From assembly GCA_031271345.1 (NCBI GenBank), contig JAISVX010000003.1:62001-126000 (forward strand): a DNA stretch of 64,000 bases. Reading direction: 5' to 3'. Each line of letters opens with the position of its first letter. Positions within the stretch are counted from its first letter, which is position 1. Positions 1 through 64,000 of this stretch are shown in pieces. Both the position numbers and the translations under genes were made by a program. The notes below the pieces were generated by a model, which had not been told where the DNA came from, ran no database searches, and saw nothing but the letters and a program-made list of their open reading frames with translations. The stretch is from Lactobacillaceae bacterium. Its GTDB lineage: Bacteria > Pseudomonadota > Alphaproteobacteria > RF32 > CAG-239.

Positions 1-462
1 TTTGAAAAAAGCCTCATCTTTTGGAGATTTTACATAGTTTCCCGAAGCATGTGGTTCTCCAGGCTCAAAATAGGCGTAATCGCCTCGCGCCAGCTTTGAT
101 TCCACAAGTTTGTTTCCTCGTTTTTCTATGCAATTGTCAATAGAACCGAGGAATCCGATGTCTTTTTCTTTATCGAATTCGGCGTCTTTAATATCCTGAG
201 CAAACGGTGCGGCTTTTCCCCCTATTAAAAATGAAGGAGTATCGACTAATGGCAGATGTGTATCAGTGAATTTTTCATGCCACTCGAGCTTATAATTACC
301 GATGGTTCCAGATCTGCTCACCGCCACAATCAGACGCACGCCTGCCGCGGCTTCATAAACTCCGGCGGGCGCTTTCCCCAAAAGTTTCTCAACTTGGCTG
401 AAGAGTCCAAGAGCTACTCCCAGCTCGCCTTTTTCGTTGTCTTTAACTTTTCCAAATTTCAT
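1..462 (-). CDS. YhcH/YjgK/YiaL family protein, 5' part (runs off the left edge)
   Basis: The first 154 residues of a gene that continues past base 1. The protein matches the YhcH/YjgK/YiaL (DUF386) cupin-like family: a WHEKFTD segment at residues 61-67 (family pattern L-H-E-x-Y-x-D), a SIDN segment near 107-110, and a PGEPHASG segment at 134-141, where the His is a conserved metal-site residue. Relatives act in sugar or sialic-acid catabolism or as small-molecule binding proteins; the exact substrate cannot be told here. The start is the ATG whose first base is 462, preceded by GAGG seven bases upstream. No neighbouring sugar genes are visible, so the pathway is unknown. Confidence 0.8.
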   Translation of the reverse strand, partial: MKFGKVKDNEKGELGVALGLFSQVEKLLGKAPAGVYEAAAGVRLIVAVSRSGTIGNYKLEWHEKFTDTHLPLVDTPSFLIGGKAAPFAQDIKDAEFDKEKDIGFLGSIDNCIEKRGNKLVESKLARGDYAYFEPGEPHASGNYVKSPKDEAFFK

Positions 463-577
463 ATTAGACCTCATTATTTTTTATAGAAAAATTATATGTC
501 AAACCCGTGTTTTTATCAACATTAATTTTAAACGGCTGATGGCGATGGAAAAGGGTGTGTAAGCCTGATTAATAACT

Positions 578-606
578 TTGACATTATGGAGCAACAATAG
601 TAGCAT
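578..606 (+). promoter_or_regulatory. Candidate sigma70-type promoter for the small gene at 669
   Basis: A perfect TTGACA (578-583), a 17-base spacer and TAGCAT (601-606) lie about 60 bases before the start of the next gene. The -10 box is only a partial match, so this is a moderate prediction. Confidence 0.4.
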
Positions 607-668
607 TTCCTTGTATCTATGCACTAGGACTAACTTATTAAAACAAATTATCAAGGGAGTAACAAAGC

Positions 669-935
669 ATGGCGACTAATCCACCTAAAGGCGACGGTCA
701 CAGAGAGGGCGAAGTCAGAGATCGTTCTCAAATGTATGACTCGGAGACCGATCGTTGGACTAAAAGAGATTCCGATACGGGAAGGTTTATGGATCAAAAA
801 TCCGATGGAAGCAGATTCAAAGGAGTTAGAAGAGAAAATCTTCATCCGCATAATTTAAGCAAAAACCTAAAGATATTATTTGGAGTTTTGCTTTTATTAG
901 CGGCTGCCTGCGTTGTTTGGTACATATTCAGATAA
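669..935 (+). CDS. Small KGVR-motif protein with C-terminal membrane anchor
   Basis: An 88-residue protein. Its hydrophilic N-terminal part carries a TKRDSDTGRFMDQK segment and ends in FKGVRRE, a pattern seen in many short uncharacterised bacterial proteins with a KGVR tail. Residues ~66-87 form one hydrophobic helix (LFGVLLLLAAACVVWYIF), so it is probably an inner-membrane protein with the polar part in the cytoplasm. The ATG has a GGGAG ribosome site at 654-658 and the gene is closed by a strong terminator. It stands alone. Function unknown. Confidence 0.75.
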   Translation: MATNPPKGDGHREGEVRDRSQMYDSETDRWTKRDSDTGRFMDQKSDGSRFKGVRRENLHPHNLSKNLKILFGVLLLLAAACVVWYIFR

Positions 936-958
936 ACAGGCTTGTAAATAAGATAAAG

Positions 959-987
959 AAAAGCACCCGCAAAAGGGTGCTTTTTTC
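959..987. terminator. Bidirectional rho-independent terminator
   Basis: The stem AAGCACCC / GGGTGCTT has a T-run on one side and an A-run on the other. It can end the gene at 669-935 on the + strand and the tRNA-Gln(CTG) region on the - strand. Confidence 0.85.
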
Positions 988-1045
988 TAATCTCGACGTG
1001 GTGAAATGAAGCCGGATTAGTCTCGTCATAGCAAAGCGAAGACGG

Positions 1046-1192
1046 ATGGCTGGGGTAGATGGATTGGCTAAAAATTGCCTTGCAATTTTCTTAACGCCGA
1101 ACCTTCGTCGCAAGTGCGGTCATACTTTCGTCTGACCTGCTCCTTGGTTTCAAACCACCTTCTCGGTGATTCAAATCATAGACCTCAACAAG
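1046..1192 (-). repeat. Degenerate copy of the tRNA-Gln 3' half, interrupted by an insert
   Basis: Lies downstream of tRNA-Gln(CTG) on the tRNA strand, past its terminator. Bases 1046-1065 repeat exactly the last 20 bases of the tRNA region (copy at 1231-1250, 185 bp away). On the same strand a T-arm-like sequence (1146-1159) precedes it, and the two pieces are separated by about 80 bases that do not belong to a tRNA. Within that insert GGTCA (1118-1122) can pair with TGACC (1133-1137). The same plan recurs at 19864-20006. Confidence 0.7.
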
Positions 1193-1231
1193 TTAAAAGG
1201 AGTTCAAGGCAAAAGCCTGAACTCCTTTTAA
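1193..1231 (-). terminator. Rho-independent terminator of tRNA-Gln(CTG)
   Basis: A long perfect hairpin (GGAGTTCAGGC / GCCTTGAACTCC, loop TTTT plus one bulge) starts directly at the tRNA CCA end and finishes in CCTTTTAA on the minus strand. The sequence is identical to the terminator behind the other tRNA-Gln at 20007-20045, including about 14 bases beyond it. Confidence 0.85.
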
Positions 1232-1306
1232 TGGCTGGGGTAGATGGATTCGAACCACCGAATGTCGGTACCAGAAACCGATGCCTTACCGCTTGGCGAT
1301 ACCCCA
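1232..1306 (-). tRNA. tRNA-Gln (anticodon CTG)
   Basis: A 75-base tRNA read on the minus strand. The acceptor stem TGGGGTA/TACCCCA is followed by G and an encoded CCA. The D-arm GCCAAGCGGTAAGGC, an anticodon loop TTCTGGT giving CTG (decodes CAG), and the T-arm GGTGG-TTCGAAT-CCATC are all present. It closely resembles the E. coli glutamine tRNA. A second isoacceptor (TTG) is at 20046-20120. Confidence 0.97.
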
Positions 1307-1373
1307 TTAATCACATTGCAAGAAATATATCCGAGGAGCTTATTTGTCAAACTTTATTTTTTAAATTATAAGC

Positions 1374-1988
1374 TTAAATAAAATTGGTAAATATTTTTTC
1401 TTCATCTTCATTAAAAGCAGTTTTGCCGTTTTTCAGGTTTTTAATCAGCCAAGCCATGTTTTTGCCAATTTGTCTCATAACCTGCATACCTTCAAGATCC
1501 TGTTTTACGTCATCAGGCGTAAAACCATGCACCATGTTCCAATAAGACGAAGAAACAACCGGCATGTTGTTAATGGTAAAATATTTGTTCAACACATCAA
1601 TAGCGGCCGTTGTTCCCGCGCGCCTTGCAGAAACTACCGCTGCTCCTGGCTTAAATTTAAAAACGGGGGAGGCTGCGAAAAACACTCTGTCCAATATGGA
1701 TAAAATTCTTCCTGTCGGGTGGGCGTAATAAACTGGAGAGCCAAACACAAACCCGTCCGCTTCCTTTGCCTTTTCTATTATAACATTGACAATATCATCG
1801 TCAAAAACGCATTTATTATCCAGCTTTCGGCACGCCATACACGCAATGCAGTCGCGGCAAGCTTTTGCGCCAAGCTGTACAATCTCTGTTTCGACGCCTT
1901 CTTTTTCCAGCGTTTCGGCAACTTCGCTTAAAGCTGTAAAAGTGCAGCCTTTTTGGTTGGAACTTCCATTTATAAGCAAAACTTTCAT
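1374..1988 (-). CDS. Flavodoxin-fold FMN reductase, multi-cysteine subtype
   Basis: A 204-residue NADPH-dependent FMN reductase / iron-sulfur flavoprotein-like member. The N-terminus MKVLLINGSSNQKG is the strand-loop that binds the FMN phosphate (residues 8-14). Cys44, 47, 50, 53 and 60 form the cysteine-rich insertion typical of this flavodoxin subgroup, and GSPVYYAHPTG (about 83-93) is the loop that stacks on the flavin. It is a probable cytosolic, NAD(P)H-dependent reductase of quinones, nitro compounds or drugs; the substrate is unknown. It is a single gene with its start at the ATG ending at 1988. Confidence 0.85.
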   Translation of the reverse strand: MKVLLINGSSNQKGCTFTALSEVAETLEKEGVETEIVQLGAKACRDCIACMACRKLDNKCVFDDDIVNVIIEKAKEADGFVFGSPVYYAHPTGRILSILDRVFFAASPVFKFKPGAAVVSARRAGTTAAIDVLNKYFTINNMPVVSSSYWNMVHGFTPDDVKQDLEGMQVMRQIGKNMAWLIKNLKNGKTAFNEDEEKIFTNFI

Positions 1989-2177
1989 GTCTCATTTCCC
2001 TTAAACTATTATAGATTATATTAATTTTAGATATATATTGAAATAATTTAAATACAATGGAAAAAAATTATTAAATATTTTATTGTTGTTGCAAATTTTA
2101 CAGTTTATTATATATTTCTAGTTGTATTAAAGCCTTTAGGTGTTGGACCGTGGGCATTTTTGTTTGGGATTATAGGG

Positions 2178-5100
2178 ATGGTTAGTTTTAAAATATGTAG
2201 AAACATTTTCATTTTGGTGCTTATGTCAGGAACATTTAGCCTGCCGGCGCATGCGGTTGACGTCAATAGTTGGCACCCTTTGAGGAGCGCTTTGACGGGC
2301 GGAGATGCAAATATTAATATTACAGGCAGTTTTAATGCTGAAACCTGTACAGGTTTTCTTTGTGTGCAAAATGAAAACAATACTACAGCTCTTACAAGCG
2401 GTTCCTATAATATTATAGGTAATGGCTATACGATAAGTTTGGGTACCAATAGTTATAGAAGATTCAGATTCAACGGCTCTGGAACGTCATCCATTACGGG
2501 TTTGACAATTCAAAACGCTGCGGGCGGCGCGATCCCCGCTGGTCTTCAAGGCGGCGCGATTTCAAACTCCCAGACCCTGACCATAACTAATTCTATAATC
2601 ACAAATAACAGGTCAAGAGATGGCGGCGGCGGCATATATAACAGCGGAACTTTGAATTTATACGGCGGCACCCAGATAATCAACAATGATACCGAGGAAT
2701 ATACCACCTCCCGTAACGGCGGAGGAATTTATAATGACGGTACGGTAAATGTTGACAGCGCTTCGGGGCAGGTCGATATTAATGGAAACAAATTAGACAG
2801 CGGTAATACAGTAAATATGGAAGGTCGCGGCGCGGGAATATATACAAACGGAACCTTAAATATAACTTCCAATAACGGAAATGCTGTTAACCTCAATAGC
2901 AACACAACAACGGGCATTAGCACAAGTTCAAGAGCAACCGCCTATGGCGGCGCCATATATATTAATAGCGGAGCGACTACAATAACGGCGAACAGCGGCG
3001 ATATTACTATTGATTCCAATAACGGCGGTTCGACAAGTACGTCAACAGGCGGCGCTTCAGGTTATGGCGGAGCAATTGCTAACAATGGCGGAAGTTTAAA
3101 CATTTCTTCCTTGGGCGGCAATATTTCTTTGTCGGGCAACCATGTTGATATTACTCCAGATAACGCTTTATCTAATCAGAATAATACTCAGGCGCGAGGC
3201 GGCGCCATATATAATGTGGCGAATTCGTCGACAATTACAGCTGGAGCCGGCACTGCTATTACGATTGATAACAACCAGTTGAATATTCTGGCAAGACCCG
3301 AGCGAAATGCCTACATGCTGGGAGGAGCGATTTATAATTCCGCTGCTTTAAATATAAATGCAAACGGCGGTACAGTCAGCTTGTCTGGAAACTCTATTAA
3401 TGGCGGAACTGGCGAAGATACATGGACTGAAGGCGGCGCTATTCAGAATAGCGGCACAGCTACCATTGCTGCCGGCAACGGCGGAAGTGTTACTATTGCG
3501 AACAATACGATAATCGGTCAAGGCGATTCAGCCGGTGATGAGGAAGGAGGAACTACTGGAGGTGCGATTCATAACGAAGGCACCTTAAATTTAACTACGA
3601 GCGATACAAACTCCGCTATTACGTTTTCTGGTAATACTGCAAACGGTGTGGCACAGGATATTTATAATAAAAACGGCACTATTAATGTCAATGGTTCGGC
3701 TGGTTCGGTAATAATCGGCAGCGGTCTTGAAGGAAACGGCACAGTCAGCAAAACCAACAACGGCATATTGGAGCTTAGTGCGGCAAACAATCGTTTTAGC
3801 GGCGTTTATACTCAAACAGGCGGTATTGTTAAAATCAACGCTGACGGCACAATGCTTAACAACGGCGGCGCAAGCAATAATACAATTTCCGGCGGCGAAA
3901 TGCAGGTTGTTATGACTGACGGCGGCGGAAACTGGGACAAAGCAATCGGCAGTTTTGACAGCAACGGCGCGTTGACTTATCTTGCAAGCACTGCAGCCGC
4001 GGTTAATCTTGATAACGTCGGCGATTTAATGACAAACGCGACCTTTGCGGATGACACGGATTTGATATTTGATGCAAACACAAATATGACCGAAAAAGCC
4101 AATTATAATTTGAACGCAAACCTTGCAAAAGATAAACTGGACAGAGTTATTTTTAGAAACAGCAATGTAATTTTAGGCGCAAATAACGATTTTAACAAAT
4201 ATGGCTTGGTCAATTCAAATCTTGATATGAGAAACGGTTCTTCAACAGATGCCAAAACTTTTTCCGATTTGAGCGTTACCACTTCGACTTTGTCTTTTGA
4301 CGCAAACTTTACCGATGGCGGAAGCGGATTGGCGCTGACTTCCGATAAGCTTGTTAATAATACTTCGACTTCAGGCTCAAATACTATCGCGCTTGGAACA
4401 GTAAACTTTAATACTGCGGGAAATAATGATACGGGCGAACATTTTGAATATAAAACAACGGTTTTAACAGGTTTGACTTTTGAAAATTATCTGGGAACAA
4501 CTTATGTAAATACTGCCATATATCGATATAAACTAAGCACAAGCGGCGCAGATATTAAATTAACCGCCAATGCTTTTGCCGATGAATATTCATTGGAAGC
4601 CATGAACGTTAAATCCGGCGACAGAGATTTTAATTTCGCTGTTTACGGTACGGCGGCTTCCCAGACTTACTTAAACGGAGTAAATCTGTCTAATGCCGCG
4701 ATTGGCAATTTTAATGTGCTTGGACGCTCTGGGTACAGCGATATAATAGATGCTGGCGAATATTCTTTGTTTAATCTAACCGATGCGACAACTTTGACAG
4801 TGCAGGACGTTACCTTGCAAAATGCTTCCGGCGTGGATATTAATGTTGCGACCGCTGACGCGCTGGTCTACTTAAAAGGCAATGTTACTGTTGCCGATGG
4901 TATCAGCGGTATTGACGCTGCTAATATTTATAAAAATGACAGCGGAACGCTAAGCCTGGATGGCGACAGCTCTGGTTATCTCGGAACTTTCACGCAAAGC
5001 GCAGGCACAACTAATGTTGCAAGCGGTTTTTTCGGCGGCGCTTCAAATATCACAGGCGGAACGGTTAATTTTTCCGACGGAAGCTCAATTGCAAGCACAG

Positions 5101-8100
5101 GCATTGTTGATTTAAGCAGCGGCGTTAACGCCAATTTTATTCAAACCGCAGGCAACAGCGTCGATGTTGACGGCAAGTTTACAGGAGCGGGAGAAATCAA
5201 TAAAACAGCAGGAGGCACGCTCAATTTAAATAATGATAATTCTGGTTTTACCGGCACATTTGCTCAAACATTGGGAACAACCACCGTCAACTCCGCATTC
5301 TTTGGCGGAACAAATAGTATAAACGGCGGCATACTTAATTTTAACGACGGAAGCGCGCTTGCCTCAGGAACAGGCGGAACGGTCGCTTTAGGTGCGGGAG
5401 TTATAAACTTTACTCAAACTGGCGGCAGCTCTTTTGATACTGACGGCAAAATTACAGGTACTGGAACAATTAATAAAACAGCCGGCGGCACGCTTAATAT
5501 GACCGGCGATAACTCTAACTTTACCGGCATTTTTAATCAGGAAGCCGGCGCAACCGTCGCTTCCGGCACATTGTTTAATACGACAATGAATATTAAAAAC
5601 GGTTCTATTGAGCTTACTAATGGCGCGCATTTTGCAGCTAATTCGAAGCTTGCTATTGCTTCTGCCGCCGAACTTGATATTACAAACACAACTTCGGCAA
5701 TTTCGATTGCCGCGTCAAACCTGACTGGATATAACGGCACTTATGGCAATATAGATAAAACAGGAAGCGGAAATCTTAATTTATCCGGCGACTTCTCAGG
5801 CTACGGTGGAATATTTACACAGGAAACAGGCACGACTATTCTTGCTTCTGGAAGCAAAATGTTTGGCGGAAATTCGGCAAATAATCTGATAAAAGGCGGA
5901 ACGCTGCAGGTTATTTCTGCTTCAGACACCGACTTAAACCAAACGGTTACTCTTAGCGGAGGCTCTTTGGAGTATTTGTCGGAAACTTCAGACACTTTAA
6001 CCGTAAGTAGCAGCAATCTTTCAAATGTTGTGGTTTCATCATCGGGAACAACGATTAAATTTGGTTCAAACTCTTCTGAAAAAGCAAAATATGAGCTGGC
6101 GGAAAGCATTGTTAAAGGTACTGGCACTACCATTGCGTTTGAAGATTCTGACGTAAAAATAGGTTCCAACGATTTCAAAGACGATACGACATATTCGTTC
6201 AAAGATTCAACTATCGATTTGACAACCAGTGGAAACACTCCTTCAATAAACCAAACGGAGTTTAATAATCTGGTTACAGACAACTCTTCGTTAAATATTG
6301 ACTTAGTGTTTAACAGAGAAAGCGGCAGTTCAACGGAAATTCTTGTTGACCAGTTGGTTAACAATGGCGCGGAGCAGGTGGTCGAACTGGGTCTGATTAA
6401 GTTTTATGACCAATATGACGACGGCACCTTGGGAACGCAGAGCGTTAATGTTCTTACCGGCGTTAAATTTAAGGAAGCAAAAAGCGTAGACTATTATACA
6501 ACGCTCCACAGTTACAAAGTTTCTACCAATGATACTTTAGACGGTTTAGATATAGAATTTGACAGCCACGCTTCCGCTAACTCTCTTTATATAGCCAACG
6601 GCGATCTAAATGAAGAAAGAGTGTTTTCGTTTACACACTATAACGATCCGGAAACAGAGTATATTTACAATATTGACCAGGACCTCGGAACAACTGCCTC
6701 AGGACACTTTACGGTTATGGGAGACGCCGCTGGTCCTGACATGAATACAATTTCCGGCAAAATCGTTGACTCTGACGGCAATTTGACAGGTGACCGCGGC
6801 TCGTTCTTTAAGCTTGAAAATGCCGGAACTACTTTGGTAATACAAGATTTGACTATTGAGGATGCGCTTGCCGACGGTGTTAGTGACACAGGAAACGGCT
6901 CGGTTATAGTCTCAGCCGCTTCAGACGCGCAGACAACAATATCCAACGTTACGCTTAAAAGCAATGATGCGTCAGGCAATGGCGGCGCGATTTATAATAG
7001 TGACGGAACTATCACGATCACCAGCGCGACAATCAGCGGAAACACTGCCGGCGGCGACGGCGGTGCGGTTTATAATAACAGCACTTTGAACCTGACAGCG
7101 GATGCCGGCAGGAATATAACTTTCTCAGGCAACTATGCGGACAGCGTTGATGGCGAAACAGGTACTAATAATGATATTTATAACGCTTCAAACGGTGTAA
7201 TCAACATTGACGGCACCGGCACAGTTAACATCGAAAGCGGTATTTCAGGAGAAGGCGAAATCAATAAGCTTGAGAGCGGAACATTTAACATTATGGCTGA
7301 TTCTTCAAGCTATACGGGAGATTTTAATCAAAGCGCAGGCACCACTAATGTTACCGACAAGTTCTTCCAGGGAGCTTCAAAGATTGACGGCGGCAGTTTA
7401 GTATTTGGCGCTGACGGTTCATTAGGCGGCGGTACGATTACGGTTGCCGAAAACACTACGAACAACACAACTGGAACGGTCAACTTTAATTCTGGAAGCT
7501 CAATGACAGGCGGTTCCATCAGCATGACTGACGGCGCGTTGACTTTTACAAGCTCAACGCTCAGCGGCGGTTCGGTAGCAGCAAGCGGCGGCGAGTTAAA
7601 CTGGCTGGGAACATCTTCGAAAACTTCGGCTGCGGAAATAAATGTTACAGACGGCAAAGTTAATCTGGGAGCAAACTCAGAGCTTGATTTGAATAATTCG
7701 TCAGATACAATCAGCGCGGATATAGAAATGGCAGGCACTTCAACATTGAACAATTCGTCTGGCAATGTTACATTTCAAACCGATAGTATTGTGGCAGGCG
7801 CGATTATCAACTCAAAGAACGTTACTTTCAATGCTTTGAGCCACGATTACAGAAGCGGTACGGGAACATTTACCCAGACTGACAGCAACGGCGTGTTTAC
7901 ACTTGAAAACGGTTCGGTTGTAATAGCCGGTTCTAATTTTAATATGACTGACGGAACTTTAAACATCGGCGTAGCTCCAGACCCTGACAATGTATTTGTT
8001 GTCGCAAACGGTTTTACCTTGGTAGATGATGTTGTGGTAAATATAATCCCTGACAACGAGCTTAATGTGGAAGGCGGCACCGCAAACCTTGGCAGCGATG

Positions 8101-9884
8101 ACACTTGGGGCGGCAGTGTAAACCTTTCGTCAGGAACTCTTAATGTCGACAACGTTGCGTCAAACGGACAAATTACAGCATCTGGCGGAAATCTAAACCT
8201 TGTAAACGGCAGCATTGACGTTGCTGGAGACAGTTCGGTTGCTTTAGCTGCGACCTTAAATCTTGCTTCTGGAACCAATCTGAATATCTCTAACGATGGC
8301 TCTGTTGGACTTAGCAACAGCGATGTTTGGAAAGGTACTGTTAACGTGGGCGATGACGGCATTCTTTATCTTAATGCTTTCTCAAACTCGGTTAACGATA
8401 CGGAAGATAAAGCATTGGTATATAACGGCGGCAAAATCATCTTGGATAACGGAACTAATTTCACCAACGGCGATAACGTGACGTTTAATGCAAACCCTGA
8501 TATGGATATTAATGATAATTCGGTGTTTAACCTTGCTTATGACGAAAGCGATCCGTCAAAATATGCATTCGCCGGTTTTAACTCTTTATCCATGAACAAC
8601 GGCACGCTGAACGCGATGAACGGCGTGGTCAGCAATTATGCGATTAATGAATTGACCGTTGCCAACACTGCAAACTTCGGCGTCGACGTTGACGGAAGCG
8701 GTCAGCAGGCGGAGATATTCTCAATCGGAACATTATTTGGCGGCGGCAATATAAACCTGTCCAGTTTCCAGGTGTTGAGCGCTCCTACGGATGTTACAAT
8801 TCCATTCCACGTCTTCCAAATTAGCGACGACCAGTCAACAGGCGTGACTTTTACAGAATCTGTGGGAAATGTTAAAACTCCGATTTACACTTATACTCTT
8901 ACGCCTGACGAAACAAATCCAGGCTGGTATATCTTAACAAGAAACGACAACTCAGGCAGCATTAACTCGCAGGCAAGGCGCGGTCAGGTAGCGTCTAATG
9001 CGGCTTATCTGAACCAGCAGATGTTGAACAGCATATTGCTTGATCACGTTTATTTGGACAGCAACGTTCAGCCTTGTGATATTTTCGAGCCATGGCAGTT
9101 TGTACAAAGCAGAAAAGGCATGTGGGTTAAAACTTATTCAAACTCTGGACATTTCTCTTTGGGCGGCAACTTGAAAAAAGTTGATAATGACGCCAACGGT
9201 TTGATTGCCGGACTTGATATGGAATCAATTTATCTTGGCAGCAACTGGCAGTTCGTGCCTACGGTTTTTGCCGCATATAATGGCGGAAGCCAGAAATATG
9301 ACGATGTGAAATTGTATCAAAAAGGCGGTCAGGGCGGATTTATGGGAACAATTTCTAAGAGAAACTTCATAACCTCATTGATGCTTTATGCAGGCGGTTA
9401 TCAGTCAGATATGAAGGTTACTGGTCATAAAGACACAACTGACAATTGGTTTGCGGGTACGGCGGCGAAAGCGGCATATAATATCAATGCTGGAAACAAC
9501 TTTATTGTTCAGCCAAGCTTGGCGGCGTCATATAATTATTATGGCAGCCAGTCTTGGAACTCTAACTTTGGTTCAATAGCGATGAAAACAGGAAGCTTGG
9601 ACGGCGTTGTAGTTGCTCCCGGTCTTAACCTTATCTATGGTCAGCCGCACTGGAACGTAAATGCGGGCATAAGATATATGTATAATATCGGCGGAAAATC
9701 TGAAGGCAGCGCAGGCGGCGTTAAACTTCCAGAAGCGGATATTGGCGGCGGCTATGTTGAATACAGTTTGGGCAGTACGGCTCATGTCAACGACAACTTG
9801 TCATTTGACGGCAAAGTTTCTTATGATAAAGGCAGCCGTGTTGACAGCTTAGGCGGTCAAGTGGGCGTAACCTGGAGATTTTAG
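2178..9884 (+). CDS. Giant autotransporter adhesin (type Va secretion)
   Basis: About 2568 residues. The N-terminus MVSFKICRNIFILVLMSG..SLPAHA is a Sec signal peptide. A passenger of roughly 2280 residues follows, rich in Asn, Gly, Ser and Thr with recurring GGAIYN / FSGN segments, as in polymorphic membrane protein and beta-helix adhesins. Residues ~2313-2568 form the C-terminal beta-barrel, starting near KGMWVKTYSNSGHF and ending in the aromatic WRF typical of BAM substrates. Near residues 936-1130 the passenger contains about 90-residue repeats (GTFxQ..GTT, then INKTAGGTLN). A TTG at 2160 gives a slightly longer ORF; I prefer the ATG at 2178 because it starts directly at the signal peptide. 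A surface-exposed adhesion or autoaggregation role is inferred. Confidence 0.9.
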   Translation: MVSFKICRNIFILVLMSGTFSLPAHAVDVNSWHPLRSALTGGDANINITGSFNAETCTGFLCVQNENNTTALTSGSYNIIGNGYTISLGTNSYRRFRFNGSGTSSITGLTIQNAAGGAIPAGLQGGAISNSQTLTITNSIITNNRSRDGGGGIYNSGTLNLYGGTQIINNDTEEYTTSRNGGGIYNDGTVNVDSASGQVDINGNKLDSGNTVNMEGRGAGIYTNGTLNITSNNGNAVNLNSNTTTGISTSSRATAYGGAIYINSGATTITANSGDITIDSNNGGSTSTSTGGASGYGGAIANNGGSLNISSLGGNISLSGNHVDITPDNALSNQNNTQARGGAIYNVANSSTITAGAGTAITIDNNQLNILARPERNAYMLGGAIYNSAALNINANGGTVSLSGNSINGGTGEDTWTEGGAIQNSGTATIAAGNGGSVTIANNTIIGQGDSAGDEEGGTTGGAIHNEGTLNLTTSDTNSAITFSGNTANGVAQDIYNKNGTINVNGSAGSVIIGSGLEGNGTVSKTNNGILELSAANNRFSGVYTQTGGIVKINADGTMLNNGGASNNTISGGEMQVVMTDGGGNWDKAIGSFDSNGALTYLASTAAAVNLDNVGDLMTNATFADDTDLIFDANTNMTEKANYNLNANLAKDKLDRVIFRNSNVILGANNDFNKYGLVNSNLDMRNGSSTDAKTFSDLSVTTSTLSFDANFTDGGSGLALTSDKLVNNTSTSGSNTIALGTVNFNTAGNNDTGEHFEYKTTVLTGLTFENYLGTTYVNTAIYRYKLSTSGADIKLTANAFADEYSLEAMNVKSGDRDFNFAVYGTAASQTYLNGVNLSNAAIGNFNVLGRSGYSDIIDAGEYSLFNLTDATTLTVQDVTLQNASGVDINVATADALVYLKGNVTVADGISGIDAANIYKNDSGTLSLDGDSSGYLGTFTQSAGTTNVASGFFGGASNITGGTVNFSDGSSIASTGIVDLSSGVNANFIQTAGNSVDVDGKFTGAGEINKTAGGTLNLNNDNSGFTGTFAQTLGTTTVNSAFFGGTNSINGGILNFNDGSALASGTGGTVALGAGVINFTQTGGSSFDTDGKITGTGTINKTAGGTLNMTGDNSNFTGIFNQEAGATVASGTLFNTTMNIKNGSIELTNGAHFAANSKLAIASAAELDITNTTSAISIAASNLTGYNGTYGNIDKTGSGNLNLSGDFSGYGGIFTQETGTTILASGSKMFGGNSANNLIKGGTLQVISASDTDLNQTVTLSGGSLEYLSETSDTLTVSSSNLSNVVVSSSGTTIKFGSNSSEKAKYELAESIVKGTGTTIAFEDSDVKIGSNDFKDDTTYSFKDSTIDLTTSGNTPSINQTEFNNLVTDNSSLNIDLVFNRESGSSTEILVDQLVNNGAEQVVELGLIKFYDQYDDGTLGTQSVNVLTGVKFKEAKSVDYYTTLHSYKVSTNDTLDGLDIEFDSHASANSLYIANGDLNEERVFSFTHYNDPETEYIYNIDQDLGTTASGHFTVMGDAAGPDMNTISGKIVDSDGNLTGDRGSFFKLENAGTTLVIQDLTIEDALADGVSDTGNGSVIVSAASDAQTTISNVTLKSNDASGNGGAIYNSDGTITITSATISGNTAGGDGGAVYNNSTLNLTADAGRNITFSGNYADSVDGETGTNNDIYNASNGVINIDGTGTVNIESGISGEGEINKLESGTFNIMADSSSYTGDFNQSAGTTNVTDKFFQGASKIDGGSLVFGADGSLGGGTITVAENTTNNTTGTVNFNSGSSMTGGSISMTDGALTFTSSTLSGGSVAASGGELNWLGTSSKTSAAEINVTDGKVNLGANSELDLNNSSDTISADIEMAGTSTLNNSSGNVTFQTDSIVAGAIINSKNVTFNALSHDYRSGTGTFTQTDSNGVFTLENGSVVIAGSNFNMTDGTLNIGVAPDPDNVFVVANGFTLVDDVVVNIIPDNELNVEGGTANLGSDDTWGGSVNLSSGTLNVDNVASNGQITASGGNLNLVNGSIDVAGDSSVALAATLNLASGTNLNISNDGSVGLSNSDVWKGTVNVGDDGILYLNAFSNSVNDTEDKALVYNGGKIILDNGTNFTNGDNVTFNANPDMDINDNSVFNLAYDESDPSKYAFAGFNSLSMNNGTLNAMNGVVSNYAINELTVANTANFGVDVDGSGQQAEIFSIGTLFGGGNINLSSFQVLSAPTDVTIPFHVFQISDDQSTGVTFTESVGNVKTPIYTYTLTPDETNPGWYILTRNDNSGSINSQARRGQVASNAAYLNQQMLNSILLDHVYLDSNVQPCDIFEPWQFVQSRKGMWVKTYSNSGHFSLGGNLKKVDNDANGLIAGLDMESIYLGSNWQFVPTVFAAYNGGSQKYDDVKLYQKGGQGGFMGTISKRNFITSLMLYAGGYQSDMKVTGHKDTTDNWFAGTAAKAAYNINAGNNFIVQPSLAASYNYYGSQSWNSNFGSIAMKTGSLDGVVVAPGLNLIYGQPHWNVNAGIRYMYNIGGKSEGSAGGVKLPEADIGGGYVEYSLGSTAHVNDNLSFDGKVSYDKGSRVDSLGGQVGVTWRF
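4980..5560 (+). repeat. Internal ~270-bp repeats in the autotransporter passenger
   Basis: The coding sequence for GTFxQxxGTT...FFGG...INGG...DGS...INKTAGGTLN recurs with a period of about 270 bp: INKTAGGTLN begins near 5194 and again near 5467. Degenerate later copies are near 5750 and 7260-7400. In-frame repeats of this kind can expand or contract by recombination and so alter passenger length. Confidence 0.7.
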
Positions 9885-9909
9885 TCTCGCAAGACTACGA
9901 AAAAAGAAT

Positions 9910-9950
9910 CCCCGTGGAATGTTTTGATTGCTCCGCGGGGTTTTTCTTTT
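9910..9950 (+). terminator. Rho-independent terminator after the giant autotransporter
   Basis: CCCCGTGGA pairs with TCCGCGGGG (9 bp with one G-T) and is followed by TTTTTCTTTTT, 25 bases after the autotransporter stop. Confidence 0.9.
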
Positions 9951-9963
9951 TGTACAAGAAAAA

Positions 9964-9992
9964 TTGACAAAATTGAGGAAGGAATATATTAT
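9964..9992 (+). promoter_or_regulatory. Strong sigma70-type promoter for the gene at 10016
   Basis: A perfect TTGACA at 9964-9969, exactly 17 bases, then TATTAT at 9987-9992. The predicted transcript start lies about 15 bases before the ATG at 10016, leaving room only for the AGGAGG ribosome site. Confidence 0.75.
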
Positions 9993-10015
9993 AAAGGGAA
10001 TTCAAGGAGGACTCA

Positions 10016-11107
10016 ATGGCGGAAATAGAGTTTACATCAAACGAGTTATCAAGTTTTTATGAGCTTTGGACATCAATTCTGGGTTCTAAGGATAAAGAAA
10101 TTGATGAAAATTTAAATATTTCTCGTTCAGAAAAAGATAACCGGGAGTTCAAACAATATGCCAAAGAATTAAAAGCCGTAAAGCCTGATGGTCCGATTTT
10201 TGACGGGCTTAAAAAGTTGTCCGCGGAGTTGTTTAAAGACAACGGTTCAATTAAGACTTTTGACGACTTTAAAAGCTTTGTAAAAGATAATGTTTCTGAC
10301 AAATATGATTATGCTCTGACTAATTTATACAAACCGTTTCATGAGTTTTATAGTTCTGCCGAAGTAGTAAAAGAAAGAGAAGCCGCAGTGCGGGCATTGG
10401 GCAGTTTCGGCTATGGCAAAGAATTGGGCAATATGTATAAATTTTTCAATGTTTCGGAAGATTTTAAAATCAAGGGCAATATAAATTTATATCAGACAAC
10501 GTTTACTAATGACGGCACCGCTGTGAGCGGCGGATTTTTTATGAATGCGGCTATAGCCGATAAAAATGATACCTGCCTGGGAAACTCAGCTGTTCAGGAA
10601 CGCAAAGTATCAACGCCGCTGCATGAAAGCGCCCACCTTTTGTTTGGAAAGTCTAAAGAGTGGTTGTTCAAAAATGAAATAGACCGGGTTTTAAAGGGAA
10701 AAGCTCCCGCGCTTGGCGGCGCTAGCAGGGTTGTGTCGATACTTAAAAACTATTTCGAAAAAAATCCTGAGGCGAAAAGAGACGGCAATGTTGACGACAA
10801 TCTTTCAGGCTCAATGCTCGCTGCTATTCATGAATCATTCGGAGCCAGTGCCAGTGCTTTAATTGACGAGAAAAAACAACCTGGATATGACGCTGCAAAA
10901 GATAAGAAAAGAAAATGGTATTATGGCTTTGATGGCGCCGATAAACTTGCCCCGATTGTTTATCCCATATTTAAAGAATATATTTCTAAAGGCAAAATGC
11001 TTGACGATAAGTTTTATAATAAACTTGCCGATAATATGCGTGATTTTGGACTTGAAAAAGGAAAACATCTCGGACAGCAGGAGCATAAATCAACATTACA
11101 TCATTAA
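10016..11107 (+). CDS. Unknown protein with a zincin-like HESAH motif
   Basis: A 363-residue protein I do not recognise. It has no signal peptide. The segment STPLHESAHLLFG (about 199-211) contains HExxH at 203-207, flanked by hydrophobic residues as in zinc metallopeptidases; E275 in AAIHESFGASAS is a plausible third metal ligand. The N-terminal ~120 residues look helical and charged. A strong promoter and an AGGAGG site drive it, and a MORN-type gene follows 35 bases later. A cytosolic or secreted (signal-less) metallopeptidase is possible but unproven; the motif could also be fortuitous. Confidence 0.75.
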   Translation: MAEIEFTSNELSSFYELWTSILGSKDKEIDENLNISRSEKDNREFKQYAKELKAVKPDGPIFDGLKKLSAELFKDNGSIKTFDDFKSFVKDNVSDKYDYALTNLYKPFHEFYSSAEVVKEREAAVRALGSFGYGKELGNMYKFFNVSEDFKIKGNINLYQTTFTNDGTAVSGGFFMNAAIADKNDTCLGNSAVQERKVSTPLHESAHLLFGKSKEWLFKNEIDRVLKGKAPALGGASRVVSILKNYFEKNPEAKRDGNVDDNLSGSMLAAIHESFGASASALIDEKKQPGYDAAKDKKRKWYYGFDGADKLAPIVYPIFKEYISKGKMLDDKFYNKLADNMRDFGLEKGKHLGQQEHKSTLHH

Positions 11108-11142
11108 AATTGCTATATACTTTTCCAATTAGGAGGAAAAAC

Positions 11143-11844
11143 ATGAAAAAAGGCTTATTGATTTTGCTATGTTTTATAATAAATATAAATTTTGTTAATG
11201 CTGAAAAAATATATGCTGAAAAAGATGTGATACCTAATGATTATTATCATATAGACGAGGACACAATTGTTTTGGACGCTAAAACAAAACAGCCGGTTAC
11301 CGGGCTGCTAATAATGGAAAGAGAGCATTGGATTCCAAACAAAATAGAACTGCCTCTTAAAAACGGGAAAATGGATGGAATTAAAAAGCAGTATGTTGAT
11401 AATATTTTAGATGAAGAAGTGCAGTATAAAAATGGCAAAAGAACCGGCGTGCAGAGAAACTATTACAAAAACGGAAAATTAAGCGGCGAGTTTTTAAATG
11501 GATTAGATAAATATTATGACGAAAACGGCGTTTTATATATGGAAGAATATAAAACCTGGAACGGCAATAAAGAAAAAACGCTTTTTTATTATCCTAATGG
11601 AAACTTAAAAGAAGAAACTCATTTTGAAACTTCTTTTGGAAGGCTGTATATACACCCAAAAAAACATGGAGAGGCGAAAACTTATTATGAAAACGGGCAT
11701 GTAAAAAGCGAACTGTATTTTAATAAAGGGATTATAGAAAAAGGGTTTATGTATGGAGCTGATGGAAAAAAACAAAAATTGACCGATGACGAGATAGCAA
11801 AACTAAATAAAGAAGAAAAAGATAATGCGGCTGGAATGAAATAA
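11143..11844 (+). CDS. Secreted or periplasmic MORN-variant repeat protein
   Basis: About 233 residues starting at the ATG after a perfect AGGAGG (11131-11136); the longer in-frame start at 11110 has no ribosome site. MKKGLLILLCFIININFVNA is a signal peptide. The body contains repeated 'YYxNGxLxxE' units (YKNGKRTG, YYKNGKLSGE, YYDENGVLY, FYYPNGNLKEE, YYENGHVKSE), the antitoxin-YwqK / MORN_2 type of repeat seen in many exported proteins of unknown role. It lies 35 bases after the HESAH-motif gene and 25 bases before the PEP-domain gene, so the three may be co-transcribed. Confidence 0.75.
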   Translation: MKKGLLILLCFIININFVNAEKIYAEKDVIPNDYYHIDEDTIVLDAKTKQPVTGLLIMEREHWIPNKIELPLKNGKMDGIKKQYVDNILDEEVQYKNGKRTGVQRNYYKNGKLSGEFLNGLDKYYDENGVLYMEEYKTWNGNKEKTLFYYPNGNLKEETHFETSFGRLYIHPKKHGEAKTYYENGHVKSELYFNKGIIEKGFMYGADGKKQKLTDDEIAKLNKEEKDNAAGMK

Positions 11845-11869
11845 AACAAACCATAAGGAAGTATGAATT

Positions 11870-12751
11870 ATGAAATATTTAATCGGGCTGCAGGCAGAAC
11901 CGTTGACCGATAAAGTAAATGACAAGTTTACCGGCGTCGGGATGATAAGAAGCGAATATTTGTGCCGAAGCATTGAAGAATATTTTCCCTTGCAGTCTTG
12001 CCGCGACTTCATTTATGAATATGTTGACAATATATGCCGGGTGTTTGCAGACGGTGAGGTTTGGTATCGCACCGCCGAGCTTATCGCCCCAGAAATTAAT
12101 GTGCTGAAAGGCGCTGACCACGTATTTGAAGAAAAGCATTATCTGTTGGGTTTGCGCGGCGTAAGGCGCGGCTTGAAGTACCAGGAAACATTCATGTTGG
12201 AGCTTGATAATATTGCAAAACTCTCAACTATACGTCCAAACTTAAACGTTTTATTTCCTTATATTAAAGATGCTGCAGAGTTGGAAAAATGTCTTGAAAT
12301 GCTCCGCAAAGTCAACTTTGCAAATAAATACGGCATTATGGCGGAAATACCTTCGGCAATTATAACTCTTGAAGATTTTCTTGCTTTAGGAGTTTCAAAT
12401 GTTACCGTCGGCGTCAATGATTTGACAAGTCTAACCCTTGGCACATATCGCGAGAGCGGTTATCACGACTGCACTCATCCCGCGGTAATAAAGCTTATTG
12501 AAACGGTGATTGATAAAGTTAGAACCTATGGTCAAAAAGGGGCGGTAGTTAATGTCGCGGGTACGGTGAATAAAAAGCTATGCGATATTTGCAAAAAGCT
12601 TGGGGCTGATAACTTTATCATTAACTATCCTTTGATACCGGGAATATTGGGAACAGACCCAGCAGCCTTGCCTTACATCAACCAGCTGAAAGAAATAAAG
12701 GCATTAACCAAGAAACGACGCCTGGAGGCTGAGAACGCAGAGCTAAAATAG
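11870..12751 (+). CDS. Stand-alone PEP-utilising enzyme TIM-barrel domain, probable pseudoenzyme
   Basis: 293 residues covering only the C-terminal PEP/pyruvate-binding barrel of the PtsI / PEP synthase / PPDK family. Visible family motifs: GVGMIRSEYL (22-31), GLRGVRRGL (94-102), IMAEIPSA (156-163, metal-binding Glu) and GVNDLTSLTLG (181-191). The phospho-histidine swivel domain and any ATP-grasp domain are absent. At the position of the catalytic C-G motif the protein has VNVAG (227-231), so the general-acid Cys appears to be Ala. PEP or pyruvate binding is therefore plausible, phosphotransfer less so. It sits in a short operon-like run with a GNAT gene 20 bases downstream. Confidence 0.75.
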   Translation: MKYLIGLQAEPLTDKVNDKFTGVGMIRSEYLCRSIEEYFPLQSCRDFIYEYVDNICRVFADGEVWYRTAELIAPEINVLKGADHVFEEKHYLLGLRGVRRGLKYQETFMLELDNIAKLSTIRPNLNVLFPYIKDAAELEKCLEMLRKVNFANKYGIMAEIPSAIITLEDFLALGVSNVTVGVNDLTSLTLGTYRESGYHDCTHPAVIKLIETVIDKVRTYGQKGAVVNVAGTVNKKLCDICKKLGADNFIINYPLIPGILGTDPAALPYINQLKEIKALTKKRRLEAENAELK

Positions 12752-12771
12752 AATGTAAAGAGGGGTACAAA

Positions 12772-13263
12772 ATGAAGTTTGAATTATTTACCGGTCAGGA
12801 AGAGTTTGAAGATTATTTGTGCGTTGCTGCACTGTCGGTAATTTCCGACAATGAAGAAGTTCATATCACAAAAAAATTCAGAGAAGAAATAAGTCTCGCT
12901 TTTAAGTATACTCAATCGCTTCGTAAAAATTATCGTCTCAAATATGCACCCTGGGTTTTATATGCCTTAAGAGATGATCAGGGTGATATTGTGGGCAGTA
13001 TAGCTTTGGGGCGGGAGAATCATTTATTCAAAGCCGGGCAGCTTGAATATGTGGCGATTAGAAGAGACCAGCAGAAAAAAGGGCTGGGTAAATTTCTAAT
13101 TTGTTCTGCCATAAATGAGGTAAAGCAGCATTCTGATTACAGGCATATAACTCTTACTACAGACAAAAACGGAGTGGCTTTTTATGAAAAATGCGGCTTA
13201 ACGCTTGCTGGTATATTAAAGTTTGGCAAAAGAAACCGCTATTTTCTGACTAAAAAAATATAG
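12772..13263 (+). CDS. GNAT family N-acetyltransferase
   Basis: 163 residues with the GNAT core. The strand LEYVAIRRDQQKKGLGKFL (91-109) holds the acetyl-CoA pyrophosphate loop (Q/R-x-x-G-x-G; here QKKGLG), and a C-terminal GVAFYEKCGL is the usual motif-B Tyr helix. The acceptor cannot be predicted. The ATG is preceded by AGAGG and lies 20 bases after the PEP-domain gene, suggesting co-expression. Confidence 0.85.
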   Translation: MKFELFTGQEEFEDYLCVAALSVISDNEEVHITKKFREEISLAFKYTQSLRKNYRLKYAPWVLYALRDDQGDIVGSIALGRENHLFKAGQLEYVAIRRDQQKKGLGKFLICSAINEVKQHSDYRHITLTTDKNGVAFYEKCGLTLAGILKFGKRNRYFLTKKI

Positions 13264-13268
13264 CGGAA

Positions 13269-13401
13269 TTAGTCCGAACCCAAAAGCTCCTTCAAATCTT
13301 TTTTCAGTTGTTCTGCCGAAGTAAAGAGTATCACATTAAATCCTAATTTTGCCGCCGCGTCTAATATCCATTTTTTTCATTGTTTTTCTTACTGCCGGCA
13401 T
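13269..13401 (-). pseudogene. Frameshifted small ORF (about 43 codons if repaired)
   Basis: On the minus strand an ATG (first base 13401) with a good GGAGAGAGG ribosome site opens MPAVRKTMKK, then meets a run of seven A. Removing one A joins it to an in-frame tail WILDAAAKLGFNVILF...LLGSD ending in TAA at 13269-13271. Without the correction the frame stops soon after. The peptide looks like coding sequence but I do not recognise it. It may be a remnant, a sequencing or assembly error, or a slippage site. The rest of the 13264-13576 gap shows only AT-rich sequence. Confidence 0.4.
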
Positions 13402-13576
13402 GATAGACCTCTCTCCAATTTAATAAAAGCATTATATACGGAATTAAATATAACTATATAAAAAAATTGCGTTTTACTTGATAACACTTGACATAATGTA
13501 AATAATCAACTATTGGTTGTGTTGATTTTTATTTTTTGTTTTTTATTTATTTTAACTTAATTTAAATTTTATTTTT

Positions 13577-14041
13577 ATGAAAAAAGGATTTGTAATCTTG
13601 TCGATGGGGATCGCATTGTTATTCGCATCGTGTGAAAAATCGGAAGTTTTCGAACGATCGAAAGTTCTTGAACAGACTGAAGCAAACGCCGTAACCAGAG
13701 CGCCGGCGCAAAATTTCGACATCCGAGTTGTAGATTGGAATCAAGTCTACCAATACTCCGTGTGGGGAGGAAGCCATGGCGACATAGACATCTCTCTGCC
13801 TGCAGGGCTTACCGGTAATTATATTATCGGCGGCACCGTGTTTGCGGTAGAGCTTACCAACGGCGGATGGGCAATTTTTGTAACTGCCGGAGGGTCTGGC
13901 TGCTCGGTAACGATGTCCGCCACAGCGCCGACACCCAGCGGGACTGCAATCATGTCTTTCGTGATGATAGACGCCAGTGCAGGTATCGCAATTGCTCAGG
14001 TTAAATCAAACGGTGATGTCATCACTTTTTATGCGCAGTAA
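13577..14041 (+). CDS. Bacteroidota-like lipoprotein, unknown function
   Basis: 154 residues with a lipoprotein signal (MKKGFVILSMGIALLFASC, lipid Cys19) followed by EKSE, which partly fits the Bacteroidota lipoprotein export signal (K then acidic residues just after the Cys). A VTRAP segment near 39-43 is also typical of gut Bacteroidales secreted proteins. The remainder is a small Gly/Ser/Thr-rich beta domain. There is no Shine-Dalgarno sequence; the ATG follows an A/T-only leader, as is usual in Bacteroides and unlike the neighbours here. A strong terminator follows. Horizontal acquisition is inferred. Confidence 0.7.
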   Translation: MKKGFVILSMGIALLFASCEKSEVFERSKVLEQTEANAVTRAPAQNFDIRVVDWNQVYQYSVWGGSHGDIDISLPAGLTGNYIIGGTVFAVELTNGGWAIFVTAGGSGCSVTMSATAPTPSGTAIMSFVMIDASAGIAIAQVKSNGDVITFYAQ

Positions 14042-14052
14042 CCTGCCCAATC

Positions 14053-14084
14053 AAAACCTCGGAACAGAAATGTTCCGAGGTTTT
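14053..14084 (+). terminator. Rho-independent terminator after the small lipoprotein
   Basis: A 10-bp perfect stem CCTCGGAACA / TGTTCCGAGG with GAAA loop and TTTT tail. Confidence 0.85.
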
Positions 14085-14182
14085 AACTATTTAAAAAGTG
14101 TCTATTAAGGATTATTTCATTTTTTAGTTGTATTTATTATTATGTATATTTCTAAGCGTTTAGTTTTTTAGGAGGGAATATT

Positions 14183-17137
14183 ATGATGTTTCAGCCAAAA
14201 TATATATATTTAGCCGCATTTATGTGCGCTTTTTCAGCATCTTCCGTTCACGCTCAGGCAGATTTTAGAGTACCTGATGGCGGAACTTTGTCTCAGGCGG
14301 CAACCACGGCAAATGCAAGCTCAAAAGATGGTATTTATGTAATAGAGGTGGGCGGCGGCGAGCGGACGGACAGCGGAAGCTTTCAAAGAAGCAAAGGCGT
14401 TAAAATCAGCGGTGCCGATGATGGGACAACGATTATCAATGGCTCTCTTTCTTTCAAAGGCGGAATGAGAGTTTACAGCAGCAGTATTGAAAATGTGACG
14501 CTTAATGGCGGAGGAATTTATAATGGAGACGGTTCGAAGCCAAGTGATGGATATGCTTTGACGCTTGATAATGTAAATATTAAGAATAAGATTTCGGGCG
14601 GGGCGATTATAAGCACGGGCGCGCTTACCATTAACGGAGGGTCTTTTAGAGACAACAAGACCGGCGCTAATGGCGGCGGCGCGATTTTGACCAACTCCTC
14701 GCTCGGAAGAGGAAAAATTGCCGTTGACGGAACCATATTTGAGAATAACTACGCGTCAGGCAGCGGCGGCGCAATTAATAATGTGGACAGTTTAACCACC
14801 TTAAAAAATGCGACTTTTACAGGTAATAATTCAATCCTTTACGGTGGTGCATTGTACTTTAACGGCGGCGTAAAAGGCGATGAGACCAAAGACAACATTA
14901 TCGACAACACAACCTTTGACGGCAACTTTGCCAATGCCGGCGGAGCGATTTATATGAACAGCCCGATCGGACATATAGAAATTAAAAACAGCACTTTTAA
15001 AGATAACCATACAAATGGTGTCCAGCCTTCATCAAGTTACGGCGGTGCAATCAGCATAACCGGCGGCTTGGACATTAGCGATACCGAATTTACGGGAAAC
15101 AAAGCGCAAAGCGGCGGCGCAATTGACCTTATAGGCGGCAATACCGTCACTATCACCGGCGGTACATTTTCCGACAATGAGGCGGTCGGTTTTCGCGGCG
15201 GTGCGATATATCAAGAGGGATCAGCTGGAAATCTGACCGTAAGCGGAACAGAATTCATTGGAAACAAAGTTACCGGCTCAAGTCAGTATGGAGGCGCCAT
15301 CTTCATCGCTGACGGCAACGTAATAAAAATCTCCGGCAGATATTCTGATTTTCCCGAAATTTCATCTGACACCGTTTTTTCAGGCAACGAAGCTCTCAAT
15401 GGTTTCGGCGGCGCAATTTATACGGGCGCAGATATTGAGCTTGACGCAACTCTTGGCAACATCATTTTTAGTGACAACAAAGCACAAGAGGGCAATGACA
15501 TTTATCTCGACTCTGCTGCAGACTTAAACGTTGTTGGAACTGGGGGAAAAGTTTCTATCGGCGGCGGAATTGCAAATTATAATGATACTTCCACCATTAC
15601 AATGTCAAGTTTGGGTGTCTTCGAGTTTGGCGCAGATTCAAAAAATACTGATTTTAACGGAACTTTCAATGCTTCAGCCGGCACCGCCAACATTTATGCA
15701 AACAACTGGATTACCGGCGAAAACTTCATTACAAACGGCGCAGTCATGCACTTTTTTGAAAACAATGAGACAGGCAGCATGGATGTATCAACTGAAGGTG
15801 TTTTGGACATCCGCTCCGCAGAACACGCTGTCGCTGCCGCAGGAGATTTCAACAGCTTTACCGCAACAAAATTTAACGGCGATAACACCGGCATAATCAT
15901 GATGTCTACCGACGGTTCTGACGCCGACAGGCTGATTATCAGCGGAGCCGGCGCAGGCGGCGCATTCTTGAGCTTCACTCCGATTGGCAGCAGCCCGGTT
16001 TCAGATGAGATTAAAGTTGTTGAATATCTATCTTCCGTAGATGTAAATGACAGAAATGCAGCCTTCAGCTTATATGGTCCTTCAAGCGTTGAAGTTGGAG
16101 CATGGTTATATGGTCTGTCTCATGGCGGATCGGACAGCGACGATGACTGGTATTTGAAAAAAACCGGCGAGCTTGGTCCCACAGCTCAGACCATAGCGGG
16201 TATACCGGCAGCGCACTTGTCCTTGGTGAAAACCGGCATGAACGAACTTAGAAAACGTTTGGGTGCGCTCCGCAATAACAACCAAAATGATAAAATTTCC
16301 GGCGTATGGCTTCGTGGATATGCCAAAAACATGCGCATACATGAAAATTCCGATGCAAATTTGGACGTGTTTGGCTTCGAAGGCGGTATTGACGGGATGA
16401 TTGAGGTTTTGAAAGGCAAGGTTTATCTTGGAATCATGGCTGGCACTATTGAATCTCATGACATAAACATCACAACATCTCTGGGTGATAAAGCCGGAGG
16501 AATGGTGCGGGCGCCGAGTATTGGCGTATACGCTACCTGGATGGAAGACAACAAGAGCGGCAGTAAATGGTTTGCCGACTTAACCGCGCGTCACTTCTGG
16601 GTTAAATCAGACATTGACAGGAAAGATGGCTTAAACGGCTATGATGTCAACCGCAATTTCTGGGCATTTAGTGCGGAAGGCGGACACTTGTTCTATATGC
16701 TGTCGCCGGAGTTTATGAATATAGGAACCGAGCAGCATTCGCATTTATCAATTGAGCCGAAATTTGAAGTTAGGTACAAACGTGGTGCGGCTGAACATTT
16801 CACAACCCATAATGGAACGGCAGGTTTTGTAAATGCGACCGAAGCATTTTCGACACGGTTTAACTTGCAGATGAACTATCTTCCAAACGGAACCGTATCA
16901 ACATGGAAGCCATATATAGAACTTGGCGTCTATAACGAATGGTCGGGAAAAACTCGGATGAAGTTTGCAGGTACTAATATATGCTCTTCAGATACCAGTG
17001 GTATAGGATTTGAAGCAACGGCGGGTACGAACGTGACCTTATCTAATGACACATATCTCTACGGCGCATTTACTTATGAAGACGGCAAAGTGTATACGTC
17101 ATATCAAGGTAATGTCGGTTTGAGGATGAAGTTCTAA
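14183..17137 (+). CDS. Second autotransporter, Pmp-like passenger
   Basis: 984 residues. MMFQPKYIYLAAFMCAFSASSVHA is a signal peptide. Residues ~30-650 are a beta-helix-like passenger with many GGAIY / GGAI and F-x-G/D-N repeats (FTGN, FSDN, FSGN), the pattern of polymorphic outer membrane proteins. Residues ~703-984 form the autotransporter barrel, from ISGVWLRGYAKN to a terminal LRMKF with the C-terminal Phe. An AGGAGGG ribosome site precedes the ATG. It shares passenger style with the giant autotransporter at 2178 but has a different barrel sequence. A surface adhesin role is inferred. Confidence 0.9.
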   Translation: MMFQPKYIYLAAFMCAFSASSVHAQADFRVPDGGTLSQAATTANASSKDGIYVIEVGGGERTDSGSFQRSKGVKISGADDGTTIINGSLSFKGGMRVYSSSIENVTLNGGGIYNGDGSKPSDGYALTLDNVNIKNKISGGAIISTGALTINGGSFRDNKTGANGGGAILTNSSLGRGKIAVDGTIFENNYASGSGGAINNVDSLTTLKNATFTGNNSILYGGALYFNGGVKGDETKDNIIDNTTFDGNFANAGGAIYMNSPIGHIEIKNSTFKDNHTNGVQPSSSYGGAISITGGLDISDTEFTGNKAQSGGAIDLIGGNTVTITGGTFSDNEAVGFRGGAIYQEGSAGNLTVSGTEFIGNKVTGSSQYGGAIFIADGNVIKISGRYSDFPEISSDTVFSGNEALNGFGGAIYTGADIELDATLGNIIFSDNKAQEGNDIYLDSAADLNVVGTGGKVSIGGGIANYNDTSTITMSSLGVFEFGADSKNTDFNGTFNASAGTANIYANNWITGENFITNGAVMHFFENNETGSMDVSTEGVLDIRSAEHAVAAAGDFNSFTATKFNGDNTGIIMMSTDGSDADRLIISGAGAGGAFLSFTPIGSSPVSDEIKVVEYLSSVDVNDRNAAFSLYGPSSVEVGAWLYGLSHGGSDSDDDWYLKKTGELGPTAQTIAGIPAAHLSLVKTGMNELRKRLGALRNNNQNDKISGVWLRGYAKNMRIHENSDANLDVFGFEGGIDGMIEVLKGKVYLGIMAGTIESHDINITTSLGDKAGGMVRAPSIGVYATWMEDNKSGSKWFADLTARHFWVKSDIDRKDGLNGYDVNRNFWAFSAEGGHLFYMLSPEFMNIGTEQHSHLSIEPKFEVRYKRGAAEHFTTHNGTAGFVNATEAFSTRFNLQMNYLPNGTVSTWKPYIELGVYNEWSGKTRMKFAGTNICSSDTSGIGFEATAGTNVTLSNDTYLYGAFTYEDGKVYTSYQGNVGLRMKF

Positions 17138-17182
17138 TTATTTTCTCCTTGTTTGTTTTCAATCTAATTCAAGATAACAAAA

Positions 17183-17216
17183 AGACCCAAGACCATAAAG
17201 GTCTGGGTCTGTTTTG
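17183..17216 (+). terminator. Probable rho-independent terminator after the second autotransporter
   Basis: GACCCaAGACC pairs with GGTCTGGGTC around an ATAAA loop with one bulge, and TGTTTTG follows. Confidence 0.65.
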
Positions 17217-17341
17217 TTGGCTGTGGCAGCAGGTCCTAAATAATGGCATTGATACTTTTTCTCAAAAATCCGGGATACTCGAGAGTGCTATGAAAGCATT
17301 TGTCATCAAAGGTTAGCGAAGAATACAAAAGACAGCGGCAA

Positions 17342-18505
17342 CTATCGATGAAGATTATGAGCATAAATTTGGAGTATGAATTCTTTACCCCAATAATCTG
17401 TGAAATATGGTAGAACATAGTTAAAATAGTTGTTTCTGGGCGGTGTACAGGATATAGTCCGATAAGACCTTGCATAAACGTCACTTTCATTTATGTGCGA
17501 AAAAATGTCCATAGACTGCTCAGCTAGAATATAAGTAAAAAGTCGTTCACGCAGTACTAATTGTTTGGTATTTTCTTTTCCAAATACTTTTCCTTCCTTC
17601 TCTTTTAAGCCTCCTGTTTCAATAATTTTATCCACTTCTTTTGCAAAAGCATTAATTAATATGGAATAATTATGGATTATATCAAGACATAGACAGATAT
17701 TTGAAATAGATAAAGGTGTCTTTGCTGCAGACATTAATACCATAAAGCTTGCCGCCGCATCGGTGGAAAGGTCTTCGGGCAGATCTGTTTCTCCATTAAT
17801 TATCTTATTAATTATATTTTCAAATTCAAAGTATTCGATAGCGGCGGGTTTATTTAAATATTGTTTTCTATAGCCTGAAAGAATAAAATCTTTTTGCTTA
17901 AGTATGGTCAGTCTTGCACTTTTTCTTGCTTCATTTAATAATTCAGGCTGACGATCAAAGAAATGATGGTGTCGTTCGTGCCAAAGAACAAAAAATTTGC
18001 AAATGTCCATACAGCCTTTTATTTGCGGGGCGTATTCATTCATTTCATAGTCGCTGTCACTTTTGCATATTTTTGACCATGTCTTAAACTGAATGTTCAT
18101 TTCTTCGGAATGTGCGGCAATATCAAGTGTATTAGAAAGATTTATGTTAGACTTTTTGAAATACTCTCTAAAATGGTTGTATTGATTTATTCCCATATAA
18201 GCCAGGCATATATCTCGGTCGTTTTTCGGATTGTTAAGTGAGAATAAGAGACGCAGGTACCTTTCAAAGTAAACCCAATAATTCATATCCCAAATTATAT
18301 AAGCTTTTTTCGTTTCCTCCCCGTGTTCATTTCTCTCATGTTCGGTATGAGTATGAATCTTCGACAGATTGCTTTTTATCACAATCTCTTTTATATCATC
18401 TATTTTGTTTAGGGCGTTTCTTTCAAAAGTCCCGCCTTTATCATATTCGGGGAATCGATCTATTTTTAAATATTCTTCAATCTTTGAATATTCTTCAACG
18501 GTCAT
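17342..18505 (-). CDS. Putative effector with HERHH zincin-like motif
   Basis: 387 residues, not recognised as a named family. WHERHHHFF (175-183) contains HExxH at 176-180, and EDLSTDAAA (244-252) about 65 residues later has the acidic-x(4)-D-A spacing that supplies the third ligand in several zinc metallopeptidase families. There is a His-rich segment at 51-61 and no signal peptide or clear membrane span. Its start overlaps the stop of the upstream 112-residue gene by four bases, so the two are translationally coupled. Being paired with a small constant partner fits a biological-conflict effector, possibly a peptidase; this is inference. Confidence 0.75.
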   Translation of the reverse strand: MTVEEYSKIEEYLKIDRFPEYDKGGTFERNALNKIDDIKEIVIKSNLSKIHTHTEHERNEHGEETKKAYIIWDMNYWVYFERYLRLLFSLNNPKNDRDICLAYMGINQYNHFREYFKKSNINLSNTLDIAAHSEEMNIQFKTWSKICKSDSDYEMNEYAPQIKGCMDICKFFVLWHERHHHFFDRQPELLNEARKSARLTILKQKDFILSGYRKQYLNKPAAIEYFEFENIINKIINGETDLPEDLSTDAAASFMVLMSAAKTPLSISNICLCLDIIHNYSILINAFAKEVDKIIETGGLKEKEGKVFGKENTKQLVLRERLFTYILAEQSMDIFSHINESDVYARSYRTISCTPPRNNYFNYVLPYFTDYWGKEFILQIYAHNLHR

Positions 18506-18840
18506 AGGTTGCTCTTTTTTATCTTTTGTTTTGCCTTTATGGTTTTTTCTAGTAATTTTACTGTTTCTTCAAATGAAAAACCTGTTACCTTAATACCCTC
18601 AATCTCTACTGATGTATTCTTGTCTTTTGTAATTATGTCGGCAATCATCTTTGCTAGCGGTGCAGCAATCTGTGTGGCGACGGCTCCTCCAATGGAAAGC
18701 ATATAAGTCAGTATCTCTATGCCGTCAAATCCTTTTGAGCTGATTTTTTTATAACCTGAAATAGAGTTAAGTTCCAGCTCTTTTTCCAAATTTTTAGAGT
18801 CGACCAGCTGCTTGAAACGAATATGAATTGTTTCTTCCAT
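18502..18840 (-). CDS. Small hydrophobic-core partner protein (effector-associated-component-like)
   Basis: 112 residues. An N-terminal polar region is followed by a hydrophobic helix about 43-69 (EILTYMLSIGGAVATQIA... to MIADII), then a short strand pair SVEIEGIKVTGFS and a C-terminal helix EETVKLLEKT. This layout resembles the small effector-associated constant components described in NTP-dependent and other bacterial conflict systems; I cannot confirm family membership by reading. It is the first gene of a two-gene operon with the HERHH protein (ATGA-type four-base overlap). AGGTTATTTA provides a ribosome site. It probably couples sensing or localisation to the effector. Confidence 0.65.
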   Translation of the reverse strand: MEETIHIRFKQLVDSKNLEKELELNSISGYKKISSKGFDGIEILTYMLSIGGAVATQIAAPLAKMIADIITKDKNTSVEIEGIKVTGFSFEETVKLLEKTIKAKQKIKKSNL

Positions 18841-18896
18841 AATTAAATAACCTCCAAAGATAGTTTAAAGTTCCCCAATTTATATACACCTATAGA

Positions 18897-19256
18897 TTGC
18901 AACGATTAATTTTAAACAATTTTCATAAAATGCGCAACTATTATTTGTCTGTAGAGAAGGGTGCAAAATGCCCATCTTTAGGCGCTATTGTTATACCAAC
19001 GCATTATCTTGAATTTTACAAGGATTCTGAAAACAAGCTCAGAATCAAAATAAAAGACACCGATGGTGAAGAATATGATTTGAGAGTGACCTGTCGTTAT
19101 TTAAGAGATGTTCTTGATAAGGAAAAATCTCTTGAAGGTTTAAACAAAGAACTTCAAGACAACGGCTTGGCTCATATCAGGGTTGGTCTTGCCAAACCTT
19201 ATTATCAGCAAAATAACAATTGTTTTCTGATGTGTAATGGAGTATTTTTATATTAG
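18897..19256 (+). pseudogene. 5'-truncated dual OB-containing domain gene
   Basis: The open frame matches only the C-terminal OB part of dual OB-containing domain proteins: PSLGAIVIP..LEFYKD, the strand DGEEYDLRVTCRYLRD, and the end IRVGLAKPY...CFLMCNGVF. Family members normally have another N-terminal OB fold of comparable size. Here an in-frame TAG lies at 18861-18863, no ribosome site precedes the TTG at 18897 or the ATG at 18930, and the divergent two-gene module begins just upstream. The 5' half is probably lost, perhaps when that module arrived. The intact partner type, DUF488, follows nine bases later. Confidence 0.55.
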
Positions 19257-19265
19257 GAGTATGAA

Positions 19266-19703
19266 ATGACAACCATTTACACCATAGGGTTTACAGGAAA
19301 ATCTGCCGAAGAATTTTTCACAATTCTCAAAAACGCCGGAGTTAAGAGGGTTATAGATGTACGTCTATATCCCTCAACCCAGTTATTCGGTTTTGCTCGT
19401 AAAAAGGATTTATCTTTTTTTCTCAAAAGTTTGTGCGATATTGGTTATCAGCATAATCCTGAACTTGCGCCAACAGATGAGATTCTTAAAAGCTACAAAG
19501 ATGGTAAAATATCTTGGCAAGAGTACGAGGTCGAGTATTTGAAGCTTCTTGACGAGCGTAATGTTGCTGCTAATACAAAAGCAGAATTGCTGGATAAAGC
19601 CTGTTTTCTGTGCGCAGAAAAAACTCCAGAACAATGCCACCGCAGGCTATTAGCAGAGCATCTTCAGGCAAAACTGGGAAACATTGAAATAAAGCACCTG
19701 TAA
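19266..19703 (+). CDS. DUF488 family protein
   Basis: 145 residues with the family's fixed features: N-terminal IYTIGFTGKSAEEFF, the segment RVIDVRLYP (about 25-33) and the C-terminal CFLCAEKTPEQCHRR (about 115-129), whose Cys-His pairs look catalytic or metal-binding. DUF488 proteins often stand next to dual-OB proteins in defence-type neighbourhoods and are suspected to act on nucleic acids or modified nucleotides. The TTAGGAGT ribosome site overlaps the stop of the truncated dual-OB gene, so it was built as the second gene of that operon. Confidence 0.85.
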   Translation: MTTIYTIGFTGKSAEEFFTILKNAGVKRVIDVRLYPSTQLFGFARKKDLSFFLKSLCDIGYQHNPELAPTDEILKSYKDGKISWQEYEVEYLKLLDERNVAANTKAELLDKACFLCAEKTPEQCHRRLLAEHLQAKLGNIEIKHL

Positions 19704-19863
19704 TACCAAAGCAGTGACTTTGCGAAAAATGCCATTGTATACTTTATCCTAAATACAGCAACACTTTCAGAGATTTCTAAATAGTATACAGTCACCCCAT
19801 CAAAAAAGCCCGCTGTGTGCTGGCTTTTGCAACTAACTCATTGTCTTTACAATATTTTCTTCA

Positions 19864-20006
19864 ATGGCTGGGCTGGCTGGATTACTCTCATTTCATTCGA
19901 GTTGCACTGCGTTCGCTCGGCTTTGCCTCACCGGCATGCTTCCGCCTGCCTCTCACTTGTAGTCGAACCAACTTCCCCGTCGGTTCAAATCACAGACCTC
20001 AACAAG
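19864..20006 (-). repeat. Second degenerate tRNA-Gln 3'-half copy with insert
   Basis: Same plan as 1046-1192. Bases 19864-19883 repeat exactly the 20 bases at the 3' end of tRNA-Gln(TTG) (20045-20064, 181 bp apart). On the tRNA strand, GTTGGTTCGA from the T-arm is followed by an insert of about 80 bases before the acceptor part resumes at AATCCAGCC. GGCA (19933-19936) can pair with TGCC (19947-19950) around a 10-base loop, matching by position the GGTCA/TGACC pair of the other locus. The 19704-19863 stretch holds no gene that I can support. Confidence 0.7.
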
Positions 20007-20045
20007 TTAAAAGGAGTTCAAGGCAAAAGCCTGAACTCCTTTTAA
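20007..20045 (-). terminator. Rho-independent terminator of tRNA-Gln(TTG)
   Basis: Identical in sequence to the hairpin at 1193-1231 and placed directly behind the CCA end on the minus strand. Confidence 0.85.
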
Positions 20046-20120
20046 TGGCTGGGCTGGCTGGATTCGAACCAACGAATGCCGGTACCAAAAACCGGTGCCT
20101 TACCACTTGGCGACAGCCCA
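20046..20120 (-). tRNA. tRNA-Gln (anticodon TTG)
   Basis: 75 bases on the minus strand: acceptor TGGGCTG/CAGCCCA, discriminator G and encoded CCA, D-arm GCCAAGTGGTAAGGC, an anticodon loop TTTTGGT giving TTG (decodes CAA), and T-arm GTTGG-TTCGAAT-CCAGC. Paralogue of the CTG isoacceptor at 1232-1306. Confidence 0.97.
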
Positions 20121-20233
20121 ACAAAATTTAAGTCGAAGCGGGCGAGCGTTCTTCTAAAATCTTATTTGCCATATATCTATGATAAAAATTGCCACATTGC
20201 AAGTATTTTTTTATGTTTTGGAAAAAATCGTTT

Positions 20234-21091
20234 TTATCTTTTTGTTTTTTTCTTCTTTTCTTCTTTTGATTTTAAAAGCTCAAGATTCTGCTCGGTTGCG
20301 ATTTTTAAAAGAATTGTTTTAACAACATGGTCAATTTCTTTGCCTTCTCTATAATCTGCAGGAAGAGCGAAGTTAACTCTTTCGTCTTTAAGAAGTTTTA
20401 TGGCGTTAGATTTATTTTTGCTTTTTGGTTTATATACCGCTATGGCATGACCGCCCCGGTCTTTTGTAATTTTCATCGGCGGAATATCCGTATATCCGTC
20501 TCCAAAATAAATCATTCTTTTATAAGGTATGGGTCTTTGATCATCCGGCGTAAACTCGTTCACAGCCCGGTCTTCCGTTTGTTTGAGACCTTTGTTGATT
20601 TTTGATAAACACTGAGCTTTAATGCTGTAGTTTACAACCCTTGCCGGCCATAAAGGCAGACCGTCTTTGTCAAAAGCGTAACTGCAGGCGAAGACATCCT
20701 TAAAATATTTTCTTATTTCTGTGCCTTCTAAAATTTCGTTATATCCGGCGGAAATAATGAAATGTTCAATGGTCAGCCCAAGCCATTTGCCGTATTTGTT
20801 AATCCTTTGAAACCAATCCTGCACGCCGGCATAATACTCGATATTTTCGCCGAGTTTTCTAAAATATTCTTTGGTTAACTGAATGCCTTTTTCTTTTGCG
20901 GTTTTCTGCACATAATACATCGTGCCGGTAATTTGGTCGGCTTCATTATCCGTTGCCCATTTGTTTGCATTTTTCCAGAAAGTCTCAGGTTTCATGCCAA
21001 AAGCAGGTATTAAAGCATAGTCTTGCATATATGCGGTGCTTAACGTATCATCAAAGTCATAGACTAGCGCTACCTTAACTTTTTTTGCCAT
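20234..21091 (-). CDS. HAD-superfamily phosphatase
   Basis: 285 residues. HAD motif I DFDDT at 12-16 (nucleophile Asp12), motif II ISAG at 113-116, a Lys near 159, and motif III/IV GDGYTD at 197-202. The large cap between motifs I and II and the Lys-rich C-terminal tail (last ~15 residues mostly K/E) are notable. Predicted cytosolic phosphatase of an unknown small molecule. It is divergently transcribed from the glycyl-tRNA synthetase gene, with 88 bases between the starts. Confidence 0.85.
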
Positions 21092-21179
21092 TTTCCAATA
21101 TCCTTTATTGCAATTTTCAAAGAATTATTATAGAAGTAATAAGTTAAAAATTAATCAATATTTTTTAAGGAACGGGAAA

Positions 21180-22544
21180 ATGGTTGCTAAAACAATGGAT
21201 CAATTAGTTTCATTATGCAAACGCCGCGGTTTTATCTTTCAAAACTCTGATGTCTATGGCGGTCTGCAGGGTGTGTATGACTATGGTCCGTTAGGCGTCG
21301 AGCTTAAAAACAACCTTAAGGCTGCTTGGTGGCGCGCAATGGTCTATGAGCGCGACGACATCGAGGGTTTGGACGCGGCTATTTTAACCAACCGAAAAGT
21401 TTTAAAATATTCCGGTCATGAAGATACATTTTCCGACCCGATGACAGACTGCAAAAAATGCAAACAGCGTTTTCGCGCGGACCATATAAAAGACGGCAAA
21501 TGTCCAAATTGCGGATCAACGGATTTAACCGAGCCAAGACCGTTTAACCTGATGTTTAAAACGGCAGTCGGACCGATTGATGATGGCGAAACCTTTGGAT
21601 ACCTGCGTCCAGAAACAGCGCAGGCAATTTTTACGCAGTTTCGAAATGTTGTGGATTCAACATCCCGCAAGCTTCCTTTCGGCATTGCGCAGATTGGCAA
21701 ATCTTTTAGAAATGAAATTACGCCGAGAAACTTTATTTTCCGTGTTCGCGAATTTGAGCAAATGGAGCTGGAATATTTTGTAAAGCCGGGCGAAGATGAA
21801 GAATGGCACGAATATTGGAAAGACGAGCGCGTTAAATGGTGGTATGAGCAAGGTTTAAGCTCCGACAGGTTAACAATCTACACAACTCCAAAAGAAGATT
21901 TAGCCCACTATTCGAAAGCGACTTACGATATTGAATATCAATTTCCGCATGGAATGGAAGAACTGGAAGGTATCGCAAACCGAACGGATTATGATTTGGG
22001 AAACCACACAAAAGCTCAGGATGAGTTTAATATTACCGCTCATGTTCATGAAAATAAAGAATCAACCCAAAAGCTTGCTATTCTTGATGACGATAATAAA
22101 ACCTGGATTGTTCCTTATGTTGTAGAGCCGTCCGCAGGTCTGGACAGAGGCGTTTTGGCGGTTCTGACCGAAGCTTATGAGGAAGAAGATTTAGGCGATG
22201 GAAATATTCGTACAGTTTTGAAGCTGAAAAAACATTTGGCGCCTATTAAGGTTGCAATTATTCCATTGAAGAAAAATCATGACGGCATTATGGATAAATG
22301 TAATGAGATTAAGCAAAAGCTTCTTAAACTTGGCATTGGCCGCGTTGCTTTGGAAAACACAGGAAACATCGGCAAGGCTTACCGCCGCCATGATGAAGTC
22401 GGCACGCCGCTTTGTATTACCGTGGATTTTGAAACTTTGGAGCAAAGCCCTGAAAGCGTAACAATCCGCGATAGAGACACTCTCGCGCAAAAGCGTATTA
22501 ACACGGCGGATTTGCCAAGCTTTTTAAGAGAATATTTCCTATAG
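21180..22544 (+). CDS. glyQS: Glycyl-tRNA synthetase, single-chain class II (alpha2 type)
   Basis: About 454 residues starting at the ATG after AAGGAACGG; a longer in-frame start at 21108 has no ribosome site. [22 protein letters not shown] is the N-terminal class II motif 1 region, [15 protein letters not shown] follows, a zinc-knuckle insertion has C-K-K-C and C-P-N-C (about residues 89-111), and RPETAQ / RNEITPRNF form motif 2. The C-terminal anticodon-binding domain carries [10 protein letters not shown]. It charges tRNA-Gly. This is the homodimeric form shared with eukaryotes, archaea and some bacteria, whereas most alphaproteobacteria use the glyQ/glyS tetramer, which suggests replacement by transfer. 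Confidence 0.95.
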
Positions 22545-22556
22545 GTTTTTATATGC

Positions 22557-22597
22557 AAAAAGCCCTGTGTCAATTAATGGACATAGGGCTTTTTGTT
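22557..22597 (+). terminator. Rho-independent terminator after glyQS
   Basis: AAAAAGCCCTgTGTC pairs with GGACATAGGGCTTTTT across a seven-base loop; T-tract on the + strand and A-tract on the other, so it may serve both strands. Confidence 0.85.
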
Positions 22598-22649
22598 GTA
22601 GAGATAGGTTTATTTGCAAGCGGTATAAATTATACTATACGGCTTTTCA

Positions 22650-22793
22650 TTACATACTGGTTTCATCGGTAAGCTTGTTGACTTTTTCCGCGGAATCTTT
22701 AGAAACAAAAGCTAAAGCGGCGAAAAAGAAAAAAGCTAAAATGGTTGAACCATAACCGAGGAAATTAACGATAAATTCGCTAAAAGCATTCAT
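22650..22793 (-). CDS. Small single-span membrane protein (47 aa)
   Basis: An ORF too short for most gene callers: MNAFSEFIVNFLGYG, then a hydrophobic helix STILAFFFFAALAFV, then a charged tail with SKDSAEKVNKLTDE. Composition and N-in/C-out-like charge layout look like a real small membrane protein rather than chance. The ribosome site is weak, which lowers confidence. Function unknown. The rest of the 22545-22979 gap holds the glyQS terminator and AT-rich sequence. Confidence 0.5.
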   Translation of the reverse strand: MNAFSEFIVNFLGYGSTILAFFFFAALAFVSKDSAEKVNKLTDETSM

Positions 22794-22979
22794 AGTTCTG
22801 GTATTGGTTAAACATAATTTTATAATTGTAAGAAGATAAAACTATGTTAGCACCAGTAAATTAGGTGTCAAACGGTATTATTTTGAGATGTTTGTTTTTT
22901 TTAACTATACTAGCTCATTACAAGCTGAAGAAAAGTACGGGATAATTTTTCAACATCGTTATAAATACGCTGGTAATAT

Positions 22980-24065
22980 ATGAAACAATATTGTAATCTG
23001 TTGTTTATGATAAATTGCTTGTTTGAAGACTTTTTTAGCCATAAATTTCCACAGCCTCAGTATCTTGGTGCTAAGGCAAAACATTTGGCGTGGATAGGAA
23101 AACATATTCCCAAAAACACAAAAATTGTATTAGATGCTTTCTCGGGTTCGCAATCCGTTGCCTTTTATATGAAACAAAAAGGTTTCAAGGTTTTAACAAA
23201 TGATTTTTTGAACTTTAATAATCAAATTGGAAAATCTTTAATAGAAAATAAAACTGAAAAATTATCTGATAGAGATTTAGAAGTTTTATTTCAAAAAAAT
23301 CGAAAACCCTCGGAATTTAATCTTATTGAAAATATATTTAAAAACATATTTTTTGATGAATCCGAATGCAAAATTATAGATTCATTCAGAAGTAATGTTG
23401 AATTGCTATCCCCAATAAAAAAGTCATTAGCGTTGGCTATAATGAATCGCTCCTTGACAAGAAAAGTTACAATGGGGCATTTTGCGCATACAAAAGCGTT
23501 GGAATATGCTAATAATCCAGATAGAATAAAGCGCAACAGGAACCTCGCCCGCCCTATAAAAAGTATATTTTGGGATTTGGTTAAAGAATATAACAATGCG
23601 GTGTTTGATAATAAACAGGATAATAAAAGTTTCAATAAAGATGCTATAGATATGATTTCCAATCTAAGCGAGCCTGTTGATTTGCTCTATTTGGATCCAC
23701 CATATTGCGGCAGCCATCCAGATTATCAAAATTTTTACCATTTATTGGAAACGTTTACTGAATATTGGAAAGATAAAGAATTCAAAAATGGAATTAAACA
23801 TTATTTTCCTAAAAGAAATAGTGGATTTGATACCAAAAAGGATATTATAGATTCTTTTGATAAAATGTTTGCCGCAGCGAATAAAATACCATATTGGATA
23901 GTAAGCTATAATGATAGAAGTTATCCATCACAGGAAAAAATGATAGAAATGATTGGAAAATATAAAAACGTTATTTTGGATAAAAAACAGTACAATAACG
24001 ATGTTGGTGGTAAAGGCAGCGTGAAAGGCAGTCACGAGTTGCTATTTATATGTTCGCCAAAGTGA
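22980..24065 (+). CDS. DNA N6-adenine methyltransferase of a type II restriction-modification system
   Basis: 361 residues. The S-adenosylmethionine loop is LDAFSGSQSVAFYMK (51-65, motif I F-x-G-x), and the catalytic motif IV is LYLDPPYCG (236-244, DPPY), the N6-adenine type. QYLGAKAKHLAWIG (27-40) is the motif X region that precedes motif I in D12-class (alpha) enzymes. It protects host DNA from the partner nuclease encoded ten bases downstream. Base composition is clearly more AT-rich than the housekeeping neighbours, as expected for a transferred system. The start at 22980 is the longest; 23007 is an alternative. Confidence 0.88.
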   Translation: MKQYCNLLFMINCLFEDFFSHKFPQPQYLGAKAKHLAWIGKHIPKNTKIVLDAFSGSQSVAFYMKQKGFKVLTNDFLNFNNQIGKSLIENKTEKLSDRDLEVLFQKNRKPSEFNLIENIFKNIFFDESECKIIDSFRSNVELLSPIKKSLALAIMNRSLTRKVTMGHFAHTKALEYANNPDRIKRNRNLARPIKSIFWDLVKEYNNAVFDNKQDNKSFNKDAIDMISNLSEPVDLLYLDPPYCGSHPDYQNFYHLLETFTEYWKDKEFKNGIKHYFPKRNSGFDTKKDIIDSFDKMFAAANKIPYWIVSYNDRSYPSQEKMIEMIGKYKNVILDKKQYNNDVGGKGSVKGSHELLFICSPK

Positions 24066-24074
24066 GGTAAAATT

Positions 24075-25163
24075 ATGAAAAATTTTTTAGAATGGAATAG
24101 GCTCTTTGCAGACCAGCGTCTTGATATGTTTAATACAGACTCATCGGGCGTAGTATGGTTGAAGCTCAAATCAATAATTCGTAAAGGAATATTAAGCGAT
24201 TTTATTTTGAAAAACAATATTGAGATTGAAGAAAATAAAGCGGCATTTGAAGCTTTGTATAAAAGATATATGGATGGACTTCTTTTACCCGAAACCATTG
24301 ATAATTTCCTTGTTGAATATAATCAAGCTCAAATTCAGGAAGTGGAGGCTGAATTCGATATTGTCAAAGCGGAATTGTATAAGTTACAGAGCTTTTCTTG
24401 GGGCGGTGATGCAACCAATTCATTGGATAAGCAAATTGTAAGTTATATTAAATATTGTTGGAGTTATGATGAAATTTGCGGAAAAATTGACAATGAAATT
24501 GCGGGTAATACAAAAAGATATACTCTGAATAGCTGGTATAATAATTGGTCTGCTATTTTAACAGAACATTTGTTTAAGTCTCACCCCAAAACAATTTCCG
24601 CAATTGGAAAGGTAAAGAGTGTGGATTTTTTCATAGATAATACCCCATTAGATTTAAAAATAACCTATTTTCCTAAAGAATATTTAAAGCAGCAACGCCG
24701 AATTGCTGGTTTTGATGTGGAATTGACCGCTCTCAAAAAATTAGCCAAACGGCATGATGTTACATTTGATAAAAACTCTGCTGAAGAACTGCTTAAATAT
24801 CAAATTACCGAACAGCTGAAAGATTTGCATAAACCTGATGTAGATAACGAGTTAAATAGATTATGGAATGAGAATAATACGATAATCCAAACGGTTATCA
24901 ATAATAAGTCTAGACTTATCAAGTGGCTGTATGAACAGCAGGGCGAAATGCGGTTTGGTGCGGAAAATCGTTTGTTTCTAATTCTTATTGACTGTAAAAA
25001 TTTGACAGAGTCATGGAAATTAAAGCGCAATTTTGATTTGTTAAAACCAAAAGTAAAAGCATATCTAGATGGTTTTAGCGCAACAAACTTGGAAGTCGTT
25101 AATTTTCAGTTTAAGAATAAATCTTATACATCATTGGCGGATGCTTTATTTATAGCTGTGTAA
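24075..25163 (+). CDS. Putative type II restriction endonuclease
   Basis: 362 residues with no strong match I can name. Position directly behind the methyltransferase (nine-base gap, ribosome site GAGGTAAAATT) and a candidate PD-(D/E)xK core, KSVDFFIDNTPLDLKITYFP at 181-200 (Asp184, then D193-L-K195), support a nuclease role. E164 in ILTEHLF could be the helix-borne acidic residue that often precedes the core. The same AT-rich composition as its partner indicates joint transfer. The recognition site cannot be read from sequence. Confidence 0.7.
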   Translation: MKNFLEWNRLFADQRLDMFNTDSSGVVWLKLKSIIRKGILSDFILKNNIEIEENKAAFEALYKRYMDGLLLPETIDNFLVEYNQAQIQEVEAEFDIVKAELYKLQSFSWGGDATNSLDKQIVSYIKYCWSYDEICGKIDNEIAGNTKRYTLNSWYNNWSAILTEHLFKSHPKTISAIGKVKSVDFFIDNTPLDLKITYFPKEYLKQQRRIAGFDVELTALKKLAKRHDVTFDKNSAEELLKYQITEQLKDLHKPDVDNELNRLWNENNTIIQTVINNKSRLIKWLYEQQGEMRFGAENRLFLILIDCKNLTESWKLKRNFDLLKPKVKAYLDGFSATNLEVVNFQFKNKSYTSLADALFIAV

Positions 25164-25172
25164 TTAAACGAA

Positions 25173-25775
25173 TTATTCTTTCTGGTTGTAATTTTTTAGC
25201 GTGAACATTTTTAATATCCCTTTGACTCTTTCTTTGGTTATTTCAGTGTTTGTCGAGACCTCGATGAATTTATCGCCATAGTCTTTTTGCATTTTTTTAA
25301 TTGCGGGCAGGGTATATTCTTTATAGATAACCAATCTTTTTTTGAAGTTTTCAATTGTATCGTCAGCCCGGTTTTCTTCTTTTGAGCGTTTAAGCATTTT
25401 TTTCATGAGAATATCTTCGCCGCCGTTCAAAAATATTACATATACGTTATATTTCTTGGTCATTTCTTCAAATCTTTTAAGCTGCAGCAAAGTTCTCGGA
25501 ATGCCGTCTATCATAATGACTTTTGCTTTGGGATTTAATTTCTTCCTAAATATTTCCATAACGATATTGCAAGAAAAATTCGTTTCATCATTAATTGAAA
25601 CTTTGTCAACGTCATTATTTCCGTTTGCTTTCTCTTCTCGGAGGATTTCGCCGACAGGAATAAGGTCAATATCGTTTTTATCAAAGCCATTATCAACAAG
25701 CAGTTCTTCCATAAGCTCGGAAAAATAACCCTTTCCAGTAGCTGGAGGTCCGCAAAGAACAAAAATATTTGTCAT
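25173..25775 (-). CDS. Adenylate kinase-like nucleoside monophosphate kinase
   Basis: 200 residues. P-loop GPPATGKG at 9-16, DGIPRT at 90-95 (the D-G-F-P-R-T NMP-binding motif of adenylate kinase with Ile for Phe) and a lid-end RADDTIENFKKRL. The lid itself is short. It would transfer phosphate from ATP to a nucleoside monophosphate. A canonical adk is normally in the ribosomal protein operon, outside this window, so this may be a paralogue with altered substrate. Convergent with the restriction gene. Confidence 0.75.
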   Translation of the reverse strand: MTNIFVLCGPPATGKGYFSELMEELLVDNGFDKNDIDLIPVGEILREEKANGNNDVDKVSINDETNFSCNIVMEIFRKKLNPKAKVIMIDGIPRTLLQLKRFEEMTKKYNVYVIFLNGGEDILMKKMLKRSKEENRADDTIENFKKRLVIYKEYTLPAIKKMQKDYGDKFIEVSTNTEITKERVKGILKMFTLKNYNQKE

Positions 25776-25861
25776 TTTATATTCTCTCTTATATTATTAC
25801 CAGTTATATATACAGAAGATAGCTATAAAAAGAGTAATTTCAACAAAAGAAAAGGTCTGAG

Positions 25862-27241
25862 ATGTTTGATAGTTTAACCGATAAATTTAGCGTGATTTTT
25901 TCTAAACTGACTTCCCGCGGTGTTTTGGGTGAAAAAGAGATAGATGAGGCAATGCGCGAGATACGCATAGCGTTATTGGAAGCGGATGTTTCTCTTCCCG
26001 TGGTAAAAGAGTTTATTGCCGAGGTTAAGGAGCAGGCTCTCGGAGAAAAGGTTGTGAGGTCGGTTACGCCGGGACAGATGGTGATAAAAATTGTCCATGA
26101 CGAGCTGGTTAAGCTTCTTGGTTCGGAAGCGGACGTTGGATTGAGTTTTAATGCCGTTCCTCCTGTTTCGATAATGATGGTTGGTCTTCAAGGCTCTGGA
26201 AAAACTACGACATCGGCAAAAATTGCAAATAAACTGAAAGGCAGGAAAAAGGTTCTTTTGGCGTCATTAGACGTCTATCGTCCCGCGGCTCAAGAGCAGT
26301 TGGCGCAGCTTGGACGCGAAATAAACGTTTCTTCTCTGCCGATAGTAAAAGGCGAAAAGCCTGCGGACATAACTAAAAGGGCAATTTCCGAGGGCAGGAA
26401 AGGCGGCTTTGACGTAATTATATTGGATACTGCCGGGCGTTTGCAAATAGATGAAGAGCTGATGAAAGAGCTTGAAGATATTAAGAAGGTTTCGAATCCT
26501 ACGGAAATACTTCTTGTCGCGGATTCAATGATTGGTCAGGAAGCTTTAAATGTTGCGAAAACCTTTAACGAAAGGCTGGACATAACAGGTCTGGTGCTGA
26601 CGAGAATTGACGGCACATCAAGAGCCGGCGCCGCGTTGTCGATGAAAAAGGCGACGAATGTTCCGATTAAATATCTGGGAACGGGCGAAAAAATAGACGA
26701 GTTTGAAGAGTTTCATCCCGACAGACTTGCAGGCAGGATTTTGGGGCAGGGAGACGTCGTTACTTTAGTTGAGAAAGCTATTGAAAATGTTGATAAAGAA
26801 GATGCCGAAAAGCTTGCCCAAAAAATGATGAAAGGCAAATTTGACTTAAATGATATGCTCGCGCAGTTTCAACAGATGAAAAAAATGGGCAGTATCGGCG
26901 GTCTTATGGGGCTTATTCCGGGTTTATCAAAGTTCAAAAACCAAATTGAGCAGATGGACGGAGATAAGATAATGAAAAAGCAGGAGGCAATAATCTTGTC
27001 CATGACCAAAGAAGAAAGGAAAAACCCGGATATAATCAAAGCTTCAAGAAAGAAAAGAATTGCCGCGGGAAGCGGAACAGAAGTTCATGAGGTGAACAAG
27101 CTTTTGAAGTCTTTTGAGCAGATGAGCGAAATGATGAAAAGAATGAAAAAAATGGGCGGATTGGGTTCTATGGCTTCAATGATGGCAGGCAAAAACCCAT
27201 TGGGTGGCTTGATGGGCGGCGGTCAAAAATTTCCTTTTTAA
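25862..27241 (+). CDS. ffh: Signal recognition particle GTPase Ffh
   Basis: 459 residues, normal length. N domain about 1-90; G domain with GLQGSGKTTTSAK (108-120), DTAGRLQ, TRIDGTSRAGAA; C-terminal M domain from about 300 rich in Met (MMKGKF, MAQFQQMKKMG, MSEMMKRMKKM) ending in GGLMGGGQKFPF. It binds 4.5S RNA and signal sequences and docks ribosomes with FtsY at the membrane. It heads the classical ffh-rpsP-rimM-trmD-rplS cluster, here interrupted by two small genes. Confidence 0.97.
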   Translation: MFDSLTDKFSVIFSKLTSRGVLGEKEIDEAMREIRIALLEADVSLPVVKEFIAEVKEQALGEKVVRSVTPGQMVIKIVHDELVKLLGSEADVGLSFNAVPPVSIMMVGLQGSGKTTTSAKIANKLKGRKKVLLASLDVYRPAAQEQLAQLGREINVSSLPIVKGEKPADITKRAISEGRKGGFDVIILDTAGRLQIDEELMKELEDIKKVSNPTEILLVADSMIGQEALNVAKTFNERLDITGLVLTRIDGTSRAGAALSMKKATNVPIKYLGTGEKIDEFEEFHPDRLAGRILGQGDVVTLVEKAIENVDKEDAEKLAQKMMKGKFDLNDMLAQFQQMKKMGSIGGLMGLIPGLSKFKNQIEQMDGDKIMKKQEAIILSMTKEERKNPDIIKASRKKRIAAGSGTEVHEVNKLLKSFEQMSEMMKRMKKMGGLGSMASMMAGKNPLGGLMGGGQKFPF

Positions 27242-27339
27242 TGTTTAACTTGCCGCTTGACTTAGCTTATATAGAAATAGTATAATCAGCTATCTTTCAT
27301 TATTTGCAAATTAGATGTTTAACGTAAAATTCAATAAAT

Positions 27340-27741
27340 ATGCTTAAACTGTATAATCTCAATTCAGTTTCAAGCGAGAAACTGGTTGACGGGATAGCTT
27401 TATTAAATCAGATATGTTTGCTTGATAAACCTTATCCCGATGGTGCGTTAGATTTTTACGAACTTTTTTATCTTGTTCAGAACCGTAAAGCCCAGACGCC
27501 CGCCGAAATATATTACTTCGGATATATCAGAGGATACGCGATATACTACGAGGAAGATATTTTAGGTGAAATTATGGAGGAAGACGGTTTATATATGCAG
27601 GCTGGGGATAACGAGGCTTTGGCTTATCAGCTTCAGAGCATTTCTCAGTATTTTGCAGATTTGGAAACTGACAATTATGAGGTGTGGGAGATTATCAATT
27701 ATGATATGACAGAAATCATAATTTCAAAGTTTGCCAACTAA
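27340..27741 (+). CDS. Hypothetical acidic protein (133 aa)
   Basis: An acidic, Tyr- and Glu-rich soluble protein without signal peptide or membrane span; no family recognised. The C-terminal half (SISQYFADLETDNYEVWEIINYD) looks helical. It has no obvious ribosome site before the ATG and is closed by a good terminator, so it is a single-gene unit inserted between ffh and rpsP. Confidence 0.6.
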   Translation: MLKLYNLNSVSSEKLVDGIALLNQICLLDKPYPDGALDFYELFYLVQNRKAQTPAEIYYFGYIRGYAIYYEEDILGEIMEEDGLYMQAGDNEALAYQLQSISQYFADLETDNYEVWEIINYDMTEIIISKFAN

Positions 27742-27762
27742 GAACAAGAAAACTCTTTAAAC

Positions 27763-27793
27763 AAAATCCGACAGTTAAATGTCGGATTTTTGT
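27763..27793 (+). terminator. Rho-independent terminator after the 133-aa gene
   Basis: AAATCCGAC / GTCGGATTT stem with an AGTTAAAT loop and TTGTTGTTTT tail. Confidence 0.8.
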
Positions 27794-27836
27794 TGTTTTA
27801 TATTCTGCGCGGGGATATAACGTCTAAATATAAACG

Positions 27837-27968
27837 ATGAAAGAAGATAGTATGAGTTTGGAAGACGACAAGCTTGAAGAGCTTTATAAAACTAAAACAA
27901 TAGCAAATTATACAGCTGTTTTGGCCGTTGTTTTATTTTCTCTTTTTGTTGGCATAATCTTATTTTGA
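27837..27968 (+). CDS. Small tail-anchored-type membrane protein (43 aa)
   Basis: A short ORF: an acidic N-terminal part (MKEDSMSLEDDKLEELYK) followed by one C-terminal hydrophobic helix (TAVLAVVLFSLFVGIILF) ending at the stop. The first ATG is at 27837 and a second at 27852; neither has a strong ribosome site. The charge/hydrophobic split is unlike chance sequence. Function unknown. Confidence 0.5.
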   Translation: MKEDSMSLEDDKLEELYKTKTIANYTAVLAVVLFSLFVGIILF

Positions 27969-28065
27969 TTAATGATTAGAAAACTGTTGACTCTCTGTGG
28001 TTTTTTCTATATAAACAGCCTACATTAATTGAAAATTTCAACATAAAAATGATTGATTTTTTTAA

Positions 28066-28221
28066 TACTCCAAGGAGTACCGCCAGTCAGCGATGGTTCG
28101 CACACTGGCGTGCTAGAGGTTTAAATTTTATGGTTTAATCTGTGGCGCGCCGGCAGCAAAACATTAGCTTGGCGGATTGTAGTCAACTTATTGAACCCGA
28201 TATTCGGGGAAAGGGAAAAAA
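28066..28221 (+). promoter_or_regulatory. Candidate structured 5' leader of rpsP
   Basis: About 150 untranslated bases of higher GC than the surrounding gaps. CGCCAGT (28081-28087) can pair with ACTGGCG (28104-28110), and CCCGA / TCGGG closes a small hairpin just before the ribosome site. Ribosomal-protein operons often carry autoregulatory leaders; I do not recognise this one. The rest of the 27969-28065 stretch is plain AT-rich sequence. Confidence 0.4.
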
Positions 28222-28686
28222 ATGGCAGTTCGTATTAGATTGTCTCGCGGAGGTTCTAAAAAACGTCCATTCTACCGTATCGTTGTTGCTGATGCAAGAG
28301 CGCCGCGTGATGGTAGGTTTATTGAAAGACTGGGTTCTTATAACCCGCTTTTGCCACAAGATCATAACGATAGAATAGTTCTTGATGTTGAGAAAACTAA
28401 AGAATGGTTGTCTAGAGGCGCTTTGCCTACGGACAGACTTCAGAAGATTTTTTCTAACTTAGGTTTAGCGTCAGCTCCAAGTTTCACAGCTCAAACTAAA
28501 CAGACTCTTCCAAGAGCAAAAGCTCAGGAAAGATTGAAAGAAAAAGCAGAAAAAGAAGCTCAGGCTGCCGAAGCTGCAAGACAAGCTGTTGAAGAGCAGG
28601 TTGAACTTGCCGCAGATTCTGCAAATATTGCGTCAACTCCTCAAGAAGAGTTGGTTGAAACTGCGGAAGAGACTTCCGCTGAATAG
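28222..28686 (+). CDS. rpsP: 30S ribosomal protein S16
   Basis: 154 residues. The first ~80 are the S16 core ([36 protein letters not shown]). The tail is a long Ala/Glu/Lys-rich extension, [17 protein letters not shown] onward, which is characteristic of many alphaproteobacterial S16 proteins. It assembles into the lower body of the 30S subunit. Good ribosome site GGGGAAAGGG. First gene of rpsP-rimM-trmD-rplS. Confidence 0.97.
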
Positions 28687-28735
28687 TTTGTTGTTATTTT
28701 TGTATTAAGTATTTTAATGTTTAGGGCTTAAATTT

Positions 28736-29281
28736 ATGAAAAAAGATAACAGAATTTGTTTGGGTAAGATTGTCGGAGCTTTAGGTATCAAAGGCGAAGT
28801 GAAAATTTTAAGTTTCACCGAGTATGGAGAAGATATTGGCAATTTTGGCGAGCTTGAAGATAAAACAGGTACTGTTAAATTTAATTTAGAAGTAAACGGC
28901 GGCTCAAAAGGAACAATCAGAGCGGTAATCAAGGGTGTGGCGGACAGAAATGCCGCGGAAGCTCTTGTCGGTACGGAACTATACGTGTCAAAAGACTTGC
29001 TGCCAAAGCTGGACGAAGACGAGTTTTATCACGATGACCTGATAGGTTTGGCGGTTAAGCTTCAAAAGGACAACTCGGAAATAGGCACAGTATCTGGTTT
29101 ATATAATTTTGGCGCTGGAGACATAATTGAAATTAAGCTCAAAAACTCAAGCAAAACAGAAATGATACCTTTTACGGAAAGTTATGTTCCTGAAATAAAC
29201 ATTAAAGACGGATATATTATTGTTGAAACGGTTCTTCTTCCTTTTGTTAAAGAGATTAGAGAAGATGGTAGTGAAGGTTAA
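28736..29281 (+). CDS. rimM: Ribosome maturation factor RimM
   Basis: 181 residues. The N-terminal RimM domain begins ICLGKIVGALGIKGEVKI with the conserved G-x-x-G-x-x-G-E/x-V pattern; the PRC-barrel part begins near EFYHDDLIGLAV and continues to YIVVETVLLPFV. It binds S19 and helps mature the 16S 3' domain. It lies 49 bases after rpsP, and its end overlaps the start of trmD by 17 bases. Confidence 0.95.
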   Translation: MKKDNRICLGKIVGALGIKGEVKILSFTEYGEDIGNFGELEDKTGTVKFNLEVNGGSKGTIRAVIKGVADRNAAEALVGTELYVSKDLLPKLDEDEFYHDDLIGLAVKLQKDNSEIGTVSGLYNFGAGDIIEIKLKNSSKTEMIPFTESYVPEINIKDGYIIVETVLLPFVKEIREDGSEG

Positions 29282-29960
29282 AATTCTTACAATTTTCCCG
29301 GAACTCTTTCCAGGGTTTCTTGGTTCTTCCCTAACAGGGAAAGCGCTGAAGGATGGTTTGTGGAGTTTAGATGTTGTCAACATCAGGGATTATGCTTTTG
29401 ATAAACATGGTTCCGTTGACGATACGCCTTTTGGAGGCGGCGCTGGTATGGTTATGAGACCGGATGTTTTGGGCGAGGCGATAAAAGCCAGTCATAAAAA
29501 TGGTCGAATAATATATATGTCGCCGAGGGGAAAGCCATTAACTCAAGATTTAGCAAAAGAACTTGGTAAGGAAGAAAATATAACAATATTATGCGGACGT
29601 TTTGAAGGCGTTGATGAAAGAGTCATTGAGGCTTTTAAAATTGAGGAAGTTAGTATTGGCGATTATATTTTAACCGGCGGCGATCAGGCTGCTCAAATCT
29701 TACTAGATGCGGTATTAAGGCTTATCCCGGGAGTTATCGGGAATGAAGAGTCAATAAAAGATGAAAGCTTTGAAGGAAACCTTCTTGAATATTCTCAATA
29801 TACCAGACCAGTTGAGTGGGAAGGTAGAAAAGTTCCAGAAGTTTTAATGAGCGGGCATCACAAAAACATAGAAGAATGGCGTAAACAACAAGCAATTGAA
29901 ATAACAAAAAAAAGACGACCTGATTTGTATAAAAAATATCTTGATTTACAAAAGGTTTAG
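29265..29960 (+). CDS. trmD: tRNA (guanine-N1)-methyltransferase TrmD
   Basis: 231 residues from the ATG at 29265 (KILTIFPELFPGFL is the usual N-terminus; a longer frame from 29220 lies inside rimM). Trefoil-knot SPOUT motifs are visible: MSPRGKPLTQ, CGRFEGVDERVIE and SIGDYILTGGDQA. It methylates G37 of tRNAs to prevent +1 frameshifting. Translationally coupled to rimM by overlap. Confidence 0.96.
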   Translation: MVVKVKILTIFPELFPGFLGSSLTGKALKDGLWSLDVVNIRDYAFDKHGSVDDTPFGGGAGMVMRPDVLGEAIKASHKNGRIIYMSPRGKPLTQDLAKELGKEENITILCGRFEGVDERVIEAFKIEEVSIGDYILTGGDQAAQILLDAVLRLIPGVIGNEESIKDESFEGNLLEYSQYTRPVEWEGRKVPEVLMSGHHKNIEEWRKQQAIEITKKRRPDLYKKYLDLQKV

Positions 29961-29996
29961 GTATATAGATAAAAAAAATTTAAAAGGGTAAGACTG

Positions 29997-30407
29997 ATGA
30001 ACATTATTGAAAGCATTGAAAAAGAGCAAATCAGCAAGCTTACGGAAGGAAAAAACATTCCTAACTTTAAGCCTGGTGATACTTTGAAGGTTCACACAAA
30101 AGTAAAAGAGGGTGACAGAGAACGTATCCAGATTTACGAAGGTGTTTGTATTGCTCGCAAAAATGACGGATTGAATTCATCTTTCACAGTTAGAAAAATA
30201 TCTTTCGGTGAAGGTGTAGAGAGAGTGCTTCCTCTATATTCTCCAAATATTGCGAAAATCGAAGTTGTACGTATTGGTAAAGTACGTCGCTCTAAATTAT
30301 ACTACTTACGCAACTTGCGCGGTCGTTCAGCTCGTATTGCTGACGACTTGGTAGCTACAGCAAAGGCTCGCGAATTGCAGCGTGAAACAAATCAAGATAA
30401 CGATTAG
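29997..30407 (+). CDS. rplS: 50S ribosomal protein L19
   Basis: 136 residues. [18 protein letters not shown], the [11 protein letters not shown] strand, [16 protein letters not shown] and [15 protein letters not shown] are all standard L19 features. It lies at the 30S/50S interface. Last gene of the operon, 36 bases after trmD with its own AAAAGGG ribosome site. Confidence 0.97.
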
Positions 30408-30534
30408 TTTCATCTGCTAAGCCGCAGAAAACCTTAATGAGTTAAATTGCAGCAGCAATGAAAGCGAGTTTAGGTTTCGGAGCTGAAAATCTGTAAAAGC
30501 GGAAGAAGCTTCTAAATGGTAGGATTTATTTAAC

Positions 30535-30573
30535 AAAAAAACGCCAAACTCATAAAAGAGTTGGCGTTTTTTT
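30535..30573 (+). terminator. Terminator of the rpsP-rimM-trmD-rplS operon
   Basis: ACGCCAAACTC / GAGTTGGCGT, 10 pairs, loop ATAAAA, T7 tail. It lies about 130 bases past the rplS stop; the stretch between (30408-30534) has no gene that I can support. Confidence 0.9.
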
Positions 30574-30641
30574 GTTTTTGGAAGCCTTATTTACATATAA
30601 AAACTTTTTTATAAAAATGTCTTTTACTTTTATTATAAATC

Positions 30642-30670
30642 TTGTATGCTTTTGGTAAATAATTTATATA
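30642..30670 (+). promoter_or_regulatory. Candidate promoter for the periplasmic protein at 30692
   Basis: TTGTAT (30642-30647), 17 bases, TATATA (30665-30670). Both boxes deviate from consensus at one or two positions. Confidence 0.35.
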
Positions 30671-30691
30671 AAATTGTTAAGGAGAAATTAT

Positions 30692-31375
30692 ATGAGAAAT
30701 ATTTTGTTTGTTGCCGCCTGTGCAATTTCTTTGTTAAGTGTAATGCCCGCTAATGCACAAACAGCGGCTGAAGAAATGACTAGAATGCCATTATCTTCTG
30801 AGGGCAAAGGTGTTCCTGCGCCAAATGCGACTGAGAATGTTAAGAAAAATGATGAATCATTTTTGAAAAGATTGAACCTTTCTAAAGATCAATTATCTGC
30901 TTTTGAACGTGTAAATGAGAAATTAGAAAAAAGCATTGCGGACTTAGATAAAGAGTATAACGGGAAACAATATACAGATAAAAAAGCTGCTGAAGAATAT
31001 GATGCTAAAGCTAATGAGTTTGCGGTTAAAGCAAAGGAAGAGATGTTCAAGTACTTAAATGCAAATCAAAAGAATGAATTTGAAAAAATTCAAAAAGGAA
31101 TACTTGACGAGGTTCCTGTAGATAAAATCGCAGTTGTTGTTGAGACAATAGAAGAATTTGTTCCTGAGTCTAAAGTGATTCCTGCTCCAAGAGAAATTGG
31201 AGATGATGCGGAAGAGGTTTGGGAAGATGGCGAGGAACTTACTGAAGAGGTTCTCGAAGTTATAGATGTAGAAATGGAAGAGACTGCTGATATGGTAGTA
31301 GAAGAAGTTATCGTTATTGAAGAGGCTGTTGTTGATACAACTGTTGGTGATGATACAGAAACAAGTAAAGAATAG
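30692..31375 (+). CDS. Periplasmic Spy/CpxP-like protein with acidic tail
   Basis: About 227 residues from the ATG after AAGGAG (a TTG 18 bases earlier is less likely). MRNILFVAACAISLLSVMPANA is a signal peptide. The helical middle contains LNLSKDQLSAFERV and LNANQKNEFEKI, like the L-T-x-x-Q repeats of Spy/CpxP chaperone-like proteins. The last ~75 residues are very acidic with many Val-Glu pairs (EEVWEDGEELTEEVLEV). A periplasmic binding or chaperone role is possible but unproven. Confidence 0.7.
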   Translation: MRNILFVAACAISLLSVMPANAQTAAEEMTRMPLSSEGKGVPAPNATENVKKNDESFLKRLNLSKDQLSAFERVNEKLEKSIADLDKEYNGKQYTDKKAAEEYDAKANEFAVKAKEEMFKYLNANQKNEFEKIQKGILDEVPVDKIAVVVETIEEFVPESKVIPAPREIGDDAEEVWEDGEELTEEVLEVIDVEMEETADMVVEEVIVIEEAVVDTTVGDDTETSKE

Positions 31376-31395
31376 TCTCATTGTATAGCATAAAT

Positions 31396-31432
31396 AAAAA
31401 ACGTCGAACTTTAATGTTCGACGTTTTTTATT
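31396..31432. terminator. Bidirectional terminator between convergent genes
   Basis: AAAAAACGTCGAAC / GTTCGACGTTTTTT with a TTTAAT loop, symmetric A/T flanks; serves the gene at 30692 and the lipoprotein gene read from the other strand. Confidence 0.9.
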
Positions 31433-31452
31433 TTAATTAGAGGAGTAATCGA

Positions 31453-32736
31453 CTAGAACTCGGCGACAGTCGCACCAAAGGCAGTAGTGCCATCGTGCGT
31501 AATATTGCCTATGTCGGCGTTTGCCGTGTGAGTGAACCAGTAGTTGTTATACGTAGTACCGGCTTCGGTGTTGCTATTCTCAAATACGCACTTGAACTTG
31601 TCGCTAAAGTTGCTGTATTCAAGTATAGGGAATCTTATTTTTTCGCTCATGCTATCAAAGTAATAGCCGTCATCATATAAGAATTCCGTTGTAACATCGA
31701 AGTGGTTGTACGTAACAACATGATTAATCCTTGCTGTTGTTTGGTACAAGTACTTTTCAACATTGGACCACGAGCCTTCATCGGTAACATCATAAAACAA
31801 ATCGACACGCTCTCTTTTTATGTCAACATCTGGTATCCTGACTGGGGAAAGCATGGTATGCTTTTCCGTAGAGGCATGCATTTTAAGAGTGTATTTCTTT
31901 TCTTGGGTGGAACCATTATACATGGTCTGTTTTACCCTAATCCATGATGCATAGTCGATGTAGTAATCCGTGCTTTCCAGAACAGAAATTCCCTTTTCCA
32001 ACAGTTCGGAGTTTATAATGCTGTTGTCGACGTCGCCTAAGATATTGTTGAGAGTAATCCGTGCTGACAATACGTAGTCCTTATCATTAAAGGTAAGGGT
32101 TATACTATTGGTTAAGACGGCACTGGCAACAACAATATCTTTGTCGTTATTGTCCTTTACGAGACTATAGGTAACATCTGATAATTTTGATTCCTTATGC
32201 TGGAAATTTTCATACCCTAAATAAGGCATATCAAATGACTTTACCCCATCGGCATACGCCGGAGACTGAAACGGCAACTCGTACGTAAAGTTATAACCCT
32301 CCCCATATCTTACGGTAACGCACATCACTGAATCTATGGCATTAACGTATTTATGTTTCGGAGTTACTCCCACGTAATAAGAACTGGTGTCAAGAGTCGG
32401 TTGAGAAAGGTCAATGTTCAAGCTTGGTACTGACGTTAAAAATTCGACGTTTCTCAGAGTGTCGACAATGGTTACTTCAATCCTTTCGCCGCCATTGCCG
32501 GATCTGGTTTTTGCCGTAGTTTGGCTAACTTCAATCCAGGCGGTGTAGCTTAAGGTTGTGGTTCCGTTTGTCTCATCGGTAACAGCCGTTACATCGGAGT
32601 CGTATCCGCTGTCAAGGATTTCACTATCGATGATGATTTCCTCTTCCTGGTTTCCAGGATCATCTTTAGTGCAGGAGCTGAAACATGTCAGAATGGCACC
32701 TAGTGCCATTACAAACAAAAAGAATTTTGTTTTCAT
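31453..32736 (-). CDS. Bacteroidota-type surface lipoprotein
   Basis: 427 residues. The lipoprotein signal MKTKFFLFVMALGAILTCFSSC is followed by TKDDP, an exact fit to the X-K-(D/E)2 lipoprotein export signal known from Bacteroidota. The mature part has two related beta-rich halves (DSGYDSDVTAV..SYTAWIEVSQT and ESTDYYIDYASWIRVKQT). There is no Shine-Dalgarno; the ATG follows an A-rich leader. Base composition is higher in GC than the adjacent host genes. I infer transfer from a gut Bacteroidales; whether the alphaproteobacterium can export it to the surface is open. The start is the only sensible one. Confidence 0.75.
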   Translation of the reverse strand: MKTKFFLFVMALGAILTCFSSCTKDDPGNQEEEIIIDSEILDSGYDSDVTAVTDETNGTTTLSYTAWIEVSQTTAKTRSGNGGERIEVTIVDTLRNVEFLTSVPSLNIDLSQPTLDTSSYYVGVTPKHKYVNAIDSVMCVTVRYGEGYNFTYELPFQSPAYADGVKSFDMPYLGYENFQHKESKLSDVTYSLVKDNNDKDIVVASAVLTNSITLTFNDKDYVLSARITLNNILGDVDNSIINSELLEKGISVLESTDYYIDYASWIRVKQTMYNGSTQEKKYTLKMHASTEKHTMLSPVRIPDVDIKRERVDLFYDVTDEGSWSNVEKYLYQTTARINHVVTYNHFDVTTEFLYDDGYYFDSMSEKIRFPILEYSNFSDKFKCVFENSNTEAGTTYNNYWFTHTANADIGNITHDGTTAFGATVAEF

Positions 32737-32930
32737 ACTTTTGTTTTTTTAATGGTAGATATTTTTTAATTTGAGAATTTAAATTAAACATAACGGCATC
32801 CAGACACATTAATCATCTCGTGACTAATATTAATAATAAAACTGGACAAATAATTCATATCGTCCATAATTTTATATTTATATGCTGGTTATGTCAAGTA
32901 TATATATTTTTTATAAGTTTTTTATTAAAT

Positions 32931-32974
32931 CAAAGAATAGAAGCACCTTCTTACGAAGGTGCTTCTATTCTTTG
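32931..32974. terminator. 20-bp perfect inverted repeat, terminator
   Basis: CAAAGAATAGAAGCACCTTC and its exact reverse complement flank a TTAC loop. It sits 29 bases past the stop of the cysteine-rich protein gene on the minus strand. The 32737-32930 stretch has no gene I can support. Confidence 0.75.
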
Positions 32975-33002
32975 TAATCATGTAATTCTTAATATAATCT
33001 GA

Positions 33003-35030
33003 TTAGTTATTTTCAGTTTTTATATTGTATTTACATTTGTAGCAAACGTTGCTGTACTCTGGGTGCCATGTACCACCGTATACGCAATTCCACTCAAGGT
33101 TAGATGAGCTGTCGCCATTTATTCTAACAATACTTCCTACTAAGTCCATAGTACGGCAGTTAAGCCATGAGTAATGCCAGCTTCCGCAGATACCCAAGAA
33201 GCAGTCGCGCTCTCTATAATACCACTCTCTATCAGCTACAACATTTGAGTCATAGTATATTCCAGAGTTAGAAGTTGTGCTTCTGCTCATTGTTGGTAAA
33301 CTATATGCTCTTGACATCCAGGTGATGGAAGTGGATCTGTAGTTTACCCAATAAGAGTCATCGGTAATCCTGTTTGGAAGAGTTAGCGGGTATCTTATGG
33401 ACTTGAAGTCCGCGCTCTTAGTTTTAATATGAGCATTACTTCCCGTATTGCCGCCACCTGTGCTTGTGTTACCCATTACGCTTGTTGCGCCAAAATACAT
33501 ATATCTATTGTAATTTGTGCCTTCTGCCAACCACCATGTGCTGTCATACAAGCTTACAACAGTTTTCCAGACAGCGCCGGAGTTGGCTGCTGATAAGCCA
33601 ATGTATGAGTTGGTAGCATGAATGTTGTAGTATTGGAACCCTGCGGTGCCTCTAACAGAAATTTTGCTAACTCTGGCTGTACCGTAGTTATTGCTGTCTC
33701 TGCCGGCTATAACCACACTGCCGCCCCAGATAGACATCGTTCCGCTGGTTGATGTAAAATCATATCCCAAAGATGCAAAATCCGAGTCAATAGTCAACGC
33801 GCTGGTGAAGTTTACTTTTAAGCCTGTATTATTCGGCAAAGATGCGCTGTAAAGTAAATGTGTAACACCATAAGAGTTCCATGTACTTACATCAATTGTA
33901 CAGTTGGTACACTTAAATGTAGAATAAGTGGTTAAAGTAGTCGCAGTTAATTTAACTGAGTTTATATTTATAGCCCCGCTGTATCCCGAAGTAGTTACTT
34001 TAACTGTCGGTGTGACTGTACATTTTGTCTTAACCGCATTTTCCATCGGAATTGATGCGCTAAGCTGTTTTGCAAAGTTAACGCCTGAAGTCACTGTCTT
34101 GTTAATAAAGTGTGACGTATTGCCGTTGGTAACATCGTCGCCGATAATTAATGTAGTTTTTGCCGATAATGCAGCGCCTTTATAAACTCCATAAGCATTG
34201 AATTTTTTTGCTGTATCTGCCGCAAATAATGCATCAATAGACTCTCCGCACGTCATTGGTACGCAGCGTCCTGTTGATTGGTTTACTTTCCAGCCTGCAG
34301 CGCACTCAGAGGCTCTTCTGTAAGTATCGTTGCATTGGCAGTTTTCGTATTTTGTTGCATTCGCATCACTCAAATACTGTTCGTAGCTATCACATGTACA
34401 GCATGTTGAATAATACGTAACACTGTTTGATTCGCATTTTGTTGATCCTACGCCGGGACCCATTTGAGAACATGTTCCCCACGCAGCAGGACAAGCGCAG
34501 CTTTGATATTTTCCATCGCACGCTGTTCCTACGCCGGTTTGCGGAGCAGGACATGCTTTGTCATAAGTGGAAGGGCATACGCATTCGTCATATCTGTTTT
34601 CTGAATCGCCTTGCTCTCTGCATGTGGCTCCTTTGCGTTCTTTTGGTGATGGACAAGTAACGGAAGTATATCTGTATTTTGCATCGCATTTACAGGTATC
34701 ATACTTGCCTTCGCAAATTTTTCCGCTTAATGTTTGGTTGTTTGTACAGTTTGCCGCGTCCCATTTATACTTGTCGGTATCACAAACGCAGGTTTTAAAA
34801 TATGACTTACTGTCTTCAATACATTCGTCTTTACCAACTTTGTTCATGGTATCGCATATAGCTTGTGAAAAGTTATATCCTTTAACATAACATGGTTTTT
34901 CTAATCCCGGACGAGTATATCGTGGTTCAGTATTTTCCATAAAATAAACAGCTGCATTTGCAATAGCGGGTATTGATAAGAATAAAGCAAGAAGGGCAAA
35001 CAAACTTAATTGTTTTAATGTAATTTTCAT
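33003..35030 (-). CDS. Secreted cysteine-rich protein with C-terminal beta domain
   Basis: 675 residues with signal peptide (MKITLKQLSLFALLALFLSIPAIANA). Residues ~45-260 carry roughly 30 Cys in irregular units of about 25-30 residues (ECIEDSKSYFKTCVCD, YDTCKCDAKYRYTSVTC, YDECVCPSTYDKACPAP, CACPAAWGTC). The rest is a Thr/Ser/Asn-rich repetitive beta region and a final Cys-containing tail (NCVYGGTWHPEYSNVCYKC). No lipobox. A surface or extracellular protein stabilised by disulfides is likely; I know no family function. Monocistronic, with a long upstream region rich in TGTAACAA boxes. Confidence 0.7.
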   Translation of the reverse strand: MKITLKQLSLFALLALFLSIPAIANAAVYFMENTEPRYTRPGLEKPCYVKGYNFSQAICDTMNKVGKDECIEDSKSYFKTCVCDTDKYKWDAANCTNNQTLSGKICEGKYDTCKCDAKYRYTSVTCPSPKERKGATCREQGDSENRYDECVCPSTYDKACPAPQTGVGTACDGKYQSCACPAAWGTCSQMGPGVGSTKCESNSVTYYSTCCTCDSYEQYLSDANATKYENCQCNDTYRRASECAAGWKVNQSTGRCVPMTCGESIDALFAADTAKKFNAYGVYKGAALSAKTTLIIGDDVTNGNTSHFINKTVTSGVNFAKQLSASIPMENAVKTKCTVTPTVKVTTSGYSGAININSVKLTATTLTTYSTFKCTNCTIDVSTWNSYGVTHLLYSASLPNNTGLKVNFTSALTIDSDFASLGYDFTSTSGTMSIWGGSVVIAGRDSNNYGTARVSKISVRGTAGFQYYNIHATNSYIGLSAANSGAVWKTVVSLYDSTWWLAEGTNYNRYMYFGATSVMGNTSTGGGNTGSNAHIKTKSADFKSIRYPLTLPNRITDDSYWVNYRSTSITWMSRAYSLPTMSRSTTSNSGIYYDSNVVADREWYYRERDCFLGICGSWHYSWLNCRTMDLVGSIVRINGDSSSNLEWNCVYGGTWHPEYSNVCYKCKYNIKTENN

Positions 35031-35072
35031 TCTATACCTCTCAATGCAAAAAATTGCAATTTGTTAAAAATA

Positions 35073-35244
35073 TATTGTTACAATTTTATTATATTCTTTT
35101 GTTACAGTTTTTGCAATTGAAAAAGCTTGAGTGGGGGTATTTTAACAAAACTGTAACAATTGACTTTTTCGCTGTCGAAAACAGTTGAAAAACAATCTTA
35201 AAAAATAGCCGTCAAAATGCCTGTGTAACAAAACTGTAACAATT
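35073..35244. promoter_or_regulatory. Cluster of TGTAACAA boxes between divergent genes
   Basis: A 19-bp sequence, TAACAAAACTGTAACAATT, occurs twice identically at 35143-35161 and 35226-35244. Related inverted copies are at about 35073-35084 and 35097-35112. They lie between the cysteine-rich protein gene (minus) and the Asd-like gene (plus). An operator array for a repressor or activator is inferred. The rest of 35031-35503 is AT-rich without genes. Confidence 0.5.
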
Positions 35245-35503
35245 ATATTGGTGGCAACATGTTGATTTCATGTTGTTTTATTTTCTTATGGCGCTATAGA
35301 TATAAAAAAATCAATTATTAAAGCTGTTCATTTTAAATGGTTTTTTTAGTGTTGTATTACGCTCTTTTATATGTTGAAAATCATTGTTTTTTACAAAAAT
35401 ATGCAAATTTATGATGGTTTTCCTTTCTTATCAAATCTTATCTATTTATAAATATTTATGTTGTATAATTTCAAAAAAATAAACTCTTTTAAAGGATTGT
35501 GGT

Positions 35504-36505
35504 ATGAAAATAGCAGTGGTTGGAGTGATGGACAGCGTCGGCAGGGAGATTTTGTCTTTTTTGGAAGAGGACAATTTTCCGGCAAAAAGCATATTTGCCG
35601 TAGAAAATAAAACTCCGTTAGGTGTTCAGGTATCCTACGGCGAAGATTATGATTTAGATGTTTATAATCTTGATGATTTTGATTTTTCTAAAGCTGACAT
35701 TGCCATATTTGCAACATCCAATGAAATATCAAAAAGATATGTGCCGGGTGCATTGGCAAAAAACATAAAGGTTGTGGACTGTTCAAGCGCTTTTTTCTCA
35801 AGACAGGATGTTCCCGTTATTGTTTCGGGCGTTAATGATGAGAAAATAAATGCCGCGGAAAACTTAATAATGATTCCTTCGCCGGCTTCAATGCAGCTCT
35901 TGCTTCCAATTAAAGAGATAAATGAGAGATATGGGGTAAAAAGAATTGTGACAACGTCTTATACTTCGACTTCCTACTATGGAAGGGAGGCAATGGATGA
36001 GCTGTTTTCCCAAACCCGCAAGATATATTCGAATGATTCTTTGGCTGACAATGAAAAGATATTTAAAAAGCAGATTGCGTTTAACGTTATCCCTCAGGTC
36101 GGCGAGTTTATAGGGGATGAGACAAAGCTTGAATGGGCGGTTAACGCAGAAGTAAAAAAGGTTTTAGGCCCTAATGTAAAAGTTCATGCAAACTGCGCGT
36201 TTGTACCTGCATTTATCGGCTTGGCGCAATTTGTCAACGTTGAATGCGAAGAAGATATAGATGTTGACGATGTTCGCGAGCTTATGGCGGAGACAAAGGG
36301 CGTTGTGGTTTTTGATAAAAATTTGGACGGCGGATATTTCTGCCTTACCGATGTTCAAGGCGAGAACAATGTATATGTAAGCCGCCTGCGTCAGGATATT
36401 TCCGTTGAGAACGGCATAAGCTTCTGGGTGGTTGCGGATAATCTAAGGGTTGGCATTGCAAAAAATGCTTATGAAATAATGAAAAAGTTTTTTGATAAAA
36501 AATAG
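35504..36505 (+). CDS. Aspartate-semialdehyde dehydrogenase paralogue lacking catalytic residues
   Basis: 333 residues aligning over the whole length with Asd: Rossmann start VVGVMDSVGREIL, VVDCSSAFF near 90-98, and YYGREAMDELFSQTRKIY at 158-175. The usual N-C-S-T with the nucleophile Cys is here PSPAS (125-129), so Cys is replaced by Pro; the substrate-binding Arg of R-V-P is Phe233 and the base His of G-H-S is Leu240. Normal dehydrogenase chemistry should be impossible. The E. coli Usg protein is a comparable inactive relative. It stands 11 bases before the MscS-type gene and is probably co-transcribed. Function unknown; possibly structural or regulatory. Confidence 0.85.
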   Translation: MKIAVVGVMDSVGREILSFLEEDNFPAKSIFAVENKTPLGVQVSYGEDYDLDVYNLDDFDFSKADIAIFATSNEISKRYVPGALAKNIKVVDCSSAFFSRQDVPVIVSGVNDEKINAAENLIMIPSPASMQLLLPIKEINERYGVKRIVTTSYTSTSYYGREAMDELFSQTRKIYSNDSLADNEKIFKKQIAFNVIPQVGEFIGDETKLEWAVNAEVKKVLGPNVKVHANCAFVPAFIGLAQFVNVECEEDIDVDDVRELMAETKGVVVFDKNLDGGYFCLTDVQGENNVYVSRLRQDISVENGISFWVVADNLRVGIAKNAYEIMKKFFDKK

Positions 36506-36516
36506 GGGTTTTGCTT

Positions 36517-38967
36517 ATGATTAAAATTTTCAAATTGTTTTTTTCTATCATTTTTGTTTTGGTTCTATTGTCATCTAACTCTAATGCAGAGATAGAATAC
36601 GATGCGGTGACGGGAGTTTTTGAATCTAATGTCAACGCCGAAATAGATTATGCCGACAGGAGCAAGCAGTTTGAAAATATTGAAAACTATATAAAAGGCG
36701 GGCAGGTTCGAAACTCGGATTTGAACCATTATATAAAAATTCTGATAAATGCCAAAAATGAACTAAGCGATGCCAAAAAAGAAGTTGATAAAAACATTGG
36801 CTTTGTTCAAAAAAGGATAGAGGCTCTGGGAGATCTCCCGGAAGATACGGAAGTCGAATCAATCGCCAAAAAAAGGCAGCAGTTTAATCAGGAAGCAACG
36901 CATTACCGAACAGAGCTGGCGGAAGTAGACATTCTTCTTGCAAAGATTAATGAGCTGGACGCTCTTATCTCAAACACAAGAAACAGAGAGTTGTTGGGAA
37001 GGTTGTTTGACAAGCAGTCTCCCCTTATTTATCCGCATAACTTTTTTAACTCAACAAAGCTGTTTATCGGATTTATGTTTGACGTCATAAAATCGCCCAT
37101 AGATTGGTATAAGAATTTGACATCCGAGCAGAAAAGCGATGTAAATTCAAATATCCTTCCTGTTTTTCTTGTAATAGTTTTATCTTTTATCGTCGGTCTT
37201 TATCTCCGAATGCTTATAATGAAAAGGTTTGGCTATAAAAATATTCCCCAGCCTAAATATATAATAAAAGTTTTTGCCGCATTCTTTGTCGCGGTAGCTT
37301 ACGGCGCGGTTCCGGCGAGTATAGTTTTGGGGTTTATATTATGGCTGAAAGGCACGGAGGTGCTTTCCATCGGCTTTTTTGGCTTGATTGTAAACAGTTT
37401 TTTATATTATTTCCTATATGTCTTTTTAGCATTGGCGGTTTCACGGGTAATATTTGCTCCGTATAACGGAAAATGGCGTTTGGTCGATGTCTCGGACGAC
37501 AGGGCAAAAAAGATAAAATCCGCTCTATATTTAAGCGTTACATTAATCGGAGTCTTTTCTCTGTTAGAAAACATCGCGACTCGCTCAAGTTATCCGATTG
37601 AGCTGATTTCCTATTTAAGCGCAATATCCGGAGCAATTAAGGTTTTTAGTTTTCTAATCGTTTCAAAAAGAATGTTCTGGGATGACGCTCTTTCTTTATA
37701 TGCGGAAGATGAAAGCGACGAGGTCAGCATTTATGACAGGGGAACAGAGCTTGCGGGCATTACAAGCAGCAAATCATCAAAAGTAACTTTTGCTTTGTCT
37801 TTGCTCAGCGTCGGTTTTTTTGCTATTTCGCTCTTTGGTTATGCAAGGCTTTCGTCTTATATGATAAACAGGTTTCTCCTATCTTTTATAATGGTAGGTT
37901 TATTCGTAATTATCAGAAAGGCGACAACGGAGGTTCTTCACAGGCTTCTGCTTCTCATATTCTGGACCAGAAACTTCAAACTCCGCCGAAGATTAATATA
38001 TAAAATTGATTTCTGGGTTAACCTGATTATTGATACGTTCTTTATTCTTGTAGTGGCTTTTGGTCTCTTAAGTTTATGGGGTATGTCTAAAGATGTGCTT
38101 TTTGACTGGATTAGAAAGCTGTTTTTTGGATTTAATATTGGAGGAATTGAAATTTCTCTACTGTCCATTGTCCTTGGTATTATAATTTTTGTTGTTTCAA
38201 TTACGGTTGTTCGAATATTAAAAAAGCGTCTGATGACTAATATCTTGTCCAAAATGGATATGGATGACGGCATAAAACACTCGTTAGCTTCAGGGTTTGG
38301 CTTTGTCGGTTTTATTTTTGCCGCGATAATTGCGATAGTGGTTATGGGCGGAAATCTGACAAACCTCGCCTTAATCGCTGGCGCGTTGTCATTTGGTATC
38401 GGTCTTGGTTTGCAAAACATTGTAAACAACTTTGTTTCGGGCATTATTCTTCTGTTTGAAAGACCGGTAAAAGTGGGGGATTGGGTTGTTATAAACAACT
38501 ACGAGGGATTGGTTAAGCAGATAAATATACGCGCGACGGAGGTTCAAATTTGGAATGGTTCCATTGTCATAATTCCTAATGCGGACTTTTTAGCCAGCAG
38601 CGTTATCAACTATACTTTGCGCGACAGGCAGGGAAGAATTGAAGTTCCCGTAAGCGTCGCTTATGGCACCGATGTTGAAAAAGTCAGGAATATTCTAATC
38701 GAAATTGCGGCGAAAAATAAAAGAGTAACAAAAAAACCGGAGCCTTATGTAATATTTATGAGATTTGGCAATACGTCGTTAGATTTTGAGCTGAGATGTT
38801 TCACCGGCGACATTATGAACAGGCTGTCAATTTCAAGCGAGCTTAGATTCGAAATTAACAGAAGGTTTAATGAAGGAGGAATTAAACTTGCTATTCCTCA
38901 AATAATATACAGAAGCGCCGCAGAGGCTGGTTTTCCTTTGTGTAATGACGTAAATGAAAATATTTAG
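36517..38967 (+). CDS. Large MscS-family mechanosensitive channel
   Basis: About 816 residues from the ATG at 36517 (AGGGG upstream). A signal-like N-terminus (IFKLFFSIIFVLVLLSSNSNA) leads into a ~170-residue periplasmic coiled-coil region, then about ten membrane helices, and in the C-terminal third the MscS pore helix and beta domain: LGLQNIVNNFVSGIILLFERP, VKVGDWVVINNYEG, WNGSIVIIPNADF. This is the MscK/DUF3772-like architecture. It opens on membrane tension to release osmolytes. Overlap-like spacing with the Asd paralogue suggests one transcript. Confidence 0.9.
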   Translation: MIKIFKLFFSIIFVLVLLSSNSNAEIEYDAVTGVFESNVNAEIDYADRSKQFENIENYIKGGQVRNSDLNHYIKILINAKNELSDAKKEVDKNIGFVQKRIEALGDLPEDTEVESIAKKRQQFNQEATHYRTELAEVDILLAKINELDALISNTRNRELLGRLFDKQSPLIYPHNFFNSTKLFIGFMFDVIKSPIDWYKNLTSEQKSDVNSNILPVFLVIVLSFIVGLYLRMLIMKRFGYKNIPQPKYIIKVFAAFFVAVAYGAVPASIVLGFILWLKGTEVLSIGFFGLIVNSFLYYFLYVFLALAVSRVIFAPYNGKWRLVDVSDDRAKKIKSALYLSVTLIGVFSLLENIATRSSYPIELISYLSAISGAIKVFSFLIVSKRMFWDDALSLYAEDESDEVSIYDRGTELAGITSSKSSKVTFALSLLSVGFFAISLFGYARLSSYMINRFLLSFIMVGLFVIIRKATTEVLHRLLLLIFWTRNFKLRRRLIYKIDFWVNLIIDTFFILVVAFGLLSLWGMSKDVLFDWIRKLFFGFNIGGIEISLLSIVLGIIIFVVSITVVRILKKRLMTNILSKMDMDDGIKHSLASGFGFVGFIFAAIIAIVVMGGNLTNLALIAGALSFGIGLGLQNIVNNFVSGIILLFERPVKVGDWVVINNYEGLVKQINIRATEVQIWNGSIVIIPNADFLASSVINYTLRDRQGRIEVPVSVAYGTDVEKVRNILIEIAAKNKRVTKKPEPYVIFMRFGNTSLDFELRCFTGDIMNRLSISSELRFEINRRFNEGGIKLAIPQIIYRSAAEAGFPLCNDVNENI

Positions 38968-38978
38968 GAATAAATTCC

Positions 38979-39007
38979 TTGACTTTTTGTTTTTTTTGTT
39001 GTATAAA
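38979..39007 (+). promoter_or_regulatory. Promoter ahead of the phage-like cassette
   Basis: TTGACT (38979-38984), exactly 17 bases, TATAAA (39002-39007), located 12 bases past the MscS-type stop. The predicted transcript start near 39014 is followed within 50 bases by a terminator. Confidence 0.6.
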
Positions 39008-39034
39008 AAATTGTTACTCTGGTGAAGTGTAACC

Positions 39035-39062
39035 AAAAGGAGCCGCAAGGCTCCTTTTTTTG
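39035..39062 (+). terminator. First of two tandem terminators before the phage cassette
   Basis: AAAAGGAGCC / GGCTCCTTTT, loop GCAA, T-rich tail. It could end the channel transcript or a ~50-nt RNA from the promoter at 38979. Confidence 0.85.
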
Positions 39063-39077
39063 TTAATTAAATAAATT

Positions 39078-39117
39078 AAACAAGGCTCTTGATTTTTGGG
39101 AGCCTTGTTTTTTTTTA
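39078..39117 (+). terminator. Second tandem terminator, abutting the tail-fibre ribosome site
   Basis: AACAAGGCTC / GAGCCTTGTT with T9 tail; the tail runs straight into AGGGAGAAG, the ribosome site of the gene at 39129. It would block read-through unless antitermination acts. Confidence 0.85.
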
Positions 39118-39128
39118 GGGAGAAGAAA

Positions 39129-40094
39129 ATGGAAAATAATGGACCGGAAGTTTATGTTAAGTATATTTCTGACGGGATTGCAAGAGAGTATGATTTTAGT
39201 TTTGAAATATTTGAAAGCAATAATATTGAAGTCTATTTGGATACTGAAAAGCAAGATAACAGCTATTATGTCAAAAGAAGCGGCAACAGTATAGGCGGTA
39301 TAGTTGCTTTTATTGAAGCCCCGGTGGAAAATACGCTGATAACAATAATAAGAAAAATACCGATAAAACGCGTAACAGATTTCAAAGAAGGCGGACCGTT
39401 TCGAGCGTCAAAAATAAATTTGGAATTTAATTACCAGTTAGCTTGTTTAGAGCAAATTTCAGAGCAAATAGGAAGGGTTATTTCAAAACCGCCGTATTTT
39501 GACAGCGTAAACCTTATGCTGCCGGCTCCGAAAGGAGGAAAAACCCTCGTCTGGAATAGTGATGGAACGGCTTTAACAAACTCTGAAATATCATTGGAAG
39601 TCGTCGGCGATGTTTATGAGAATGCCTGCAGGCTGTATAATGACAGCGCTTCAGCGCTGGCAAGCCTGGATGCGCAGATTGACCAATTAAATGAGTTTGT
39701 CGGGTCAGTTGAAAAAGTAGAGAAAAAATTTAATGAAATTGATGAAGATATTCAAACCAGGTCAAACAAAGATTTCTCAAACACGGAAATGGCAGACTAT
39801 ATAATTGAGGAGTGGCATGCGGAAGATAAAACAGGGTGGTATAAAAAATATAAAAGCGGCTGGATTGAGCAGGGCGGCAGTTTTATAGGCTCGGCAGGGA
39901 ACAAAACAATAACATTCCTCTGCCCTTTTTCTGAGCTGCCGTTAAGCGTGACAATAACGGACGGCGGAAGTTCCAGCTCTGGAGTGAACAGTTCGGTAAT
40001 GTCGTTATCAGAAACAGGTTTTACCTGTTATTCTGGAATACATGTTTCAGGAAATCCAGCTCAGGCAATCTGGTGGCAGGTCAAAGGATATTAA
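39129..40094 (+). CDS. Phage tail-fibre-like protein
   Basis: About 321 residues. The first ~120 match the N-terminal domain of T7-type tail fibres: Y-V-K-Y-x-x-D-G-x-x-x-x-Y-D-F-x-F near the start, V-Y-L/LDTEKQ, ITIIRKIPIKRVTDF and FRASKINLEFNYQL. Residues ~190-215 are a coiled coil (SASALASLDAQIDQLNEFVGSVEKVEKKFNEI) and the C-terminus is a short beta tip ending WWQVKGY. It would bind receptors on target cells. There are no capsid, terminase or tail-tube genes nearby, so this is either a remnant or a domesticated receptor-binding protein. The start is at the ATG after AGGGAGAAG. Confidence 0.8.
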   Translation: MENNGPEVYVKYISDGIAREYDFSFEIFESNNIEVYLDTEKQDNSYYVKRSGNSIGGIVAFIEAPVENTLITIIRKIPIKRVTDFKEGGPFRASKINLEFNYQLACLEQISEQIGRVISKPPYFDSVNLMLPAPKGGKTLVWNSDGTALTNSEISLEVVGDVYENACRLYNDSASALASLDAQIDQLNEFVGSVEKVEKKFNEIDEDIQTRSNKDFSNTEMADYIIEEWHAEDKTGWYKKYKSGWIEQGGSFIGSAGNKTITFLCPFSELPLSVTITDGGSSSSGVNSSVMSLSETGFTCYSGIHVSGNPAQAIWWQVKGY

Positions 40095-40105
40095 GGAGAT
40101 ATTAT

Positions 40106-40576
40106 ATGATAAAAGAATATGCAAAAAACAACCCAAAAATCTATGCGGCTATGGCTGCAAGAGCAAATGCGGAAAACAAAATATTAGGTTTTGATAATGA
40201 CGGTCTCTTTCTTAGGGCAATAGACAAAGAATTATCATTATTAAAAGCTGATAAATTATCGGAAATAAACGTCATTTATGAGAGCAGGGTTTCGCAGGTA
40301 AACTCTGAATCGCCTCAAAGCGAGATACTTACCTGGGATATACAGAAAATAGAAGCGGAAAAATATATTTTGGACAGCTCTTCGCCAACGCCGTTTATTG
40401 ACGGGCTTGTCGAAGCTAGAAAAATAGATAAATCCGCGCTTGTAGACAAGATAATAAGCAAAGTTTCCGCTTATAACTCGTTTATGAGTTCATTGACGGG
40501 CGAGCGTCAGTTTTATGAAGATAAGATTAAAGAAGCCGATACCGTTGAAAAACTAAATCAGATAATTTGGGAATAA
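40106..40576 (+). CDS. Phage tail-assembly-like protein (DUF4376-like)
   Basis: About 156 residues from the ATG after AAGGAG. The C-terminal half has the DUF4376 pattern: ILTWDIQKIEAEKYILD, PTPFIDGLVEARKIDKSALVDKI, YNSFMSSLTGERQFYEDKIKEADT and LNQIIWE. Such proteins follow tail-fibre genes in many phages of alphaproteobacteria and may chaperone the fibre or be a minor tail component. It lies 11 bases after the fibre gene. Confidence 0.7.
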   Translation: MIKEYAKNNPKIYAAMAARANAENKILGFDNDGLFLRAIDKELSLLKADKLSEINVIYESRVSQVNSESPQSEILTWDIQKIEAEKYILDSSSPTPFIDGLVEARKIDKSALVDKIISKVSAYNSFMSSLTGERQFYEDKIKEADTVEKLNQIIWE

Positions 40577-40585
40577 AAATCAGGT

Positions 40586-40613
40586 AAAAGGCAGGTTCTT
40601 CCTGCCTTTTATT
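40586..40613 (+). terminator. Terminator inside the phage cassette
   Basis: AAAAGGCAGG / CCTGCCTTTT with a TTCTT loop, between the tail-assembly gene and the spanin pair. Confidence 0.8.
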
Positions 40614-40630
40614 ATTTATGGAGCTTTATA

Positions 40631-40858
40631 ATGAAAAAATACATTTTATTTGTTTTGCTTTTTTTCCTATGCGTTCTCTATTTTTTATGGGGAGTGAAAG
40701 AAAGCAACAAAGCGGTTAGAGCCGATTGTGAAAAAGAAATTGTTATAAAGGAAAAGGAAAGGATAAAATATGTCTACAGGGCAAAGGAAAAAATATATTC
40801 GGAGCCTAATGCTGGTAGGGATGTTCTGCTTATGCTCATGTGTTCGGGAAAATTATGA
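40631..40858 (+). CDS. Rz-like inner-membrane spanin
   Basis: 75 residues: one N-terminal membrane helix (KKYILFVLLFFLCVLYFLWGV), then a charged helix with Lys/Glu, ending IYSEPNAGRDVLLMLMCSGKL, close to the tail pattern of small i-spanins in phages of alphaproteobacteria. It would link to the lipoprotein partner and fuse inner and outer membrane at lysis. The 3' part overlaps the next gene in another frame, the classic Rz/Rz1 arrangement. The ribosome site TTTATGGAGC is modest. Confidence 0.7.
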   Translation: MKKYILFVLLFFLCVLYFLWGVKESNKAVRADCEKEIVIKEKERIKYVYRAKEKIYSEPNAGRDVLLMLMCSGKL

Positions 40859-40997
40859 AAACTGTCCGATATTTCCTGTCGCGGGAGAGTCTGTGGGCGG
40901 GGAGTTGAAAAATATTCCTTATAACGGCTATGAAAATTTTTGGGAATGGCTCGGGAGAATCAATAAGTTGCGTCAGGAGTTGGATTTATGTAATTAA
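40770..40997 (+). CDS. Rz1-like outer-membrane spanin lipoprotein, overlapping in another frame
   Basis: 75 residues. A lipoprotein signal (YIRSLMLVGMFCLCSC, lipid Cys near 24) is followed by a short Pro/Gly/Asn-containing mature part and a conserved C-terminal W-E-W-L-G-R-I-N-K-L. The ATG sits inside the Rz-like gene after AAAGGAAAGG and is read in a different frame, with 89 bases of overlap. This matches o-spanins, which pair with the i-spanin across the periplasm. Confidence 0.7.
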   Translation: MSTGQRKKYIRSLMLVGMFCLCSCVRENYENCPIFPVAGESVGGELKNIPYNGYENFWEWLGRINKLRQELDLCN

Positions 40998-41096
40998 TAT
41001 TTTGCTTTTTGTAACTAATTTTTAACTCAAAAATGGTGTTATCAATAAATAACAGATTCTTTTATAATCGAGTCTCTCTATAACAAGCAGGAAAAT

Positions 41097-41420
41097 ATGA
41101 ATATACTTTGGAATTTACAAAATAAACTTAAGACCTCAGGTTTCTTAATGCTGTGCGTTATGGTTTTTGTATATTTTTTGTTTTATACAATTAATGGAGA
41201 GAGAGGGCTTTTAAAATATTTGTATCTGAAAAAAGAAATTGCTCAGGCACAAAAAATTGCCGACCAATATAATATTCAAAAAACCAAGCTCGAAGATAAA
41301 GTAAGGTTATTGTCAAGCTCAAGCCTTGACCTTGATATGCTTGAAGAAAGAGCAAGAGTGGTTCTTAATCTTGTCAGTGATGACGAATTTGTAATTCTTG
41401 ATAACTCCATTGAAGAGTAG
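41097..41420 (+). CDS. ftsB: Septum formation initiator, FtsB-like
   Basis: 107 residues of the FtsB/DivIC family: a short cytosolic N-terminus, one membrane helix (FLMLCVMVFVYFLFYTING), ERGL right after it, then a coiled coil (YLYLKKEIAQAQKIADQYNIQ) and the C-terminal LDLDMLEERARVVLNL...EFVIL that replaces the usual D-x-x-x-E-E-x-A-R. It recruits late divisome proteins together with FtsL and FtsQ. A -10-like TATAAT at 41063-41068 lies upstream. Confidence 0.85.
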   Translation: MNILWNLQNKLKTSGFLMLCVMVFVYFLFYTINGERGLLKYLYLKKEIAQAQKIADQYNIQKTKLEDKVRLLSSSSLDLDMLEERARVVLNLVSDDEFVILDNSIEE

Positions 41421-41592
41421 ATTATTTCTTTGATATGCTGTATCTTATAAAAAATAAAACATCTGCCGCAAGTATCTGATTGTTTATCAGTAGTTTTTAA
41501 TGAAACTAAAAAAGAACTGTATTTTTACGATTTTATTTGATATACATGAGAAGAATTTTTATTACAATGCGCAAAATAGGTAATAATATATT

Positions 41593-42813
41593 ATGAAAGA
41601 ATTTACCAAGAGGTCTAAGAAAAATATGAAGATTTCATATTCTGAAAAGAAGCCTCTGTTTTCCAATAAAGAGATTATTTTTAGGTCGGGAGGTCGAGCT
41701 AAAGTTTTCCATATATCGTCTAAGGCTCAAGTCATCTTCTTGAGCATAATGACGTTTATTGCCGTTTGGACATTCTATTCATATTATGTTTACAACAAGT
41801 CTGGAACAATCATCTCAATAAAAGACAAAGAGCTTGGGGAAACCAGAGACGCTTATGTTGATTTAATGACAGATTTTGTAACCCTTCATAAAAACATTCT
41901 TTCGGTTATAGATTCTATTGAAAAGACCGAAGCCAAAAATAACCGCGAGCTTGAGCTTTACAGAAATCAGGCGCTGGTTGTCGAAGACAAAATCAAGCAG
42001 ATTACCGAAGAGGTTGACTGGGCTGATAACGGAGTTATTAACGAAAAAGCCAATATAAGCGAAGCTCTTCTGCAAAGGGATATTGCGACATCTGAACGCG
42101 ATGTTTTGAAAAAACAGCTTAAAGACCTTGTGGAAGATGTTGAAGAGATTAAAAAAGCCGAGTTTGAAATCTTAAAAAGGGTAGAGCAGGTTGCGGGCGG
42201 CGAAGTTAACAAAATAAAAAATGCTATAAGCACAATTAACAAGCCGTTGAAATCAAAATCTTTATATTTCAATCCGTTAAATAAAAAAACTGATGGCAAA
42301 GGCGGTCCGTTTGTTCCCGCTTCCCAAAAAGTAAAAGATAAAAAGCTAGATGATAAACTTTCTTCAGCCATGAGCAATCTTGACGACTGGGAGTATTATA
42401 AGGAAGTGGTTCAATATGTGCCTATTGGCAAGCCGGTGTGGAGCTATTGGATTTCTTCAAAATTTGGAACAAGAAATGATCCGTTCAAGAACTCTCAGGC
42501 AATTCATAAGGGAATAGATTTAGCCAGCCGTACAGGCAATAAGGTTAAAATTATGGCAAAAGGCAAAGTTAAAACAGCGGAAGTTAACAAAACTTACGGC
42601 AATTTAATAGTTGTTGATCATGGAAACGGTTTTGAGACTAAATATGCTCACCTGCATAAAATGTATGTAAAAAAAGGCGATATGGTTGAAGCTGACGCCG
42701 CTATAGGAGAAGTAGGAAGCACAGGACGCTCTACCGGTCCCCACTTGCACTATGAAATATTATATAGAGGTCATCCTGTTGATCCTCTGCCATTTATAAA
42801 AACCAAACTTTGA
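41593..42813 (+). CDS. M23 (LytM) peptidase domain envelope protein
   Basis: 406 residues. A membrane helix near 45-68 (AQVIFLSIMTFIAVWTFYSYY), a periplasmic coiled coil about 80-205, and a C-terminal LytM domain: SSKFGTRNDPF, HKGIDLAS (first His and Asp ligands), and HLHYEILYRGHPVDPLPF with the H-x-H ligand pair. The zinc site is complete, so it is probably an active peptidoglycan endopeptidase, not only an EnvC-type activator. It lies ten bases before a bactofilin, a pairing that is widespread and points to cell-shape control. Confidence 0.9.
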   Translation: MKEFTKRSKKNMKISYSEKKPLFSNKEIIFRSGGRAKVFHISSKAQVIFLSIMTFIAVWTFYSYYVYNKSGTIISIKDKELGETRDAYVDLMTDFVTLHKNILSVIDSIEKTEAKNNRELELYRNQALVVEDKIKQITEEVDWADNGVINEKANISEALLQRDIATSERDVLKKQLKDLVEDVEEIKKAEFEILKRVEQVAGGEVNKIKNAISTINKPLKSKSLYFNPLNKKTDGKGGPFVPASQKVKDKKLDDKLSSAMSNLDDWEYYKEVVQYVPIGKPVWSYWISSKFGTRNDPFKNSQAIHKGIDLASRTGNKVKIMAKGKVKTAEVNKTYGNLIVVDHGNGFETKYAHLHKMYVKKGDMVEADAAIGEVGSTGRSTGPHLHYEILYRGHPVDPLPFIKTKL

Positions 42814-42823
42814 GGATGTAGAA

Positions 42824-43246
42824 ATGAAAAATTTGAAAAGAATGTTATATCTTAAATTTGCGAGAAGAATGAGTAAAAGCGCTTCTGAGAATGTTCCGGT
42901 TCCAAGTATTATAAGCAACAATACAAAAATTATCGGCGACATTTCAAGCAGCGGCATTCTTCATATCGACGGCAGAGTTGAAGGGGATATTCTTTGCGAA
43001 GAGCTGGTTATTGGGGTTAAGGGGCTTATAGCGGGTTCGATAACTGCAAATAATCTTCAGATTTATGGTACGCTGCAAGGCAAGGCAACGGTTGACAGCT
43101 TGTTTATCGCCAAGACAGCGAAGCTTATCGGCGATGCCAGCCATTCGTCTATTGCCATTGAGCCGGGAGCATATATTGACGGTCACTGTACTCACAACGG
43201 AGACAGAAAAAGACCTGATGATTTATTGTCGGCAGCCGATAAATAG
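42824..43246 (+). CDS. Bactofilin
   Basis: 140 residues. The central DUF583 beta-helix is clear: NNTKIIGDISSSGILHIDGRVEGDI, GLIAGSITANNLQIYGTLQG, ATVDSLFIAKTAKLIGD. Short polar ends, no signal peptide. Bactofilins polymerise at the inner membrane and often work with a neighbouring M23 peptidase, here the preceding gene. GAGGATG provides the ribosome site. Confidence 0.93.
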   Translation: MKNLKRMLYLKFARRMSKSASENVPVPSIISNNTKIIGDISSSGILHIDGRVEGDILCEELVIGVKGLIAGSITANNLQIYGTLQGKATVDSLFIAKTAKLIGDASHSSIAIEPGAYIDGHCTHNGDRKRPDDLLSAADK

Positions 43247-43307
43247 CCAAAAGAAAGAAAATAGTTCTTTTAACGGTTTCAAGATTTTTTAATAAAGGTA
43301 TATTGGA

Positions 43308-43796
43308 ATGGCAAAAAAGGCTAAAAAAGCATTTTTTATCACCACTGGACAAGTGGCTCAAAACCGCAGAGCAAACTTTGATTATGAAATATCGGAGAAG
43401 TTTGTCGCCGGATTGGAGTTAAAAGGCACAGAGGTCAAGTCTTTGCGCCTTGGTCACGCCAATATTAACGACGCGTACGGCGTTGAGAAAAACGGCGAAA
43501 TTTATATTTCTAATATGTATATTGCCGAATATTCAAATAAAGGCTACGAAAGCCACGAAGAAAAAAGAGATAGAAAGCTGCTTTTAAATAAAAAAGAAAT
43601 AAAAAATATTATGGGTGAGCTGTCCAAAAAGGGCGCGACTTTAGTTGCCATGAGTTTATTCTTTAATGATAAAGGGCTGGCAAAACTTGAGGTTGGTCTC
43701 GGTCGCGGCAAAAAACTGTATGACAAGCGCGAAACCGAAAAAGAACGCAATTGGCAGAGAGATAAGCAGCGTATCTTAAACAACGCGAATCACTAA
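43308..43796 (+). CDS. smpB: SsrA-binding protein SmpB
   Basis: 162 residues. QNRRANFDYEISEKFVAGLELKGTEVKSLRLGHANI and the C-terminal LGRGKKLYDKRETEKERNWQRDKQRIL are typical. It binds tmRNA and delivers it to stalled ribosomes. The C-terminus overlaps by four bases the convergent NUDIX gene. The tmRNA gene itself is not in the window. Confidence 0.96.
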   Translation: MAKKAKKAFFITTGQVAQNRRANFDYEISEKFVAGLELKGTEVKSLRLGHANINDAYGVEKNGEIYISNMYIAEYSNKGYESHEEKRDRKLLLNKKEIKNIMGELSKKGATLVAMSLFFNDKGLAKLEVGLGRGKKLYDKRETEKERNWQRDKQRILNNANH

Positions 43797-44428
43797 TCTT
43801 TATATTTTTTGTTTTTTTCCCGCAAAAACTGCCTGCCCAGGCGGAAATCCATGACTTTTTCATAGATTCTCTTGTTGTAATGGCTGTTATGCGGGTTGTC
43901 TTTTATCACAGAGTTATTCGGGTCGAATTTCATATCCCGCCACTCTTCCATTGAAATCCATTTTATATCAAATCCTTCGTCAGGAGCTACTTTAGGAACG
44001 CAGTTTTCTGGAATCTGCACCAGAAATGCCGCGTCATAGATAAGATGTTGTGGAATGGTTGTGCCGTTTTTAACGTGTTCTCCGAAGCTCCAGATTACAA
44101 AATCAATCGGTTTGCCGCTTAGAAGTTTTCCATCAAGATGTCCTTCTTCTTTTAATTCCGTAAGTGCGACTTCTGCCAGATTTGGGTTATTATCGGCATG
44201 TCCGCCGAACTGTTTGTAAAAATCATGCAGAATATGGTGCATAACCAGAACTTTGGTCATATCTTCGTTAACAACAATGCAGGAAGCGGTAATGCATCCG
44301 CTGCCGTCATTTGAACGTTCATAGATGTTTTCTTTATGCGAGGTAAAATGCCGCAGTCTGGCAATATGCTTGTTTTCCAAGGCATCATAAGGTTTATATT
44401 CATTTATGAGAAAATCAATTTCATTCAT
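43793..44428 (-). CDS. NUDIX hydrolase
   Basis: 211 residues. The NUDIX box is FGGHADNNPNLAEVALTELKEEGHL (broken here into FGGHADNNPNLAE and VALTELKEEG); the usual R-E of R-E-x-x-E-E is T-E, while the metal-binding E-L-x-E-E is kept. It would hydrolyse a nucleoside diphosphate linked to some moiety. The N-terminal ~45 residues are a family-specific extension. Single gene, convergent with smpB. Confidence 0.85.
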   Translation of the reverse strand: MNEIDFLINEYKPYDALENKHIARLRHFTSHKENIYERSNDGSGCITASCIVVNEDMTKVLVMHHILHDFYKQFGGHADNNPNLAEVALTELKEEGHLDGKLLSGKPIDFVIWSFGEHVKNGTTIPQHLIYDAAFLVQIPENCVPKVAPDEGFDIKWISMEEWRDMKFDPNNSVIKDNPHNSHYNKRIYEKVMDFRLGRQFLREKNKKYKD

Positions 44429-44466
44429 TTTGTTTTTTGCCTTAGCTTATGGTAAAACGCAGAAAA

Positions 44467-45900
44467 TTAGCCGCCGTTGGCTTTTTTGCTCATAATTTTT
44501 TTGTTTAGCATTTGTTCAGCGGCGTTGTCGCTGCTGTTGTGCCGTGTGTTTTCCTGCTGCATGCCGGTTTCAATTCCGCTTTGTTTAACAATGAAGTTCC
44601 ATTTTTTTTCACCGTTTAGTGCCTTATAAAGATTTTCTACGACAGACTTATCCACTCCTTGTCTTAAAGCTCTTACATACTGGGCGCCGGTAATTGAAAT
44701 TTGGTCTTCTTTTGGCTCTGAAGATTTTTCGGGAACATGAGCGTTAATTCTATTGTTTGCATCTTCATTAATGTTTGCGATATTTTCCAAAGCATAATCA
44801 AAAGCGTCTTTGCCGGCAGTGTTTATATCGGGAGCGAAGCCTTTTGTTTCTTCAAAACCGCTGCTTTTTGGCATGGATAAATGTTTTGTCGCTATTTTAA
44901 CATTATATCCGCAAGGCAGAGGGTAAGAATTTTCTCCAGAGACTTCCTCATAACATCCAGATGTATTTTCTCCAATGAGCGTTACGCCCGGATGATTTCT
45001 GAGCATTGCGCAGGTTGATTCGGCAGCGGAGCCGGTGTTTCTGTCGATTAAAACCGAAATAGGCTTTTTATACCCGCCGCTTTCAAAAGCAGGGTAGGTT
45101 TCTTCATAGTTTTTCATATCGAAAACAGTAATGTTTTCACCCGTATACGCATCATTTGCAAGTCTTTGATTAAATTCGTCTTTCGATAATTCGCCGTTCA
45201 GACAACGTAAGGCGTCGGCTTGTTTGGTATCTCTGTACGAAGCGGTTTCGCATGGCTGAACCTCGTTGCCGTAAAGAGTGCTGCTGACAAACTCAAATCC
45301 CAAAGCAGAGCCGCCTCCATTTCCTCTTATGTCAACTATCAGGCTGTCAAATTTCTCCGAGCCGTCGGGATTAAATATATGGCTTTTAAGCTCTTTGCTG
45401 AAATCCATTAATTCTTCGATATTATATATTCCCGATTTCGGCAAAGCAATTATGCCGATTTTTTGTCCGTTTTCTTCGCGGCTTGAAAGTTCGTACCTTT
45501 TTTCTGCGTTCTCAGCGATGTTTTGACCGACGTTTCCGTTTGTATGTTTATAAAAAGGGTTGTTTCCGTCAGAGTTGCTCAATACAAGGTGCTTATCTGG
45601 AAGCGCTTTGAAAGAAGCGTCGACAATTCTCATCAACTCGGATGCTTTAACAAGTTCTGGAGCATTGTTGTATATTTTTTCGATTCTTTCTTCGAAAAGT
45701 TTTTTTGAAGCCTCGTCAAAATTGGTATATCCGGCGTGTCCTTCAGAAATCATGCAGGCAATTATGCTCAGGCTTTTCCTTTGTTCTTTTTTGGTCAGAA
45801 ACCTGTCTTTTTGCGGTCTTTTATCGTCAGAATCAAATAGGGAGGCTTCTGCATGACCCCACCCTTCATTAACGATTTCACTAAAGCTGGCTTTTTTCAT
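44467..45900 (-). CDS. S41-family (tail-specific protease-like) peptidase without signal peptide
   Basis: 477 residues. The S41 core shows DIRGNGGG (190-197), LIDRNTGSAAES (284-295; Ser291 is the likely nucleophile) and IGENTSG (309-315). No PDZ domain is evident and, unusually, no signal peptide or membrane helix is present, so it would stay in the cytosol unless secreted by another route. The C-terminal ~110 residues are polar and low in structure (Asn, Glu, Lys, Ser). Possible roles are processing of a cytosolic protein or action as a secreted effector; both are conjecture. Confidence 0.8.
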   Translation of the reverse strand: MKKASFSEIVNEGWGHAEASLFDSDDKRPQKDRFLTKKEQRKSLSIIACMISEGHAGYTNFDEASKKLFEERIEKIYNNAPELVKASELMRIVDASFKALPDKHLVLSNSDGNNPFYKHTNGNVGQNIAENAEKRYELSSREENGQKIGIIALPKSGIYNIEELMDFSKELKSHIFNPDGSEKFDSLIVDIRGNGGGSALGFEFVSSTLYGNEVQPCETASYRDTKQADALRCLNGELSKDEFNQRLANDAYTGENITVFDMKNYEETYPAFESGGYKKPISVLIDRNTGSAAESTCAMLRNHPGVTLIGENTSGCYEEVSGENSYPLPCGYNVKIATKHLSMPKSSGFEETKGFAPDINTAGKDAFDYALENIANINEDANNRINAHVPEKSSEPKEDQISITGAQYVRALRQGVDKSVVENLYKALNGEKKWNFIVKQSGIETGMQQENTRHNSSDNAAEQMLNKKIMSKKANGG

Positions 45901-45983
45901 AATCTTTCCGCGTTGTTTTTTTATAAGATTAGTCTAACATTATTTTTTGACAAAAACAATATTTTTTAGACATATTTTTTATT

Positions 45984-46439
45984 TTATGTTCTTTTTTTCT
46001 TAAAAAACTTTTTTAGTATCTCGGAACATTCTTTTTCCATAATGCCGCCAAAGATGTTTGGTTTATGGTGGCAAGTTGAAGCTTCGTAAAATTTTACGCC
46101 GTTTTCCACGGCTCCGCCTTTTTCATCATACGCCCCGAAATATAAATTTTCTATACGGGAGAAAGATATTGCGCCGGCGCACATCGTGCATGGTTCCAAA
46201 GTCACGTATAAATCCATTCCGCGCAGGCGGTTTGCGGCAAGCTTTTGGCATGCTTCATTTATCGCGAGCATTTCGGCATGGGCGGTCGCGCATAAGCTGT
46301 GCTGGCTTAGATTATATGCTTCGCTTATGATTTCCCCGGTAGTATTATCGACAACAACCGCGCCGATGGGGACTTCGTCGTTGTCGAACGCTTGTCGGGC
46401 TAGTTCTAAGGCTCTTTTCATGTATTTATTGCCGGTCAT
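45984..46439 (-). CDS. tadA: tRNA-specific adenosine deaminase TadA
   Basis: About 151 residues, from the ATG whose first base is 46439 (AAAAGGAAAA site); another ATG 15 bases upstream has none. Zinc site HAE (54-56) with catalytic Glu and PCTMC (83-87). PIGAVVVD and GAYDEKGGAVEN are also typical. It deaminates A34 to inosine in tRNA-Arg(ACG). Confidence 0.94.
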   Translation of the reverse strand: MTGNKYMKRALELARQAFDNDEVPIGAVVVDNTTGEIISEAYNLSQHSLCATAHAEMLAINEACQKLAANRLRGMDLYVTLEPCTMCAGAISFSRIENLYFGAYDEKGGAVENGVKFYEASTCHHKPNIFGGIMEKECSEILKKFFKKKRT

Positions 46440-46506
46440 AATTTTCCTTTTCATTATGAATAATTTATATTACTATGCGGACAAATAAACAAGAAAGATT
46501 TATGTC

Positions 46507-47232
46507 ATGAGTGAGAGAATAGCAAAATTTATTGCCCGTTCAGGCGTTTGCTCAAGAAGAAAAGCCGAAGAACTGATTTTACAGCAGCGCGTTACCGTAA
46601 ATGGCGAAACAGTTATTTCTCCGGCGTTTAATATTGAGGGAAACGAAGTTGTTAAAATTGACGGCGAGAAACTGGCTCAGGCAGAGCAGACAAGGGTGTG
46701 GCTTTATTATAAACCTGTTGGTCTGGTTACAACTCATAAGGACGACAAGGGGCGTCCCACAGTGTTTGAAAACCTTCCCGAAAACATGCCGAGAGTTATT
46801 TCTGTCGGACGTCTTGACCTAAACTCCGAAGGCTTGTTGATATTAACCAATAATGGCGATTTATCGCGTAAATTGGAGCTTCCTGAAAATGGCTGGTCGC
46901 GCCGATATAAAGTTAAGGTTCATGGAAAAATTGTAAAAAGCAAGATAGAAGAACTTGAAAAAGGCGTTACTATCGAGGGGATAAAATATGCTCCTGCTAA
47001 GATAGAAACAGATGTTGAAAAAGGTTCTAACTCGTGGTTTACAATCACTTTGAAAGAAGGAAAAAACCGAGAGGTCCGCAATCTGATGAAGTATGCAGGT
47101 TTGGATGTGGCTCGTCTTATCCGCATTTCTTACGGACCTTTCCAGTTGGGAAACATGAAAAAAGGCGAGGTTAGGGAAGTCAACAATAAAACCTTAAAAG
47201 AACAATTGGGAAGCAAGTTTATAACGAATTAA
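46507..47232 (+). CDS. rluB: Pseudouridine synthase, RsuA/RluB/E/F family
   Basis: 241 residues. An S4 domain (RIAKFIARSGVCSRRKAEELI) leads, followed by the catalytic GRLDLNSEGLLILTNNGDL with the nucleophile Asp, and SWFTITLKEGKNREVRNL. The family modifies 23S or 16S rRNA; RluB (U2605) is the best guess from S4 plus length, but RsuA/RluE/F cannot be excluded. It lies 17 bases before rsmD, a usual partnership in alphaproteobacteria. Confidence 0.88.
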   Translation: MSERIAKFIARSGVCSRRKAEELILQQRVTVNGETVISPAFNIEGNEVVKIDGEKLAQAEQTRVWLYYKPVGLVTTHKDDKGRPTVFENLPENMPRVISVGRLDLNSEGLLILTNNGDLSRKLELPENGWSRRYKVKVHGKIVKSKIEELEKGVTIEGIKYAPAKIETDVEKGSNSWFTITLKEGKNREVRNLMKYAGLDVARLIRISYGPFQLGNMKKGEVREVNNKTLKEQLGSKFITN

Positions 47233-47249
47233 ATGGAATCTGACTGAAT

Positions 47250-47792
47250 ATGAGAATAATTGCCGGCGCGTATAGGGGAAAAAATCTTAATGCCCCCGCT
47301 TCAAATGATGTCCGCCCAACTTCGGACAGAGCCAGAGAGGCTGTGTATAATATTTTAACCTCAAAAATTGATAATGACTGGGAAAACTATAGTTTGTTGG
47401 ATGTTTTTGCAGGTACTGGAGCATTTGGTCTGGAAGCAATATCAAGAGGGGCGAAAGAGGTTTGTCTTCTTGATAAAGATACTGCGCTGGCAGCTAAAAA
47501 TGCCAGCCTGTTTCCCAAGGAGCAGTCCAAAATCAAAATTGTCAAAGCAGACGCGTTAAACCTTCCAGTATCGCATTCAAAATATGATATGGTTTTTCTT
47601 GACGCTCCATATCAAAGAGATATGAGTGCAAAAGCTCTTGAAGAACTAAAAAACAAGGGATGGTTTCAAAAAGGCGCGCTTTGTATCATTGAATTGGAGA
47701 AAAAAGAAGATTTTATTTTACCGGCAAACTTTGAGGAAGTTGATAACCGAAAATATGGAATAGCCAGATTTATCTTTGCGCAGGTATTATAA
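47250..47792 (+). CDS. rsmD: 16S rRNA (guanine-966-N2)-methyltransferase RsmD
   Basis: 180 residues. MRIIAGAYRGKNL, RPTSDRAREAVYNIL, DVFAGTGAFGLEAISRGA (SAM loop) and FLDAPYQ, where the usual D-P-P-Y/F appears as D-A-P-Y. It methylates G966 in the small-subunit P-site region. Operon with the pseudouridine synthase. Confidence 0.93.
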   Translation: MRIIAGAYRGKNLNAPASNDVRPTSDRAREAVYNILTSKIDNDWENYSLLDVFAGTGAFGLEAISRGAKEVCLLDKDTALAAKNASLFPKEQSKIKIVKADALNLPVSHSKYDMVFLDAPYQRDMSAKALEELKNKGWFQKGALCIIELEKKEDFILPANFEEVDNRKYGIARFIFAQVL

Positions 47793-47819
47793 AAAAGCCC
47801 TCGGTAACGAGGGCTTTTA
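47791..47819. terminator. Terminator between convergent rsmD and plsC
   Basis: AAAAGCCCTCG / CGAGGGCTTTT with GTAA loop; symmetric, so it serves both strands. Confidence 0.9.
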
Positions 47820-47821
47820 GG

Positions 47822-48592
47822 TTATTCTTTTTCTGCGGCTGCCGCGGCATAAGGATAGTTTTTTATTGTCTCCGCATTTAGCTCCGAGCATTTAACCTCA
47901 ATTATATTTTGCAGTTCGGCAATAAATTCTCTTTTATCAAGATTACGCTCAATCGGCTTCATAAATTCAAAAATAACTTTTCCCGGATACCTTAAAAATG
48001 AATGTTTTTTCCAGAAAAAGCCGGTGTTCAGTGCGACTGGTATAACCGGGGCATCGACATTTTGATATATAAAAGCAATTCCTGGTTTATATTCTTTGCA
48101 TGAACCGGGTTTTGTTCTCGTGCCTTCGGGAAAAATGATTATTGAGCGTCCTTCATTTATGAAATCTTTTGATATATCCAGCATCTTTTTCATTGCGGCG
48201 CTGCCTCCGCTTCTATCTACGGGAATGGAGCCATAAGCCGCGACAGCCCAGCCAAAGAAAGGAACGTAAGAAAGTTCTTTTTTGAATATAAATGTCGCGC
48301 CTTTTTTTATTATGGAAGTTAAAAAGTATGTTTCCATAGCGGATTGGTGCTTTGAAGCGTATATGGCTCCGCCTTTTGCAATATTTTGTTTTCCTCTTAT
48401 CTCAATTTTAAGACCGCAGACAGCCCAAAGCAGCACTCTAAAAAACGGCATTATGCAGTCATTCCATGCAAATCCCACCCATTTATATGGAACAAACCAT
48501 CCGAAAGTTGATGTCAGCGCTAAAAAAACAAAAGCTAGCGGATAGTATAAAATATTAAAAATTAAAGACCTTATGATTACTAGTACTAACAT
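47822..48592 (-). CDS. plsC: 1-acyl-sn-glycerol-3-phosphate acyltransferase
   Basis: 256 residues. Motif I is KHQSAMET (H-x4 with Glu in place of the usual Asp, as in many alphaproteobacteria), motif II around KKELSYVPFFGWA, motif III FPEGTRTKPG, and a hydrophobic N-terminus that anchors it in the inner membrane. It makes phosphatidic acid from lysophosphatidic acid. Followed two bases later by the DUF218 gene and then ftsX/ftsE, all on the minus strand. Confidence 0.92.
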   Translation of the reverse strand: MLVLVIIRSLIFNILYYPLAFVFLALTSTFGWFVPYKWVGFAWNDCIMPFFRVLLWAVCGLKIEIRGKQNIAKGGAIYASKHQSAMETYFLTSIIKKGATFIFKKELSYVPFFGWAVAAYGSIPVDRSGGSAAMKKMLDISKDFINEGRSIIIFPEGTRTKPGSCKEYKPGIAFIYQNVDAPVIPVALNTGFFWKKHSFLRYPGKVIFEFMKPIERNLDKREFIAELQNIIEVKCSELNAETIKNYPYAAAAAEKE

Positions 48593-48594
48593 GG

Positions 48595-49173
48595 CTAATC
48601 GTTTCCTAAAATTTTGTTAAAACAGTTCTTTATGTAAGAAAATAAAAATTTATTATATTCCGAAGCGATAAAATTGAAGCTGCCCCAGCTTTTCCACCAT
48701 TTCTTTTGAACATTGTCCGAGAATACGGGATGAATTATGATTTTTACATCATTGTTTTTGGTTTTTAACTCTTCAATGCTTCTAGGCATGTGATAATTTG
48801 ATGTGACAAGCCTTATTGAAGATATTTCGTTTTTCACTATCCAATTATTGACTTCAATCGCGTTTTCAAACGTGTTATGAGCCTCCTGACCAATTTCTAT
48901 ATTGTCGCTTACCTCATCCGGGCTGATTATCTCTTCCAAAGAAGCCTCTTTTGATACTCCGGATATAAATAACTTATCCGCCAGTCCGTCATTAAACAAT
49001 TTTTGAGCTTCGTCAATTCTGTTTTTTCCGCCGGTTAAAACGACTATGGCGTCCGTTTTTTCATTATTGTTTTTAAACATATATATCCTGTTGTTAAAGG
49101 CCATAAAGCCCCCAAACCATAGAACAGCCGTTAACATTATAATGAATATCGCAGTTTTTATTAGTTCCTTCAT
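48595..49173 (-). CDS. YdcF/SanA-like DUF218 membrane protein
   Basis: 192 residues with one N-terminal helix (TAIFIIMLTAVLWFGGFMAF) and a DUF218 domain facing the periplasm: DAIVVLTGGKNRIDEAQKLF, LFISGVSKE, and SIRLVTSNYHMPRSIEEL. Relatives (ElyC, SanA) affect envelope integrity and lipid carrier handling. It sits in the ftsE-ftsX-DUF218-plsC run, a common alphaproteobacterial arrangement. Confidence 0.85.
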   Translation of the reverse strand: MKELIKTAIFIIMLTAVLWFGGFMAFNNRIYMFKNNNEKTDAIVVLTGGKNRIDEAQKLFNDGLADKLFISGVSKEASLEEIISPDEVSDNIEIGQEAHNTFENAIEVNNWIVKNEISSIRLVTSNYHMPRSIEELKTKNNDVKIIIHPVFSDNVQKKWWKSWGSFNFIASEYNKFLFSYIKNCFNKILGND

Positions 49174-49183
49174 CTTAAGCTTC

Positions 49184-50101
49184 CTACATAGTTTTTTCTA
49201 AAGTTCTTTTGACTGTATAATAAGCCGTTACCATTGCAATCATAGTATAAAACACTGGTATTGAAGCAATCGCCGCCCACGAATATTCGGTTAAATGGGC
49301 TTCGCTTATTATTCCTCCTTCTATGGCTTCGGATAGTTTTGAAATCATAAATATAGTCGGAATGGCAAAAGCAACGCCGAGAGCGCCGCCAATAAAGGCG
49401 ATTACGCCGGTTCTTCTAGAAAACTGCTTGGCGATGTAAGTGTCTTTTGCTCCCATAATATGCAGAATATTTATTACGTATCTGTGAAGTCCGAGGCTGG
49501 TCTGGGTGGCGTATACGATGGCGCCGGAGGTGATTGCAAAAACCAATGACAAAGCCACAAGCGCAAGGTTTCTTAAGCCGTCGGCAAAACCAATGAGCTT
49601 GGACAGCCACAGCTTATGGCTGTCAAGAGATGCCTGGGAAGAAATTTCTGATATTTTCTCGGACAAACCCATAAAATCTATTTTGGCATTTTTATTAAGC
49701 TTTACATCAAGAAGTCGTGGTATCGGAAGCTGATTCAAGTCAACGCTGTCTCCGAGCCATGGCTGCAAAAGTTTTTGGAGTTGTTTTTCTTCAAGAGGTT
49801 TAACATCCTCAACGCCTTCGACGTTTAAAAGATATTCCATAGTTTTATTTTGATGAACCAGGGTTTCTTCCAGAGCTTTGCCCTGGTCGATGTTGTTTAC
49901 GGGCATAATTTGCACCGTTAATGCGCCGAGTATGCTGTCGCTCCAGTTTGAAAGCATAGAATTAATGGCGAGAACTCCGGCGAGAGTGATGGCGAAAAGG
50001 AAAACGGCAATAGAAATCATTACCTCAAGAAACAATCCTGAACTGTCGCCTTTTAATGAGATTTCGTTTTTATTTCTCTTTTTTGACTTAGTCTTTTTCA
50101 T
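49184..50101 (-). CDS. ftsX: Cell division protein FtsX
   Basis: About 305 residues. One membrane helix (LFLEVMISIAVFLFAITLAGVLA), a periplasmic loop with VEGVEDVKPLEEKQLQKLLQPW, then three helices (LALVALSLVFAITSGAIVYATQ..., GVIAFIGGALGVAFAIPTIF..., AAIASIPVFYTMIAMVTAYYTV) and the ILHIMGAKDTYIAKQF segment near the middle. Together with FtsE it regulates septal cell-wall hydrolases. I place the start at 50101 after GGAAAAAG; a longer frame starts at 50125. It overlaps ftsE by 14 bases. Confidence 0.92.
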   Translation of the reverse strand: MKKTKSKKRNKNEISLKGDSSGLFLEVMISIAVFLFAITLAGVLAINSMLSNWSDSILGALTVQIMPVNNIDQGKALEETLVHQNKTMEYLLNVEGVEDVKPLEEKQLQKLLQPWLGDSVDLNQLPIPRLLDVKLNKNAKIDFMGLSEKISEISSQASLDSHKLWLSKLIGFADGLRNLALVALSLVFAITSGAIVYATQTSLGLHRYVINILHIMGAKDTYIAKQFSRRTGVIAFIGGALGVAFAIPTIFMISKLSEAIEGGIISEAHLTEYSWAAIASIPVFYTMIAMVTAYYTVKRTLEKTM

Positions 50102-50819
50102 CTTCTTTTTCCAAACCTGTGTCATCTTTAGGATAATATATTCTCAAGCCTTTATTTTGCAAATGGAGGCGGGGATAATTAAACTCGGAAATCAGTTTTT
50201 CGCTGTGCGTTGCAATAACCACCGTAGTTCCAAGCTTGTTTAGCTCGACAAAAAGGTTCATCAGCTTAAACGCAATATCATTGTCTACGTTTCCGGTCGG
50301 CTCGTCGGCAAGCAAAAGCTCTGGTCGGTTTATTACGGCTCTTGCAATCGCGACTCTCTGCTGCTCGCCGCCTGATAACGTGCTGGTAATGGAGTTTATG
50401 TTTCTGCTTAAGCCAACCCATTCCAGCATTTCGTTAACGCGCTGCTTAACTTCTCTCTCATCCATGCCGCTGATTCTGAGAGGCAGAGCGACGTTGTCAA
50501 AAGCGGTTAAGTGGTCGATTAGTCGGAAGTCTTGAAAAACAACGCCGATTTTGCGGCGCAGCATGGCAAGGTTGTCTCTATTTGCAAAATTTACATTCTG
50601 TCCGAAAACGCTTACGCTTCCCCTTGTAGGTTTTTGCGCAAGATACATCATACTGAGCAAAGAGGTTTTACCGGCGCCGCTTTTTCCTGTCAGGAAGTGA
50701 AAAGAGCCTTTTTTCAGCGACATTTTTATATCGCTTAAAATTTCTGGTCCCTTATCGTATCTCAGCCCAACATTTTGCATAAAAATAACTGAATTCAATT
50801 TGTTGGTAATCTTTTGCAA
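50088..50819 (-). CDS. ftsE: Cell division ATP-binding protein FtsE
   Basis: 243 residues. Walker A GKSGAGKTSLL, signature LSGGEQQRVAIAR, Walker B LLLADEPTGNVD, and H-loop ATHSEKL. Homology to FtsE begins near SVIFMQNVGLRYDKGPEIL, upstream of the first ATG (50780), so translation most likely starts at TTG 50819, which has TAGGAG nine bases before it. ABC ATPase partner of FtsX. Transcribed divergently from the MJ0042/DUF3426 gene. Confidence 0.95.
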   Translation of the reverse strand: MQKITNKLNSVIFMQNVGLRYDKGPEILSDIKMSLKKGSFHFLTGKSGAGKTSLLSMMYLAQKPTRGSVSVFGQNVNFANRDNLAMLRRKIGVVFQDFRLIDHLTAFDNVALPLRISGMDEREVKQRVNEMLEWVGLSRNINSITSTLSGGEQQRVAIARAVINRPELLLADEPTGNVDNDIAFKLMNLFVELNKLGTTVVIATHSEKLISEFNYPRLHLQNKGLRIYYPKDDTGLEKEDEKD

Positions 50820-50983
50820 TGTATTTGCTCCTAAAATTTTTTATACGTATATATAACAGCATTTAAATCATCTGCACAAGTCTAATATTAAGCTTATTAT
50901 ACTTAATAAATTAATTTTTTCTTTGATAAAATAATTTTTATCCATATAGTATCTATAAGTGACTCTAAATAAAAGAGGTTGAT

Positions 50984-51766
50984 ATGATAATTACTTGTCC
51001 AAAGTGCAAAACTAGTTATGAAGTAGATGATAAACTAATCACTGCTGAGGGTAAAAAGGTACACTGCTTTAACTGCGGCGAAATTTGGGTCGAGTATAAA
51101 AAGAATGAAGCTCTTTCCAAAGAAAAAACAAAAAAGCTCACGGTCAGGACAGAAGAGACTGTTGTCGAGAACGAAGAGCCGATTATTGACCCTGCGGTGT
51201 TTAAAGACGAAATAAAAAGAACCAAAAAAGAAAAAGACTTTGATGCGGACAATATTGATGAAATATTCTCCAGCTTTTCCGTAAGAAAAGAGAGAGATTT
51301 TGACAATTATAAACCGGCACCCAAAAAATGTGATTGCGGCAGGTTTGCCAATGTTCTTTTATTTTTGCTGTCTTTATTGGTTGTTGTGGCTTTTTGTCTT
51401 TATTATCTGCGATATGAGATAACAAAAAACTATCCGGCTGCCAAACCGATATATGAAAAACTTGGAATTGAAGCTTCGTATTTTGGACAGGGACTGGTTT
51501 TTGAAGATGTGACGAAGCTGGAATACGACGATGGTTTTTATCCTCAAATGATTGTTACGGGTTTTATAACCAACAAAAATAAAGCGCGCTCAGCAATACC
51601 GACGATTAGTGTGAAATTCTTTGATGACAACGACCTTCTCATCGAGGATATATGGTATAATACAAGAGTTGGCGCGTTGAGTTATAATGAGTCCGTTCAA
51701 TTTGACGTATCTCTTGACAAGCCTGACGTTCCGATAAAATATGTTATTGTGACATTTGTTAAATAA
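50984..51766 (+). CDS. MJ0042 zinc-finger / DUF3426 membrane protein
   Basis: 260 residues. The N-terminal zinc ribbon has Cys5, Cys8, Cys28, Cys31. An acidic/basic linker follows, then a membrane helix about 117-137 (ANVLLFLLSLLVVVAFCLYYL) and a DUF3426 periplasmic beta domain (IVTGFITNKNKARSAIPTISV...). Similar genes lie next to ftsEX in many alphaproteobacteria, with suspected roles in envelope or division regulation. Gene ends at a terminator. Confidence 0.88.
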   Translation: MIITCPKCKTSYEVDDKLITAEGKKVHCFNCGEIWVEYKKNEALSKEKTKKLTVRTEETVVENEEPIIDPAVFKDEIKRTKKEKDFDADNIDEIFSSFSVRKERDFDNYKPAPKKCDCGRFANVLLFLLSLLVVVAFCLYYLRYEITKNYPAAKPIYEKLGIEASYFGQGLVFEDVTKLEYDDGFYPQMIVTGFITNKNKARSAIPTISVKFFDDNDLLIEDIWYNTRVGALSYNESVQFDVSLDKPDVPIKYVIVTFVK

Positions 51767-51772
51767 AAAAAT

Positions 51773-51804
51773 AAAAAGGGCTAATTGTTAAATTAGCCCT
51801 TTCT
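51773..51804. terminator. Terminator between convergent genes
   Basis: AAAGGGCTAATT / AATTAGCCCTTT with GTTA loop, 8 bases past the DUF3426 gene stop and just past argS on the other strand. Confidence 0.88.
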
Positions 51805-51806
51805 GT

Positions 51807-53525
51807 TTATGCTTTCAGCATAACCTCTGGAGATTTAATTCCCAAAAGATATAAAAGCAGAACCAAAATATCTCTCACAAGTTTTGCAAGTCTTAGCCTT
51901 GAAGACATAACTTTCTCATTATTTTCGTTTAAGATTGGAGAAGTTGAGTAAAAAGAGCTGAAAGTCTGAGCCAGCGTATATGCATAATCGGAAATTATGC
52001 TTGGTTCAAACTCTTCGTCAGCTCTGTTGACCACATTGTTTAGCTGCAGTATTTTCAGAGCTAATTCCCTTTCTTCATTATTGGTTATTATAACGCCGCC
52101 GAAATCAATGTCAGCGTCTTTGGCTTTTCTAAGTATGGAGTTTATGCGCGCTACGGCATATTGGATATATGGACCGGTTTTTCCCTCAAATTTGGCGAAA
52201 TCATCAACTTCGAAAATATATCCGGATGCAATATTGTTTTTCAAATCCTGAAATTTTATTGCTCCGATTGCAATTTCATCAATAAGGTTGTCAATATATT
52301 CCTGATTATATTCGGCATTGGCTTTGGGCATGGATTCACGCACTTTTTCTTTTGAAAGCTCAATCAAACTTTCCAGGGTCATTACTCCGCCATCGCGTGT
52401 TTTGAAAGGTTTGCCGTCTGAGCCGTTAACCGTTCCAAAGCCAATGTGTTTAAGTTTTACGCCGGGCGCGATTCCAAGTTTTTCAGCAGCTTCGAAGACC
52501 TGCTCAAAATGAAACTCCTGTCGTTTATCGGTAAAATATATAATCTCATCGGCTTTAAGGTCGCGGACTCTTAGCAAAATTGTCGCAATATCTGTTGTAT
52601 GATAGGTAAAACCGCCGTCGCTTTTTTCTAAAATAACGGGAGGTTTCGGTTTGTTTCCTTCGTCAAGCCTGATGATGTTCGCGCCGCCGTCAATTTCTGA
52701 AATGCCTTTTTCTTTAGCAATTTTAACTATTTCGGAAGACGCGTCATGCGCATCGCTTTCGCCCCACCAAAGATTGAAGTTAACGTCAAGGTTTTCATAA
52801 TTTTTCTTAACGTCCTCAATGGAAACATCTCTTATATATTTCCATATTTTGCGGTACTCAGGGTCGCCGTCCTGCATTTTTGCCGTAATTATGCGGGCGG
52901 TTTCTTTGGCTTTTTCATCTTCTTTGCATCTTATGTTGGCTTTTTTGTAAAGCTCTGTAATTTCTTCGACGTTAAGCGAGAAAGCATCGCATTTTTCATT
53001 GATAATTTCAGCGATAATCATACCGATAGGCGTTCCCCAGTCTCCAAAATGCACATCGGAAACAACCTTGTTTCCAGCAAAGGTTTCAATTCTCTGCACG
53101 GCTTCTCCGATAACGCCCGAACGCAGATGTCCGACGTGCATGGCTTTTGCAACGTTGGGACCGCCAAAGTCAAGAACCACGGTTTTTGAAGCTTTTTTCT
53201 CAATGCCGAATCTTTCGTCTTGAGATATTTTATCAATTACGGATGTTATAAATTCGTTTTTAAGAGAAATGTTTATAAACCCTGGACCATCAACTGATAC
53301 TTTTTCAATGTCGTTGTCTTTTTCTAACTCCGCGGCGATTGATGACGCGATTTCCCGAGGGTTCTTTTTTAATTCTTTTGACAATGCCAAAGCGCCGTTG
53401 CATTGAAAATCGCTTAAATCTGGTCTGTCAGATATTTTAACCGCTGCAAACTGAGAGTTGATTCCCAGTTTATCAAAAATATTTTTGAATTTATTGTTTA
53501 TTATTTTTTCTATCGATAGCTCCAT
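51807..53525 (-). CDS. argS: Arginyl-tRNA synthetase
   Basis: 572 residues, normal length. FGGPNVAKAMHVGHLRSGVIG holds the class I signature (HVGH variant); the N-terminal Add1 domain starts NNKFKNIFDKLGI; KFEGKTGPYIQYAVARI and the C-terminal DALR region (SRLRLAKLVRDILVLLLYLLGI) are present. No KMSK motif, as in most ArgS. It charges tRNA-Arg. The upstream neighbour on the same strand is a small lipoprotein 10 bases away. Confidence 0.97.
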   Translation of the reverse strand: MELSIEKIINNKFKNIFDKLGINSQFAAVKISDRPDLSDFQCNGALALSKELKKNPREIASSIAAELEKDNDIEKVSVDGPGFINISLKNEFITSVIDKISQDERFGIEKKASKTVVLDFGGPNVAKAMHVGHLRSGVIGEAVQRIETFAGNKVVSDVHFGDWGTPIGMIIAEIINEKCDAFSLNVEEITELYKKANIRCKEDEKAKETARIITAKMQDGDPEYRKIWKYIRDVSIEDVKKNYENLDVNFNLWWGESDAHDASSEIVKIAKEKGISEIDGGANIIRLDEGNKPKPPVILEKSDGGFTYHTTDIATILLRVRDLKADEIIYFTDKRQEFHFEQVFEAAEKLGIAPGVKLKHIGFGTVNGSDGKPFKTRDGGVMTLESLIELSKEKVRESMPKANAEYNQEYIDNLIDEIAIGAIKFQDLKNNIASGYIFEVDDFAKFEGKTGPYIQYAVARINSILRKAKDADIDFGGVIITNNEERELALKILQLNNVVNRADEEFEPSIISDYAYTLAQTFSSFYSTSPILNENNEKVMSSRLRLAKLVRDILVLLLYLLGIKSPEVMLKA

Positions 53526-53535
53526 AATCTTCCTC

Positions 53536-53871
53536 TTAATCGTTTACGCATTTAAAATACAGATGGTTTGGTATTAAAACTCTGCAGGTAAAAATGCTTT
53601 TATCAACAATTTCCGCCCTTGTTCCCGTTTTATGTTTTATGCACTCTTCATCTGCCATCTGCTGTATTGTTTCTATATTTGTCGTCCATTTGTTATAACA
53701 CACGGCAGGCTCATCTGGAGTTGAGCGTCCGACATAAAGCTTCGACATGTCGGAGACCCCTGCTTCGCGCCGTCTGTCTACAAAAGGCTCAAACATTGAG
53801 CATGCGCCGAGTACGCCTAAAGTTGATATTAGTAAAAGCGTTTTTATTCTGGACAATTTATAAAACTCCAA
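53536..53871 (-). CDS. Small lipoprotein of unknown function
   Basis: 111 residues. The signal LLLISTLGVLGAC gives a lipobox LGAC with Cys24, then a mature part with four more Cys (54CYNKW..., EECIKH, FTCRV, FKCVND) that could form disulfides. It precedes argS on the same strand. No family recognised. Confidence 0.75.
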   Translation of the reverse strand: MEFYKLSRIKTLLLISTLGVLGACSMFEPFVDRRREAGVSDMSKLYVGRSTPDEPAVCYNKWTTNIETIQQMADEECIKHKTGTRAEIVDKSIFTCRVLIPNHLYFKCVND

Positions 53872-53926
53872 TTATATAATGTTTTGTTCTACTATGTTAT
53901 AAATGTTATATATGAAGAAGAATAAA

Positions 53927-54535
53927 ATGCAAATTCAAAATGAATATATTGGTGATGATAAATTCAAAAAAATGTTGGAGCATTACCTTTGCCCAACTCC
54001 TCTTGAGGTTATTAAGATGAAGTTTATCGGCGCGATGTGCAGTCCGAATATGGCTATTCGTCCAGCCGATGTTATATCTTCATTTTGGGAACAGGGAAAA
54101 GAGCCGAGGCTGGAAACAAAAGAAGAGGCGGATTTGTTTTTCAAATTCTTCATGGGGCTTTGGGACGAGCTTTTTGAAAAAGTTAAAGCCAACAAGGTAG
54201 AATTATCAAAGTTTAAAACCAAAGATAAGAACCAGCTCATGGCATTATGCAATGCCCGCTTTGAGGAGGTTGAACTTGGATATGTCGAAGGTTTTTGGGG
54301 AGGAAAAGAGGACCTTAATATTCCCGCGTATCTGGCGGAAATGGTGGATTCTTTAACAGAGCTTGCCGGAGTTTACAAATTGTTTGCCAAAAAGCTTGAG
54401 GGTTTGGATAAGGCTCCGAATGATGTTTTAGAAAAACTGATTTACACGGATAAAATGGTTGTTAAGGCTATTAACTTTATAATAGAAAACCATCTTTTGC
54501 CAAGAATCAACGATGTTGCAAGGACTTTAAATTAA
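53927..54535 (+). CDS. Conserved hypothetical, all-helical protein
   Basis: About 202 residues if translation begins at the ATG at 53927, which follows GAAGAAG; in-frame ATGs at 53903 and 53912 are alternatives. No signal peptide or membrane span. Features: HYLCPTPLEVIKMKFIGAMCSPNMAIRPADVI, and ELGYVEGFWGGKEDLNIPAYLAEMVDSL. It looks helical and cytosolic. I do not recognise the family. Confidence 0.7.
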   Translation: MQIQNEYIGDDKFKKMLEHYLCPTPLEVIKMKFIGAMCSPNMAIRPADVISSFWEQGKEPRLETKEEADLFFKFFMGLWDELFEKVKANKVELSKFKTKDKNQLMALCNARFEEVELGYVEGFWGGKEDLNIPAYLAEMVDSLTELAGVYKLFAKKLEGLDKAPNDVLEKLIYTDKMVVKAINFIIENHLLPRINDVARTLN

Positions 54536-54559
54536 TCGCTCTTTATACGTTTTTTTATA

Positions 54560-54582
54560 ATCACTTTAGCTTATAAAGTGAT
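54560..54582. promoter_or_regulatory. Inverted repeat ahead of the nitroreductase gene
   Basis: ATCACTTTA and its exact reverse complement TAAAGTGAT flank five bases, 32 bases before the nitroreductase ATG. Could be an operator or an mRNA hairpin. Confidence 0.4.
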
Positions 54583-54614
54583 ATATCAGCATAAAGGAGC
54601 AAAGGAGAAAAAAT

Positions 54615-55151
54615 ATGGATTTAATGGAAGGTTTATTTACACGCCGTTCAGTGCGTAAATATGACCCGGATAAAACAATTAGCAAAGAAACTCTTACGGA
54701 GATATTAAAAGCCGCGCAATATGCGCCGACGGCTCATAATAAACAGCCTTGGGAGTTTTTGGTTGTTGATGATAAAGAAGTTATGGCTCATCTGCGCTCA
54801 ATACAGCGCTGGACATCTTTTGCAAAAGATGCCGACAAGGTGGTTTTCGTTTGCGGAGATGTCGACCAGTCTTTTAGCCGCGTTAAGGAAGATGAAACAT
54901 GGAGCTTTGTTGACGTTGACTGCGCTTTGGCAACCCAGAACCTCCTGCTTGCGGCTCACGCCAAAGGCATCGGCACATGCTATTGCGGCTGCGCGCCTAT
55001 GCAGAAAGTTGTCGATACTCTTAAAGAATATTTAAATTTGCCGAAGAATGTCCGTCCTTTCGCCATTGTAACAATGGGATACCCGGCGGAAGTTCCGCCT
55101 GAGCCGATGGGAAGATATAAAGAAGAAAAAATCCATTGGGGAAAATGGTAA
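54615..55151 (+). CDS. Nitroreductase-family FMN protein
   Basis: 178 residues. FTRRSVRKYDPDKTISKETL (FMN-binding Arg pair), AAQYAPTAHNKQPWEFLVV, and GIGTCYCGCAPM plus FAIVTMGYPAEVPPEPMGRYKEEKIHW near the end are typical of small homodimeric nitroreductases. It reduces nitro or quinone substrates with NAD(P)H. Good ribosome site AAGGAG. An inverted repeat lies upstream; a short palindrome GAGTTATAATAACTC after the stop is at best a weak terminator. Confidence 0.88.
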   Translation: MDLMEGLFTRRSVRKYDPDKTISKETLTEILKAAQYAPTAHNKQPWEFLVVDDKEVMAHLRSIQRWTSFAKDADKVVFVCGDVDQSFSRVKEDETWSFVDVDCALATQNLLLAAHAKGIGTCYCGCAPMQKVVDTLKEYLNLPKNVRPFAIVTMGYPAEVPPEPMGRYKEEKIHWGKW

Positions 55152-55241
55152 AAGTCAATACGAGTTATAATAACTCTAATTTTTTCTTGAAAAACTCTCA
55201 TTAAGTGTTAAATTAAGTGCGAATTTAATTAAAACTTTTAA

Positions 55242-56264
<1,023 letters not shown>

Positions 56265-56277
56265 TCTTTCTAAACCT

Positions 56278-56316
56278 GAACCCTCTTTATCTTAAAGGGG
56301 GTTCTGTTTTTTATTG
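56278..56316 (+). terminator. Hairpin between gap and pgk
   Basis: GAACCCTCTTTA / TAAAGGGGGTTC stem, TCT loop, T6 tail; may attenuate transcription into pgk rather than stop it fully. Confidence 0.7.
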
Positions 56317-56332
56317 ATAGGATAATAAATAA

Positions 56333-57544
56333 ATGAGTAAATTTAAAACTATTGAAGATTTGGGTAATTTGAACGGCAAAGTCGTTATGCTCCGTGCGGA
56401 CTTAAACGTTCCAGTTGATGAAAATTTTAAGGTCACCAACACAGCCCGTATTGACCGCACGGTTCCAACTATTAAAGAATTGATGTCAAAGGGGGCGAAA
56501 GTCGTCGTTATCTCTCACTTCGGTCGTCCAAAAGGCAAAAGAACCGAGGCAGACAGCTTGAAGCATATTGTTGGGGATTTGGAAAAATCTCTTGGCAGAA
56601 AGGTTGTTTTTGTTGATGACTGCATTGGTCCGAAAGTTAAAGAGGCAATTTCTAAAATGGGCAAAGATGAAGTTTTGCTTTTGGAAAATCTTCGTTTTTA
56701 TGCGGAAGAAGAGCAGGGCGGTGAAAATTTTGCCAAAGAGCTTGTCGCGCCTGTAGACGCGTATGTTTCCGACGCTTTTTCAACGGCTCACCGCGCTCAC
56801 GCTTCCATGGTTGCCGCGGTTAAATTAAGACCGTCTTCAATGGGAAGATTGATGGAAGAAGAAGTAAATGCTTTGGATAATGCTTTGTCCAACCCAAAAC
56901 GTCCTTTAATGGCTATTGTCGGCGGCTCAAAAGTTTCGACAAAGCTGGATTTATTGAATAATCTGGTTAAAAAGGTTGATAAGCTGGTAATTTCCGGTGG
57001 TATGGCGCACACGTTCATGTATGCAAACGGCGTTACGACAGTCAATGAGAAAAACTCTCTTGTGCAGTTGGATATGATTGATACTTCGAAACAGATTATG
57101 GCGACTGCGAAAGCCAATAACTGCGAGATTATTCTGCCGTTGGACGTTGTTGTTTCGAAAGAGTTTAAAGCCGGGGCGGAACACAAAACCGTAGGTCTAA
57201 ATGAAATTCCTGCGGACGGATGGATTCTAATGGATGTCGGCGCAAAAACCATTTCTGAAATTAATGCGAAGTTAGACGAATGCAAAACTCTTGTGTGGAA
57301 CGGTCCGTTAGGAGTCTTTGAGCTTCCGCCGTTTGATACGGCGACAAACGAAGTTGCAAAACATACCGCAAGACTTACGGAAGCGGGCTGGCTGATGTCT
57401 GTCGGCGGCGGCGGCGATACGGTTTCCGCTTTGGAGCATGCTGGCGTAGCGGAGAAAATGACTTATGTTTCAACGGCGGGCGGTGCTTTCCTTGAATGGA
57501 TGGAAGGAAAAGAACTTCCTGGCGTCGCGGTTTTAAAAAAATAG
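56333..57544 (+). CDS. pgk: Phosphoglycerate kinase
   Basis: 403 residues. VVMLRADLNVPVD, VVISHFGRPKG, LLLENLRFYAEEEQG, AHRAHASMV, AIVGGSKVSTKLDLL and the C-terminal GGGDTVSAL are the standard pattern. It makes ATP from 1,3-bisphosphoglycerate. Preceded by the gap terminator; followed by its own. Confidence 0.97.
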   Translation: MSKFKTIEDLGNLNGKVVMLRADLNVPVDENFKVTNTARIDRTVPTIKELMSKGAKVVVISHFGRPKGKRTEADSLKHIVGDLEKSLGRKVVFVDDCIGPKVKEAISKMGKDEVLLLENLRFYAEEEQGGENFAKELVAPVDAYVSDAFSTAHRAHASMVAAVKLRPSSMGRLMEEEVNALDNALSNPKRPLMAIVGGSKVSTKLDLLNNLVKKVDKLVISGGMAHTFMYANGVTTVNEKNSLVQLDMIDTSKQIMATAKANNCEIILPLDVVVSKEFKAGAEHKTVGLNEIPADGWILMDVGAKTISEINAKLDECKTLVWNGPLGVFELPPFDTATNEVAKHTARLTEAGWLMSVGGGGDTVSALEHAGVAEKMTYVSTAGGAFLEWMEGKELPGVAVLKK

Positions 57545-57594
57545 GCTGAACAAGCATATTTGAAGAAATAATAAAATATTGTCTATTGCGGCAA

Positions 57595-57627
57595 AGAGCA
57601 GAAATTCGTTTCTGCTCTATTGTTTTG
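57595..57627 (+). terminator. Terminator after pgk
   Basis: AGAGCAGAAA / TTTCTGCTCT, loop TTCG, then ATTGTTTT. Confidence 0.85.
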
Positions 57628-57728
57628 ACAAATGTTTTAATTTTTTTGACAAAAAATGTTGTGCTTTTATACAAAATATGTTATGAATATCATAAGAGTA
57701 ATTAAAAGATTTATAAAAGGTGGTTGTC

Positions 57729-59762
57729 ATGGCTGATAATTTCGATTCAAATCCTCCCAGAACAGTTGAGTTTTCTAGCTTTCCTGATTATGCTGGCTTA
57801 TCGGAAAAATATAAACCGGAAAATTTGGAAAAGCTTTATAAAGAGCAGAATAATAATACGACAATTGATGAATTTTTATCTCAGCATGCAAAAGGCGCTG
57901 AAGATTTGGCGGCAAAAAAACAGCTTTTCTATAAGTTGTATGCTATGCAGCAGGAAGAAAAAGAAGATCCAAGCAGAAACGATATATCAACAACTATCGG
58001 TTTTGGCGGAAATGATGAGCTTTGCTTGGTTATGAGATGTAAAAACGAATATATGGGAGACTTTGGTTTAGTCGTTAGAGACGGCAAATTAACATTCTCA
58101 GCCGCGGATTTAACTTCAGAGCAGGTTCAAGCAGCATATTACTTTTTGTATATGAGGGGGCTTGCTTCCAGTTTGGTAATTCCAGAAAACCTGGCTCCAG
58201 AACTTAAGACCAATCTTGCCTCTGCTGAAACAGCTCTTGGAGAGTTTAATAACAATAACAGAGTTGAGGAAGAAAACCTTCCTGGCGGCACATGTACTGG
58301 AGAAGGCATACTCAATAAAGAAGGTATAACAGGCAACGAATTTGATGATTGGCTGGTCAATGCGTGGAATGAGGCGGAAGCCAGAAAAAAACAAGAAGCG
58401 GAGCTTGCGGCGCATAAAAAAGCTTCTAAAAGATTTGGTCTGAAAGAAGCTAATGCGGAGCTGGAAGAGTGGGGTGATGTTCAGGGTGAGGTTAGAGGTT
58501 TGAACTATTTCCATATCAGGGAAAAAGGCGGCTGGCACGTTTGGGCTGCATATAAAGAAATGAACATCAATAATGTTTTCGACGAAGTTAAAAAAGATAA
58601 AGACGGAAACCTGAGAGCGCAATTCAGATATAAAATTTATGTAAGAGAAAAGAACGGTCAGCTCCAAATCGGTTATGCGGTGCCTCCCGGAGGAAAGTTA
58701 GAAAAAGACCAAGCGGAGGTTATGTGTAAGATTGCGTCAAAAGCAGGATATTCGGGTATTCATTTCCATGGTACTCAAGAGCTTGACTACTACACAATAA
58801 GAAAAGCCTGCGCGAAAGAACTTTTAATACCAAAAGGCATCAGTTTGAAGCCGGACGGCGCGTTAGCAATGATTGAAGCTGCCAGAGGATACCATCCTCA
58901 GGGTAAGAAAGTCGCTAACTTTGAAAGAATGCTTGTCGAGCAGATTAAAGACAATGCGCAAGCGGCCGGCAGAGAGATGAACGATAGTGAAAAGAAGCTT
59001 TATGAAGACGTTTATGTAAGGTCAAACCTTGCAAACTTCAGACCGTTGTACGCAGGCGCTCTAAAAGGAAAACTTGAAGAACTGTCTAAAGACGGCGTCA
59101 AAGCGGAAATCATTATCGGCGCGTCTAACTTTGTCGCAGATTTTTATATTGCGTATAGGGATGAAGTTGCGCGCGGAGTTAAAGATAAAGAAGGTCAGCA
59201 AAGTACGGTTCCAACTCTTATGAATGTGCTTACTTCAAGAGTTGTTGAAAACGTAAATGGCGAGAAAGTTGAGAGACCTCTTATGAAGCCGGAAGAAATT
59301 AAAACTCTTCAAAATTTGATTAATAATCTTCCTGATCATCAGAAGCATTTGAAAATCAACATAACTAAGGCAACAATGCCAAGCCTTGATCCTGTCCACA
59401 TGGATTTGATATATAAAGTTATGATTGACAGATATTCTGAGCAGGCAACCAGCCTTCTGAATGAAGCATATAAAAACGGCAGTGTCACAGATAGTGAGCA
59501 GAAAATTGCCGGCAATGCTTTACGAAGCGTTATGGGCAGGTTGAGCAAAGAGGTTGCGTCCGACTTTAGGGCTAACGTTGACTTGGATGGCATTAAGCCT
59601 CTGGCAAACCACAGCATTATTCTTCCTGCGATTGACAGTATTTCCAACCCATATTATGTTCCTTCAAAAGAGGCTAAGGAAATACGTACCGAAAGGATTA
59701 AGGAAAGAAACAAAGGCTTGAGCAACCCAAATCTTCCGGGAGGACACAGTCCTAGACAATAA
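57729..59762 (+). CDS. Large hypothetical soluble protein (677 aa)
   Basis: Start at the ATG after AAGGTGG; GTG 57720 is in frame but without a site. No signal peptide, no membrane span. It is mostly charged and helical with an N-terminal EFSSFPDYAGLSEKY, a central CNYFHIREKGGWHVW-like segment (GLNYFHIREKGGWHVWAAYKEM), a mixed alpha/beta region with GYSGIHFHGTQELDYYTIR, and a disordered C-terminus NPNLPGGHSPRQ. No known domain recognised. Strong isolation (terminators both sides) suggests its own control. Possibly a secreted effector or a cytosolic structural protein; not determinable. Confidence 0.75.
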   Translation: MADNFDSNPPRTVEFSSFPDYAGLSEKYKPENLEKLYKEQNNNTTIDEFLSQHAKGAEDLAAKKQLFYKLYAMQQEEKEDPSRNDISTTIGFGGNDELCLVMRCKNEYMGDFGLVVRDGKLTFSAADLTSEQVQAAYYFLYMRGLASSLVIPENLAPELKTNLASAETALGEFNNNNRVEEENLPGGTCTGEGILNKEGITGNEFDDWLVNAWNEAEARKKQEAELAAHKKASKRFGLKEANAELEEWGDVQGEVRGLNYFHIREKGGWHVWAAYKEMNINNVFDEVKKDKDGNLRAQFRYKIYVREKNGQLQIGYAVPPGGKLEKDQAEVMCKIASKAGYSGIHFHGTQELDYYTIRKACAKELLIPKGISLKPDGALAMIEAARGYHPQGKKVANFERMLVEQIKDNAQAAGREMNDSEKKLYEDVYVRSNLANFRPLYAGALKGKLEELSKDGVKAEIIIGASNFVADFYIAYRDEVARGVKDKEGQQSTVPTLMNVLTSRVVENVNGEKVERPLMKPEEIKTLQNLINNLPDHQKHLKINITKATMPSLDPVHMDLIYKVMIDRYSEQATSLLNEAYKNGSVTDSEQKIAGNALRSVMGRLSKEVASDFRANVDLDGIKPLANHSIILPAIDSISNPYYVPSKEAKEIRTERIKERNKGLSNPNLPGGHSPRQ

Positions 59763-59773
59763 TTGGCGAATAT

Positions 59774-59806
59774 AAAAAAAACTCCTCTAACGAGGAGTTT
59801 TTTTTA
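59774..59806. terminator. Terminator between convergent genes
   Basis: AAAAAACTCCTC / GAGGAGTTTTTT with TAAC loop and symmetric A/T tails; serves both the 677-aa gene and glgP. Confidence 0.9.
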
Positions 59807-59810
59807 TATC

Positions 59811-62270
59811 TTAAACAGGTTTTATATCCCAAATATTTTTTGCGTATTCAAGAACCGAACGGTCGCTTGAAAAATATCCAATTCTGGCAACGTTTAATAT
59901 TGATTTTCTTCCCCATTTGGTTTTGTCGAGATAATCTTTTTCCGCCTGTTTGATAGCATTGTTAAATGCTTCGAGGTCTTTTAAGACAAAGAAAGTATCC
60001 CTATTGATAAGCTCTTCGAAAATAAGCTTAAATATTAAAACGTAGTCTTTTTCGCAGAATGTATTTGAGTTTATGGTATTCATAATGCGTTTTACATATT
60101 CCGAGTTTTCATAAACTTCGCGCGGGCTGAAGCTGCTTGAACGGAGTTTTTCCACTTCGTCCTCGGTCAGTCCGAATAAATAGAAATTTTCTTCGCCGAC
60201 GGCTTCCCTAATTTCAATGTTGGCTCCGTCAAGAGTTCCGACGGTTAAAGCTCCGTTAAGTGCAAACTTCATATTTCCCGTGCCGCTTGCTTCATATCCG
60301 GCAGTTGAGCTTTGTATGCTGATGTTTGCCGCGGGAATTAAAAATTCAGCCACAGAGACTTTATAGTCGGGTATAAATACAACTTTAATCATGTTGTTGA
60401 CCGTAGGGTCATTGTTGACAATATCGGCGACATTGTTGATTAATTTGATTATTAATTTTGCAAACTTATATGAAGGAGCGGCTTTTCCCGCAAAAATATA
60501 AGTTTTCGATACAGTTGGGAACACGTTGTCTTTTACTATCGACAAATAGTCTCCAATAACCTGCATAATTGTCATAAGCTGGCGTTTGTATTCATGAATG
60601 CGTTTGGCGTGAACAATAAACATACTGTCCGGATTTACGACAACGCCGGTTAGTTTGAAAATATGCTGGGTTAATTTCTTTTTATTATGTCTTTTTATTT
60701 CGCAGAATTTTGTCATAAATTCTTCGTCATCGGCAAATTTTTCTATTTTCTTTAACTCTTCCAAATTTATAATCCACTTGTCGGAGACTTTCTCAGAAAT
60801 CAGTTTTGCAAGCCTGTTGTTTGCGTGCAGCAGCCAGCGGCGCGGAGTTACGCCGTTTGTGACGTTTGTAAATTTCTCCGGCCACAAATTATAAAACTCG
60901 GGAACTAATCTGGTTTTAATCAGCTCTGAGTGCAGTTTTGCCACGCCGTTTACTTTAAACGAACCGACTATTGAGAGATTCGCCATTCTTATAACCTGAC
61001 CGTTGCCGTCTCCAGTAACGATGGACAGCTTGTTCAGAATGTTTGAGTCATTGCCGAATTTATTCTTTGCTTCTTCAATGAATCTTTTATTTATTTCAAA
61101 TATTATCTGCAAATGTCTTGGCAGCATTTTTTGGAACAAGCCTACGGACCATGCTTCCAGTGCTTCTGGCAGCAAAGTGTGGTTGGTATAGGCAAATACG
61201 TTTGTTGTTATTTTCCATGCGTCGTCCCAGTGTTGCCCGTGGACGTCCATCAAGAGCCTCATCATTTCAGGAATAGCGATGGCTGGGTGGGTATCGTTCA
61301 GCTGGATACAAACAAGTTCCGGGAGCTTTTTGAAGTCGTTGCTCTTTTCCATAAACCTTCTGATAATATCTTGTATGGCGCATGAAACAAAGAAATATTG
61401 CTGTTTAAGCCTAAGCTCTTTGCCCGCTTCCAGAGCGTCCGAAGGGTATAAAACCTTTGAGATGGTCTCTGTCTCGATATTGTCCTTAACCGCGTCGATA
61501 TAACCGCCCTCGTTGAATATGTTTATATCCAGCTCCTGACCGGATTTTGCGGAGAAAAGACGGAGATAGTTTACTGATTTTCCGTCATAACCGACAATAG
61601 GAAAATCATAAGGCACGCCGTAAAGAAAATCTGTGTTCATCCAGGTATAAGTATCATTATTGCCAATTCTGAACATTTCAACATTGCCGTTTATCGGGAT
61701 TTTAACGATTCTATCGGGTCTGGCAAACTGCCATGGAGAATCTTCCTGATCCCAGGTATCAGCTTTTTCAATTTGATACCCGCTTTCAAAAGCTTGTTTG
61801 AATAAGCCGAATTTATAGTTAATGCCGTAAGCAAAGCCAGGCAGACCGACAGAAGCCATGGAGTCAAGATAGCATGCCGCTAATCTTCCCAGACCTCCGT
61901 TTCCAAGGGCAGGGTCATATTCAGCGTCAAAAATTTCTTCAATAGAAATGCTTGGAAAACCATCAATTTTAATATCCATAAGAATATCGAAAAGCCCGAG
62001 GTTGTACAGATTGTTTTCTAAAGAACGCCCCAGTAAATATTCAACGGATAAATAATAAACTCTTTTTGTATTTTGTTCATTGTATCTGGCAATGGTTTCA
62101 TACATTTTGTCCATGGCAAACTCGCGGACAGCAAGGGCTATAGCTTTTAAAGCCTCTTCTTTGTTGATTTCCATGGTTCTTTTAGCAATAAAATACTTAA
62201 TGTAATGTTCGATAGATATTTTTAATCTTGCTTTATCAATGTCGTTGATAATTTGATTTTTTTTAGCCAC
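59811..62270 (-). CDS. glgP: Glycogen/starch phosphorylase
   Basis: 819 residues, family-typical. RVYYLSVEYLLGRSLENNL, DAEYDPALGNGGLGRLAACYLDSMA, VTNGVTPRRWLL and the PLP-lysine segment EASGTGNMKFALNGALTVG are present. It phosphorolyses alpha-1,4-glucans to glucose-1-phosphate. No other glg genes are in the window, but the enzyme implies storage glucan use. Divergent from tolC. Confidence 0.96.
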   Translation of the reverse strand: MAKKNQIINDIDKARLKISIEHYIKYFIAKRTMEINKEEALKAIALAVREFAMDKMYETIARYNEQNTKRVYYLSVEYLLGRSLENNLYNLGLFDILMDIKIDGFPSISIEEIFDAEYDPALGNGGLGRLAACYLDSMASVGLPGFAYGINYKFGLFKQAFESGYQIEKADTWDQEDSPWQFARPDRIVKIPINGNVEMFRIGNNDTYTWMNTDFLYGVPYDFPIVGYDGKSVNYLRLFSAKSGQELDINIFNEGGYIDAVKDNIETETISKVLYPSDALEAGKELRLKQQYFFVSCAIQDIIRRFMEKSNDFKKLPELVCIQLNDTHPAIAIPEMMRLLMDVHGQHWDDAWKITTNVFAYTNHTLLPEALEAWSVGLFQKMLPRHLQIIFEINKRFIEEAKNKFGNDSNILNKLSIVTGDGNGQVIRMANLSIVGSFKVNGVAKLHSELIKTRLVPEFYNLWPEKFTNVTNGVTPRRWLLHANNRLAKLISEKVSDKWIINLEELKKIEKFADDEEFMTKFCEIKRHNKKKLTQHIFKLTGVVVNPDSMFIVHAKRIHEYKRQLMTIMQVIGDYLSIVKDNVFPTVSKTYIFAGKAAPSYKFAKLIIKLINNVADIVNNDPTVNNMIKVVFIPDYKVSVAEFLIPAANISIQSSTAGYEASGTGNMKFALNGALTVGTLDGANIEIREAVGEENFYLFGLTEDEVEKLRSSSFSPREVYENSEYVKRIMNTINSNTFCEKDYVLIFKLIFEELINRDTFFVLKDLEAFNNAIKQAEKDYLDKTKWGRKSILNVARIGYFSSDRSVLEYAKNIWDIKPV

Positions 62271-62439
62271 GCGCTTTCTCCTATGCGTTTTTCAATAACT
62301 TGCCAATATCTTAAGTTCAAATAATTAACAAAGCTTAAAAATAAAAGGCATTGAAACAAAATTTGAATAAAAAATGTTGCAAAATAATCTTCTAACTATA
62401 ATATATCTCAAGGTAATTTGTTTAACAAGAGGTATAAAG

Positions 62440-63804
62440 ATGAAAAGTAAATTTTGGCTGGGTATGTTTATGGCTGCGGCAATGTGTTCCAATGCGTGCG
62501 CGCATGACATATTTGAGGCATTAAGCGCCGCATATACGACAAACCCCAGCCTTAAAGCTCAAAGAGCCTACGCAAGGGCGGTTGATGAAGATGTTTCTAT
62601 CGCGAAGTCTGGCTATAGACCTACAATGTATTTAACCGCGGGATATTCGGAAGCAGATAAAAGCGCGAATACATTAGCCGCGGCATCAGGCAGAGATACA
62701 AGGGGCAAAGCTCTCGGAGCTGTTGTGAGTCAGCCGGTTTTCAGCGGTTTTTCTACGGTAAACTCCGTTAAAGCGGCGGATAGTTATGCCAGAGCCGAAC
62801 TTTATAACCTTGCCAATGTTGAGCAAAACATTCTTTTGTCGGGAGCAACAGCGTATCTTGACGTTTTGAGAGACGCCATGATTGTGGAGCTGCAAAGAAA
62901 CAATGAAAATTTATTGAAGAAACGTCTTGATGAGACAAGAGAAAGATTCAACGTCGGCGAATTAACCCGCACGGACGTATCTCAGTCAGAAGCTAGATAT
63001 TCTCAGGCAAAAGCTTCCAGAATCAGCTCTGAAGGAGATTTAGAGGCTTCCCGTTCGGAATATGTTCAAATTATCGGTATGGACCCGGTTGAGCTGGAAG
63101 AACCGGAAACAATAATTAGCCTTGTTCCTGCGAATATTGAGGAAGTTTTGTCTTTTGCCAGGGATCACAACTTTGAAATTCTTCAGGCAAAGCATATTAT
63201 GGAATCAAGAGAGCATGAGGTCAATGCCAATACCGGCGCGCTGCTTCCTCAGGTTTCATTGGATGGCGCCGCAACAAAAAACAGAGGATATGTTAACGGC
63301 GTGCATGGCGAGACAGACGTTGAGAGTCTGGAGTGGAGCGTCAACTTAAGAGTTCCTCTCTATGATGCAGGCGCCGACAGAGCAAAAATCAGACGCTCAA
63401 AATATCAAAAATGGCAGGCTCAGGAGCTGGTTCTTGTAACAGAAAGACAAGTTACTTCCGATATTACAAGCTATTGGGAATATTTATTGGCTAACAGTGC
63501 GAGAATTACAGCCATCATCGACCAGACAAAGGCTAACGAGATTGCGTTGGACGGCGTTCAAAAAGAAGAGTCTGTGGGCAACCGCACAGTGTTAGACGTT
63601 TTAGACGCGTATCAGGAACTTTTAAATTCTAAGGTTGAAGAAGTTAAAGCAAGAAGAGATTATTATCTTTCGGCAATGCAGCTGCTACTTTCTATGGGAA
63701 AACTTACAGCAAAAGATTTAAATCTAAGCGTAGAGCTATATAATGCTAAAGAGGAATATAAAGAAACAAGAGATAGATGGATTTCCACATCTATTAATAA
63801 ATAA
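62440..63804 (+). CDS. tolC: TolC-family outer membrane efflux protein
   Basis: About 454 residues from the ATG after AAGAGG; a longer in-frame start at 62374 lies before the signal peptide. MKSKFWLGMFMAAAMCSNACAHD is the signal. The two OEP repeats are visible, for example DIFEALSAAYTTNPSLKAQR and GYRPTMYLTAGYS in the first, LDETRERFNVGELTRTDVSQSEARY, then the second around EILQAKHIMESREHEVNA, LRVPLYDAG and VGNRTVLDVLDAYQELL. It forms the trimeric exit duct for type I secretion or efflux pumps. A TATAAT (62397-62402) lies upstream. Next is a DUF2497 gene, as in most alphaproteobacteria. Confidence 0.92.
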   Translation: MKSKFWLGMFMAAAMCSNACAHDIFEALSAAYTTNPSLKAQRAYARAVDEDVSIAKSGYRPTMYLTAGYSEADKSANTLAAASGRDTRGKALGAVVSQPVFSGFSTVNSVKAADSYARAELYNLANVEQNILLSGATAYLDVLRDAMIVELQRNNENLLKKRLDETRERFNVGELTRTDVSQSEARYSQAKASRISSEGDLEASRSEYVQIIGMDPVELEEPETIISLVPANIEEVLSFARDHNFEILQAKHIMESREHEVNANTGALLPQVSLDGAATKNRGYVNGVHGETDVESLEWSVNLRVPLYDAGADRAKIRRSKYQKWQAQELVLVTERQVTSDITSYWEYLLANSARITAIIDQTKANEIALDGVQKEESVGNRTVLDVLDAYQELLNSKVEEVKARRDYYLSAMQLLLSMGKLTAKDLNLSVELYNAKEEYKETRDRWISTSINK

Positions 63805-63818
63805 GAGAAGCTACATAT

Positions 63819-64000
63819 ATGGCAGACACAGGCGGCGAAAATTTAACAACTGAGCAGATTTTATCTTCTATTCGAGAGATTCTTCTTGATGGGGATAAAA
63901 AAACTCAGCCGGTTAAAGAAAAAACTGAAGAAGATGTTTTAGAGCTGACATCCGGCATGGTTGTTAAAAAAGCTTCTTCTGTACCTGAACAAAACAATAA
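63819..64000 (+). CDS. PopZ-like DUF2497 protein, 5' part (runs off the right edge)
   Basis: The first 60 codons are in the window: MADTGGENLTTEQILSSIRE starts the conserved N-terminal helix (E-x-I-L-x-S-I-R-x-I) that binds clients in the polar organiser PopZ, and EDVLELTSGMV follows. The gene lies 14 bases after tolC, the usual alphaproteobacterial order (tolC - popZ/DUF2497 - valS). The C-terminal assembly domain is outside the window. Confidence 0.85.
   Translation, partial: MADTGGENLTTEQILSSIREILLDGDKKTQPVKEKTEEDVLELTSGMVVKKASSVPEQNN

Follow-up and report, generated by a model that had tools for sequence, protein, structure and literature searches.

RtT-like repeat units carrying copies of the 3′ half of their own tRNA behind tRNA-Gln and other tRNA genes in a family of gut Alphaproteobacteria

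Results

Two tRNA-Gln Loci and the Anatomy of the Repeat Unit

The window, i.e., the whole analyzed stretch of 64,000 nucleotides, contains two tRNA-Gln genes located 18.8 kb apart, each of which is followed by a repeat unit with copies of its own 3′ half (Table 1). The terminator-like repeat behind the two genes was the same letter for letter over 39 nt, and the flank past it was also identical. An exact 20-nt copy of the 3′ end of tRNA-Gln(TTG) (ATGGCTGGGCTGGCTGGATT on the + strand) was found at 19864–19883 and 20045–20064, whereas tRNA-Gln(CTG) had its own exact 20-nt copy (ATGGCTGGGGTAGATGGATT) at 1046–1065 and 1231–1250, with spacings of 181 and 185 bp, respectively. Thus, the shared terminator and the split copy of each gene's own tail, both described in the first-pass annotation, were confirmed; this observation was correct but far too narrow, since the layout is genome-wide and family-wide, and the 5′ part of the T-arm, the antisense T-arm and the structured insert had been missed in it. 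The own-tail score was 19 at both Gln genes, compared with a median of 4.5 and a maximum of 11.5 for the null set (flanking sequences of the remaining 36 tRNA genes), which rules out chance as the source of the tail copies.

Table 1. Features of the two tRNA-Gln loci of the window and, in the last five rows, of the integrative element at tRNA-Trp.
Feature	Coordinates	Strand	Basis or remark
tRNA-Gln(TTG) gene, CCA encoded; donor of the copied 3′ half	20046–20120	-	ARAGORN; Rfam tRNA, 60.8 bits
Terminator-like perfect inverted repeat, 14-bp arms, directly after the CCA of tRNA-Gln(TTG)	20007–20045	-	
Antisense T-arm GATTTGAACCGAC, TTG unit; reverse complement of T-loop and 5′ strand of T-stem; predicted partner for P0 and P1	19979–19991	-	Read from sequence
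Loop of hairpin P1, GGGGAA, TTG unit	19973–19978	-	Hairpin fold
T-arm 5′ half, second copy, GTTGGTTCGA, ending at A58, TTG unit	19963–19972	-	Read from sequence
Structured insert CTACAAG...GAGT, dividing the T-arm copy of the TTG unit within the T-loop	19884–19962	-	R1 match
P3, conserved insert hairpin GGCAGGCGGAAGCATGCC (C-GGAA-G, GNRA type), TTG unit	19933–19950	-	
Tail copy, 3′ end of tRNA-Gln(TTG), A58 to CCA, 19 nt	19865–19883	-	
tRNA-Gln(CTG) gene, paralogous locus	1232–1306	-	ARAGORN
Terminator-like inverted repeat behind tRNA-Gln(CTG)	1193–1231	-	Identical to 20007–20045
Antisense T-arm GATTTGAATCACC, CTG unit; altered in parallel with its own tRNA	1165–1177	-	
T-arm 5′ copy GGTGGTTTGA, then start of insert, CTG unit	1146–1159	-	
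CTG unit as R1 match (hairpin P1 and insert)	1069–1172	-	36.6 bits, E = 1.2e-7; absent from the R1 building set
Tail copy of tRNA-Gln(CTG), A58 to CCA	1047–1065	-	
Integrative element at tRNA-Trp	L065:839–13741 (G000 contig C3)		
tRNA-Trp element: integrase, 625 aa	975–2852		
tRNA-Trp element: RecQ-like helicase ORF	3856–5952		Role read by eye
tRNA-Trp element: resolvase-like ORF	5969–6517	-	Role read by eye
tRNA-Trp element: P-loop ORF	10114–11688	-	Role read by eye

Along the tRNA strand, the CCA end is followed by the terminator-like palindrome and then by the tRNA 3′ half in degenerate reverse complement. Next come a loop (e.g., GAGGAA) and a second T-arm 5′ half, which ends in TTCGA; an insert, about 80 nt in length, separates the latter from the closing stretch, i.e., the sequence of the same tRNA from A58 to CCA. 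Measured between the T-loops of successive tRNA 3′ halves, the unit is about 165–205 bp long and can be repeated in tandem. The terminator-like repeat of the TTG locus was not flagged by a simple terminator scan. In each locus, this palindrome is extended by the CCA/TGG of the tRNA and by the antisense half, so that the tRNA 3′ half, the terminator and the antisense half form a single long imperfect inverted repeat. The two Gln loci could be aligned through the tRNA, terminator, antisense and P1, and the differences between them were T-stem copies tracking their own tRNA. To judge from this alignment, their most likely origin is the duplication of a single tRNA-Gln locus, with subsequent in-step change.

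Distribution of Units in the Source Genome

All tRNA loci of the 1.5-Mb source genome were surveyed using ARAGORN, and the repeat unit was found behind 12 of its 37 tRNA genes, namely, Arg(ccg), Asn, both Gln, Glu(ctc), Lys(ttt), one Met, Ser(gga), Ser(tga), both Thr and Val(gac). Two additional units, a decayed one at Pro(tgg) and a displaced one at Trp, lie outside these 12, and remnants of units occur behind other tRNAs, e.g., Asp and Val(tac). At Lys(ttt) and Ser(tga), the terminator was duplicated along with the tail. The antisense segment was specific: for 11 tRNAs, the gene's own flank outscored all 36 others, with about one expected, and mostly at a similar distance. Upstream of tRNA-Ser(tga), a copy of the 5′ half of the gene was observed, which is broken near the anticodon loop by a GC-rich insert and is a mirror image of the 3′ units.

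Distribution of Units in Related Bacteria

Covariance model R1 was built from 15 units; both R1 and a second model, R2, exclude the tRNA, so adjacency to tRNA genes was not built in. The TTG unit matched R1 at 19882–19986 (76.5 bits, E = 5.8e-18), its sequence being among the seeds of the model. R1 matches were found in 48 of 49 genomes of the family, which comprises Azospirillum sp. CAG:239-like gut Alphaproteobacteria (named relatives: Azospirillum sp. CAG:239 and gut Alphaproteobacteria MAGs), with up to 17 units per genome. The units were often in tandem and often located at contig ends, since assemblies break there. A tRNA gene on the same strand was present within 1 kb upstream of 123 of the 132 units examined, and 26 tRNA types were represented; the first units mostly began 53–67 nt past the CCA. 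A coding role was rejected, as unit lengths fell in all three frames and only 24–38 of the 132 units were open in each frame.

At least one tail copy was present in 81 of 110 tRNA loci of the relatives, and in 71 of 105 tail copies in these loci, the match spanned exactly 19 nt and thus ran from A58 to the CCA; the boundaries are thus consistent, in agreement with what the first-pass annotation had expected of a mobile or maintained element. R2 matches were also found in three other alphaproteobacterial families, in two of which the locus contained a tRNA gene (Pro, Arg, Glu) with its own tail copied exactly or nearly so. A pattern based on the boundary only recovered just 3 of 399 genomes and was too strict for a survey.

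Other types of insert obeyed the same tail principle, namely, those behind Arg(tct) (L047), Ser(cga) (L050) and Pro(ggg) (L060); Glu(ttc) (L039), His (L029) and Glu(ctc) (L266); and Asn (L009) and Thr(ggt) (L019). They comprised type B, with GATAAAAA-hairpin-TTTTTACTTAGC ahead of the tail, one behind Glu/His with a long antisense tail and one behind Asn/Thr/Gly with AAGCC...GGC hairpins. The viral contig IMGVR_UViG_2521172693_000001 (L267, about 10400–10750) also contains tRNA-tail units in tandem; they end in TCCCTCCCTCTCCGCCA, are separated by a terminator and are probably the host edge of a prophage. An unverified fecal phage scaffold (L270) also carries units with an adjoining tRNA. Carriage by these two sequences was not counted as evidence for a phage origin of the units.

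Tracking of the Own tRNA and Turnover of Units

The tail copies differed on average by 0.69 nt from their own tRNA and by 4.25 nt from the same isoacceptor of another species. The own tRNA was the closer match in 359 cases versus 5 for the other (330 versus 5 for the acceptor part alone), although these comparisons are not independent. Together with the T-stem copies of the Gln loci, which changed in step with their genes, this bears out the earlier proposal that each copy arose, or is kept in step, locally. The median identity of inserts was 0.977 between tandem units, 0.658 between different tRNAs of one genome and 0.726 for the same tRNA within a genus. Most loci differed between two species of one genus; therefore, the turnover of units is fast.

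A repeat of this kind, RtT (Rfam RF00391, rttR), has long been known behind one tRNA operon of E. coli, tyrT, where the repeats are 178 bp long. Three units follow tyrV in E. coli K-12, compared with one in strains LCP22S3_I2 and TUM1226, the difference being exact steps of 178 bp with a matching flank; TUM1226 also has no unit between the tRNA genes. The number of matching places per E. coli genome was 1 to 9 (median 2). Thus, the precise presence and absence between strains that the first-pass annotation had proposed to look for was found in the E. coli prototype, for the whole unit from tail to tail.

Recombinases and the Integrative Element at tRNA-Trp

No dedicated recombinase was found in the source genome (99.8% complete): matches to PF00589 were limited to two Xer-like genes and the integrase of an ordinary element at tRNA-Trp. 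Y1 transposases of the REP/RAYT or IS200-like kind (PF01797) and reverse transcriptases, as a test for retroelements (PF00078), were likewise absent from this genome. The units themselves neither encode a recombinase nor are linked to one, which sets them apart from integrase elements. The 12.9-kb element at tRNA-Trp is wedged between the tRNA and its unit; its att core consists of 17 nt of the tRNA tail (TCCTGCCGCCCCTGCCA), and the original terminator, antisense segment and unit lie beyond its right end. The Trp unit therefore predates the integrase element and was not made by its integrase.

These data bear on the suggestion of the first-pass annotation that a site-specific element acts at the tRNA tail in trans. 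On such a reading, the unit would be a small mobile element, non-autonomous and targeted to A58 of the T-loop; an integrase or another enzyme would move it in trans, and its insertion would regenerate the tRNA 3′ half. The sharp boundary within the T-loop, where integrases often act, the related inserts at 26 tRNA types, the rapid gain and loss between two congeneric species and the several unrelated insert types under the same principle are all consistent with it. However, no dedicated recombinase, Y1 transposase or reverse transcriptase was found in the genome, and nearly all units lie directly behind tRNAs and match the tRNA in question at three sites (the two halves of the T-arm and the antisense segment), which a mover would not carry. 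The only real integrase element has the 17-nt tail as its core, and the unit lies beyond its right end. We consider this explanation unlikely, and the claim of an element acting in trans was not supported. It is highly improbable that the units are worn attachment-site remnants of past integrative elements: tRNA 3′ halves are classic attachment sites and one integrase element is indeed present at tRNA-Trp, but a covarying insert conserved among units, a regular spacing of 53–67 nt from the CCA or exact tandem copies would not be expected of such remnants. Tandem expansion and the precise gain and loss of whole units fit ordinary recombination between repeated tRNA tails.

Secondary Structure and Covariation

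A first RNAalifold consensus of 13 units from the source genome gave the P1 hairpin only; the structure used instead was drawn up manually from 15 units and then evaluated on 134. Of the aligned cells in these 134 units, 84.4% could pair (95.6% for P1). The covariation score was 0.462, compared with 0.151 ± 0.006 for shuffles and at most 0.073 for slid structures; it should be noted that these figures lean upward, since the sequences are related and the structure guided their alignment, but most of the 134 units were outside the 15-unit seed and the slid control was far lower. Changes on both sides were found in 26 of 29 pairs, with compensatory changes across all six helices. The P3 loop was C-GNRA-G in 89 of 121 units, and the two inner pairs of helix 2 were either Watson–Crick or tandem G·A. 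In P0, the antisense GGATT is predicted to pair with the tail AATCC and varies with tails such as AGTCC and AACCC; in the right register, 62% of the pairs were Watson–Crick and 7% G·U, whereas one base off, 43% were Watson–Crick. A resemblance to the hammerhead core was dropped, as Rfam at permissive thresholds gave only chance matches besides tRNA.

The compensatory changes in six helices across many genera imply that the fold is under selection for as long as a unit is present. The same changes speak against neutral tandem repeats produced by hairpin-driven replication slippage and devoid of function, a possibility that the many decayed units and fast turnover would fit and that we regard as very unlikely.

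Folding of RNA appears to be favored over folding of DNA, mainly because of the GNRA loop and the RtT precedent: G·U exceeded A·C mismatches on the unit strand (132 to 77), but the excess was modest outside the T-arm hairpin (81 to 63). The rival view is that the units are DNA-level structures with no RNA role, either palindromes forming cruciforms or single-strand hairpins or serial backup terminators. The long inverted repeat made of the terminator-like palindrome and the antisense half, the joint duplication of terminator and tail at Lys(ttt) and Ser(tga) and the weak G·U excess just given are in line with this view. Meanwhile, GNRA loops and tandem G·A motifs are typical of RNA, the insert would be superfluous for backup termination alone, and the related RtT RNAs are real transcripts (PMC4986893), so that a purely DNA-level role seems quite unlikely.

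Discussion

The units described here are probably RtT-type tRNA-tail cassettes, that is, tandem-capable RNA modules that are kept like their own tRNA by local recombination and form a new, divergent branch of the RtT kind. This interpretation draws directly on the anatomy of the units, their covarying fold, the A58 breakpoint, the tracking of the own tRNA, the tandem copies and the precise change in copy number in E. coli. According to the proposed model, the unit would act as an RNA, produced by transcription past the tRNA terminator; the strong terminator-like palindrome between the tRNA and the unit counts against such read-through. The P0 and P1 pairings suggest that the two T-arm halves separated by the insert share the antisense strand as their pairing partner. 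The 3′ end of the unit may be matured in a tRNA-like manner to CCA, as suggested by the annotated E. coli RttR, which stops at the CCA of the tail.

At the DNA level, recombination would involve the stretch of about 80–100 bp formed by the tRNA 3′ half, terminator and antisense segment and the same stretch in the unit. Such recombination would expand, delete and homogenize the units, so that they stay in step with the tRNA. It explains the tandem copies, the exact loss of units, their homogeneity and the tracking of the own tRNA. No dedicated enzyme is needed for upkeep. Local recombination does not account for the way in which related inserts first came to occupy 26 tRNA types; this may reflect ancient spread, duplication of tRNA genes or past mobility.

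The role of the unit is the weakest step of the model. Most likely, it would be a by-product RNA or a 3′ trailer acting on termination or processing of the tRNA transcript. A more far-reaching idea, which we hold to be improbable, is that of a proteobacterial class of tRNA-specific riboregulators in which the antisense T-arm toggles between its own split T-arm and the T-arm of the preceding tRNA. If so, each unit would control the folding, termination or maturation of exactly its tRNA, and every part would therefore have to match that tRNA.

Until now, RtT has been regarded as an oddity of the tyrT operon and of a handful of further loci in Gammaproteobacteria. A gut family with many units per genome at 26 tRNA types provides the variation needed to read the structure and to ask about function, and the exact A58 breakpoint together with co-change with the tRNA makes the origin and upkeep of the cassettes testable.

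Comparison with RtT and Other Known Systems

In the tyrT/tyrV locus of E. coli, tails starting at A58 were found at 175 and 178 bp, and Rfam identifies RtT there. The units of the family share with RtT the A58-bounded layout, the 19-nt tail with CCA (AATCC..CCA in E. coli), tandem copies downstream of the tRNA, the T-arm 5′ copy GGTTCGA and an insert that begins with CT and ends with GAGT, as well as the antisense pairing of tail and T-arm, which is present in the RtT consensus structure. Tandem G·A, located here in helix 2, has also been reported for RtT (PMC7657543, PMC8250186). The two differ in the sequence and fold of the insert, R1 having no match in E. coli; in addition, a terminator-like palindrome separates the tRNA and the unit here, the antisense segment matches well only over the T-arm and the next few bases, and many tRNA types across a family are involved, compared with few operons for RtT.

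The RtT model (RF00391) gave no match above the gathering score in the source genome or the sampled Alphaproteobacteria, nor any in L031 or L055. Among 299 genomes of the phylum, 38 had a match, and these belong to several families; units of the RtT type follow other tRNAs in several families of Gammaproteobacteria. The RtT loci that were opened lie behind tRNA-Tyr, Lys and Ser and contain the tRNA's own 19-nt tail; in Bowmanella, four tandem units follow tRNA-Glu, with the tails cut off. Thus, the units of the family work like RtT and have its layout but fall outside RtT by sequence model, and common descent is not proven, since the RtT model and R1 do not recognize each other.

RtT members Arrc20 and Arrc21 of Actinobacillus pleuropneumoniae were detected by Northern blot as RNAs near Asn and Lys tRNAs (PMC4986893). 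Like the present units, they adjoin tRNA genes other than that of tyrT; unlike them, they belong to Gammaproteobacteria and are described as being upstream of tRNA genes (PMC4986893). Among BIME/REP sequences, one enterobacterial cluster resembles rtT (PMC2965389), and palindromic repeats tied to transcription termination are a common trait; however, BIME/REP are not linked to tRNA tails, and the source genome has no Y1 (RAYT-type) transposase. With the tRNA attachment sites of integrative elements, the units share a copied tRNA 3′ half, but they have no integrase and are distinguished by a structured insert, a tandem array and an antisense copy.
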